In this document: positions 1 to 40,745 of the stretch, one piece after another
How positions within the stretch are numbered: position 1 is the stretch's first letter
Layout: each line of letters begins with the position of its first letter
DNA from: Cyanobacteria bacterium REEB459
GTDB taxonomy: Bacteria; Cyanobacteriota; Cyanobacteriia; Phormidesmidales; Phormidesmidaceae
Length of the DNA stretch: 40,745 bases
Assembly (NCBI GenBank): GCA_018970085.1
Contig: JAGWXD010000028.1
Location: 1-40,745 of the forward strand
Reading direction: 5' to 3'
Notes under the pieces: model-generated
Seen by the model: only the letters and a program-made list of their open reading frames with translations
Told to the model about the DNA's origin: nothing
Databases searched by the model: none
Made by a program: the position numbers and the translations under genes

Positions 1-75
1 TGGGGCGGTAAACTTGCCCTTTTCCCAGGCGGCAAAGCCCGGGGGACAAGCCCAACCCCAAGCCACAGCTATAGT

Positions 76-130
76 CCGGTTAGCGGGTGTCTAGGATGCA
101 TCAACAGCACCCTCAACCCCCGCTAACTGG
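76..130 (-). terminator. Hairpin after the first gene, possible terminator
   Basis: A 12-position stem (76-87 with 119-130, one G.T position) begins four bases past the stop codon of the minus-strand gene at 135-656. The loop is long (about 31 nt). No clear run of T follows on the minus strand, so this is a weak terminator call based on position and pairing only. Confidence 0.3.
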
Positions 131-134
131 GCTT

Positions 135-656
135 CTACTTGAACACCGTCACACTGTTTTGTTGTAAGACACTGGCGGTCGTACCGGCTCCACCAGCAAC
201 AACGACAATCCCGTCAAGACCCGCAGTAGTTGTAAAGCCATTGTTGCTGCTAGCCGCACCGGCCAGAGTATCCTTCGTCCCTCCGACCTGCACAATATGG
301 TTAGAGTAGGTAGGAGGGGTGACCGTACTGCCGCTAACGGCAACAGTAGCGACGGTATCCTCATCGGCAACCGACTGGGAGAAACTGAAGGCTCCCCCGG
401 TGGGACCAGCCGCTGCCGTACCGGCGGTAATTGTGCCAGTAGCCCCAATCACCGGTAAAACCACAGCGCCAAGGCCAGACCCGGACATAGAACTAGAAGA
501 AGTTCTGGCGGTTGATTCGACGGTGGCCGGTGCCACGGTGAGGGTCACCTGGGTGGCGTGGTTATTGGTAATCAATTGAGCATGGGCAGGTACGGCCATG
601 GCCATAGCCAAACCAGAGGCAGCCAGGGCAAAGCGACCAAAATGAACTAATTTCAT
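135..656 (-). CDS. Secreted protein of unknown function, Ser/Thr/Gly/Ala-rich
   Basis: This 173-residue protein starts at an ATG (656) preceded on the minus strand by TTAGGAG, a good ribosome binding site; the reading frame stays open further upstream, but no start there is supported as well. Residues 1-26 form a clear signal peptide (basic MKLVHFGR, then a hydrophobic Ala/Met core, ending PAHA|Q), so the product is probably exported. The mature part is low in charge, very rich in Ser, Thr, Gly, Ala and Val, has no cysteine, and looks beta-rich, as in surface or envelope proteins. I recognise no family, so no function is assigned. The nearest neighbour on the same strand is the restriction endonuclease gene, more than 750 bases upstream, so it is probably transcribed alone. 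Confidence 0.7.
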   Translation of the reverse strand: MKLVHFGRFALAASGLAMAMAVPAHAQLITNNHATQVTLTVAPATVESTARTSSSSMSGSGLGAVVLPVIGATGTITAGTAAAGPTGGAFSFSQSVADEDTVATVAVSGSTVTPPTYSNHIVQVGGTKDTLAGAASSNNGFTTTAGLDGIVVVAGGAGTTASVLQQNSVTVFK

Positions 657-1309
657 CGAATAGTCTCCTAAGACTTTGAGTAATGACAGAGACAGGTCAA
701 GTCCACCAGGGTACATGTATAGTTGCAACCCCTCAGCCCAGCACACCGAGTCACCCCGTAGATCTCAGCCCACAGCAAAGGGCACCGCAGTCTCGCCCGA
801 ATCGACCGGGTGACTGCTTACCCATGCAGTGGCAAGACCTGCAGAGAAACAGCGTGGGAGCATCGATGGAATGCAACCTTTAGGTAAAAAAGACCTGTAG
901 ACACGGGACTGTAAGGCGGTAAGAGCTCACCAATAACCCAGTAGGGCCAGGACGTAGATGCGAATGACCTGGACCAAACCGCTAATCAACTGAGTTAGGG
1001 AATAGATGCAATAGGGCTATTAAACTCTGGAAGAGAACTAACTGTCAAGGAAACAATACATAGAGAAAACAAATATTAACTAAAGATTATTAGAGGGTAC
1101 ACGATTAAAAAACCACCAGACCCCAGACTAACCTTTCCTTATTATTTCCGTTGATTTGCGAGCTAGCCTTCATGACAAAAGCTGATCAAAGAGACCCCTG
1201 ATCAAGATTTTGGTTGCCTTTGGTTGGTTTTGGTGATTGCTTTAAAGCATCCGGCGACTCTACCTGCTTTCTACCATGCGGAAGTGTTCAAAACAGCAGG
1301 CTAGACCAA
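657..1309. other. Gene-free stretch between the secreted-protein gene and the direct repeat
   Basis: About 650 bases with no supportable gene on either strand. The part from about 1010 to 1140 is AT-rich and may hold the minus-strand promoter of the secreted-protein gene, although the distance is large. Short open frames here have no family resemblance, no ribosome binding site and no plausible composition. A CTGCAG site, the expected target of the neighbouring restriction system, occurs at 839-844. Confidence 0.5.
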
Positions 1310-1313
1310 GCTA

Positions 1314-1374
1314 AAGCCGGTGATGCTTGGTTGCCAGCATCCAGATTTACCCAACAGTCTGATCACTCCCCTGC
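1314..1374 (+). repeat. 61-bp direct repeat, copy 1 (left of the R-M module)
   Basis: The 61 bases are identical to 4059-4119 in the same orientation. With one mismatch the match extends left to 1310 (and 4055). Inside is a small hairpin, GATGCT - 8 nt - AGCATC. Copy 1 ends 37 bases before the stop codon of the restriction endonuclease gene. The two copies bracket exactly the two-gene restriction-modification module. Confidence 0.9.
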
Positions 1375-1411
1375 TAAGCAGGTATCTATGATATCGGCCT
1401 TAGGAACCCAG

Positions 1412-2365
1412 TTAAAATTCATTATAGGGCCCTAAAAAACGTTCACCATTAAAATGAATCAGGTGGGACGGCGTATCTGCCACCCATACTTCACTCTCCC
1501 ACGCGATTTCACCCAAGTGGCGACCCATCACAGCCCGGTTTGGAAAAGCGGTCACATAGACAAGCCCAGCCCTCGATCTGGCAAACAGTTTGGCCAGTTC
1601 AGCATGCCGCTTTCCATCAACAGGTCCGTGACTGGTCACAGACTCAATCAGTAGTAGCCAGTTTTTTGCCGTGTAGTACAGCACTACGTCAGGCATTTTG
1701 CCGTGGGAATCGACGGTCACTCCCACCTCAGCGAGTAGGGAAGCATCAAAGTAGCCCCACTTTTCGCCAGTGTCCCCGACATACACCAGTAGGCTACCTG
1801 GGGCAAAACGTGGGGCAAACTCTTCGATAATCCCTCGAATCAGTTCACTGTGCTCGCCAGGGCTGAGGGTAACTTGTTGACCAGGCGTAATCTTAACAGG
1901 GATGCGGTGGTGTTCCCGTTCTCTGGCATATTTGCTCACCAGGGTTTTGCGGTGGCTTAGATAGGCGATCAGGGTGTCGTGCCAGGCTAAGGTACCAAAG
2001 GTACGCAGCAAAGCCAGGGTTGCAGGTTCGATCTGGTAAACCGCTTTCGGGCTATTTACCGGGCGATCAGGCTCGTCCGGGTTGTAGAGAGCCACCCCAG
2101 CGTCGCAGAACTGGTGCATGGTCTGACGACGTATTGTCTCGCGGGTATTCGGCGCATATTCTTTATCGTAGTGAGCCCGTGCCCAATCTATGATGGGGGT
2201 GATTCCCATAAGCGGGTTTTCTGCATCAGCCCAGGCCTTGCCCGGCGTCAGATTGAGAAGGGCCAAGAGACAAAAAGCAGACCGCTGATTCTGCTGAGAT
2301 CGGGGCAGACCTAGGGCAACGATAATCTGCTGCGCCGCCTTAATGTAATCTTCCTTATCCTTCAT
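1412..2365 (-). CDS. Type II restriction endonuclease, BsuBI/PstI family
   Basis: This 317-residue protein matches the BsuBI/PstI family, whose characterised members cut CTGCAG. The N-terminal half looks like the family's helical region. The C-terminal half carries the characteristic blocks: GDTGEKWGYFD (about 197-207), SHGKMPDVVLY (220-230) and IESVTSHGPV (240-249). The PD and E residues belong to the catalytic PD-(D/E)xK-like centre, and a conserved SHLIHFNG block lies near the C-terminus. The start is the ATG at 2365, which shares one base with the methyltransferase stop (TGATG), so translation is probably coupled; a TTG one codon earlier is less likely. Cognate methyltransferase upstream, same strand. 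The gene appears intact. The CTGCAG specificity is inferred from family membership, not shown. Confidence 0.93.
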   Translation of the reverse strand: MKDKEDYIKAAQQIIVALGLPRSQQNQRSAFCLLALLNLTPGKAWADAENPLMGITPIIDWARAHYDKEYAPNTRETIRRQTMHQFCDAGVALYNPDEPDRPVNSPKAVYQIEPATLALLRTFGTLAWHDTLIAYLSHRKTLVSKYAREREHHRIPVKITPGQQVTLSPGEHSELIRGIIEEFAPRFAPGSLLVYVGDTGEKWGYFDASLLAEVGVTVDSHGKMPDVVLYYTAKNWLLLIESVTSHGPVDGKRHAELAKLFARSRAGLVYVTAFPNRAVMGRHLGEIAWESEVWVADTPSHLIHFNGERFLGPYNEF

Positions 2366-3936
2366 CAAGTCAGGGTTCTTAGCTTATCGTCGATCAGGTC
2401 TTGTGTAAGTATTTCCTGACTAGTCGCCCACTCGCCAAGCTGAACCAAGACAGAACGGCAAGGATATCTAATCAGCTTAAGATCGGTCGCATTAACTTGT
2501 GTATGTCCGTTAAAACACCGAAAAAGCTGATCCACCGCAGTCGTATTGAGAAACACGGCTAACCCACGGGCCAGAAACTCTGGCAAGCCCTTTTTGTTCT
2601 CGTGGAAAAGATTTAGATGATTTTCAAACCCTATCAGGGATGCCTTACCAAATGTCCCTGGTTCCACGACGCTGGCCACGATGCGGCGCTTTTCTTCCTT
2701 GGATGAGAATCGCCGAACCACACAGTAGAAGCCATTGGGATATAGCCATTTTTCGGTCTCGCTATTGCGCTCGATGGCGTTGGGTTTCTTCATCCCCTGG
2801 ATGGGCCATGTGGTGCCTGTACTGCTGACATGGGCAGGATACAACAGCGGTACAGTACTCTCTGCCGGCATGTCTCGCAGGTGCTCTTTCAACCGGAAAT
2901 CGACCACTGGCCCGGTCGATACCTTAAGGCCAAGATCGGCCAGACTACAGCCGATCACCTGGGATAGTTCGATGACGTTTTTCTCTAGGGACGTAGGAAC
3001 GTGAATGAACCGTTCTGGATCATCGGGAAATACGATCCGGTCGAAGGGGTGTTCATGGGTAACCAGATCAGCGAAACTATCATCGGTTGATGTCGAAATC
3101 GTCACCGACTCCTGCTGACCGTCCCGCTCTAGTCGGATGATGATATTTTCTTGCAGCACCTCGTCGTCCTTGAATGCCTTGCTGCGGGACTCGAATAAGT
3201 GAATGTGTCGGATCGCTACCCGTTTCATCATAAAGTCGCGGAATGGCCGATAATAGGGCCCATTGCAGAAACTGCGCGGAATGATCGCAACAATTTGCCC
3301 GCCTGGCGCAGCCTGAGCAATAGCCAGGGCAACAAAAGCACTATATAGGTTCACTGTCTCGATGCCGACACGGCGTAGAGCTAACCGATGTGGGGAGTTG
3401 CTGTTGATTTTTTTGTATGGCGGATTGAGAATCGCGTGGGTGTAGTACACCAAAGGTCTAGCAAATAAGTTACCAGTCAGTGATTCAGCCGCAGCATGAA
3501 TAAAATCTTCTGGATAAATGTTAGACAAGAAATTAGATTGATGGCTGTATTTACCTAAGGTTTTTGACAAATGTTCAGTCAGGCTGCGGTCTAGTTCAAA
3601 CGCATTGACCTCGACTCGCTGAAAGTCAAAACCACCCTTTTGCCACCTATCCAAAAAAGCCGCAGATAATGAGCCGATCCCGGCCCCTGCATCTAAAAGG
3701 TAACAGAGCCCACCTCCATTCGGGAAAAGGCTTGCCATAAATGTGGCTGTGCTTTCTGGCGTAAGAAACTGACCAAAGTTTGCCTTTTTTTCTGCTTCGG
3801 TGCTTTTTGAGAGTTGCAGTCTTCTCTGTTCAACCGTTGATAGCAAAACCCTGTCTCCTTTCTTGAGTCCTAACTGATTATAACTACCCTCACTCCGACT
3901 CAATTCAAGCGTACTATAGGGGATTATTTGCTGCAA
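2365..3936 (-). CDS. N6-adenine DNA methyltransferase, BsuBI/PstI-type (Eco57I-like)
   Basis: The 523-residue product should methylate adenine in the sequence cut by the adjacent endonuclease, protecting host DNA. Visible motifs are FGQFLTP (54-60, motif X), LDAGAGIG (81-88, the AdoMet-binding motif I) and NPPY (171-174, catalytic motif IV). Their order X-I-IV and the long C-terminal specificity region fit the gamma-class Eco57I/BsuBI methyltransferases. The start is uncertain. The frame's first candidate is a TTG at 3936 without a good ribosome binding site. A second TTG at 3846 is preceded by AAAGGAG at good spacing, would still leave motif X intact, and may be the real start. The gene precedes the nuclease and overlaps it by one base, so the methyltransferase is made first. 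Confidence 0.92.
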   Translation of the reverse strand: MQQIIPYSTLELSRSEGSYNQLGLKKGDRVLLSTVEQRRLQLSKSTEAEKKANFGQFLTPESTATFMASLFPNGGGLCYLLDAGAGIGSLSAAFLDRWQKGGFDFQRVEVNAFELDRSLTEHLSKTLGKYSHQSNFLSNIYPEDFIHAAAESLTGNLFARPLVYYTHAILNPPYKKINSNSPHRLALRRVGIETVNLYSAFVALAIAQAAPGGQIVAIIPRSFCNGPYYRPFRDFMMKRVAIRHIHLFESRSKAFKDDEVLQENIIIRLERDGQQESVTISTSTDDSFADLVTHEHPFDRIVFPDDPERFIHVPTSLEKNVIELSQVIGCSLADLGLKVSTGPVVDFRLKEHLRDMPAESTVPLLYPAHVSSTGTTWPIQGMKKPNAIERNSETEKWLYPNGFYCVVRRFSSKEEKRRIVASVVEPGTFGKASLIGFENHLNLFHENKKGLPEFLARGLAVFLNTTAVDQLFRCFNGHTQVNATDLKLIRYPCRSVLVQLGEWATSQEILTQDLIDDKLRTLT

Positions 3937-4058
3937 GTTTTTTCGATTGAAGTATAACCTGTGTTTATATTTCGCTGCAGATTAAGGCGCTATGAGGGTG
4001 TTCGATTAGTAAGTTAAGATCGATGTTTTGAGGTGAATGACCATACCAGATCAGGCTG

Positions 4059-4119
4059 AAGCCGGTGATGCTTGGTTGCCAGCATCCAGATTTACCCAAC
4101 AGTCTGATCACTCCCCTGC
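4059..4119 (+). repeat. 61-bp direct repeat, copy 2 (right of the R-M module)
   Basis: Identical to 1314-1374. It lies between the methyltransferase start and the 3' end of the second devC gene, finishing two bases before the devC stop codon (4122-4124 on the minus strand). Flanking DNA outside the two copies differs, as expected for a target duplicated by insertion or for recombination between two resident repeats. Confidence 0.9.
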
Positions 4120-4121
4120 CC

Positions 4122-5291
4122 CTAGAGACCAAATACCTCGGCAGGGTCGGTGCGTTGTACCTTGCGCAGGGCGATCGCTCCTGCTATCAGGCACATCACT
4201 AGGGTTAGCAGATAAAACCCTCGAATCCGATCTAGGGTGAGGGTAAATCGCAACCCTGTGATCGTCTCCCCCAGTTGGTAGAGTAGAGAACTCACCAGTA
4301 GGGCTGGAATAAAACCCAACACCGACAAAATCACCGCTTCTTGAACCACCACCCCCAGCAAAAACCGGTTGCTATAGCCGATCGCCTTAAGGGTGGCGTA
4401 TTCTGACCAGTGGTCGGCAATATCGGTGTAAAGAATCTGGTAAACCAAAATAATGCCCACCATAAAGCCCATGGTCGTCAGCAGAGAAAACACAAAGCCG
4501 ATATTGGTATTTTTTTCCCAGTACTGGCGTTCCCGGCGAATAAAGCCCTCAGGGCCATATTTGGGCAGTACCAGCACATCCTGGGGTAGACGCTGGCGCA
4601 GCGCCCGAACCACCCCCTCCACTGCCGCACCAGGCTGGAGTTGCAGTAAGCCAATATCGGCGGTGGCAACGCTGCGTTTATCTTCCTGGGGGCCACGGTT
4701 GGCAAAGTAACGCAAAAAGTTTTGGTCACTCATGATTAAATTACCGTTGCCGGCGGCAAAATCTGTACCCAGGCTGAAGGTGCCGACGATATGAATCTGG
4801 CGATCGGCTAATTCGGTCACCACACCCTCTTGCCGGGGCCCCAATTCGGCCCGGGCCCGACGATCTATTAAGGCGGTGTTGGGCAGACGCAGATCTTGCC
4901 GGTGGGCCAGCACCTCTGGCAAACGTAAAACTGGATCGACAGGGTTGTAGGCAATCACCCGCACGGGGCGAGTTTTTTTAGTTTCCGGGTTTTTCCAGCG
5001 GGCGTCACTGGTATAGATCGGGTAGGCTGCCGCCACCCCATCCACCGCCTGGGCCTGGTAAAGGCGACGACGGGGAAAGGAACGGGGCACAAACATGTTT
5101 TCCTTTAACCGGTTGATAATTACGATATCGCCATTGAGCTGCTCTAAAAAGTGGGTTTGGCTGTCGTACAGGGCATTTTTGAAGCCATTAAATAACAACA
5201 TCAGCAGCACCGCAAAGCCCACCCCAGCCACAGAGGTTAGAAACTTACGGCGATCGTGAATCAGGTTTAGCAGAGCCAGAGGGGTACGCAT
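4122..5291 (-). CDS. devC: DevC-family ABC exporter membrane subunit (second copy)
   Basis: This 389-residue inner-membrane subunit belongs to the DevC/MacB-like family, which with DevB (periplasmic adaptor), DevA (ATPase) and a TolC-like outer-membrane channel exports envelope lipids or peptides in cyanobacteria. One membrane segment lies near the N-terminus (about 17-37), followed by a periplasmic domain of about 220 residues, then three C-terminal segments. Family blocks are NGDIVIINRLKENMF, LIMSDQNFLRYFA and EYATLKAIGYS. The start is the ATG at 5291, 14 bases after the stop of the first devC; longer frames upstream run inside that gene. It is clearly paralogous to the preceding devC, and the last gene of the devB-devC-devC run. 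No ATPase gene follows; the R-M module sits there instead. Confidence 0.9.
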   Translation of the reverse strand: MRTPLALLNLIHDRRKFLTSVAGVGFAVLLMLLFNGFKNALYDSQTHFLEQLNGDIVIINRLKENMFVPRSFPRRRLYQAQAVDGVAAAYPIYTSDARWKNPETKKTRPVRVIAYNPVDPVLRLPEVLAHRQDLRLPNTALIDRRARAELGPRQEGVVTELADRQIHIVGTFSLGTDFAAGNGNLIMSDQNFLRYFANRGPQEDKRSVATADIGLLQLQPGAAVEGVVRALRQRLPQDVLVLPKYGPEGFIRRERQYWEKNTNIGFVFSLLTTMGFMVGIILVYQILYTDIADHWSEYATLKAIGYSNRFLLGVVVQEAVILSVLGFIPALLVSSLLYQLGETITGLRFTLTLDRIRGFYLLTLVMCLIAGAIALRKVQRTDPAEVFGL

Positions 5292-5305
5292 GGGGTCAAC
5301 CTGAT

Positions 5306-6454
5306 TTAGGCAAAGACATCGGCGGGGTCGGCACTCACCGCCCTGCGCACAGAAATCAAGCCCGATAGGCTGCACATGAGGATGGTTAACCCCAATACAA
5401 ACACCGCCCGGGCTGGCCCCATCTGCATGGGCAAAGAGCCGGCGGTGGCCTGATCGGTAAAGCGATAGAGCCCGATCGCCAGAATTAATCCGGGAATATA
5501 GCCCATGGCCGCCAGAATTAGCGCTTCTTGAATCACGGTTTTAAACAGATAGCCACCGCTATAGCCGATCGCCTTGAGGGTGGCGTACTCCCGCAGGTGG
5601 TCCCGGATATCGGTATAGAGCACCTGGTAAACAATCACTGTCCCCACCACCAGAGAGACCACCACCCCAAGACCAAAGATAAAGCCGATGGAGGTGGTTT
5701 GAATCCAGTATTGGCTTTCTTTGAGAATGATGTCGGTTTTGCTATAAACGTCAACATCGGCGGGGAGGCGATCGCGCATGGCCTGCTTAACCCGCCCAAG
5801 ATCGGCCCCTGGCTCTAACAATACCAGCCCCAGGCTAACCTCGGTCAGGCGGCGGGGGGCAAAGTAGCGCAAAAAGTTTTGATCGCTCATGATTAAGGTG
5901 CCATCAGCAGCAAAGCCACCCCCCAGGTCATACTGGCCGACAATGGTGACTCGCCGGCGTTCGGCCTCGGTGGTCAGACCCACGGTTTGGGGACCAAATT
6001 CAGGGCGAGAGCGGCGATCGATAAAGGTGGTATCGGGTTGCCGCAGGGCCGCAATAGCGCTGGCGGTATTGAGCTCGGGCATTAAGAAAACCGGATCCTC
6101 TAGATTAAAGGCATAGGTAAACATAGCCCGACTTTGTTTAGTCTCAGGGTTCTTCCAGAGGGCGTAGGCGGTATAGAGGGGCATGGCCCGGGCTACCCCC
6201 TCAATGCCAGCCACCTGGTACAGACGCTCTCGGGCAAAGGCCTTGGTGGTACTAATTTCCAGAGATTGGGGAGAAATCAAAAAAATATCCCCGTTGAATT
6301 GGGCGTAAAAGTTAGTGGTGGTGTTCACCAGCGCCCCCAGAAAGCCCAAGTTCATAAAGATCAACAGCACCGCAAAGCTGACTCCGGCCACCGCCACTAG
6401 CAGCCGCGATCGCTGATGGCGCAGGTTATACCAGGCCAAGGGAATAGCCCCCAT
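5306..6454 (-). CDS. devC: DevC-family ABC exporter membrane subunit (first copy)
   Basis: The 382-residue protein has the DevC/FtsX-like layout: an N-terminal membrane segment (about 18-38), a large periplasmic domain, and three segments in the last 130 residues. It shares blocks with the next gene (NGDIFLISPQSLEIS, WKNPETK, LIMSDQNFLRYFA, EYATLKAIGYS), so the two arose by duplication. The ATG at 6454 lies three bases from the DevB stop codon, which indicates one operon and probably coupled translation. Two different DevC proteins in one operon could form a heterodimeric membrane part or serve different substrates; the sequence does not decide. The substrate is unknown. Confidence 0.91.
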   Translation of the reverse strand: MGAIPLAWYNLRHQRSRLLVAVAGVSFAVLLIFMNLGFLGALVNTTTNFYAQFNGDIFLISPQSLEISTTKAFARERLYQVAGIEGVARAMPLYTAYALWKNPETKQSRAMFTYAFNLEDPVFLMPELNTASAIAALRQPDTTFIDRRSRPEFGPQTVGLTTEAERRRVTIVGQYDLGGGFAADGTLIMSDQNFLRYFAPRRLTEVSLGLVLLEPGADLGRVKQAMRDRLPADVDVYSKTDIILKESQYWIQTTSIGFIFGLGVVVSLVVGTVIVYQVLYTDIRDHLREYATLKAIGYSGGYLFKTVIQEALILAAMGYIPGLILAIGLYRFTDQATAGSLPMQMGPARAVFVLGLTILMCSLSGLISVRRAVSADPADVFA

Positions 6455-6457
6455 GGG

Positions 6458-7636
6458 TTAGCCTCCCGAGGTGATATCAATGGCCACATCCACCTGCAGG
6501 TTAGTCAGGCCCTTCACCACCGGGCTCTGGTCTAACTTCAGGCGCACTTCTACCACCCGGGCATCGGCATTGGCGGCCGGATCATCATCCAAAATATTAT
6601 TTTTAGCAATTTGCAGACCCACCTCGGTAACAGTGCCCCTCAATCGCTCACTGAAGGCCCCATTGCGGCTGGTAATGGTGGCGGACTGGCCCAGCTTTAC
6701 CCGAGGGATATCGCTTTCGTAGACCTCCGCCACCACCTCCATCTGGTCAGTGTTGCCCAGGGCAATCACCTGGGCTTGAGTGGGGGACACCGCCTCCCCA
6801 GGGCGAGTATAGATCGCCAACACCTGACCCGCCTGGGGAGCTCGAATTACCGTCAGTTCCAGTTGGGCTGTGGCCAGGGCTAAATTCTTGGCGGCTGACT
6901 CGACTCGGCTGAGTATCTGATTGCGGCGAGCATTGGCCTGGGCTACGGTTTGCTGGGCCTGAGCCTGCTGCAAGTCGGTGGTGCGACTAGTCTGCAAACG
7001 CTGACGAGTAGCGGTGGCACTGGCCAGATCAGCCCGCAACCGATCCACCGTCGCCTGTTGTCGGTCTAAGTCCTGGCCCGCTAAGGCACCGGCCTGATGC
7101 AAGGCCTGAAAGCGAGTCAACTCGAGGGTGGCCCCTCGAAGTTGGGCCTGGAGGCTTTGCATGGCTCCCTCCTGAGCGGCGATCGCCGCGGTTTGAGGCC
7201 CATCTACCTGGGTAACCCGAGCTTGGGCCTCAGTCACCTGAGCCTTACCCAGGGCACTGTCTGCCGCCAATTGGGCCCTAGCCTCCGCTAGCTGGCTAGC
7301 GGCATAGTCACGCTCTGCCCGACGCACCCCATAGCGGTCTAGATAGCCAAGAATCTGCCCCGCCTGGACCCGATCGCCCTGCTTCACCAATAAGCGATCG
7401 AGGCGACCGGTATCGGAAGCAGCCACTCGAATCACCTGACCAGCCGGTTCAATCCGCCCCAAGGCCGCCACCTTAACCTGCTGGGGTGGGGGTAGGGCCG
7501 CCTGCTCCTGGGCCTGTCGTCGGGCTTCAGTGCGATGGCGCAGCATCAGGGTGGCTCCCAGACCAAACAGTAGCAAGGCCCCCAGGGCCAGCCACACCAC
7601 TGGCCGTTGCCAGAGCTTAGGGGAATCCACAGCCAT
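6458..7636 (-). CDS. devB: DevB-family periplasmic adaptor (HlyD-like membrane fusion protein)
   Basis: The 392-residue protein links an inner-membrane exporter to an outer-membrane TolC-like channel. One N-terminal membrane anchor (about 14-31) is followed by a lipoyl-like half-domain (GRIEPAGQVIRVAASDTGRL), a long Ala/Gln-rich coiled-coil hairpin (about 105-255), the second lipoyl half (VIRAPQAGQVLAI) and a beta-barrel region. This is the standard order for DevB/HlyD adaptors. It is the first gene of a devB-devC-devC run and starts at the ATG at 7636, just downstream of a tRNA gene on the same strand. In Anabaena the DevBCA exporter is needed for the heterocyst glycolipid layer, but DevB homologues are common in non-heterocystous species, so no heterocyst role is claimed. 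Confidence 0.92.
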   Translation of the reverse strand: MAVDSPKLWQRPVVWLALGALLLFGLGATLMLRHRTEARRQAQEQAALPPPQQVKVAALGRIEPAGQVIRVAASDTGRLDRLLVKQGDRVQAGQILGYLDRYGVRRAERDYAASQLAEARAQLAADSALGKAQVTEAQARVTQVDGPQTAAIAAQEGAMQSLQAQLRGATLELTRFQALHQAGALAGQDLDRQQATVDRLRADLASATATRQRLQTSRTTDLQQAQAQQTVAQANARRNQILSRVESAAKNLALATAQLELTVIRAPQAGQVLAIYTRPGEAVSPTQAQVIALGNTDQMEVVAEVYESDIPRVKLGQSATITSRNGAFSERLRGTVTEVGLQIAKNNILDDDPAANADARVVEVRLKLDQSPVVKGLTNLQVDVAIDITSGG

Positions 7637-7722
7637 AGAACCTAACCAATAAGCGGGCTATCAACGATGGTAAGCCCTCCGACCACCAGATTAAACCAGG
7701 GCGGGGGCAGTCATGGGCAAAA

Positions 7723-7796
7723 CAGGGTTGGCGGGATTCGAACCCACGACCTACCGCTTAGGAGGCGGTCGCTCTATCCTGCTGAGCTACAACCCC
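7723..7796 (-). tRNA. tRNA-Arg, anticodon CCT
   Basis: On the minus strand the sequence folds as a full cloverleaf. The acceptor GGGGTTG pairs with CAACCCT. The D arm is GCTC...GAGC. The anticodon stem ACCGC/GCGGT encloses the loop CTCCTAA, giving anticodon CCT (arginine, AGG). The T arm GTGGG-TTCGAAT-CCCGC is standard. CCA is not encoded. The 3' end is placed at the G discriminator base (7723). It lies about 86 bases upstream of devB on the same strand. Confidence 0.93.
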
Positions 7797-8038
7797 AGAG
7801 TCAGCACCAGACCCAGCCTTAGTCTATCCTGTTTACCCGGCCTAGGGACATAGCCACCCCCAACAAAGAGCCCGGTAACTAGCTGTAACTCCCCTGCCCA
7901 TCACCCCCTGGGCCTAACCCCAGCGTTGACGCTACCGGCGATGGGTGCGATATTGCAAGTTATCGCCATGCTCTAGAATAAATAGAACATACTCAACAGA
8001 AAGCCTTTCGGTATCGCTAGTTTCCTGGATTTGTATCT

Positions 8039-8830
8039 ATGCCGCCCACCGAGCTTGACACCGCTGCCTCTGAAATGGCCAGCCTCAACGGCACCCCGGC
8101 GACATCTGCGGTCGATCTAGATGAAGTACCCGACGATGTTGAGATGTCCTTGTTTGACCATCTTGAAGAACTGCGGGTACGGATTTTCTACGGCCTGATC
8201 GGGGTATTTGTTGGCATTGGGGCTTGTTTCTGGCAAGTCAACCGCCTTGTTGCCTGGTTAGAAGTGCCTGCCCAGGGGGCTAAATTCCTGCAACTATCGC
8301 CGGGGGAATATTTTTTTGTATCCCTTAAGGTGGCTGGTTATAGCGGTCTGCTGGTGGCTAGCCCCCTGATTCTGTACCAGATTGTTATGTTTGTCTTGCC
8401 GGGGCTAACCCGACGAGAACGCCGGTTAATGGGGCCGATTGTGCTGGGTTCTGGGCTGCTGTTTTTTGCCGGCATCTTGTTTGCCTATTTTGCCCTGATT
8501 CCCGCTGCGTTGAATTTTTTCATCAGCTACGGTGCCGATGTGGTTGAACAGTTATGGTCCATCGATCGCTATTTTGAGTTTGTCTTGCTGCTGTTGTTCA
8601 GCACCGGGTTAGCCTTTCAAATTCCGATTTTGCAATTGCTGCTGGGCCTGCTGGGGTTTGTTAATTCCCGCCAAATGCTAGCAGGCTGGCGCTATATACT
8701 GCTGGGAGCGGCTGTGCTGGGGGCAGTTCTAACCCCGTCTACCGACCCGGTCACCCAAAGCCTGCTGGCAGGGGCAGTGTTATTTCTTTACTTTGGCGGC
8801 ATTGTAATGGTTAAGGCGATCGGCCGGTAG
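8039..8830 (+). CDS. tatC: Sec-independent protein translocase subunit TatC
   Basis: The 263-residue protein is the core receptor subunit of the twin-arginine translocase, which moves folded proteins across thylakoid and plasma membranes. The hallmark N-terminal block [14 protein letters not shown] (about 37-50) precedes six membrane segments. [18 protein letters not shown] and [12 protein letters not shown] are typical TatC loops, and [10 protein letters not shown] is the conserved late motif. The first 36 residues are an acidic extension common in cyanobacterial and plastid TatC. The ATG at 8039 is the first in frame. No tatA or tatB lies nearby, so the gene appears to stand alone, divergent from the tRNA and dev genes. 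Confidence 0.97.
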
Positions 8831-9048
8831 ATAGCCATTGGCCGATGACAACCAGGCTGATACATCGTCAACAGTAACCTATCCTCGCAAGGGCCATGGG
8901 GTTACCCGGTAATGGCTGGGCCCCAGCCCAGCTTCCGCCTCCCAGATCAGAGCATTGCTCTGGAGCCGCAATGCCCCTTGGCCAACCCTTCCCCTAGACT
9001 GCTAACTCTAGTCATGGTGGGGCGATCGGGCTGAGGGTATAAAACTAT

Positions 9049-9076
9049 CTGGCAAGCCCTTCCAGAAACTTGCCAG
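9049..9076 (-). terminator. Likely terminator of psbK
   Basis: A perfect 8-bp stem (9049-9056 with 9069-9076, CTGGCAAG/CTTGCCAG) with a 12-nt loop lies 36 bases beyond the psbK stop. On the minus strand it is followed by ATAGTTTTATA, a modest T-rich tail. This fits an intrinsic terminator for the short psbK transcript. Confidence 0.55.
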
Positions 9077-9112
9077 GGACGGTAAAGCCAATGGTCAACC
9101 CCTAAGCTGGAT

Positions 9113-9250
9113 TTATTTAAACCCCACAGCAGCCTGCCAGACAAAGGCTAGAAGCAAGAAAAATACCGGAATAATGGGCAGCACATCGACCAGGGGATCA
9201 AATAGGGAATAGGCTTCAGGTAGTTTTGCCAGCAGCATTACAGCACTCAT
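9113..9250 (-). CDS. psbK: Photosystem II reaction center protein K (PsbK)
   Basis: This is a 45-codon gene. The product begins [14 protein letters not shown] and continues [20 protein letters not shown], then [17 protein letters not shown] is the conserved mature start of PsbK, and [11 protein letters not shown] and FVWQAAVGF are the diagnostic blocks of this single-span subunit bound near CP43 in photosystem II. The first few residues are the usual propeptide. An AGAGGA ribosome binding site lies upstream of the ATG at 9250; a second ATG at codon 5 is a possible alternative start. A hairpin terminator follows. The gene is short but its identity is secure, and it is the clearest proof that the host is an oxygenic phototroph. 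Confidence 0.96.
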
Positions 9251-9465
9251 TTAGGATTAGTCCTCTCTTTACACAGCCAAATAGGGTGGGCGAACCAGAG
9301 GTGCCAAACAACCTGGCAGGCCAGGGGTTGAAACTCCTGCGGGAGATTGCCCAATGTATTATTAGTTTACCATGTTGCCGACCCCCAGCCAGGGTCGGCG
9401 GAGCCAGGGGTTGGGCTTTGAGTTGTCTACCCTGGCCAGAGAGACCGCCCTGTTAGCCATTAATC

Positions 9466-10539
9466 CTAGCTATTGATTGGGCCCGACAGATGGAAACCCC
9501 TGAGAAAACAGCTATTGCGGATGGTATCTTGAAGCAGCCTAGGGGGATCATTATCGGGTTTGCGCAGCAGAAAACGGCGGATACGCCAGGTGCTTAACCC
9601 GATAATTGCCACCATATCTGCTAACAGGAGGGAAACCCTGCCGTAGTTCTTAAGAAAATAGCGCCGCCTTGAATCAAATACGTATTTGGGTAGTCGCCGG
9701 GGGGGAGACTTACTATCGGTGACTCCAGAGCTTTGGCCCACCAAATGCACCACTCGACTGGCTGGCACATACCAGCAGGACCAACCGTGGCGATAGGCTT
9801 GTAGACAAAAGTCCATTTCTTCGCAATACATGAAGTAGCCTTCGTCCATCAGTCCAATCTGCTCCAACACCTGTCGGCGAATTAACATACTGGCGCCAGC
9901 CACCCACTGCACCTGGCAGGGTTCATCCACCATGGGTAAGGTGATCTTCCAGCGAGATAGCAGTTTAGTAATCAATCCCAGACGAAAGCTCCCATCAATT
10001 TCGGTCAAAATCCCATGGAAGCGAAAAGCAGAGTTCTGGGGGGTACCATCCGGATCCTGTAGGCGGCTACCGGCAATGCCCACCTCAGGGTGGGCCTCCA
10101 AAAACTCTACCAGGCTATGGATGGCCCCGGGCTGAACAATGGTGTCGGGGTTTAAGAGCAGCACATAGGGAGGTAGATTGCCTGCCTGCATCGCCCGCCG
10201 GATAGGGACATTGTTACCGTAGGCGAAACCGCCATTATGGCTGAGGGGCATAAACTGAATCCAGTCGCATGCCATGGCCGCTAGGGCTGTGGCAATGATT
10301 TGATCAGACCCATCGCCGGAGTTATTGTCGGTAACCACCACCTGAAGATTAGGTAAGTCCTTGATTTCAGACCGCAGGGACTGGAGGCAGTCGAGGGTAA
10401 GCTGGGGAGTACGGTAGTTGACAATCACCACCAAAACTCCGGTTAGACAGGCTGGCGGGTTGGGGTGTACCAGCTCAAGCCTGCCTGGGGAGTAACCCAG
10501 GGGCTGACTCGGATCTGTAGAGGCTAGGGTATCAGGCAT
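9466..10539 (-). CDS. Family 2 glycosyltransferase (rhamnosyltransferase-like)
   Basis: The 357-residue protein has a GT-A fold glycosyltransferase family 2 domain. VVIVNYRTPQLTLDCLQSL (about 37-55) is the first strand with the nucleotide-binding region, VVVTDNNSGDGSD follows, then GGFAYGNN and LLLNPDT carrying the metal-binding Asp. VQWVAGASMLIRRQVLEQIG and FMYCEEMDFCLQAYRHGW are typical of rhamnosyltransferases and related polymer-building enzymes. The last 70 residues are basic with a weak hydrophobic stretch and may touch the membrane. It lies 80 bases downstream of rfbB on the same strand, so it is probably part of the dTDP-rhamnose operon and may use that sugar donor. The acceptor is unknown. 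Confidence 0.88.
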   Translation of the reverse strand: MPDTLASTDPSQPLGYSPGRLELVHPNPPACLTGVLVVIVNYRTPQLTLDCLQSLRSEIKDLPNLQVVVTDNNSGDGSDQIIATALAAMACDWIQFMPLSHNGGFAYGNNVPIRRAMQAGNLPPYVLLLNPDTIVQPGAIHSLVEFLEAHPEVGIAGSRLQDPDGTPQNSAFRFHGILTEIDGSFRLGLITKLLSRWKITLPMVDEPCQVQWVAGASMLIRRQVLEQIGLMDEGYFMYCEEMDFCLQAYRHGWSCWYVPASRVVHLVGQSSGVTDSKSPPRRLPKYVFDSRRRYFLKNYGRVSLLLADMVAIIGLSTWRIRRFLLRKPDNDPPRLLQDTIRNSCFLRGFHLSGPINS

Positions 10540-10619
10540 GACTTTAGACTCGTGGTTAGCAACTAAGGAATAACTGTAGAGGTCTCTGGCGGTTGCAGAT
10601 CAGGGGTCAGCCCAGGGGC

Positions 10620-11693
10620 TCAGGCGTAAACGGCTTTGTAGTATTCCTGATATTCGGGAGATAGCAGGGGCCGCCACCAGTCAGGGTGGGCTAGATACCA
10701 CTGGACAGTTTGCCGTAATCCTTCAGAAACGGTTACAGCGGGTTCCCATCCAAGTTGGTCGCGAATTTTGCTGGCATCGATGGCATAGCGGCGATCGTGG
10801 CCTGGCCGGTCCTTCACAAAGGTAATCAGGTTGTGAGCAGGTCGAACCGGCAGATGGGGGGCTAGTTCATCCATCAGGTCACACAGCATATGCACCAGGT
10901 CAATGTTTTTAACTTCGTTATTACCCCCAATGTTGTAAGTTTCCCCGGGTTGACTGCGCTGAATGACCCGGTCGATGGCGCTACAGTGATCGCCGACGTA
11001 GAGCCAATCGCGAATGTTTTGGCCGTCACCATAAACGGGTAGGGGTTTGCCCATCAAAATGTTGATGCACATCAAGGGGATTAGCTTTTCTGGGAAATGA
11101 TAAGGGCCGTAGTTATTGGAGCAATTGGTAATTAGCGTCGGTAGTCCGTAGGTATGAAAGTAGGAACGAACCAAGTGATCGCTACCCGCCTTGGAGGCAG
11201 AATAGGGACTATTGGGGGCGTAGGGCGTGGTTTCACTAAAGGCCGGATCGGCTGGCCCCAGAGTGCCGTAAACCTCATCGGTAGAGACGTGCAAGAAGCG
11301 ATCGTCCTGGGGTTGGCGGCGGCTATTCCAGTGTTGACGAAAACTTTCTAGCAGAGTAAAGGTGCCTACCACGTTGGTCCGCACGAAGGCATCGGGCCCT
11401 AGAATAGACCGATCAACGTGGGACTCGGCGGCAAAGTGAACAACGGTATCGATGGTTTCCTCCGACAAGAGGTAATCAATAGCCGGGCGATCGCAGATAT
11501 CGCCCTTAACAAATCGCAGATGGGGATGGCTTTCCAGGTCTGCCAGATTACTGCGATTACCGGCATAGGTGAGGGCATCTAACACCACCACCCGGTCTTG
11601 AGGATAGGTTTTGACCCAATGGTGAACAAAATTAGAGCCAATGAACCCGGCTCCGCCAGTGATTAAGACCTTGCGTTGAGTAGTTGTAGCCAT
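10620..11693 (-). CDS. rfbB: dTDP-glucose 4,6-dehydratase
   Basis: This enzyme converts dTDP-glucose to dTDP-4-keto-6-deoxyglucose, the second step of dTDP-L-rhamnose synthesis. The 357 residues begin with an NAD-binding GGAGFIGSN (13-21). [12 protein letters not shown] supplies the active-site Thr-Asp-Glu, and YSASK holds the catalytic Tyr and Lys of the extended SDR family. Length is typical. All four rhamnose genes are present on this strand. The gap to rfbA (114 bases) is the largest in the run and could hold a weak internal promoter. Confidence 0.97.
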
Positions 11694-11807
11694 AATTTAA
11701 TGAGTAGATCCTTAATAAAAATTTTTAGACTTATTAGCCAGGTCTGATTAACCGGCTTGAACCCAGGGGCGATCGCCTGGGGGATAGTGGGGTTTTTCGA
11801 CAACCCC

Positions 11808-12881
11808 CTAAACCAGTTCAACCTGGCTATCATCGCCAATCATCAGCCGCACCGCCTTAGGACGTTGAGGCGCCTCAGTGATGCGAGCCCGTTGCCCTAC
11901 CAGACTATCGACAATACGTTGATGGATATCAACGATTTTTGCGCCTTCCAATAACACGCTGTGTTCAAGATCAACGTTGATCAAAGTAGACTGGCTGGCC
12001 ACGCTGCTATAGGGACCAATAAAACAGTTTTCCAGGTAGCAATTTTCCCCAATTGCCACCGGCCCTCGAATCGTACAATTCTTGATTTGAGACCCTGCTC
12101 CGATGTTAACCCTACCAATTAGCTGGCTAGCCTCATCAACATCTCCACGATTATCGGCGGTCAAACAGGTATCTAAAATCACCCGATTAGCTTCCAGCAG
12201 GTCATCTTTTTTCCCGGTATCTAGCCACCAGCCCTGAATTTGACGAGCTTCCACCTTGCTCTTCTGATCAACCAGATACTGAATTGCATCGGTAATTTCT
12301 AGTTCTCCCCGAGCGGAGGGTTGAATATTAGCAATGGCTTCGTGAATCACCCGGTCAAATAGGTAAATACCCACCAGGGCCAGATTTGACGGTGGCACCT
12401 TGGGTTTCTCCACTAGTTTTAGCACCCGACCCTGGTCATCAACGCAGGCAACACCAAAGGCGGTGGGATTAGGCACCGGGCATAACAGGGTGAGGGCATC
12501 CAGTTGGCGAGCCTTAAAATCATTCAAAAAGGAGGTCAGGCCACTCTGAACCAGGTTGTCCCCCAGATACATAACAAAGGCGGAATCCTGGAGAAAGGGC
12601 TGGGCGATTTTAACCGCATGGGCCAGACCCGCAGGATCTTCTTGCAGAATGTAAGAGATGTGGGCTCCGAAGCGATCTCCGTTACCGGTTTTAGCTTGCA
12701 CTTCTTTGCCCGTTTCAGGACTAATGATAATGCCAATATCGGTGATGCCTGCCTCAACCAGGTCCTCAATGCCGTACCAGAGAATGGGCTTATTGGCCAC
12801 AGGTACCAACTGTTTGGCCCCTGTATGGGTCAGGGGCCGTAAACGAGTACCTTTTCCACCGGCGAGAATAATTGCTTTCAT
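11808..12881 (-). CDS. rfbA: Glucose-1-phosphate thymidylyltransferase, long form
   Basis: This enzyme makes dTDP-glucose from dTTP and glucose-1-phosphate, the first step of the rhamnose pathway. The nucleotidyltransferase signature GGKGTRLRPLT (8-18) is followed by KQLVPVANKP; the YLGDNL block and VEKPKVPPS are also present. At 357 residues it is the long form: after about residue 240 come hexapeptide-like repeats (IGRVNIGAGSQI, IRGPVAIGENC) that form a left-handed beta helix. This long form is common in cyanobacteria, archaea and actinobacteria, unlike the short enterobacterial RmlA. It sits between rfbD and rfbB. Confidence 0.94.
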   Translation of the reverse strand: MKAIILAGGKGTRLRPLTHTGAKQLVPVANKPILWYGIEDLVEAGITDIGIIISPETGKEVQAKTGNGDRFGAHISYILQEDPAGLAHAVKIAQPFLQDSAFVMYLGDNLVQSGLTSFLNDFKARQLDALTLLCPVPNPTAFGVACVDDQGRVLKLVEKPKVPPSNLALVGIYLFDRVIHEAIANIQPSARGELEITDAIQYLVDQKSKVEARQIQGWWLDTGKKDDLLEANRVILDTCLTADNRGDVDEASQLIGRVNIGAGSQIKNCTIRGPVAIGENCYLENCFIGPYSSVASQSTLINVDLEHSVLLEGAKIVDIHQRIVDSLVGQRARITEAPQRPKAVRLMIGDDSQVELV

Positions 12882-12930
12882 AGAGCCTTAAGTAAATATT
12901 AAAATAGAGACAACTACCATCCAACAACAC

Positions 12931-13851
12931 CTAACTGGATTCTTCTGAGAGCAATCCCTCGTATTTGGCCAACTGGCGTAACATCGCCCGCAAGCCCTGA
13001 CGCCAATGGGGGGCAGGGGCCCCCAGCACAGCAGCCGTCTTTTGACCAGACAAAACCGAATAGGCAGGGCGTCTGGCGGGCGTGGGATATTCAGCTGTTG
13101 TAATCGGTATAACCCGCTTTAGGGCGAGGGGAAACCCCAGCCCAGCGGCTTCTTCAAAAATTGCTACAGCAAAGTCATACCAGCTAATGGCTCCACTATT
13201 AGTAAAGTGGTAAGTGCCCACTACGGGCTGTTGGCCAGGTAAATCGGGACAGAGACCAGCAATGAATTGGTCAATGGCCTGGGCCAGATCCCCGCTCCAG
13301 GTCGGAGTGCCCACCTGGTCAACCACCACCCTTAATTCTTCCCGCTCCGCCCCCAGACGTAACATGGTCTTAACAAAACTTCCCTTACCCCCTACGCCAT
13401 AGACCCAGGCGGTCCGCACAATCACATGGCGATCGCACCCCTGCCGTACGCCCTGTTCTCCCAGCAGTTTGGAGTAGCCATAGGTACCCAGAGGATTGGT
13501 GTCATCCTCTTCCTGGTAAGGAACATTCTGCTGGCCGTCAAAAACGTAGTCTGTGGAAACGTGTACCATGGCTGATTGTAAGGCCTGGGCAGCAGTAGCC
13601 ATCACTTGAGGAGCCCGGGCATTAATGGCATGGGCTTTATCTGGTTCCCCTTCGGCCCGATCTACCGCCGTGTAGGCAGCAGCGTTGACAATCACCTGGG
13701 GACGGACCTGTTCAATTACCCGGTGAATGGCCTCGGTATTTTCTAAATCTAAAGTATCCCGCCCATAGGCAATCACCTCATGGCCAGGAGATAACTGGAC
13801 CTGTAAATCATGGCCCAGTTGGCCATCCTTACCCGTCAGCAGAATCCGCAT
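12931..13851 (-). CDS. rfbD: dTDP-4-dehydrorhamnose reductase
   Basis: The 306-residue SDR-family reductase makes dTDP-L-rhamnose in the last pathway step. The glycine-rich motif TGKDGQLG (6-13) binds NADPH. HVSTDYVFDG and YGYSKLLGE carry the active-site Thr, Tyr and Lys. The ATG at 13851 shares one base with the rfbC stop (TAATG), so the two are translationally coupled. Followed by rfbA after about 50 bases. Confidence 0.96.
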   Translation of the reverse strand: MRILLTGKDGQLGHDLQVQLSPGHEVIAYGRDTLDLENTEAIHRVIEQVRPQVIVNAAAYTAVDRAEGEPDKAHAINARAPQVMATAAQALQSAMVHVSTDYVFDGQQNVPYQEEDDTNPLGTYGYSKLLGEQGVRQGCDRHVIVRTAWVYGVGGKGSFVKTMLRLGAEREELRVVVDQVGTPTWSGDLAQAIDQFIAGLCPDLPGQQPVVGTYHFTNSGAISWYDFAVAIFEEAAGLGFPLALKRVIPITTAEYPTPARRPAYSVLSGQKTAAVLGAPAPHWRQGLRAMLRQLAKYEGLLSEESS

Positions 13852-14396
13852 TATTCAAATACCTCGGCTTCTTTAAACCAGGCTCCGGCTTGATCTTTGG
13901 CCGATAAAATGGGAGTCATGGGCAACTGCCAGTCTATTGCCAGATCGGGATCATCCCAACGAATAGAACGCTCATAGGTGGGGGCGTAGTACTCCGTTGT
14001 CTTATAGATCATCTCGGCCGATTCCGAAAGGACGACAAATCCGTGGGCCATCCCTGGGGGTATCCAAAGTTGATGTTTATTGGCAGCACTCAATCGCTCA
14101 GTGATAAACAGACCAAAGGTGGGGGAACTGCGACGGATATCGACCACAACATCCAGAATCTCCCCAACCACAACCCGCACTAGCTTGCCTTGAGGCTGGT
14201 GCAACTGATAATGTAGACCCCGCAAAACCCCCTGGGAAGACCGAGAATGGTTATCCTGGACAAAATTCATCGTCAGACCGGTTTTATCAGCAAAAACCTG
14301 CTGATTAAAACTTTCCATAAAAAAACCACGGTCATCCTCAAACACCTTGGGCTTGACCAATAAAACGTCAGTAATTTCAGTTGAATTAATAATCAT
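13851..14396 (-). CDS. rfbC: dTDP-4-dehydrorhamnose 3,5-epimerase
   Basis: The 181-residue cupin-fold enzyme epimerises C3 and C5 of the 4-keto sugar, the third step of the pathway. FEDDRGFFMESFN and QDNHSRSSQGVLRGLHYQ (about 47-64, with the catalytic His) are signatures, as are IPPGMAHGFVVLSE and the late W-DDPDLAIDW block. It is the first gene of the rfbC-rfbD-rfbA-rfbB-glycosyltransferase run, so the operon promoter should lie in the AT-rich gap upstream of 14396. Confidence 0.97.
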   Translation of the reverse strand: MIINSTEITDVLLVKPKVFEDDRGFFMESFNQQVFADKTGLTMNFVQDNHSRSSQGVLRGLHYQLHQPQGKLVRVVVGEILDVVVDIRRSSPTFGLFITERLSAANKHQLWIPPGMAHGFVVLSESAEMIYKTTEYYAPTYERSIRWDDPDLAIDWQLPMTPILSAKDQAGAWFKEAEVFE

Positions 14397-15179
14397 CTAG
14401 ATGCTTAACAGTCAATAATAAGGTTATGAACTATAGAAAGAACACATTAAAACAAGACCAATAAGCAGGCTAAATATTAAAAACTAATTCCAGATCATCA
14501 GATCAAACCAAAGCATCCATAGCTGAAGATCGAGCCCATGCCCCACCTCCGGCGACTAAATCATCACCCCAAACCTCCTATTAATATTATAAAAGCTATC
14601 ATAACAACCCCGTCAGTTGAAATCCTTTATGCTCTGCATTAAGCCAATCTTTAGAATCGAAGGCGATTTATGAAAATTAGATATAAAGACCAGTGCACCT
14701 AAATCAGGCAAATTAGAACTAGAAACTGCCGAAAAAGTGCCCACCTTGAATGATTAAAACACCTAAAAAGCAAAAAACTATCCGCCAGGTTTCTAGTATA
14801 AAATAATACCTAGGACGGCAGATTGGGGTACGCTTTGAGTTGGCTCGGCGGGAAAGATTGGAAAAACTAATAGACTCAGGCCTCCTTAGAGCTTGAAAAG
14901 CTTAAAGGAAACCAGGCCTAACCTGCTTAGAGAGCTTGAACATAGCCACGCTAAATAACCCATAGAACATCAGAAAATAGTCAGAATTAAATAACTAATG
15001 ACAAATAAAAAACACTTTTACCGTGTAGGCTCAAGGCTTGTGTAATATCAAGTCTATAGTCTAAAAAACTACCCATAGGACTAAAGGCCTCAGGTCGTCT
15101 GACTACGCCTTTCAGATTAGCACATTATTAATCAATCACCCCTTCAGCAATGGTCAGGCGGCTGGCATAATAGGGTTCA
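14397..15179. other. AT-rich gene-free stretch upstream of the rhamnose operon
   Basis: About 780 bases, distinctly more AT-rich than the surroundings, with no credible reading frame on either strand. It separates rfbC (minus strand) from an OppC-like permease (plus strand), so it must hold both promoters. No repeat array, tRNA or recognised RNA gene was seen. Its length is unusual for this compact region, and a decayed gene or untranslated RNA cannot be excluded. Confidence 0.5.
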
Positions 15180-16094
15180 ATGCTGACGAGCTCACTGATG
15201 GCTGCTACCCCGCCCCCTCCCCTGCCATTATCTTGGCGACCCCGTCCCAGGTTGTCTCTGGCCAGGGTGTCAGGGCTGCTGATGGTGGCCGGGTTACTCT
15301 TGACTGCTGTATTTATCTTCATAGCGGTGTTGGCCCCAGCTTTTCAGGCTGCGGGTTGGCTGCAGGATCCAACCACAGCGTTGCAAAACCCTATTCACCA
15401 ACCCCCAGATAGCCACTATTGGTTTGGCACCACCCGTCAGGGCTACGACGTATTTGCCCGTACCCTCTTTGGTAGCCAGGTGGCCTGGCAGGTGGTGCTA
15501 CTGGCTACCCTATTGAGCCTGGTGGTTGGGGTGCCCTTAGGAATGGTGAGTGGCTATCTGGGGGGACGGCTGGATCGAACCTTGCTGTTTTTGATGGATA
15601 CAATTTATACCCTGCCGGGGCTACTGCTGTCGGTCACCCTGGCTTTTGTCGTAGGTCGGGGGGTGGTCAATGCAGCGATCGCCCTGAGCATTGCCTATAT
15701 TCCCCAATATTACCGGGTGGTACGCAACCATACGGTCAGCGTCAAGACCGAATTGTTTATTGAAGCAGCCCAGGCCCTGGGAGCGTCTACCTGGACTGTA
15801 CTGACCCGCTACCTATTTCTTAACGTGATTCAGAGTGTACCGGTCCTGTTTACCTTAAATGCCGCCGATGCCATTTTAGTGTTGGGAGGATTGGGATTTT
15901 TAGGCCTGGGTTTACCCGAACAGGTGCCAGAGTGGGGGGCTGATATTCGCCAGGCCCTGGATGCTTTACCCACTGGTATCTGGTGGCCGGCTCTATTTCC
16001 GGGGCTGGCCCTAACCCTGATGGTCACCGGTCTTTCCCTGTTAGGGGAAGGCCTCAATGAAGCCATCAACCCGAGGCAACGCCAGGATTCCTAA
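15180..16094 (+). CDS. OppC/DppC-type ABC transporter permease
   Basis: The 304-residue inner-membrane permease belongs to the binding-protein-dependent type that imports peptides or nickel. After a Pro-rich N-terminus there is a first membrane segment (about 30-50) and the OppC-type periplasmic loop with HYWFGTTRQGYDVFARTLFG. Five more segments follow. The EAA-like loop EAAQALGASTWTVLTRYLFLN contacts the ATPase, and LGLGLPEQVPEWGADIRQA is the usual C-terminal block. The start at 15180 is an ATG, with a second ATG six codons later as alternative. No partner OppB, ATPase or binding protein lies here; the adjacent ATPase is of the DevA export class and points the other way, so it is not its partner. 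Confidence 0.88.
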   Translation: MLTSSLMAATPPPPLPLSWRPRPRLSLARVSGLLMVAGLLLTAVFIFIAVLAPAFQAAGWLQDPTTALQNPIHQPPDSHYWFGTTRQGYDVFARTLFGSQVAWQVVLLATLLSLVVGVPLGMVSGYLGGRLDRTLLFLMDTIYTLPGLLLSVTLAFVVGRGVVNAAIALSIAYIPQYYRVVRNHTVSVKTELFIEAAQALGASTWTVLTRYLFLNVIQSVPVLFTLNAADAILVLGGLGFLGLGLPEQVPEWGADIRQALDALPTGIWWPALFPGLALTLMVTGLSLLGEGLNEAINPRQRQDS

Positions 16095-16100
16095 CTTACC

Positions 16101-16868
16101 CTAAATCACAACCATACCGCCAGTCCCCTGGCGACTGTGGGGCTGTTCCTCTGACTCCATCCGACCGTCTACCAAATTAATCAGACGATGAGCCACATCT
16201 AAAATACGATTGTCGTGGGTCACCATCAAAATAGTACAGTTTTCCTCCTGGGCCAGTTGCTGCATCAGGGTGACCACATCTCGACCTGAGGCTTTATCGA
16301 GAGCGGCGGTGGGTTCATCCGCCAGAATCAACCGGGGTCGATTAACCAGAGCCCGGGCAATGGCCACCCGTTGTTTTTGTCCCCCTGATAGGGATGCCGG
16401 TTTATAGTCTGCCCGGTCAGCCAAGCCGACCTTAGCCAGCATGGCTGCTGCCCGCTGCCGCTTGGTGCCCAGGTTACCGGTGAGCTCCGCCGCCATTTCT
16501 ACATTTTGAGCCGCTGTCAAGGACTCAAACAGATTATGGGCTTGAAAAATAAAGCCAATATTACGACGAACCTCTACCATCTGGCGATGACCCAGGCCCA
16601 CGAGCTCCTGGCCCAACACCTTGAGACTCCCCTGCTCTAGCGATCGCAAAGCCCCAATCAGGGTTAGTAGGGTGGTTTTACCCGAGCCTGAAGGGCCAGT
16701 CATAATCACGATTTGCCCCCGCTGTAGATCCAGGTTGATGTCGTAGAGCACCTGCTTACGCAGGTCGCCCTGGCCAAAGAAGTAATTTAACCCCATCACC
16801 TGAACTGAAGCATCCTGGAGGGCTTCAGAGTCAGTGGGCAGAGAGGATGCTGAACGATTAGGATTCAT
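16101..16868 (-). CDS. devA: DevA-family ABC exporter ATPase
   Basis: The 255-residue ATPase resembles the DevA/LolD/MacB class. Walker A is GPSGSGKT (58-65), the Q-loop Gln is near 109 (FIFQAHNLFESLTAAQNV), the signature is LSGGQ (160-164) and Walker B is LILADEP (180-186), followed by a switch His in VTHD. GLNYFFGQGDLRKQVLYDI is characteristic of cyanobacterial DevA. The ATPase is monocistronic here and ends six bases from the convergent permease. It is a plausible energy subunit for the devB-devC-devC products about 9 kb away, which lack their own ATPase gene; that pairing is inference. Confidence 0.88.
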   Translation of the reverse strand: MNPNRSASSLPTDSEALQDASVQVMGLNYFFGQGDLRKQVLYDINLDLQRGQIVIMTGPSGSGKTTLLTLIGALRSLEQGSLKVLGQELVGLGHRQMVEVRRNIGFIFQAHNLFESLTAAQNVEMAAELTGNLGTKRQRAAAMLAKVGLADRADYKPASLSGGQKQRVAIARALVNRPRLILADEPTAALDKASGRDVVTLMQQLAQEENCTILMVTHDNRILDVAHRLINLVDGRMESEEQPHSRQGTGGMVVI

Positions 16869-17198
16869 AGAGAAGGGAGCTACTGCTAGCGGGGGTTAAG
16901 CCGGCAACCAGGAGGTCAGGGGTAAGGTAGCTGCCTATGTCTAGCATAACTTGAGGCAGAGGGTCTGAGAACAGCCAGCCGGTTACCCCCAACACTCTAC
17001 CCACCGAAAAACTACCCGAAAAACCTCTGACCTCAGGCTGCAGGTGAGCGTCACGCGCCAGCGTTACCCCTGTAAAGGGCCGGGCTCAAGCTAGCCCCAT
17101 ATGGGGTAAGATTGCCAGGACCAGACGGTTTTAAAGTGACCCCAAGAGGCTCAGCCCTAACTGGTGTTTCGGAGTTAATCTATCGGAGAGACAGTAAC
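16869..17198. other. Divergent intergenic region between devA and a small transporter gene
   Basis: About 330 bases without a gene, holding promoters of both divergent neighbours. A perfect 12-bp palindrome CCCCATATGGGG lies at 17095-17106, about 90 bases before the transporter start. It could be an operator, but no protein can be named. Confidence 0.4.
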
Positions 17199-17564
17199 AT
17201 GGGATTCCAGGAGTTTGGACTACTACTCATCTCAGTACTTGCCAGCAGCTTTGGTCAGTTTTTTCTAAAGCTAGGTGCCCTAGAACTAGGAGCGGTAACC
17301 CATCAAAATTTGATCAACCATATCCTGCGTATTGCTACCACCCCAGTGCTACTGGCGGGTTTGACCGCCTATGGGGTAGGCGCTATCGCCTATATTATGG
17401 TACTAACCCGGGTAAAGCTGAGTGTGGCGGCGCCTGCGTCCTCCCTCATCTATGTAGCTTCAGTGTTAATTGGTTATTTTTACTTTAACGAGAGTCTACC
17501 CATAGCTCGAGTCGCTGGGCTGGGGCTGATTATGGCAGGGATAGTTTTAGTGGCTTCGCGATAG
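17199..17564 (+). CDS. Small four-span DMT/EamA-type membrane transporter
   Basis: The 121-residue protein has four hydrophobic segments and the layout of half-size drug/metabolite transporters (SMR or ArnE-like). A short loop with a charged KLSVAAP sits after the third segment, and ESLPIARVAGLGLIMAGIVL is the typical last hairpin. The start is the ATG at 17199, preceded by GGAGAG; an upstream TTG would add 29 hydrophilic residues before the first span and is unlikely. Such proteins work as dimers and may move lipid-linked sugars or small cations. The substrate is not evident. Confidence 0.78.
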   Translation: MGFQEFGLLLISVLASSFGQFFLKLGALELGAVTHQNLINHILRIATTPVLLAGLTAYGVGAIAYIMVLTRVKLSVAAPASSLIYVASVLIGYFYFNESLPIARVAGLGLIMAGIVLVASR

Positions 17565-17854
17565 CCATTCACCGGTTCTTAAATGGCCAACCAAACAGCC
17601 CTAGAGTCACTGTACCAGGGTAAAACCCACAGGGGTTAGGAGAAACGGGACTGAATCGATAGGGTAGCTTTGACCAGAACCATGCGGTCAAAATTGGTTA
17701 ATTAACCCCACGACTAGCGGAGATGCTGGTTGACCTCCGCCCCTAGGCCATCGCTACGGCTATAGCAGCCCCGTGTTAGGGTTTTTGCAAATCAAGTTTA
17801 ATGCATAGCTTGACTGCAAACAGTCAATTACTATCACCCTCAGCAGGGTAAAGG

Positions 17855-18220
17855 TTAGACGGGAACTAATCCGGTCATGCCTAGAACCCTATTCAGCAAG
17901 CCGCTAATAATAGCTAGCAAAATCGCTCCTAGAATGACACTCCAAATGCCCCAGCGCAGACGGAATCCCTCTAGCAGCCAGGCCGCCAGACCAAACACAA
18001 TAATCGAACCGATCAGGGGAATAATGCCCAGGCTTAGCCAGGAGACAGTCTTGGTTAGGCCGCCGGGTAAAAATCCCCAAATACCATTAAAAACACCGAT
18101 AATAGCACCGGCAATCAGAGCGGTGATGGGGTTATCAATTTCCACGCCAATGGGTGGAATTTTAGAAATAATCAACAGACTAACCGCCAGGACAACAACA
18201 CTAATCAGGAAACCAGTCAT
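17855..18220 (-). CDS. YvlD-like small membrane protein (phage-holin superfamily IV fold)
   Basis: The 121-residue protein has four hydrophobic segments. The pattern IDNPITALIAGAIIGVFNG with GIWGFLPGGL is that of the YvlD family, widespread in bacteria and often called holin-like from fold only. AGGAG lies upstream of the ATG at 18220. Nothing links it to a phage here, and the molecular role is unknown; some homologues respond to envelope stress. It appears monocistronic. Confidence 0.8.
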   Translation of the reverse strand: MTGFLISVVVLAVSLLIISKIPPIGVEIDNPITALIAGAIIGVFNGIWGFLPGGLTKTVSWLSLGIIPLIGSIIVFGLAAWLLEGFRLRWGIWSVILGAILLAIISGLLNRVLGMTGLVPV

Positions 18221-18752
18221 GGCTTTTGCTCCTCAAAAACTAGGGGACACAAACTTAAGAGTTAGAAGGTCGGCGAAACCGATCCAGAATTACGGAAAAG
18301 TTTGGCACAAACCTTTCCTAGTGTAGGGTAGGGGGTTTAAAATCCAGTTTAAGAAAAGATGAATAAAGCTTCAGGTAGAGCCCAAAGGCAATGGGCTACA
18401 GGTTTAATTCGCAACTATTTTCCTGACTCAGGCCTTTAAAGTTCTTAAGCTCTAGTCAAGTTGTTTAGAACTTAATAGCCTGGGGATAGAGTAATGCTTA
18501 AAAGTAGCCCGATGATGCTCTATGAAGCAGGGTATTAAGGGTTAACTAAAGCACCTGGGGAAGCACCGAGTCATAGCGCCTAAGAGGATATTAAGGGCCT
18601 GGTCATGATTGCTCGACTACGGTAAAGGATTAATTAAACTTCTCTATAGCAATTCTTGAGCGGATGGAGGATGCCGTATCCCTGCTAACAAGGGGCTTAA
18701 GCCCCTTGTCTAGACTTCACTCGAATGGAAAACGCTATAGCCACGCCGGTTT
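18221..18752. other. Gene-free stretch containing a MITE-like element
   Basis: About 530 bases between the YvlD-like gene and rsgA. The only structured part is the inverted-repeat element at 18644-18740, listed separately. The rest is moderately AT-rich with no supportable gene. Confidence 0.5.
18644..18740. mobile_element. MITE-like element with a central palindrome
   Basis: A 97-bp segment begins CTATAGCAATTCTTGAG and ends with the opposite-facing CTCGAATGGAAAACGCTATAG, so CTATAGC/GCTATAG and looser flanking bases form terminal inverted repeats. A perfect 22-bp palindrome (18688-18709, half-site ACAAGGGGCTT) lies in the middle. The TA at each tip would suit an IS630/Tc1-type insertion. There is no coding capacity, so it would be non-autonomous. 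It lies just downstream of rsgA, whose stop codon is 13 bases away, and might also act as a terminator. Confidence 0.5.
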
Positions 18753-19844
18753 TTAACTGCGGCTTAGATCATCTAGATGGTCTGCCAGATCTTGATTTTG
18801 GCGCCGACGAGACAGCCGGCGATGCTTTTTGGGCTCTAGCAAGGGCTCTTGGTGGGTTGTACCCATCGGTTTGGTTTTAGTCTTCAGGGCGACCTCCCCC
18901 GGTTGACGACGTTGGGGGGAATCACGGATAGTAATCAGCTCTGTTAGTAGGGCCACATAAAAGGGATAGCGGTCCCAGGTGGTTCCCAGGGCACAGCCTG
19001 GCTCATCCCGGTGCAGGCAATTGCTAAACTGACACAGGTTATGGTTCTGAAAATACTGACGCACCTCGGGAAAACAGAAGGCTAACTCCTCAGGGGGCAA
19101 GGTTAAATCAGGCTGATTAAACCCAGGGGTATCGGCTAGAAAGCCTTCTGGCTCTAGCTCCAGCAGTTCCACATGGCGGGTGGTGTGGCGGCCCCGCCCC
19201 AGGCGTCCGGAGACCGCTCCGGTGCGCAATTTAGCCCGGGGAATCAGGTGATTAATCAGGCTGGACTTGCCTACCCCAGAGGGGCCGCAAATCACTGTAG
19301 TTTTACCTTGCAGGTAGGCCACCAAAGGAGTCTGCTGGGGTGGCGGGTGGAGGCTCAAGACCAGGGGACTGTAGCCCCATTGCTGTAGACGGAGCTGCCA
19401 ACGGTTAACGGTCTCTGGTGCCACCAGGTCTTGCTTATTTAGACAAATCCCTACATCCAGGCCGGTGGATTCGGCCTTAACCAAAAACCGACTGAGCTGC
19501 CAGGGATCGAGGCCGGGCTCCGCCAGGGCGAAGACGAGCAAAATCTGATCGACATTGGCGATCGCCGGTCGGTCTAGCATTGTTTGCCGGGGGTGCACCG
19601 CGGAGATCGCTCCCCGTTGGCCCTCCCAATCAGGGTCAACCACCTCGACCCAATCTCCCACCATTACCTGCTGCCCAATTTTTTTCAGACGGGCCCGGCG
19701 AGTACACAGCAGGGGGGGCAGACCTGACTCACCAGGGCAGGGCTGACCGCCCAGTTGCACCCGGTAAAAGTTAGCCTGCACAGCAGTAACTACCCCCCAA
19801 AGGCCGGGAGGCAGTTGACTCCTGGAGGAGAGGACCACACCCAT
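18753..19844 (-). CDS. rsgA: Small ribosomal subunit biogenesis GTPase RsgA
   Basis: The 363-residue circularly permuted GTPase helps late maturation of the 30S subunit. The motif order shows the permutation: NKQD (136-139, G4) comes before GPSGVGKSS (187-195, G1) and DTPG (238-241, G3). An OB-fold precedes it, and a C-terminal zinc site is visible as C271, C276, H278 and C284. The last 45 residues are basic and probably disordered, somewhat longer than usual. It is the last gene of the grpE-dnaK-dnaJ-tusA-like-rsgA run, three bases after the TusA-like gene. Confidence 0.96.
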   Translation of the reverse strand: MGVVLSSRSQLPPGLWGVVTAVQANFYRVQLGGQPCPGESGLPPLLCTRRARLKKIGQQVMVGDWVEVVDPDWEGQRGAISAVHPRQTMLDRPAIANVDQILLVFALAEPGLDPWQLSRFLVKAESTGLDVGICLNKQDLVAPETVNRWQLRLQQWGYSPLVLSLHPPPQQTPLVAYLQGKTTVICGPSGVGKSSLINHLIPRAKLRTGAVSGRLGRGRHTTRHVELLELEPEGFLADTPGFNQPDLTLPPEELAFCFPEVRQYFQNHNLCQFSNCLHRDEPGCALGTTWDRYPFYVALLTELITIRDSPQRRQPGEVALKTKTKPMGTTHQEPLLEPKKHRRLSRRRQNQDLADHLDDLSRS

Positions 19845-19847
19845 AGA

Positions 19848-20099
19848 TCACCTTGATCGCCGCACCTGCAAGACAAAATAGCTACCGCGATCAATCAGAG
19901 CCGCTATGGAGTAACCCTCCATAGCTAAGCTCTCAGGCACCTGCTCTACGGGTTCACCGGCATCTAACCAGACCTCCAGCAACTCCCCAGGGGGGGTTTT
20001 CTCCAGTTGTAATTTGGTGCGGACAAAATTAATCGGGCAGGGTGTACCCCTGAGATCAAGGCTGGTATAGGGAACTGGGGATAGTTCAGCATGACTCAT
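19848..20099 (-). CDS. TusA-family sulfurtransferase-like protein
   Basis: The 83-residue protein has the TusA/SirA fold. [16 protein letters not shown] contains the CPxx motif with the catalytic Cys (near residue 21), followed by the family spacing to [20 protein letters not shown]. TusA proteins relay persulfide sulfur for tRNA thiolation or other sulfur transfer. The start overlaps the dnaJ stop by four bases (ATGA), and rsgA follows after three bases, so it is embedded in the chaperone operon. The same arrangement is familiar in cyanobacteria, but its specific role there is not known to me. Confidence 0.9.
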
Positions 20100-21226
20100 C
20101 CGCGAAATAATCCTCCTAGAAATCCTTCAATCCCCCCCCGATTTACCTGTTCTCCCCGCATCTCTGCCAATTTTTCAATCAATTCCCGTTCCTCTGGTTT
20201 GAGTCTGGTAGGAATATTAACCTGAACCTTAATCAGGTGATCACCCCGGCTAACTGGATTACCCAACCTGGGCACCCCATGGTTTTCCAGGGTTAATACG
20301 GTGCCGGGTTGGGTACCGGCGGGCACATCAAATTCGATGGGGCCGTCAACTGTCTCGATCGTCAGTTTGCAACCCAAAATTGCTTGCAGGTAACTCAGGC
20401 GTAGATCGGAAAGGATATTAATCCCGTCTCGCTTAAAGGCAGGATCTTCGCTAACGAACAGATACACATAGAGATCCCCCGCAGGTCCTGCCCGCAATCC
20501 GGCATCCCCTTCCCCCGACACCCGTAATCGAGTGCCGTTATCAACTCCGGCGGGGACGCTGATTTTTAGCTTTTTGGTTTCCTGGACCTGACCGCTACCG
20601 CTGCAAGTGTCACAGCGGTCCTGGATGACTTCGCCGCTACCCTCACAGGTAGGACAGGCCGAAACCTGGGTAAAGCTCCCAAAGGGAGTGCGGGTAGCTC
20701 GCCGCACCTGGCCGCTGCCGCCGCAGGTGCCGCAGGAGGTAGGCCGGGTACCGGGCTTGGCTCCACTACCCTTGCAACTGGCGCAGGATTCTAGATGGCT
20801 GATCTTAATTTCTTTGTCGCCACCAAAAACCGCCTCTTTAAACTCAAGCTTTAAATCCAGACGCAGATCATCCCCCCGGGTAGGACTGCGACGGCGGCCC
20901 CCAGCCTGCCCAGCACCCCCGGCAAAGCCGCCGCCAAAGAAACTTTCAAAGATATCGGCGATACTGCCGACATCGCCGAAGTCCTGGTAGCCGGCACCAG
21001 CGGCACCGCCTACCCCAGCTTCACCAAAGCGATCGTAGCGGGCACGCACCTCTGGTTCTGATAACACCTCGTAGGCCCGGTTGATTTCTTTGAAGGTCTC
21101 TTCGGCCCCCGCATCCTTGTTCACATCTGGGTGATACTTGCGAGCTAGGCGCCGATAGGCACGTTTAATTTCATCCTGGTCGGCGCTGCGGGAAATGCCA
21201 AGCACATCGTAGTAATCACGGGCCAT
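20096..21226 (-). CDS. dnaJ: Chaperone protein DnaJ (type I Hsp40)
   Basis: The 376-residue co-chaperone stimulates DnaK ATPase activity and delivers substrates. The N-terminal J domain contains HPD (YHPDVNKD, about 31-38). A Gly/Phe-rich linker ([13 protein letters not shown]) follows. Four CxxCxGxG repeats form the zinc centre ([32 protein letters not shown]), and the C-terminal substrate-binding domains are complete. It is therefore a full-length type I DnaJ. It sits 89 bases downstream of dnaK and overlaps the TusA-like gene by four bases. Confidence 0.97.
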
Positions 21227-21315
21227 AGGGGCTACCTAGACGAGTCCAGCTATAAACAAAAGTTTAAACTATCTTAGGAGTCCACAGTCCCTTTGAACAG
21301 GTGGGATTCCCGCCC

Positions 21316-23271
21316 CTAGTCGATCGCCTCATAGTCGGCGGCAACGGTGGATTCTAAATCGGCATCATCTTGACCCTGACTGGAGCTGGTGTCATGGCCC
21401 AGCGAATTAGGGCTGGAACTGGGATAAAGGTCGGGAAACCGCAGGTCTATCCCCTGGTCTACCTCAGGTTCGCGGTAAAGGCTAGAGCCCACACTAAAGA
21501 GGGCAGATTGGAGCACCTCGATCGCCGCCAACAGGTCCTGCGGGTTAGTAGCTGTAGACATCACCTGCCGTAGTTGGCCCGCTTTATCGGCTAAGTCGGC
21601 GCGCACAGCCTCCTCCATCAGGGCGGCATTTTCTCTGACCGTGGCTTCGTAGCTATAGAACAGGTTATCGGCCCGGTTAACCAGTTCGGCAAGCTGACGC
21701 CGCCGCCCATCGTCATCAGCAAACACTTCAGCGTCCTGACGCATTTTTTCCACTTCAGTGGGATTTAAGCCACCGGTATTGCTGATGCGAACACTCTGGG
21801 CTCGGCCGGTGCCCCGGTCTAAGGCGGCCACCTGCAAAATGCCATTGGCGTCAATTTCAAAGGACACCTCAATTTGGGGCACTCCCCGAGGGGCAGGGGG
21901 AATACCGGTAAGCTGAAACTTACCCAGACTTTTGTTGTCTTTAGCCATGGCCCGTTCCCCCTGGAGCACATGGATATCAACCACGGTTTGGCCATCGCTG
22001 GCGGTGGAAAATACCTGGGACTTACTGGTGGGAATGGTCGTGTTGCGATCAATCACCCGGGTAAACACCTCTCCCAGGGTTTCAATGCCCAGGGAAAGGG
22101 GAGTGACGTCCAGCAATAGCAGATCCTTAACTTCTCCCCCCAGCACCCCAGCTTGAATGGAGGCCCCCAGGGCCACAGATTCGTCGGGATTGACGGAGCG
22201 ATCGGGGGTTTTACCGTTGAAATAGTGGGTAATGGCCTGCTGTACCGCTGGAATGCGGGTGGACCCACCAACCAGTAAAATTCGGTCAATGGCATCAGGG
22301 GTAAGATCCGCATCCTTAAGGGATTGCTGTACTGGCTCCAGGGTTAATTTAATCAGGTTGGCTGACAACTGCTCAAAGGTTGAGCGACTGAGACCCATTT
22401 CCAGGTGCTTGGGGCCTGATTCGTCAGCCGTAATAAAGGGCAAATTAAGAGAGGTTGCAGTCAGGCTAGACAGCTCGATTTTGGCCTTTTCGGCAGCTTC
22501 TCGAATACGTTGCAGGGCCATGCGATCGCGCGAGAGGTCGATCCCTTCCTGGTCGAGAAAGGTGGCCAGCATCCATTCCACAATACAGTTATCAAAGTCA
22601 TCACCGCCGAGGTGGTTGTTGCCGGCAGTCGCCTTAACCTCAAACACACCGTCGCCAAGTTGCAAGATTGACACATCAAAGGTGCCGCCCCCCAGGTCAA
22701 ACACCAGAACCACCTGGTCTTGATCCTGTTTATCGAGGCCGTAGGCAAGGGCCGCCGCCGTCGGTTCGTTAATGATTCGCAAAACATTGAGACCGGCAAT
22801 CGTGCCGGCATCTTTTGTGGCCTGGCGCTGGGCATCGGTAAAGTAGGCTGGCACTGTAATCACCGCTTCAGTCACCTCTGCCCCCAAATAGGCCTCTGCA
22901 TCCTGCTTAAGTTTTTGCAGAATCATGGCAGAAATTTCCTGAGGGGTATAATTTTTGCCCCTAATCTGAACATCTACCGTACTATCTCGACCACTGACAC
23001 AGGTGTAGGGAACTCGTCCCCGCTCGGTTGCCGTATCATCCCAACGACGACCGATAAACCGCTTAATGCTATAAACCGTGTTTTCAGCATTGGTAACCGC
23101 CTGTCGCTTAGCCAATTGGCCCACCAGCCGCTCGCCATTTTTACCAAAGCCCACCATACTGGGCACCGTTCTACCCCCCTCGGTACTGGTAATGACCACG
23201 GGCTTACCACCCTCGAGAACGGCCACACAGCTATTGGTTGTGCCCAGATCGATGCCAATTACTTTTCCCAT
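21316..23271 (-). CDS. dnaK: Chaperone protein DnaK (Hsp70), DnaK2-like
   Basis: The 651-residue Hsp70 has the ATPase motifs [13 protein letters not shown] (5-17), [11 protein letters not shown] and [11 protein letters not shown], the interdomain linker [15 protein letters not shown], and a substrate-binding domain with a helical lid and a Ser/Asp-rich tail. Cyanobacteria carry several dnaK genes. The sequence (GRRWDDT...RVPYTC near residue 80) and linkage to grpE and dnaJ resemble the stress-induced DnaK2 type; that assignment is from memory of the family. It lies between grpE and dnaJ. No CIRCE element (TTAGCACTC-N9-GAGTGCTAA) was seen upstream, but a 12-bp palindrome TAGGGTACCCTA lies at 23391-23402. 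Confidence 0.98.
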
Positions 23272-23390
23272 AGCCCACCGTGCTCAGCGATAGTAGTTAT
23301 TTATAAGTCTTCATTCATAGCCGGTAGGTATTTATCCGGATGAATTGAGAGAAAATTTTCATAGAAATAAAAATATATCGACTCTTGTCC

Positions 23391-23402
23391 TAGGGTACCC
23401 TA
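23391..23402. promoter_or_regulatory. Palindrome upstream of dnaK
   Basis: TAGGGTACCCTA is a perfect 12-bp palindrome in the 187-base gap between grpE and dnaK, 119 bases from the dnaK start. A regulatory role is only a guess; it could equally be chance. Confidence 0.2.
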
Positions 23403-23458
23403 CCAATCCAGGAAGGTGCGGTGATCAGGGGCAAAGGAGCAGAAATCTTAAGGGGCAG

Positions 23459-24121
23459 CTAGGCTATCTCCCCATCGGGGGGAAGGGGTTGGTCCTCCGG
23501 AGGAGCGGCCACCTTAACCATGGCGTGACGAAGTACCCGATCGCCCAGTTGATACCCCCGCACAAATTCTTCCATCACCGTACCTTCAGCATGGTCGGCA
23601 CTGGGTTGTCGCATCACGGCCTCGTGGAGCAGGGGGTTAAACTCCTGGCCCTCCGCTCGCATAGCCGATACCCCCAACCGTTTGAGGGCGTCTACCAGTT
23701 GTTTGTAAACCCCCTGATAGCTTTTGTGAATAGTCATTTCCGCTTCGGTTTGGGGTTTAATCTGCGAACGAGCCCGTTCAAAATTGTCTACAACCGGTAA
23801 CAAATCAATAATTGTATTACCTCGTACCTGGGCCTCCAGGTCTTCTTTTTCCTTGCTGGTGCGCTTGCGATAGTTCTCAAAATCAGCAGCAATCCGCATG
23901 GATTGGTTGGTTCGATCCTCCAATTCTGCCTGGAGGGTAGCCAACTGTTGCCTCAACTCGGCTACATCAAGGGCGGCAGGGACCTCCTCTAGGGTCTCTG
24001 CGGCCTCCATTGGCTGGTCAAAATCAATGTCGATGCTAGCGTCTTCTGCTCGCAATTCATCAATTTTTTCCACGTCGGGATTCGTATCAGAATAGTTAGT
24101 TTGATAGTCTTGCTCAACCAT
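23459..24121 (-). CDS. grpE: Nucleotide exchange factor GrpE
   Basis: The 220-residue protein releases ADP from DnaK. An acidic N-terminal part precedes a coiled coil (about 60-105), and the conserved FENYRKRTSKEKEDLEAQ, LPVVDNFERA and the C-terminal beta domain (VMEEFVRGYQLGDRVLRHAMVKVA) are all present. The ATG at 24121 is chosen because the ten upstream residues of the longer frame do not fit the family. It is the first gene of the chaperone run, so the stress-responsive promoter should lie in the short gap before glyQ. Confidence 0.96.
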   Translation of the reverse strand: MVEQDYQTNYSDTNPDVEKIDELRAEDASIDIDFDQPMEAAETLEEVPAALDVAELRQQLATLQAELEDRTNQSMRIAADFENYRKRTSKEKEDLEAQVRGNTIIDLLPVVDNFERARSQIKPQTEAEMTIHKSYQGVYKQLVDALKRLGVSAMRAEGQEFNPLLHEAVMRQPSADHAEGTVMEEFVRGYQLGDRVLRHAMVKVAAPPEDQPLPPDGEIA

Positions 24122-24220
24122 ACCAATCCGCCAATGATTCAATAAATACACTTTACAGGCTAAAGCTTAGCTCAATTAGGGAATTGCCGCTAATCCCTTT
24201 TTCTGTCCTGGTAGGGACCC

Positions 24221-25087
24221 TTAAGGTAAAAGGGGAAACCCTAGTTTTTCTCGCTGTTCTAAGTAGAGTTGGGCTACCCGCCGGGCCAGACCCCTGACCT
24301 GACGAATGTAGCGAGTCCGCTCGGTCACCGCAATCACCCCTCGGGCGTCGAGCAAATTAAAGGTATGGGAACACTTCAAGACGTAGTCGTAGCTGGGCAG
24401 CACCAGGGATCGATCCATCAGGGCTTGGGCTTCCTGCTGATAGAGTTCGAATAGCTTAAATAAGAGCTCTGGATTGGCAGCCTCAAAGTTATAGGTAGAG
24501 TTCTCAACTTCGGCCTGCAGGTAGATATCGCCGTAGGTGAGGTGATCATTCCAGGCAATTTTTGCGATCGCATCTACCTGCTGCAGATACATCGTCAGGC
24601 GTTCTAAACCGTAGGTCAGCTCAACGGAAACGGGCTGGCAATCAATGCCACCGCACTGCTGGAAATAAGTAAACTGAGTAACCTCCATGCCATCTAGCCA
24701 GACCTCCCACCCGACCCCCCAGGCACCTACCGCCGCGTCTTCCCAGTTGTCTTCGACAAATCGAATGTCGTGGTCTTCAGGTTTAATGCCCAGAGCTCGC
24801 AGAGACTCCAGGTAGGTGTCTTGAATATGGGCAGGCGAGGGCTTAATCAGTACCTGGTATTGGAAGTAGTGCTGGTAGCGGTTGGGATTTTCTCCGTAAC
24901 GGCCATCCGCTGGGCGGCGACAGGGTTCGGGGTAGGCTGCCGCCCAGGGTTCGGGGCCCAGGGCCCGCAAAAAGGTATGGGGACTTTTGGTGCCGGCGCC
25001 CTTCTCGGTATCGTAGGGCTGCATAATGACACAGCCCTGCTGAGTCCAAAAGTGATTCAGGGTAGCAATGACAGACTGAAAGTTCAC
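24221..25087 (-). CDS. glyQ: Glycine-tRNA ligase alpha subunit
   Basis: The 288-residue catalytic alpha subunit belongs to the bacterial (alpha-beta)2 glycyl-tRNA synthetase. [38 protein letters not shown] and [10 protein letters not shown] are hallmark blocks, and the class II motif region [12 protein letters not shown] is intact. The start codon is GTG at 25087, supported by AGAGG at proper spacing and by alignment with the family's conserved MNFQSVI start. The beta subunit gene (glyS) is not in the window, as usual when the two are unlinked. Confidence 0.97.
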
Positions 25088-25178
25088 AGACGCCTCTTTT
25101 TACCGATCCAGATAGATACCTTAACCCACTCCCATAGTAGGGGATAGACCAGCCCAACTCCTCGTTAATGTCGACTGG

Positions 25179-25619
25179 TTAACGATGACTGGTACGAACA
25201 ATCCAATAGCCGATCGCCAGGGCAAAAATGGCAACGGCTAGACCTATCAGGGAAACTCCAGACACCTTAGCCAGGTCTAGAATAATAAACTTTCGGCCAA
25301 CGGCAGTGAGGGCGGTGGCCAGCACCAGCTCTACTTCTACCACATGGGTTTTAATGTAGGCGGTGATATTTTCTAAAATTTCAAGGGCAATTAAAACCCC
25401 CAGAAATAATCCAAAAATCTCGATGACAGGCTGGCCTAGAAAGTCATCTGGAGGAGTGGTAAAAATAGTTTTAGTCACCACCAGGGCCAGGTCGACCACC
25501 ATCGCCAAAATCACACCGATCATGCCGAGGGAGAGCACCTTAGAAATGGTTCCCTCAAACTGGTCTAATCGACGGATAAAGACTGGGTCTTGGAACTGTT
25601 CAAGCAAACGCCTGATCAT
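25179..25619 (-). CDS. PsiE-family membrane protein
   Basis: The 146-residue protein has four predicted membrane segments and the signature of the phosphate-starvation-inducible E family: FGLFLGVLIALEILENITAYIKTHVVEVELVLATAL-type spans with the KTH motif, and a basic FRxx N-terminus. The family name comes from an E. coli gene; its biochemical role is unknown. The ATG at 25619 is the only plausible start. It is unlinked to phosphate genes here, and lies between cysC and glyQ on the same strand with room for its own promoter. Confidence 0.8.
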   Translation of the reverse strand: MIRRLLEQFQDPVFIRRLDQFEGTISKVLSLGMIGVILAMVVDLALVVTKTIFTTPPDDFLGQPVIEIFGLFLGVLIALEILENITAYIKTHVVEVELVLATALTAVGRKFIILDLAKVSGVSLIGLAVAIFALAIGYWIVRTSHR

Positions 25620-25746
25620 ACAACCTGTTTAAAACAACCTGTTTAAAAAATCTCTGGGGTAACTCACATCAGTAAACCTGTTCTCTAATGGTAGCCGATG
25701 GCCGTGGGCTGGGTGGGCCAGGCATTTGGGCTAAACAACAGTAGCC

Positions 25747-26304
25747 TCAAGGGTCGCCGACCAGGGTGGCGACCTGAATGTATCCCAGGGTTTCTAACTT
25801 ACTTAACACCTTAACCACGCTTTCTTCGATGGTTTCCTGGTCGGTGTGGCAGTGGACCTCCGGATTGAGGGGGGCTTCGTAGGGGTCGTCAATACCGGTG
25901 AATTGCTTGATTTCGCCAGCTCGAGCCCGTTTGTATAGGCCTTTTACATCTCGAGTTTCACATACTTCCAGGGGGGCGTCTACGTAGACTTCGATAAAGT
26001 CGTCGATGCGATCGCGAACTTCATCGCGGACCTCTCGATAGGGAGAAATCGCCGACACCAGCACAATCACACCATTGCGAGTGAGCAGATGGGAGACAAA
26101 GCCAATGCGCCGGATATTTTCGTCCCGGTCTTCACGACTAAAACCCAAACCCTTGGTTAAGTTGGTGCGAACCACATCCCCATCCAGCACTTCTAGGCCG
26201 TAGCCCCAGGCTCGCAACTGGTCTTCAAGGGCCCGGGCGATGGTAGATTTACCCGATCCACTCAACCCTGTAAACCAAACCGTTACCCCGCGTCGCTGCT
26301 GCAT
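25747..26304 (-). CDS. cysC: Adenylyl-sulfate kinase
   Basis: The 185-residue kinase phosphorylates APS to PAPS in sulfate assimilation or sulfation. The P-loop is GLSGSGKS (13-20), LDGD (39-42) binds substrate, and [16 protein letters not shown] and [10 protein letters not shown] are family blocks. Length is typical of the stand-alone enzyme. The ATG at 26304 starts one residue before the conserved [12 protein letters not shown]. It diverges from the exonuclease-like gene at 26418. Confidence 0.96.
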
Positions 26305-26417
26305 TAGCTGAATCCAATCCAGTTATCTTTGTTTACCATAGCATCGAAGGGTTTACCCCTAAATACCCAGCCGCAGGGATCTGGGGCAACTGTTCACTGG
26401 CCTGCAGGAGTTGGTTA

Positions 26418-27413
26418 ATGACTTTAATTACGGTGCGCCCGCAGGGGTTGTACTGCCAGCCAGGAGACTTTTTTATTGACCCCTGGCAGCCCGTAGACCG
26501 GGCCCTGATCACCCATGGTCACAGTGACCATGCTCGCTATGGGTCGGCCCACTATATTGCCACCCAGGAGTCCGCGCCCATTCTGCGCCACCGCTTGGGG
26601 GCCACGATCGGGCTGCAAGCGGTGGCCTACGGTAAACCCCTGAAACTGGGGGCAACCTGGGTATCGTTCCATGCCGCCGGCCATGTTCTGGGTTCGGCCC
26701 AAATTCGGGTGGAATATAAAGACGAGGTTTGGGTCGCCTCGGGCGATTACAAGCGCTGCGCTGACCCCTCCTGCGCCGCCTTTGAAGTGGTGCCCTGCGA
26801 TCGCTTTATTACCGAGGCAACCTTCGCCCTGCCCATTTACCGCTGGCAGAGTGGGGCTGCCACCGTAGCCCAGATCTACGATTGGTGGCAAGCCGATGAC
26901 CAACGACCGGCGATTTTGTTTTGTTATGCCTTTGGTAAGGCCCAGCGCATTCTCAGCGAGTTAGCCCAGTTGAGCGATCGCCCAGTTTACCTACATGGTG
27001 CCCTGGTCACCCTCACCGATCTATACCGGGCCCAGGGAGTTACCATGGTCCCGACCCTAGCAACCTCAGCGATGCCCCGCAGCCATGGCTATCGGGGAGA
27101 CCTGGTGCTAGCTCCCCCCAGCGCCTATCGCTCCAGCTGGATGCAACGCTTTAAGCAGCCCCGCACCGCCTTTGCCTCAGGCTGGATGGCAGTGCGGGGG
27201 GCACGGCGACAAAAGGGCTACGACCGGGGTTTTGTGCTGTCTGACCACGCCGACTGGCCAGGGCTAATTCAAACCATCCGGCAAACCGGGGCTAGCACCG
27301 TCTATGTTACCCATGGCCAGTCGGAGGTGCTCTCTCGCTATCTGCAAGAAGCTCTGGAAATCCAGGCCATGCCTTTAAAGACCCTATACGCAGAAGCCAC
27401 CGAAGAAGACTGA
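26418..27413 (+). CDS. Metallo-beta-lactamase-fold exonuclease, ligase-associated type
   Basis: The 331-residue protein has the metal-binding THGHSDHA motif (HxHxDH at 33-38), then HAAGHVLGSAQ, a second metal-binding block VASGDYK, and a late SDHADW, in the order of the beta-CASP/Artemis-like nuclease superfamily. The sequence best fits the 'ligase-associated DNA exonuclease' group, usually encoded with an ATP-dependent DNA ligase and an Lhr-like helicase. Neither partner is here. GGAG precedes the ATG. Its role is probably DNA end processing; RNA processing is an alternative for this fold. Confidence 0.85.
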   Translation: MTLITVRPQGLYCQPGDFFIDPWQPVDRALITHGHSDHARYGSAHYIATQESAPILRHRLGATIGLQAVAYGKPLKLGATWVSFHAAGHVLGSAQIRVEYKDEVWVASGDYKRCADPSCAAFEVVPCDRFITEATFALPIYRWQSGAATVAQIYDWWQADDQRPAILFCYAFGKAQRILSELAQLSDRPVYLHGALVTLTDLYRAQGVTMVPTLATSAMPRSHGYRGDLVLAPPSAYRSSWMQRFKQPRTAFASGWMAVRGARRQKGYDRGFVLSDHADWPGLIQTIRQTGASTVYVTHGQSEVLSRYLQEALEIQAMPLKTLYAEATEED

Positions 27414-27508
27414 AATCCTCTGCAGAGGCGGCTCAGCTAACGGATTTCCGCCCTAGACAGTAGGCCTAGGCCCACCTAAAATTCAGCCATCTGTAGTGTT
27501 GTATTGCT

Positions 27509-28891
27509 GTGAGTCCTTCCCCCTCTCTGATTAGCCTGACTCGCCAAAGCCTGAGTCAACTGCTGCATCGCTATTCGGCTTCCCTGGGCAGGGGGGGCGA
27601 TAGCCGCCACCTCAGCGCTCTGCAAACTGGCCTGGGCCAAATCCAGACCCTCCAGGCCAAACTCGAGTCTCGCTGCCTCAAAGTCGCTGTATTTGGCCTG
27701 GTCAGTCGAGGTAAATCGGCCGTGATCAATGCCTTGATGGGAAACTCTCTACTGGCCACTGGACCGATCCACGGGGTGACCCGCTGGCCGCGATCGCTCT
27801 ATTGGCCAGTTCCCCTGGCGGGCCAGCCCGGTCAACCCGCCTGGCAGATAGAGCTGATTGATACGCCTGGGTTAGATGAGATCGACGGCAATATCCAGGC
27901 CGATATGGCCCAAACCGTCGCCAGCCAGGCGGATTTAATTTTATTTGTAGTCGCTGGGGACATTACCCAGGCCGAATATCTGGCTCTGGTAGACCTGTGG
28001 CGCCAACACAAGCCCCTGCTACTGGTATTTAATAAAATCGACCTTTACCCAGCCATCGACCAGGCAACCATTGCGGCCCAGCTGCGCCAGCTACAACAGC
28101 AGCTGGGAGAACGGGAAGGCCCGCCAGCGATTACCGATGGGGTGGTGATGGTGGCTGCCAGTCCGGCTCCCTGGCCGGTACGGGTAGAGTGGCCCGATGG
28201 TAGCCGGCAGGAAACCTGGGAAACCCCCGCCCCCCAGATTGAGCCCCTGCGTCAGGCCTTGGTGACCCTGGTAGAACAGGAAGGAGCAGCCCTAATCGCC
28301 CTTAATACTCTCAACACCGCTCGCCAGGTTGAAGGAGCCCTGGTTAGTCATTTAAGCCAGATCCACGGGCCACAGGCCGATGCGATTATCTGGCGATTTG
28401 CCCGCTACAAGGCCTTAGCAGTAGCCCTCAACCCGATTGTCGGTCTAGACCTGGCCGCAGGGGTGCTGGCGGATCTGGCGATGATTCGCCAACTGGCTCA
28501 GGTCTATGGGTTTTCCCTCAGCGGCCGCCAGGTCGCCCACCTCTGGAGAGCCATTATCAAAAGTTCAGGGGCTTTATTGTTAAGCGAATTGGGTAGCGGT
28601 CTGTTGGGGGCGGGTAAAACCACTGCCGCCCTGTTCAGCCTGATCGATAGTGCCTCCGGGGTGACGGCCCTGACAGGGGCAATGATGGCCCAGGCCAGTA
28701 CGGCTGGCTATGGGGCCTACACCGTTGGCAAGGCCGCCAAAATATATCTAGAACAGGGCTGTAGTTGGGGCCCAGAGGGCATTAGCACAACCCTCACCAG
28801 AGTCTTACACCGCACTGACCAAAGCACCACCCTGGCCCGTCTGCGACAGGAGATTCAAGGTAGCCTAGCGGTTGGTCAAACATCCCGCTAA
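27509..28891 (+). CDS. Era/dynamin-like GTPase with DUF697-type C-terminal region
   Basis: The 460-residue GTP-binding protein has a P-loop GLVSRGKS (63-70), a G2 Thr in GVTRWP, DTPG (118-121) and NKID (175-178). The second half (about 300-430) is Ala/Leu-rich with hydrophobic stretches (YKALAVALNPIVGLDLAAGVL and GLLGAGKTTAALFSL), like the DUF697 membrane-interacting part found in cyanobacterial GTPases. GLLGAGKT resembles a second P-loop but lacks partner motifs, so it is probably chance. The start is GTG at 27509. Such proteins are thought to act at membranes, but no function has been set. It stands alone. Confidence 0.85.
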   Translation: MSPSPSLISLTRQSLSQLLHRYSASLGRGGDSRHLSALQTGLGQIQTLQAKLESRCLKVAVFGLVSRGKSAVINALMGNSLLATGPIHGVTRWPRSLYWPVPLAGQPGQPAWQIELIDTPGLDEIDGNIQADMAQTVASQADLILFVVAGDITQAEYLALVDLWRQHKPLLLVFNKIDLYPAIDQATIAAQLRQLQQQLGEREGPPAITDGVVMVAASPAPWPVRVEWPDGSRQETWETPAPQIEPLRQALVTLVEQEGAALIALNTLNTARQVEGALVSHLSQIHGPQADAIIWRFARYKALAVALNPIVGLDLAAGVLADLAMIRQLAQVYGFSLSGRQVAHLWRAIIKSSGALLLSELGSGLLGAGKTTAALFSLIDSASGVTALTGAMMAQASTAGYGAYTVGKAAKIYLEQGCSWGPEGISTTLTRVLHRTDQSTTLARLRQEIQGSLAVGQTSR

Positions 28892-28964
28892 ACTATTAAT
28901 AATAATTTTTCATAATTACGTGATAACTACGGCTAACAATAATTACGGCTAACATTGGGCCGGA

Positions 28965-29798
28965 ATGTCTGCCTGGCCTCACCTGATGGTTAACTCTATG
29001 GCCCCTTCTTTTGCATCTAAAGTCAACTGGCAGGGCTGGTTCAGCGCCTTAATGTACGGCTTTATGTACGCTCCCATCCTGGTGCTGGCGGTCTATAGCT
29101 TTAACAGCTCGCGCTACAGTGCCCATTGGGAAGGCTTTAGTCTGCAGTGGTATGGCAGTCTATTTAATGACAGCCGCATTTTTGCTGCCCTGCGCGATAG
29201 TTTGACCATTGCCCTGGTGGCGGTGACGATCGCGGCTATATTAGGGACCCTGATGGCCATTGGCCTGGCCCGGTATCAGTTTTGGGGTAAGGGCCTATAC
29301 CAGGGAATGGCCTACCTGCCCCTGATTATGCCTGACATTGCCATGGCTGTCGCCACCCTGGTCCTGCTCAGTACCCTGACCATTCCCCTCAGCCTGGGGA
29401 CTATTATTGCGGCTCACATTGTCTTTTGCCTGGCCTACATTGCGGTGGTTGTCGCCAGTCGTCTGCAAGCCCTGGACCCCCACCTGGAAGAGGCCGCCCT
29501 GGACCTGGGAGCCACCCCCCTTCAGGCTTTAATCTGGGTGCTGATTCCCCAGTTGGCTCCAGCTATTTTAGCCGGCTGTCTGCTGGCCTTTGTGTTGAGT
29601 ATGGATGACCTGTTGATTTCCAGTTTCACGGCGGGTGGTGGGGCCAATCCCCTGCCCCTGGAGATCTTTAGTCGGGTTCGCACCGGGGTTAAACCCGATA
29701 TCAATGCCCTGAGTGTGGTACTGATCACTGGCTCGGCTTTGATCTCAGCCCTGGCAGAATACCTGCGTTACCGCAGCGATCGCCCCAGCCATTCCTAA
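28965..29798 (+). CDS. potC: PotC-type spermidine/putrescine ABC permease
   Basis: The 277-residue inner-membrane permease resembles PotC. YAPILVLAVYSFNSSRYSAHWEGFSLQWYGSLF is the classic PotC start region, six membrane segments follow, and EEAALDLGATPLQALIWVLIPQLAP is the cytoplasmic EAA loop. FVLSMDDLLISSFTAGGG is highly characteristic of the family. The ATG at 28965 is used; ATGs seven and eleven codons later are possible. PotA, PotB and PotD partners are missing from the neighbourhood and must be encoded elsewhere if the transporter works. Confidence 0.9.
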   Translation: MSAWPHLMVNSMAPSFASKVNWQGWFSALMYGFMYAPILVLAVYSFNSSRYSAHWEGFSLQWYGSLFNDSRIFAALRDSLTIALVAVTIAAILGTLMAIGLARYQFWGKGLYQGMAYLPLIMPDIAMAVATLVLLSTLTIPLSLGTIIAAHIVFCLAYIAVVVASRLQALDPHLEEAALDLGATPLQALIWVLIPQLAPAILAGCLLAFVLSMDDLLISSFTAGGGANPLPLEIFSRVRTGVKPDINALSVVLITGSALISALAEYLRYRSDRPSHS

Positions 29799-30004
29799 CC
29801 CCCACAGACGGCGGGGCTGGGAGAAAACCTCAGACCATGGCAAGTCTGGTGCAAACCCTGGCCAGTTGCATTGCTCTAGCCAATTTTGCTGAAATTCTTC
29901 TATGGCATCTGGTCAAAGTCCTAACTGATCAGACAGAATACAGATATTCTTAATTGGCTGCCCACCCTATGATGCTCTGCCCCCCCGTCTCATCGCCCCT
30001 TCCG

Positions 30005-31333
30005 ATGAAGACACTAGCCCTATCTTCTCTAGCGGTGGTCGGTCTTTTGGGTTTGGCCAGTCCCAGCAAAGCCCAGGCAGCAACTGAGATGGCTACCTTT
30101 AAAGATAGCCCCAAGGCAGTTCTCGATGAAGCCTGGCAAATCGTTAATCAAGAATACGTTGACAATAAGTTTAACCAGGTGGATTGGCAGGTGATTCGGC
30201 AAGATCTGCTGGGGCGAGAGTACACCTCTCCAGAGGCTGCCTACGGTGCCCTGCGCGTGGCTCTGCGCCAACTGAACGACCCCTATACTCGCTTTCTGTC
30301 CCCTGCAGAATATGCTGACCTGACCGATCAAACCTCGGGGGAAGTCTCTGGAATTGGGGTGCGATTGCAGTACGACAATCAAACCCGGGGGGTGGTGATC
30401 AGCGAAGTATTGGCGGATTCTTCGGCCCAGAGTGCCGGATTAATAGTGGGCGATCGCATTCTTTTAGTCGATGGTGAAAGTACCGACCACCTCAGCGTCG
30501 ATGCCGTTTCCCAACGGTTGCGAGGCATCGACGGTTCCCAGGTAATGGTTACCATTTCCCGTGGTGGTACCAGTCCTCGTAGTCTCATGGTGACTCGCTC
30601 CCGTCTGGAAATTCCTACCGTTGAGTATGCCCTGAAAACCTCTGGCCGCCAGTCCATTGGCTATATTCGTCTGATTGAGTTTAACGCCCAGGCCGCCCAG
30701 CAGATGGAAAAGGCGATTCGCAGCCTCACCGCCCAGGGAGTTAAAGGCTTTGTGCTAGACCTGCGGGGTAACCCCGGTGGGCTGCTGATGTCTAGCATTG
30801 ATATCGGTCGAATGTGGTTACAGCATGGACCCATTGTGCGAACTCAAGACCGCAACGGCAACGATGACACCATCTCTGCTAATCGCACCGCCCTCACCCA
30901 ACTGCCCCTAACGATTTTAGTGGACAGACGATCTGCCAGTTCTAGCGAAATTCTCGCCGGCGCCCTACAGGATCACAACCGGGCCACCGTCGTCGGGGCA
31001 CCTACCTTTGGTAAGGCGCTGGTGCAGTCGCTCCATGGTCTTTCTGACGGGTCTGGGCTAACGGTGACCGTGGCCCACTACTTCACCCCCAATGGCACCG
31101 ACATCAGCCGTCGCGGCATTGTCCCCGATGTGCCCATCGAACTCACCGACTTACAGCGCACCCAGCTATTTAGCAACCCCTCCCAATTGGGTACCAGCGC
31201 TGATACTCAATACCTCAAGGCAGCCCAGGTACTAGAGCAGACCATCATCGCCCAGACCGGGGCCGGTCGGCCGCGGCAACTCAGCGAAGCCAGACTCACA
31301 ACAGGGGTGGCTCGCTCCGATATGCCCAGGTAA
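30005..31333 (+). CDS. Carboxyl-terminal processing protease, S41 family (CtpB/CtpC-like)
   Basis: The 442-residue exported serine protease starts at ATG 30005. That start gives a clean signal peptide (MKTLALSSLAVVGLLGLASPSKAQA), whereas upstream candidates add a non-signal extension. An N-terminal helical region is followed by a PDZ domain (about 95-170, GIGVRLQYDNQTRG...GLIVGDRILLVDG). The S41 catalytic core is next, with the Ser in SASSSEILAGAL and the Lys in FGKALVQ. Cyanobacteria usually have three such enzymes; CtpA matures the D1 protein. This sequence is closer, from memory, to the CtpB/CtpC types. Its 3' end overlaps cobA convergently. Confidence 0.92.
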   Translation: MKTLALSSLAVVGLLGLASPSKAQAATEMATFKDSPKAVLDEAWQIVNQEYVDNKFNQVDWQVIRQDLLGREYTSPEAAYGALRVALRQLNDPYTRFLSPAEYADLTDQTSGEVSGIGVRLQYDNQTRGVVISEVLADSSAQSAGLIVGDRILLVDGESTDHLSVDAVSQRLRGIDGSQVMVTISRGGTSPRSLMVTRSRLEIPTVEYALKTSGRQSIGYIRLIEFNAQAAQQMEKAIRSLTAQGVKGFVLDLRGNPGGLLMSSIDIGRMWLQHGPIVRTQDRNGNDDTISANRTALTQLPLTILVDRRSASSSEILAGALQDHNRATVVGAPTFGKALVQSLHGLSDGSGLTVTVAHYFTPNGTDISRRGIVPDVPIELTDLQRTQLFSNPSQLGTSADTQYLKAAQVLEQTIIAQTGAGRPRQLSEARLTTGVARSDMPR

Positions 31334-32078
31334 CCACCTGGCCAATCACCGCCAGGGCAGGAGCCTCAAAGGCTGCTGCCTGAGCCTGACTAACCACCCC
31401 ATCCAGGGGAGCTACTAGGATTTGCTGCTGGGGGTAGGTGCCCCAGCGAATTAAGGCTACGGGAGTCTGGGGAGCAAGGCCAGCCCCTAGCAGTTCTCGG
31501 GTAATAGTGGTCAGGTTATGAATACCCATGTACACTACGATGGTTTCTGCCCCCTGGGCCAGGGCCCGCCAGTTCACCTGGGGGCGATACTTACCCACCG
31601 CCTCATGGCCAGTGACAAAAACCACGCTGGAACTACAATCCCGATGGGTGAGGGGAATACCCGCATAGGCAGGTGCCGCTACCCCCGCGGTAATTCCAGG
31701 CACCACCTCTACCCCTATACCGGCTTGTCTTAAATCGGCCATTTCTTCGCCACCCCGTCCAAACACAAAGGGATCACCCCCCTTAAGTCGCACTACCAGG
31801 GCATGGGCCTGAGCCTTAGCGATAATTAAAGCCGTAATATCGGCCTGGTCCATAGAGTGGCGCCCCCGGCGCTTGCCAGCGTTGATCACCTCGGCCTGGG
31901 GGTTGATCATAGCCAGAATCGGGGGGCTAACCAGGGCGTCGTGAATCACCACCTCAGCGGTTTCCAGCAAAGCTTTACCCTTAAGGGTGAGCAAGCCTGG
32001 GTCGCCGGGCCCCGCTCCCACCAGGTAAACCTTACCAAGATAGAGCGGGGACGGGGATGGAAAGGAGCTAGCGGTCAT
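31296..32078 (-). CDS. cobA: Uroporphyrinogen-III C-methyltransferase
   Basis: The 260-residue enzyme adds two methyl groups to uroporphyrinogen III to make precorrin-2, the branch to siroheme and cobalamin. GAGPGDPGLLTLKG, VRLKGGDPFVFGRGGEE and VVPGITAGVAAPAYAGIPLTHR are the AdoMet- and substrate-binding signatures, all intact. The stand-alone form lacks the CysG oxidase/chelatase part. It starts one base inside the stop of the preceding membrane-protein gene (TGATG), so those two are coupled. Its last 38 bases overlap the ctp gene on the opposite strand. Confidence 0.96.
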   Translation of the reverse strand: MTASSFPSPSPLYLGKVYLVGAGPGDPGLLTLKGKALLETAEVVIHDALVSPPILAMINPQAEVINAGKRRGRHSMDQADITALIIAKAQAHALVVRLKGGDPFVFGRGGEEMADLRQAGIGVEVVPGITAGVAAPAYAGIPLTHRDCSSSVVFVTGHEAVGKYRPQVNWRALAQGAETIVVYMGIHNLTTITRELLGAGLAPQTPVALIRWGTYPQQQILVAPLDGVVSQAQAAAFEAPALAVIGQVVTWAYRSEPPLL

Positions 32079-32713
32079 CAGAGTTCAGCAACGGAATTAA
32101 GGCCGACAATATCTTCGTAGGCCGCCGCAATGATGCAACTGACTAGGGGAGCCGCCACTAAAAGTCCCACGCCTAAGGCCAGCAGACCTGCCAAAATCAG
32201 CAGAAACAATAACAGACCTAAGCCCAAAAAGGAGAACCACTTCTTAGTAATAATTCGGCGGCTGGTTTCCATGGCAGACCAGAAATCCATATGTTTGTCA
32301 ATTACTAGCGCCTGGGAAAACATATAACCTACTGCTAGATAAATGCCCGGTACAACCAATAAAATCAACCCGATGAAAATCAGCAGACTCGACACCAAAG
32401 ATGTCAATAGTACAGGCAAAAATTTGCGAAAGCCACCAAAAAAATCTCTAAAGGTTTTGGGTCGACCACGGGCTATTTGAAAGGCTACACAAAAGTAACC
32501 TACTCCCAGAACAGGGGCAATAATATTACTAAAAATGACTGCCAAAGTCTCAGGAAAAATTTTACTAACGGCCAAACTAAAGCCCAGGTAAATTATAGTA
32601 AATAGAATAAATTGCCAGGGGTAGCTCTTAAAGATTTTCCAGCCCCGACTAAAGTACTGGCCCATCTTAAATTCGTAGTCTCGATTAACCAAATCGCCGT
32701 TAAAGCTAGTCAT
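32078..32713 (-). CDS. Multi-span membrane protein of unknown function
   Basis: The 211-residue protein has about five to six hydrophobic segments after a short hydrophilic start with FSRGWKIFKSYPWQFILFTI. The layout (amphipathic start, paired spans, FWSAMETSRRIITKKWFSFLGL loop) recalls poorly characterised DUF975/glycerophosphodiester phosphodiesterase membrane-domain-like proteins. The ATG at 32713 is preferred; a TTG two codons earlier is possible. Its stop overlaps the cobA start by one base, so the two are co-transcribed, but no functional link to tetrapyrroles is evident. Confidence 0.72.
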   Translation of the reverse strand: MTSFNGDLVNRDYEFKMGQYFSRGWKIFKSYPWQFILFTIIYLGFSLAVSKIFPETLAVIFSNIIAPVLGVGYFCVAFQIARGRPKTFRDFFGGFRKFLPVLLTSLVSSLLIFIGLILLVVPGIYLAVGYMFSQALVIDKHMDFWSAMETSRRIITKKWFSFLGLGLLLFLLILAGLLALGVGLLVAAPLVSCIIAAAYEDIVGLNSVAEL

Positions 32714-33460
32714 GTGCAAACGCCCAAAGATCTATACAACTAGAGAAAGAGAATTAGTTAAAATTTCTACTACAGCCCCCATTAAAAGGCCCATTTACCG
32801 CTGGACTGGTTAGGGTTTAACCCGACCAGTGGAGTCTGGGGGGCTCCTGGTGCAGGACCCTGACTAAAGTGAGAAATCCTATCTAGCCGGGGTAGGGTAG
32901 CTACCCTGGCCAAATCAGCTCTAAGATTACCTAAGGACTTGATCAAAGCCTTGAATTCATAGCAAAGTTTTAATCAACCAGAGGGCTATCGCCCCCTGGT
33001 TGGCGGCCAAATCTTTTTACCCTCATTCCTAAATCCGGTCTCCCACAAGGGGCGCAGGGACTTTCAACCGAAAGCCTGGTTCAGAAGATCCTCTCCCCGA
33101 GCAGGAAAGGGCGGTACTTGTTTTGTCGGTCAATCAGGCTTTAGCCCTTTGCCCATCCTACTCACCCTGACAAAGCTGATCCCTACCCAACCGGGGTCTA
33201 CAGGCTGAGAGCAAAGGGCAGTGAGGGGTCTATTTGATAAGTCTATTTGATTAAAGTAAATAACGATCGATCTAACCCTAAGGGCTGGCCGATTCCTCTA
33301 CTTGCCCCGAAACTCAAGCCATAGGTAGGGTCAACCTAACCCATCTAGAGAGCAGCTGTATTATAGGCAACAAGGGTGGAGGTGTTCTAGGGTCAGGAGA
33401 GTGTTCCACAAAACTGCGCCGGGGGCGATCTCGCCACCCAAGATCACTATCCTTGGGGGT
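32714..33460. other. Gene-free stretch with several strong inverted repeats
   Basis: About 750 bases without a supportable gene. Inverted repeats stand out. At 32805-32830 ACTGGT and ACCAGT enclose GGGTT/AACCC. At 32894-32907 there is a perfect 14-bp palindrome, AGGGTAG/CTACCCT. At 32977-33002 AACCAG and CTGGTT enclose GGG/CCC, with a T-rich stretch about 13 bases beyond. A short direct repeat TCTATTTGAT occurs twice near 33229-33250, and the hairpin CTTTCAACCGAAAG is at 33061-33074. The stretch could hold the promoter of the operon at 32078-32713 and a structured RNA; none is recognised. Confidence 0.45.
33061..33074. repeat. Short hairpin repeat CTTTCAACCGAAAG, copy 1
   Basis: The 14-base hairpin sequence (CTTTC/GAAAG around AACC) recurs exactly at 39108-39121, close to the PepSY gene promoter region. 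Flanks differ. It may be a short dispersed repeat; two copies are too few to judge. Confidence 0.3.
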
Positions 33461-34333
33461 TTACTCCCTGGTGATTACGGCGATGGGCCCGCCCTGGAAG
33501 CTGGCGGCGATCGCAGAAAAACGGCGAGTGCCGGTGGGGCTAAACACTATGGACCGGAGGCCACCCTCCTCGGCGTACACCTGCACGGGCCAGAGGATCC
33601 AGCCCAATCGATACCGCTGGAGCAGCAGCGGTGGGGAAAGCTTAGGACGCTGGTGGGCCAGTAGACGTTGGCCCTCCTCCAGGGGCCGCACCTGGGTACG
33701 GGCCAGGCGGTCGTGGACAGCTCGTCCCTGGGGATCGAGGAGGGCGGTCAGCCCCCCGGCTAGGCTGGCGGTCAGGCTCAGCCCCGCCAGGGCCACCAGG
33801 CTAGGGAAGGCGCCACTGCTCAGCCAGACCAGGTAAGCCAAACCCAGGGGTAGGCCCAGGCGCCCCACCCCCTCCCTCAGCATGGCGGCGGTATAGCCCT
33901 GCTGGGGTTGGTGGGGGGCCACCACCTGAAGCCCTAGCCAAGTCTTGGGCAAGGTTTTACCCCTGGTGGCAAGGCCATGGAGGTGGTGCAGCCCCAGGCC
34001 CAGGGGTAGGACCAGAGCGGTAAACCAGAGCAGGTTGGTCAAGGGGGGGACCTGGGTGACCAGGGACTGGCGCGATCTCCCCAGGGGTGCCGCCGTTACC
34101 TCTTGCACCAGGCTAGACAACGGATTCAGGGGCACAAGATGATCCTGGACTTGGTGGCGAACCCAGGCTCCGGCGGCCCAGGGCAGGGCGGTGCTGGCGG
34201 TGAGTAAACTGACCTCCAGGCTGCAGGCCAGTAAGCGGCGTAGGGTTAACTTCCAGGGGGCTGACCAACCTCCCCGCACCGTCGTAGCTGATACCTCAGC
34301 GGTAATGGGTTGGGAGTCGGAGGGCAGGGCCAT
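33461..34333 (-). CDS. RDD-family membrane protein
   Basis: The 290-residue protein shows the RDD layout: WKLTLRRLLACSLEVSLLTAST at the start of the first span with its Arg, a second span (LTNLLWFTALVLPLGLGLHHLHGLATRGKTLPKTWLGLQV, where GKT replaces the usual GKT-P motif context), and a third region with AVHDRLARTQV, the usual end block. The last 85 residues form a hydrophilic tail. RDD proteins have been tied to ion or metabolite transport, without a common substrate. It lies downstream of the His-rich and TPR genes on the same strand with gaps of 90 and 72 bases, so they may be one transcript. Confidence 0.78.
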   Translation of the reverse strand: MALPSDSQPITAEVSATTVRGGWSAPWKLTLRRLLACSLEVSLLTASTALPWAAGAWVRHQVQDHLVPLNPLSSLVQEVTAAPLGRSRQSLVTQVPPLTNLLWFTALVLPLGLGLHHLHGLATRGKTLPKTWLGLQVVAPHQPQQGYTAAMLREGVGRLGLPLGLAYLVWLSSGAFPSLVALAGLSLTASLAGGLTALLDPQGRAVHDRLARTQVRPLEEGQRLLAHQRPKLSPPLLLQRYRLGWILWPVQVYAEEGGLRSIVFSPTGTRRFSAIAASFQGGPIAVITRE

Positions 34334-34423
34334 AGCTAGGGATTACTGGCTACAAACAGAATTGAGTAGGCCCCATTGTAGCCAAAACTCCTCCCGCCGC
34401 TACGGATTTGATCGCGGACCGGT

Positions 34424-34912
34424 TTAGGGAACGACAATCTCCACCGTAGCGGCAATGGGCTGGCCCTGATGGGTCAGGGTCTGATGACGGTTGGTATTCA
34501 AACTCACCGTGATCTGGTGACGCCCCGGCGGCAGATCAACAAGGTGCACCCAGGGACCGTAGATCCGCCCGCTTTTTTCACCGTTAATGGAGAGATGGCC
34601 ATGGCCCACATTGGGCTGATTGGCCTGGTTGACCTGCTCCGGTGCAAACCGAAAGTTGGTGGTTTGAATCTCCAGATTCCAGCCCCGCAGAGCGTCGGTG
34701 TGAACCACCAGGTTAAGGGTGGGTACCGCCTGGCCAGGGGGAACTTCAAAGGTACCGTGGTGGGCATCCCCATGGGGCTGCTGCTGACCATGACCGGTGG
34801 CTGGCTGGGTCTGATGCCCAGGGCTAGGGTTCACCCCCTGGGCAGTGCCTAGACTGAGCCCCAGCACCAGGAGGCTCAGACCTAGCATTTTGAGACGGGA
34901 TGCATAAACCAT
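34424..34912 (-). CDS. Secreted His-rich protein, possible periplasmic metal binder
   Basis: The 162-residue protein has a signal peptide (residues 1-25, MLGLSLLVLGLSLGTAQG). A His/Gln/Gly-rich linker follows (His at 33, 41, 47, 51, 52). A compact beta-type domain then contains GHGHLSINGEKSGRIYGPW (about 103-121) and further His at 123, 132, 143 and 148. The His distribution and export suggest copper or another metal, an idea supported by the neighbouring BlaI/M56 pair, but this is inference. AAGGAG precedes the ATG at 34912. No enzyme family is recognised. Confidence 0.75.
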   Translation of the reverse strand: MVYASRLKMLGLSLLVLGLSLGTAQGVNPSPGHQTQPATGHGQQQPHGDAHHGTFEVPPGQAVPTLNLVVHTDALRGWNLEIQTTNFRFAPEQVNQANQPNVGHGHLSINGEKSGRIYGPWVHLVDLPPGRHQITVSLNTNRHQTLTHQGQPIAATVEIVVP

Positions 34913-34984
34913 AGTCAGAAGACTCCTTGCTTAATGACAGGGTTAGGGCGAAGGGGGGATGCTCCCCAGGGTTGAAGCCGACCC

Positions 34985-35782
34985 TCAACCCGTGGCCAGG
35001 GCCGGGCTTTGCCATGCGTTGAGTAGGGTCAAGATGTAATGGTGTAAGGGGGCCTGCCCCTGGAGTTGGGCGCAGTGGGCGGCCTGTTGCAGGTCCGCCA
35101 GGCCACCGGCATGGTCCCCCAGGGAACGCCGCAGCAGGCCCCGCTTTAGATAGGTGCGGGCATGGTCAGGATCAATGCGGAGTAAGTGGTTCAGGTCCAC
35201 GAGGGCCGCCTCGGTGCGGCCCAATTGGTGGCAGGCGCAACTGTGGTTAAAGAGGGTGCGCACATCCCCCTCCGCCAGGGCCAGGGCCTGGTCAAAGTCC
35301 GCCAGGGCCTGCTCCGGCTGGGCCGCCATCAGCTTGGCCAGACCCCGATCATCGTAGATCTCCACCAGGGCCTCGGGGGTGGCGGCCCGGGCCAGGGCCT
35401 GATCAAAGTCGGCAATGGCGGCGCCAAAGTCGTGCAGGGCCACGTATACCAACCCCCGGTTATAGTAGACTCGAAAGTTTTCCGGAGCCAGGCTAAGGGC
35501 CTGGGTGTCGTCCACCAGGGCCTGGCTGAAGTCCCCCCCATGGTAACGGGCTAGGCCACGGCTGAGCCAGTAATCTGAGTTCTGGTCGGCGATCTCCAGG
35601 GCTTGACTACAGAGGGTAACGGCCTGGTCATAGCCTTGCTGCTGCACCGCCAGTAGACAGCGATCGCCCAGATCGGTCTCAAGATCATGGGCCCTGGCCA
35701 GGGTGGGCCAGCCCAGCAGGACCAGCAGCACCAGCCCTATCCTAAGCAACCAGGCGGACCATGGGATATTTGTTGCCACCAT
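34985..35782 (-). CDS. Exported tetratricopeptide-repeat protein
   Basis: The 265-residue protein starts at ATG 35782, giving a signal peptide or anchor (WSAWLLRIGLVLLVLLGWPTLARA, cleavage likely after ARA). It then has about five to six TPR units, such as SDYWLSRGLARYHGGDFSQALVDDTQALSLAPENF and the next units ending near residue 240. TPRs mediate protein-protein contacts; the partner is unknown. The gene is divergent from the BlaI-like repressor gene and shares its intergenic region, which holds an ATTAC-N5-GTAAT site 77 bases upstream of this start. Confidence 0.82.
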   Translation of the reverse strand: MVATNIPWSAWLLRIGLVLLVLLGWPTLARAHDLETDLGDRCLLAVQQQGYDQAVTLCSQALEIADQNSDYWLSRGLARYHGGDFSQALVDDTQALSLAPENFRVYYNRGLVYVALHDFGAAIADFDQALARAATPEALVEIYDDRGLAKLMAAQPEQALADFDQALALAEGDVRTLFNHSCACHQLGRTEAALVDLNHLLRIDPDHARTYLKRGLLRRSLGDHAGGLADLQQAAHCAQLQGQAPLHHYILTLLNAWQSPALATG

Positions 35783-35859
35783 AGATAATCGATTGATGGG
35801 AAAGTCGTTCGGTATTATCCCGGCAGACCGCTGGGGAGGCAAATGACCACCGGTCAAAT

Positions 35860-35874
35860 ATTACGACCTGTAAT
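35860..35874. promoter_or_regulatory. Inverted repeat ATTAC-N5-GTAAT, probable BlaI/PetR operator (site 1)
   Basis: ATTAC GACCT GTAAT lies between the divergent TPR gene and the BlaI-family repressor gene, 62 bases before the repressor start. BlaI/MecI/CopY repressors are known to bind TTACA/TGTAA-type palindromes, so autoregulation is likely. The same arm sequence and spacing recur at 39171-39185. A -10-like TACACT lies at 35906-35911. Confidence 0.6.
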
Positions 35875-35936
35875 CATGGAAGCTGGCGAAATTAGCCCCA
35901 TCCCTTACACTGGGGATACCCTATCACCCCATCACC

Positions 35937-36398
35937 ATGGCTCCCCTGCCCCGCCATCGCCCCCACCAGCTTTCCCTGGGGCCCCTAGAACGTGAGATCC
36001 TAGAAATTATCTGGGCTCAGGGCAGCGCTACGGTGAGGGAAATTCACGATCAGATCCTGGCGGATCCGGATCGCGACCTTAGTCAGGCGTCGGTGGCCAC
36101 GGTGCTGCAGCGGCTGGTGAAAAAGGGCTGGCTGCAGCGGCAATCTCAGGGCAAGGGGGAGGAGGGTAGGGCGAGATCGGTATACCTGTGGCAGCCTAGG
36201 GTTTCCCAGGATGAGGCCAGGGTGTTGGCGGCCCATGACCAGCTCAAACAATTTTTGGCCCTGGGCCAGCCCGATCTGGTGGCCTCCTTCGCCGACAGTC
36301 TGGATCGGGCGGATCTCGAACAACTGGAGGAGATTGCGGCTCGCCTGCGCCATCTGCGGCAGACCCAGACCCCTCCCCAGACCAGCCAGGAGGACTAA
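35937..36398 (+). CDS. petR: BlaI/CopY-family transcriptional repressor, PetR-like
   Basis: The 153-residue winged-helix regulator has LGPLEREILEIIWAQGSATVREIHDQI (about 14-40), then QASVATVLQRLVKKGWLQRQ (the recognition helix and wing region), and a C-terminal dimerisation helix rich in Leu/Glu. That is the BlaI/MecI/CopY pattern. It abuts an M56 protease gene, as in Synechocystis, where PetR (slr0240) activates petE and represses petJ depending on copper and is degraded by PetP (slr0241). I assign petR from that gene pair and family; no petE or petJ is in the window, so the target genes here are not shown. An ATTAC-N5-GTAAT site lies upstream. Confidence 0.8.
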   Translation: MAPLPRHRPHQLSLGPLEREILEIIWAQGSATVREIHDQILADPDRDLSQASVATVLQRLVKKGWLQRQSQGKGEEGRARSVYLWQPRVSQDEARVLAAHDQLKQFLALGQPDLVASFADSLDRADLEQLEEIAARLRHLRQTQTPPQTSQED

Positions 36399-37277
36399 AT
36401 GCACAGTGGACTACTCCTACTCACCCTGGGCCTGGCCCTGATCGGGAGGTGGTACAGCTATGGTTTACTCCAGGCCCTGCCCTACGACCCCTGGCCACGC
36501 CGCTGGATGGTGACCCTGTGGGTGTTTTGCCTACCGCCCTTAATGTTGCTGGTGGCCGCCGCCACCGTGCTGGTCATGGGGCACCATGGCACCATGATGG
36601 GTCGGCAGGTCAGCCCCCTTGGGTGCTGGCTGGGGCTGGCAATTCTGGCTTGGGGGGCAACGGTGGTGGCGGAAGCGGTGGGACGGGCCCTATACAGCCA
36701 ATGGCGCTGGCGACAGTATGACCTGATCGAACTCCCAGATGGGGGGCAGGCCCGGTGTTTAGAGACCTCTCTACCCGTGGTGGCCCAGGTGGGGCTGGGC
36801 CGATCATCCCTGATAGTCAGCCGCGGTTGGCTAGATCAGCTCACCCCCTCAGAACAACGGGCCACCCTGGCCCACGAACAGGCCCATGCGGATTACCAGG
36901 ATCCCCTGGGGTTTTTGATCCTGGGGATGGTGCGCCGCTTTAGTCTCTGGCTGCCCCACACCCAAAGCCTCTGGGAGGATCTGCTGCTGTTGCGGGAAAT
37001 TCGGGCTGACCAGGCGGCGGCCCGCCACAGTGACCCCCTACTGCTAGCGGAGCTGTTGGTGAAGCTATCGCGCCAGATCAGCCTGGCCTGCCAGGAGCCA
37101 GCCCCAGGAGTCTGGGTGAGTTTTAACCCTGAGTCCTCTCCCCAACGGTTAGAGCTACGGGTCAGGGCCTTAATCAATCCGAACCCCCCCAGCCCTCCGC
37201 TCACCCCAGGGCTAAGTTTGATGGTTTGGTTGACGGTCGCCGCCCTGCCCCTGGCCACCCTGGGACTGCATTCCTAA
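36399..37277 (+). CDS. petP: M56-family membrane metalloprotease, PetP-like
   Basis: The 292-residue protein has several membrane segments and HEQAH (159-163), the HExxH zinc motif; Glu200 in LREIRADQAA is the likely third ligand. This is the BlaR1/MecR1-type protease domain without a beta-lactam sensor domain. M60, H62, H63, M66 and M67 (LVMGHHGTMM) lie near the end of a membrane segment and could bind copper. The ATG at 36399 follows the repressor stop directly (TAA then ATG), preceded by a strong AGGAGG. By analogy with Synechocystis PetP it should cleave the repressor when copper is present; the copper ligand idea is mine. Confidence 0.82.
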   Translation: MHSGLLLLTLGLALIGRWYSYGLLQALPYDPWPRRWMVTLWVFCLPPLMLLVAAATVLVMGHHGTMMGRQVSPLGCWLGLAILAWGATVVAEAVGRALYSQWRWRQYDLIELPDGGQARCLETSLPVVAQVGLGRSSLIVSRGWLDQLTPSEQRATLAHEQAHADYQDPLGFLILGMVRRFSLWLPHTQSLWEDLLLLREIRADQAAARHSDPLLLAELLVKLSRQISLACQEPAPGVWVSFNPESSPQRLELRVRALINPNPPSPPLTPGLSLMVWLTVAALPLATLGLHS

Positions 37278-37619
37278 ACTAGAGGTCGCAACTAGAGATC
37301 AGCACAGCGCCGGTTACCTCTAGGGTCGCTACCGATGGGAGAGCGGTAGGAACGATGGGGAATTTATGGCTCAGGGGGATCTGAATAACCTGCCAGGCTG
37401 AGAAGTTGTTTGAAAAGGGCTCAGGTATAGTTCGCCACTAGGGGGCCCCTAAAATAGCGAATTTACGGTGATTATCCTACTCCATAGGTATAGGTTGAAA
37501 CTCTCTTTGGCTTTTCAAGCAACCTCTCAGTCGGGTTTTGTTGCGCCTAGCAGTGCCATAACGGTGACGGGGTTGAGCGGCCCTGGGGGTATGGGAATGG
37601 TGGGTCTACAACCTGGACC
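37278..37619. other. Intergenic region with a MITE-like element
   Basis: About 340 bases between convergent petP and PepSY genes. The only feature is the inverted-repeat element at 37398-37530, listed separately. No gene is supported. Confidence 0.5.
37398..37530. mobile_element. MITE-like element with 20-bp terminal inverted repeats
   Basis: Left end CTGAGAAGTTGTTTGAAAAG (37398-37417) and right end CTTTTCAAGCAACCTCTCAG (37511-37530) are inverted repeats matching at 18 of 20 positions. The 93 bases between have no gene, so this is a 133-bp non-autonomous element. The tip resembles ends of some cyanobacterial IS5-like insertion sequences, from memory. No clear target duplication was seen. It may also act as a bidirectional terminator for the convergent genes. 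Confidence 0.65.
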
Positions 37620-39068
37620 TCAAGTAAAAATACGCTTGATCGCAGGAACATGGCTCAGGACAAAGCGGTCTAGCAGCAACACAATGATTAGGGAAAGCCC
37701 CACTAAGGGAAACACCAGTCCCAAAACCGCAGTAATTACCAGTGGAAACCGCCAATTTTGGGCATAGGGTAACATGGCTGGAGCACCAATCCCTCCAGTT
37801 CCCTGAGGCCGACGTTGCCACCACATAACAGTTCCCGTAATTGAGAGCAACATGGTAATTAGGGCCGCAACCATCATTAGCAATTGGTTTGGTAATCCAA
37901 AGTATTTCCCCATATGGATAGCCACTCCCATCTCCACCGCTTTAGGAACTAATCCATAGTCTTGCCAACGCACATCTGCTAAAACCTTGCCACTGTATTG
38001 ATCAATGTGCATGGTTACTTCCTGCCTTGGGTCATCTGGAAATGCCGACACCGTGTACACACCCGTTTCACCTTTAGGCAGAACTACACTAAACCCTAGT
38101 GGCGCACCTTGAGCCTGGGCCAGGGTAATCACAGAGTCAATGGTGACTGGTCTACCAGGGACAGCGTCCTGCGGGGAAATGGTGGCACCCTTATGGCTAT
38201 GGCTATTGGAGTTGCTATGGTTAGAAGCGGTGGATTGAGGCATCTGTAGCTGTCCTACTGCCCAGGGGACGACCTGACCTTTCTGATTAAGGGAACCCGT
38301 TAATAGGTTCGATTGAGGAATGTCATCCCACATTTGGGCTGGAAATTTGCCCCACACCTGGGCGAAGGTGTTACCCCAAAAACTAGTCCAGGGTAAACCC
38401 GTAAGAATCAGAAAACCAATTAGAAGCACACCGTAAAACCCAGGGACAGCATGTAAGTCTCGCCAGAAAATTCGTTTGTTTTGGGTCCACAGGCGCGGAG
38501 CCAGGGTGCCTAGGATGGAAAATTGATAGCGTGGCAACCACAAATAAAGCCCCGTAATCAAAAGAACTAATGCCCAGCAGGCTGCCAGTTCCACAACGTA
38601 ATCACCCCACCTGCCAATCAGTAGCTCCCCATGAATTCTCCGGGCGATCGCCTGCAGGTTGTTAACCTCATCGCGATCTCCTAACACCTGCCCCGTGTAA
38701 GGGTTGACGAATGTCATCAGCTCCCGTTGGTCAGATGTGGTCAGCAGCACCTCCGTACTGCGATTGGTGGCCATATTGGGGGTCACCTTAGTCACTACTG
38801 CACCAGGATAGGCTTGTTCAGCAAACTGGACCTGCTCTGAGTAAGGTATGGTAGTGGCACCAGGCTGCACAAACATTAGGTTGTGATACATGGCCGCATC
38901 TAATTGTGGTTTGAACAAATAAATCAGGCCTGTTGCTGCCAAAATCAGCATGAAAGGGATGACAAATAAGCCAGCATAGAAGTGCCAACGCCACACTGTC
39001 CGGTAAAACCGATTGGGGGGAGACTCAGATGACGAGCTCGGATGCCAATCTCTTCTGGAATCGGTCAT
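37620..39068 (-). CDS. PepSY-TM family membrane protein (metal/redox-associated)
   Basis: The 482-residue protein begins after a hydrophilic start with RTVWRWHFYAGLFVIPFMLILAATGLIYLF, the PepSY-TM signature. Two PepSY-like extracytoplasmic regions follow, split by spans at about 145-170 and 200-225 (VELAACWALVLLITGLYLW and FWRDLHAVPGFYGVLLIGFLILTG). Three further spans end the protein. A His/Ser/Asn-rich loop lies before the second PepSY part (NHSNSNSHSHKG). Some members reduce or import iron-siderophore or other metals, but functions differ. The ATG at 39068 is chosen over a TTG seven codons earlier. An ATTAC-N5-GTAAT site lies 102 bases upstream, suggesting control by the neighbouring PetR-like repressor. 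Confidence 0.85.
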   Translation of the reverse strand: MTDSRRDWHPSSSSESPPNRFYRTVWRWHFYAGLFVIPFMLILAATGLIYLFKPQLDAAMYHNLMFVQPGATTIPYSEQVQFAEQAYPGAVVTKVTPNMATNRSTEVLLTTSDQRELMTFVNPYTGQVLGDRDEVNNLQAIARRIHGELLIGRWGDYVVELAACWALVLLITGLYLWLPRYQFSILGTLAPRLWTQNKRIFWRDLHAVPGFYGVLLIGFLILTGLPWTSFWGNTFAQVWGKFPAQMWDDIPQSNLLTGSLNQKGQVVPWAVGQLQMPQSTASNHSNSNSHSHKGATISPQDAVPGRPVTIDSVITLAQAQGAPLGFSVVLPKGETGVYTVSAFPDDPRQEVTMHIDQYSGKVLADVRWQDYGLVPKAVEMGVAIHMGKYFGLPNQLLMMVAALITMLLSITGTVMWWQRRPQGTGGIGAPAMLPYAQNWRFPLVITAVLGLVFPLVGLSLIIVLLLDRFVLSHVPAIKRIFT

Positions 39069-39107
39069 GGTATGCCCCTTACCCGGCAAAAAATACCTAG
39101 GTATTGT

Positions 39108-39121
39108 CTTTCAACCGAAAG
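39108..39121. repeat. Short hairpin repeat CTTTCAACCGAAAG, copy 2
   Basis: Exact match to 33061-33074. It lies in the 5' region of the PepSY gene, next to the palindrome ATACCTAGGTAT at 39093-39104. It could be part of the leader or a dispersed repeat. Confidence 0.3.
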
Positions 39122-39170
39122 GGCATATCAACAGACATAGGGTCAAGCAACGATATCCTGGGCCATCATT

Positions 39171-39185
39171 ATTACAACTCGTAAT
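39171..39185. promoter_or_regulatory. Inverted repeat ATTAC-N5-GTAAT, probable BlaI/PetR operator (site 2)
   Basis: ATTAC AACTC GTAAT has the same arms and the same five-base spacing as site 1 at 35860-35874. On the minus strand TTGTAA inside the site could serve as a -35 box with TATCGT 16 bases on as a weak -10, so a bound repressor would block transcription of the PepSY gene. The promoter boxes are tentative; the repeat itself is exact. Confidence 0.58.
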
Positions 39186-39914
39186 AGTTCAGTTGAGGTA
39201 GTGATCAGGAGTCAGTAGAAGATGATGTATAAGCGTGATCAGAATTTTGTGTAAATCCTGGTTTCGGCAACCAGGAAACAATGGTTGCAGCCTGTTCTAC
39301 CTCGCGGTTCTCTGCACACTCCCTAATTTCTTTTACCGGGTGGGCGGCCGATCGCGCTTCGCTTGGCTCTCAGCTTGTAGACCCCGGTTACGTGGAGAGA
39401 CCCTTCCTATGGGGGAAACCTGGGCGGTAAGGGCTCCTGACTCCTGACCACTGATTACTGACCACTAGTTAAGCCAGATGGCGGTTGATTGGTTGGTGGG
39501 TTTCTGGTGAAGGGATGACGAGGATCACGCGATCGTGATAAAAAGTCGGCTAAGCTAAGCTGTAGAATAGATCCCAAGGACTCAGCTTAAGCCAAGCTTC
39601 TGCATCTGCCATCACTGCTCTCTAGATCAATCAGGACGATTATTTTACTTTTTATCGGTAATTTGAGGTGTTTTAACTCATCAGGTCTGAAGATCTTGCC
39701 CCAGGGTTTTACGCCGATGACTGCTCTATGGGCACTTTATCGGCCAGGGCATCTACCCTTAGGATGCCAAGGGTGGGTAGTTTGGTGAACTGATTAAGTG
39801 ATTTTCCACTTTCTGAGGAATTGTGTAGAAGTTTTAGGATATTGGTTTACTCCATTTGGACGGCTTGCAATGCAATAGTAGCTGAAAGACTTTAGTGTGG
39901 AAGGATGGTTAAAG

Positions 39915-40745
39915 ATGGGAAAGAAGTATCGATCAAAAAAGAGCAATGATGGCGCAGCTTTCACGGCTATATTTATACTTATTGTAATAGGATTTATATA
40001 TAACCACATTAATACCTTTATAATTCTTCTTGTCATTATTCTGACAATCATAACTACCATATCAATTATATTAAAGCTTATAAAATATTGGAAAGCTAAG
40101 CGAATAAAGCAGAAGCAAGAGTTTCTACGAATCCAAGCTCAAGAAGAAGTCAGAAAGGCAAAAGAACGTCAGGAATTACTAAGAATTCAAGCACGAGAGG
40201 ATCTTTATAAAAAACTAAGGGAACTCGGTGTCAGCACTAATAGACAAGATTATGTTATTAGCAATGAAGATTACAAGCGCGGAAACAAGCGAGAAAGTGA
40301 GTATAGAAAAAAATATTTGCTTTCCTTGCTTAACTTATATGACACTAAGTGTGTTAGGTGTGGAAGAATGGATAATGGACTTGATTTAGACCATTTCTTC
40401 CTTAGTAAGAATTCAGGTGGAAATTTTTCTCTCCTACACAGGGACGGCTATCTTGTTAATAATGCTATTCCCCTATGTCAAAGCTGTAACCGATCTAAGG
40501 GAGACCGGCCTTATGATCACTTTTTTGACAAAGATCAAATATTATTCCTATTCACGAAAAATAGGGAGATGAATTTTTTGTTGAATCAGTTGAAGCCCCA
40601 AGTCGAAGCCCCAATACCTGATAGCGGAACTATACCTATGACTTTACCAGAGGATATAGGTCGCTATATCAACGGACTACCCGATAGCTCGGCATGGCTC
40701 AGGCAACTTATCGTAGACGCTGTAGAAAAAGAACACAACCGTTAG
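39915..40745 (+). CDS. Membrane-anchored HNH-nuclease-like protein
   Basis: The 276-residue protein starts at ATG 39915 (GGAAGGA upstream; a GTG six codons earlier is less likely). Two close hydrophobic segments (about 15-30 and 34-55) are followed by a charged coiled coil with an internal repeat (QEFLRIQAQEE and QELLRIQARED). An HNH domain follows at about 145-205: CVRC, then LDLDHFF (the Asp-His catalytic block), NNAIPLCQSCN and SKGDRP, where the two CxxC pairs would bind zinc. The C-terminal 70 residues are not recognised. The gene is far more AT-rich than its neighbours, suggesting recent transfer. A defence role is plausible but unproven. Confidence 0.8.
   Translation: MGKKYRSKKSNDGAAFTAIFILIVIGFIYNHINTFIILLVIILTIITTISIILKLIKYWKAKRIKQKQEFLRIQAQEEVRKAKERQELLRIQAREDLYKKLRELGVSTNRQDYVISNEDYKRGNKRESEYRKKYLLSLLNLYDTKCVRCGRMDNGLDLDHFFLSKNSGGNFSLLHRDGYLVNNAIPLCQSCNRSKGDRPYDHFFDKDQILFLFTKNREMNFLLNQLKPQVEAPIPDSGTIPMTLPEDIGRYINGLPDSSAWLRQLIVDAVEKEHNR

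What the first reader, a model, noticed from the sequence alone, without database searches (positions are those of the whole stretch)
33461..39185. PetR/PetP-like pair with a shared operator reaching a PepSY gene
A BlaI-family repressor and an M56 membrane protease are adjacent, as in the Synechocystis copper switch PetR/PetP. I found two exact ATTAC-N5-GTAAT sites by eye, one in front of petR and the TPR gene and one in front of the PepSY-TM gene. By chance a fixed 10-base pattern is expected about 0.04 times in a 40-kb window. This suggests a local regulon in which copper-controlled proteolysis of the repressor switches a PepSY membrane protein, a link not known to me.
Basis: partly seen in the sequence, partly recalled or inferred. 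Interest (0 to 1): 0.75.

Follow-up and report, generated by a model that had tools for sequence, protein, structure and literature searches.

The report
PetR copper switch controls PepSY gene
A cyanobacterial copper sensor known for swapping two photosynthetic electron carriers also appears, from DNA sites conserved in related genomes, to control a membrane protein probably used to acquire copper, even where one of the swapped carriers seems to have been lost.

Summary
Both ATTAC-N5-GTAAT sites are real (2 found, 0.01 expected in shuffles), but genome-wide the motif is uninformative (4 sites, reversed control 3). The site before petR is the weaker half of a tandem operator; the conserved half is TTGAC-N5-GTCTTTTGA. 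That occurs exactly 153 times in 192 searched genomes (reversed control 6), tracks petR presence, and in the subset examined most often precedes petJ (cytochrome c6), which PetR activates in Synechocystis. Representatives of other downstream groups are MbnP, TonB receptor, ExbB, cytochrome bd and PepSY_TM. It precedes 22 of 23 PepSY genes of this type (up to 2 mismatches); the exception's genome gave no petR hit. The PetR-PepSY link is supported, with a different operator, acting in trans. Its position just upstream of the -35, as at petJ, suggests activation under copper starvation. No petJ was found in this genome, leaving the TPR genes and PepSY as recognised targets. PepSY resembles FoxB, a heme reductase, and may work like CrpH. 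There are no binding or expression data.

The parts
35937..36398 (+). petR: BlaI/CopY-family transcription factor, the only Penicillinase_R hit in the genome
   Evidence: PF03965 91 bits; single genomic hit; matches in 127 of 192 genomes of the relatives search, own genome included
36399..37277 (+). petP: BlaR/M56-like membrane protease, directly following petR, HEQAH and EIRAD motifs
   Evidence: HE[QE]AH and E.RAD present in all 21 PetP sequences compared; Pfam M56 weak: E=0.14 for this protein, E=4.3e-6 for the L055 ortholog
35839..35857 (-). PetR-type dyad 1 before the TPR gene and petR: TTGACCGGTGGTCATTTGC, 2 mismatches to TTGAC-N5-GTCTTTTGA; on the minus strand TTGCCT-N17-GATAAT follows (35842-35814)
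35860..35874 (+).
39128..39146 (-). PetR-type dyad 1 before PepSY: TTGACCCTATGTCTGTTGA, 1 mismatch; overlaps -35 TTGATA, then N17 and -10 GACAAT (39103-39108)
   Evidence: a site with up to 2 mismatches lies within 300 bp upstream of 21 of the 22 other PepSY genes
39171..39185 (+).
37620..39089 (-). PepSY_TM membrane protein (likely start ATG at 39068), FoxB-like, invariant H36 H153 H213 H392 in ORF numbering, His-rich loop
   Evidence: PF03929 252 bits; PDB 7abw FoxB E=1.3e-6; alignment of 13
34985..35857 (-). TPR protein with a signal-like N-terminus (likely start ATG at 35782); directly behind the operator where petJ lies in relatives
34424..34912 (-). p162: small protein of unknown function with a signal-like N-terminus; its relatives lie directly behind an exact site in 5 other loci
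33461..34333 (-). RDD-family membrane protein, possibly the end of the TPR-p162 operon
   Evidence: PF06271; found near petR in none of 20 fetched relatives' loci

Best explanation
PetR and PetP form the cyanobacterial copper switch. When copper is scarce PetP is inactive and PetR accumulates; with copper PetP destroys PetR (established in Synechocystis, inferred here). PetR binds TTGAC-N5-GTC dyads placed just upstream of the -35 element (inferred from comparative genomics). In this genus the dyad commonly lies between petR and a divergent petJ-TPR-p162 group. In this genome no petJ was found, the dyad directly precedes the TPR and p162 genes, and a second copy precedes the PepSY_TM gene 3 kb away. 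The likeliest outcome is activation of PepSY at low copper (inferred from geometry shared with petJ). The PepSY protein is most likely a heme-containing transmembrane reductase helping copper acquisition or delivery in the periplasm (inferred from FoxB and CrpH).
For: Exact TTGAC-N5-GTCTTTTGA: 153 sites in 192 genomes (table, summed) against 6 for the reversed control. petR and site co-occur: 91 genomes both, 36 petR only, 8 site only, 57 neither; Fisher p=1.4e-15, not corrected for phylogeny. Of 108 sites with an assigned downstream ORF, 31 fall in the petJ cluster (representative over the NF045930 PetJ cut-off). PepSY: 22 of 23 genes in 22 genomes have a site with up to 2 mismatches within 300 bp upstream, 17 exact. 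The exception, G081, has 7 mismatches and no petR hit. Random 300-bp windows of loci L052-L108: 33 of 4000 reach 2 mismatches, real sites left in. In the window's genome 2 places have 1 mismatch and none is exact; one of the 2 is the PepSY promoter. In G008 and G011, with no petJ hit, the petR-side dyad has 4 mismatches while the PepSY site is exact. L107, the one non-cyanobacterial hit (Betaproteobacteria; 50% identical), is preceded by a CruR-like ORF with CXXC and RAPP (motif definition PMC9426467).
Against: No binding, expression or copper data for this organism. The window's own sites carry 1 and 2 mismatches, whereas most relatives' are exact; the other one-mismatch place in its genome, G000:C18, has no identified target. 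36 of 127 petR genomes have no exact site (degenerate sites not searched there) and 8 genomes have a site without a petR hit, among them G019, which keeps an exact site before a PepSY frame with two stops. petE shows no such operator in the 30 loci examined, unlike the reported PetR-petE binding in Synechocystis. 16 of 108 downstream ORFs were singletons and some clusters have no obvious copper role. PepSY genomes are related, so counts are not independent. The CruR-like ORF got no Pfam match. The PepSY substrate (Cu or Fe) is not shown; the structure model is poor (pLDDT 58).
Confidence: 0.7

Rival explanations
1. PetR represses PepSY, and copper, by triggering PetR proteolysis, switches PepSY on, like petE in Synechocystis.
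For: BlaI-family proteins are classically repressors (recalled), and the conserved flank of the dyad overlaps the -35 hexamer, where a bound dimer could block polymerase.
Against: The dyad-to--35 geometry is the same as at petJ, the target PetR activates (PMC7896320). Other site-bearing genes (MbnP, cytochrome bd) fit starvation, and the crpH operon is reported as upregulated by copper starvation (PMC13038864).
Confidence: 0.2
2. PepSY is a ferric-siderophore reductase: PetR at low copper raises iron uptake because cytochrome c6 and cytochrome bd need heme iron.
For: Characterised PepSY_TM proteins such as FoxB are ferrisiderophore reductases (PMC13038864; match to 7abw). The one scanned representative of the TonB-receptor cluster is siderophore-receptor-like (TIGR01783, 186 bits, cut-off 223.5).
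Against: PepSY is kept in genomes with no petJ hit (G000, G008, G011, G018). MbnP is a copper-binding family and DUF1775 is copper-linked (recalled). L107 PepSY follows a CruR-like ORF.
Confidence: 0.22
3. Another regulator, not PetR, binds TTGAC-N5-GTCTTTTGA.
For: 8 of 65 genomes without a petR hit have a site; at least one of these (G022) has it at a contig edge, where petR may be unassembled.
Against: Strong co-occurrence with petR; site next to petR in the genus; petJ the commonest target in the subset examined; the window's genome has a single Penicillinase_R hit.
Confidence: 0.06
4. The two ATTAC-N5-GTAAT sites are chance matches and nothing links PetR to PepSY.
For: Genome-wide the motif is no commoner than its reversed control; the 39171 site is not conserved.
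Against: The different, conserved operator at the same promoter.
Confidence: 0.02

Closest known systems
PetR/PetP of Synechocystis sp. PCC 6803 (slr0240/slr0241), Garcia-Canas et al. 2021 (known here through PMC7896320 and PMC13421787)
   Same: Adjacent BlaI-type factor and M56-like membrane protease; petJ divergently next to petR in 11 of 18 same-genus loci; site before petJ in relatives.
   Different: The regulon reported for 6803 encodes four proteins (petE, petJ, slr0601, slr0602; PMC7896320, PMC12382314), no PepSY among them; in this genome petJ was not found, petE carries no site, and PepSY and TPR-p162 do.
CrpH (BP2921) of Bordetella pertussis and its PepSY_TM subfamily (PMC13038864)
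   Same: PepSY_TM family, four invariant His, copper-starvation setting (inferred here); the L107 relative sits behind a CruR-like ORF.
   Different: PetR-type operator instead of CruR control; no CrtA-type TonB transporter recognised beside the window gene; direct sequence comparison with CrpH not done.
FoxB ferrioxamine reductase of Pseudomonas aeruginosa (PDB 7abw)
   Same: Sequence and fold match, His positions.
   Different: About 16-17% identity; iron-siderophore substrate; no copper control known to me.
BlaI/BlaR1, MecI/MecR1 and CopY
   Same: Repressor family; proteolytic partner for BlaI/MecI (recalled).
   Different: Operator TTGAC-N5-GTC rather than TACA-N2-TGTA (recalled); PetR is reported also to activate.

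Membership tests
PetRP copper switch | BlaI-family factor adjacent to M56/BlaR-type membrane protease | tested here: met
   Pfam M56 is sub-threshold for the window protein and its L055 ortholog, the metalloprotease motifs are conserved
PetRP copper switch | petJ or petE beside petR | tested here: inconclusive
   petJ divergent next to petR in 11 of 18 same-genus loci (two of the seven misses are cut by contig ends); absent in the window's own locus and genome
PetRP copper switch | Operator at petJ | tested here: met
   in relatives: 31 of 108 assigned sites precede a petJ-cluster ORF; no petJ in the window's genome to test
PetRP copper switch | Operator at petE | tested here: not met
   none of 30 petE upstream regions has the site within 3 mismatches; one (L295) has a bare GAC-N5-GTC dyad. 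30 loci of 86 genomes with a petE hit, this genus and a few relatives
PetRP copper switch | Copper-dependent proteolysis of PetR by PetP | not testable with these tools
   needs protein experiments
CrpH-type PepSY_TM copper proteins | PepSY_TM architecture with four heme-binding His | tested here: met
   PF03929; H36, H153, H213, H392 invariant in 13 sequences and aligned with His of FoxB; that these FoxB His bind heme was not checked residue by residue
CrpH-type PepSY_TM copper proteins | Membership in the CrpH sequence cluster | not tested
   CrpH sequence was not fetched; only papers read
CrpH-type PepSY_TM copper proteins | Induction by copper starvation | not testable with these tools
   predicted from the PetR-type site; no expression data
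CruR uORF (L107 neighbour) | CXXC and RAPP about 45 residues apart, RAPP three residues from the C-terminus | tested here: met
   47 residues apart and 3 residues from the end
CruR uORF (L107 neighbour) | Match to the DUF2946 profile | tested here: not met
   no Pfam family at E<=0.1, so called CruR-like only

The most novel reading that the evidence does not exclude
PetRP is not only a plastocyanin/cytochrome c6 switch but a general cyanobacterial copper-starvation regulator that activates a scavenging programme (PepSY reductase, TonB receptor and ExbB/TonB, MbnP, DUF1775, secreted TPR/p162 proteins, cytochrome bd). In lineages that lost cytochrome c6, like this one, it survives for that programme alone.
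Probability: 0.5. Interest if true: 0.78.

Novelty: new variant of a known kind. Interest (0 to 1): 0.62.

Why it matters
How cyanobacteria take up copper for plastocyanin and oxidases is poorly known (background knowledge). A conserved PetR-type operator gives a short, testable list of copper-acquisition candidates, a promoter rule, and a genome where the copper switch seems to outlive cytochrome c6. It also ties cyanobacterial PepSY_TM proteins to the copper role recently proposed for CrpH.

Tried and rejected
ATTAC-N5-GTAAT as genome-wide operator: 4 against 3 for the reversed pattern; TTAC-N5-GTAA likewise 29 against 29. petE as a target in this genus: no operator in 30 loci. Own-genome regulon from matches with up to 3 mismatches: 108 forward and 99 reverse against 142 and 158 in the control, uninformative. 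For the 22 places with up to 2 mismatches, one search listed a downstream ORF for only 4, none a copper gene; it says little about the rest. PepSY fold: low confidence; Foldseek still ranks FoxB first, used only as support. Candidate cytochrome c6 at G000:C20: rejected as PetJ (21.8 bits against a cut-off of 135); its N-terminal hydrophobic stretch suggests cytochrome M (recalled). Literature: none of the titles listed (20 of 51 shown; 14 of 15), 63, 64, 65, 84 is about PetR with PepSY, MbnP or TonB genes, and the passages read did not mention such a link. The library is open-access only, and the primary 2021 PetRP paper was not held.

Full report
Observation. Both ATTAC-N5-GTAAT sites are present and improbable within the window. 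In the whole genome the pattern occurs 4 times against 3 for its reverse, so it does not by itself define a regulon.

Finding the true operator. I took 40 loci around petR from relatives. In 19 upstream regions of the nearer set (window included) motif discovery found a dyad AAAAGACAGCCTGTCAA. Of 20 nearer loci, L056 and L071 were dropped because the contig ends close to petR; of the 18 scored, 16 have the dyad with at most one mismatch (13 exact), and in 16 of 18 a second, weaker TTAC-N5-GTAA-like dyad follows at the same offset, usually with 1-2 mismatches. The 20 more distant loci L072-L091 were not scored for this tandem.

The dyad defines a regulon. Read on the other strand it is TTGAC-N5-GTCTTTTGA. 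Exact matches: 153 in 192 genomes against 6 for the reversed pattern (sum). Presence tracks petR: 91 both, 36 petR only, 8 site only, 57 neither, p=1.4e-15, uncorrected for descent. I examined 109 loci holding 115 sites; the remaining listed sites were mostly left out because their coordinates lie next to petR or PepSY, and some matches were not listed, so these counts are not proportions of all sites. Of 108 downstream ORFs, clusters were: petJ 31, DsbD_2 membrane protein 11, TonB-dependent receptor 10, MbnP 6, p162 5, TPR 4, PepSY 4, DUF2231 4, GLTT-repeat protein 3, others of 2-3 including ExbB 2, cytochrome bd 2 and DUF1775 (one locus), and 16 singletons; ten divergent ORFs were petR. One representative of some of these clusters was checked against Pfam or NCBIfam; only 3 of the TonB-receptor cluster, itself included, scored 60 bits or more against its representative. 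Not every cluster has an evident copper role.

PepSY. In one search, 22 of 23 PepSY genes of this type in 22 genomes (own included; some genes fragmentary) have a site with up to 2 mismatches within 300 bp upstream, 17 exact. The exception, G081, has no petR hit. G019 has no petR hit either, yet keeps an exact site before a PepSY frame with two stops. In an overlapping set of 16 named cyanobacterial loci 13 are exact and 3 have one mismatch; the betaproteobacterial hit L107 has none (6 mismatches at best). Random 300-bp windows reach 2 mismatches in 33 of 4000, real sites included. In the window's PepSY promoter the site is at 39128-39146 with one mismatch. PepSY lies directly beside petR in L096 and L098, with a TPR gene between them in L093 and L094, and beside petR by coordinates in G124, G180 and G189 (some of these are probably the same strains). 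In 15 of 20 genomes with both genes they are on different contigs, so the link appears to act in trans.

Direction. At petJ, PepSY and other genes the dyad ends two bases before a TTGACA-like -35. Best TATAAT matches at spacers 16-18 average 3.39 (31 petJ sites), 3.42 (24 sites from PepSY loci) and 3.42 (72 others) against control-window means of 2.56, 2.34 and 2.62; for petJ the highest control window reaches 3.13. In the window: PepSY TTGATA-N17-GACAAT, TPR TTGCCT-N17-GATAAT. PetR activates petJ and represses petE in Synechocystis (PMC7896320, part 1 of 2 of the text read; PMC13421787 passages). The shared geometry argues for activation of PepSY at low copper; this is inference.

A copper switch without cytochrome c6. 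petJ lies beside petR in 11 of 18 same-genus loci, in 9 of them followed by TPR. The window lacks petJ in that slot, and no petJ was found elsewhere: no hit, and the only Cytochrome_CBB3 hit is not PetJ. Among 20 petR-bearing genomes of the genus, 7 gave no petJ hit and 4 of those 7 carry PepSY, against 3 of 13 with petJ (assemblies are 84-100% complete). In G008 and G011 the petR-side dyad has 4 mismatches but the PepSY site is exact. petE has no operator in 30 loci.

What PepSY does. It is a PepSY_TM protein with four invariant His aligned to His of FoxB (a weak model still ranks FoxB first). CrpH of B. pertussis, a PepSY_TM protein upregulated by copper starvation, needs its periplasmic-side His and is proposed as a copper reductase (PMC13038864; abstract, one section and passages). 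L107 PepSY follows an ORF with CXXC and RAPP motifs 47 residues apart, RAPP three residues from its end, as in CruR (PMC9426467 passages); Pfam did not label it. Copper reduction is therefore favoured over iron reduction, but not shown.

Limits. Most relatives are unnamed and phylogenetically linked; completeness varies; no wet data. The literature searches cover open-access papers only.

Noticed in passing
window 33180-33221 and 39357-39398: A 42-nt inverted repeat, 81% complementary, flanks the whole petRP/PepSY region; could be a dispersed intergenic repeat.
   Followed up: no
window 39897-40745: ORF with a hydrophobic N-terminal stretch and a sub-threshold HNH match at the contig end.
   Followed up: no
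L120 (G019:C52), L114 (G124), L126 (G035), L130 (G049), L098: PepSY frames with in-frame stops in a few genomes; G019 also has no petR hit.
   Followed up: partly
L167 (G097:C75): PetR-type site between divergent ExbB and TonB genes, hinting at a copper-dedicated TonB complex.
   Followed up: partly
L199 and one further locus: PetR-type site 319 and 334 bases before a cytochrome bd oxidase subunit I cluster ORF; L199 confirmed by Pfam.
   Followed up: partly
L006 (G000:C49): petE lies directly behind psbV (TIGR03045 over cut-off); the same pairing was found in 29 of 30 petE loci.
   Followed up: partly
window 34424-34912 and L265, L183, L174, L168, L166: p162 family: protein of unknown function repeatedly placed behind a PetR-type site; only sub-threshold Pfam matches.
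   Followed up: partly
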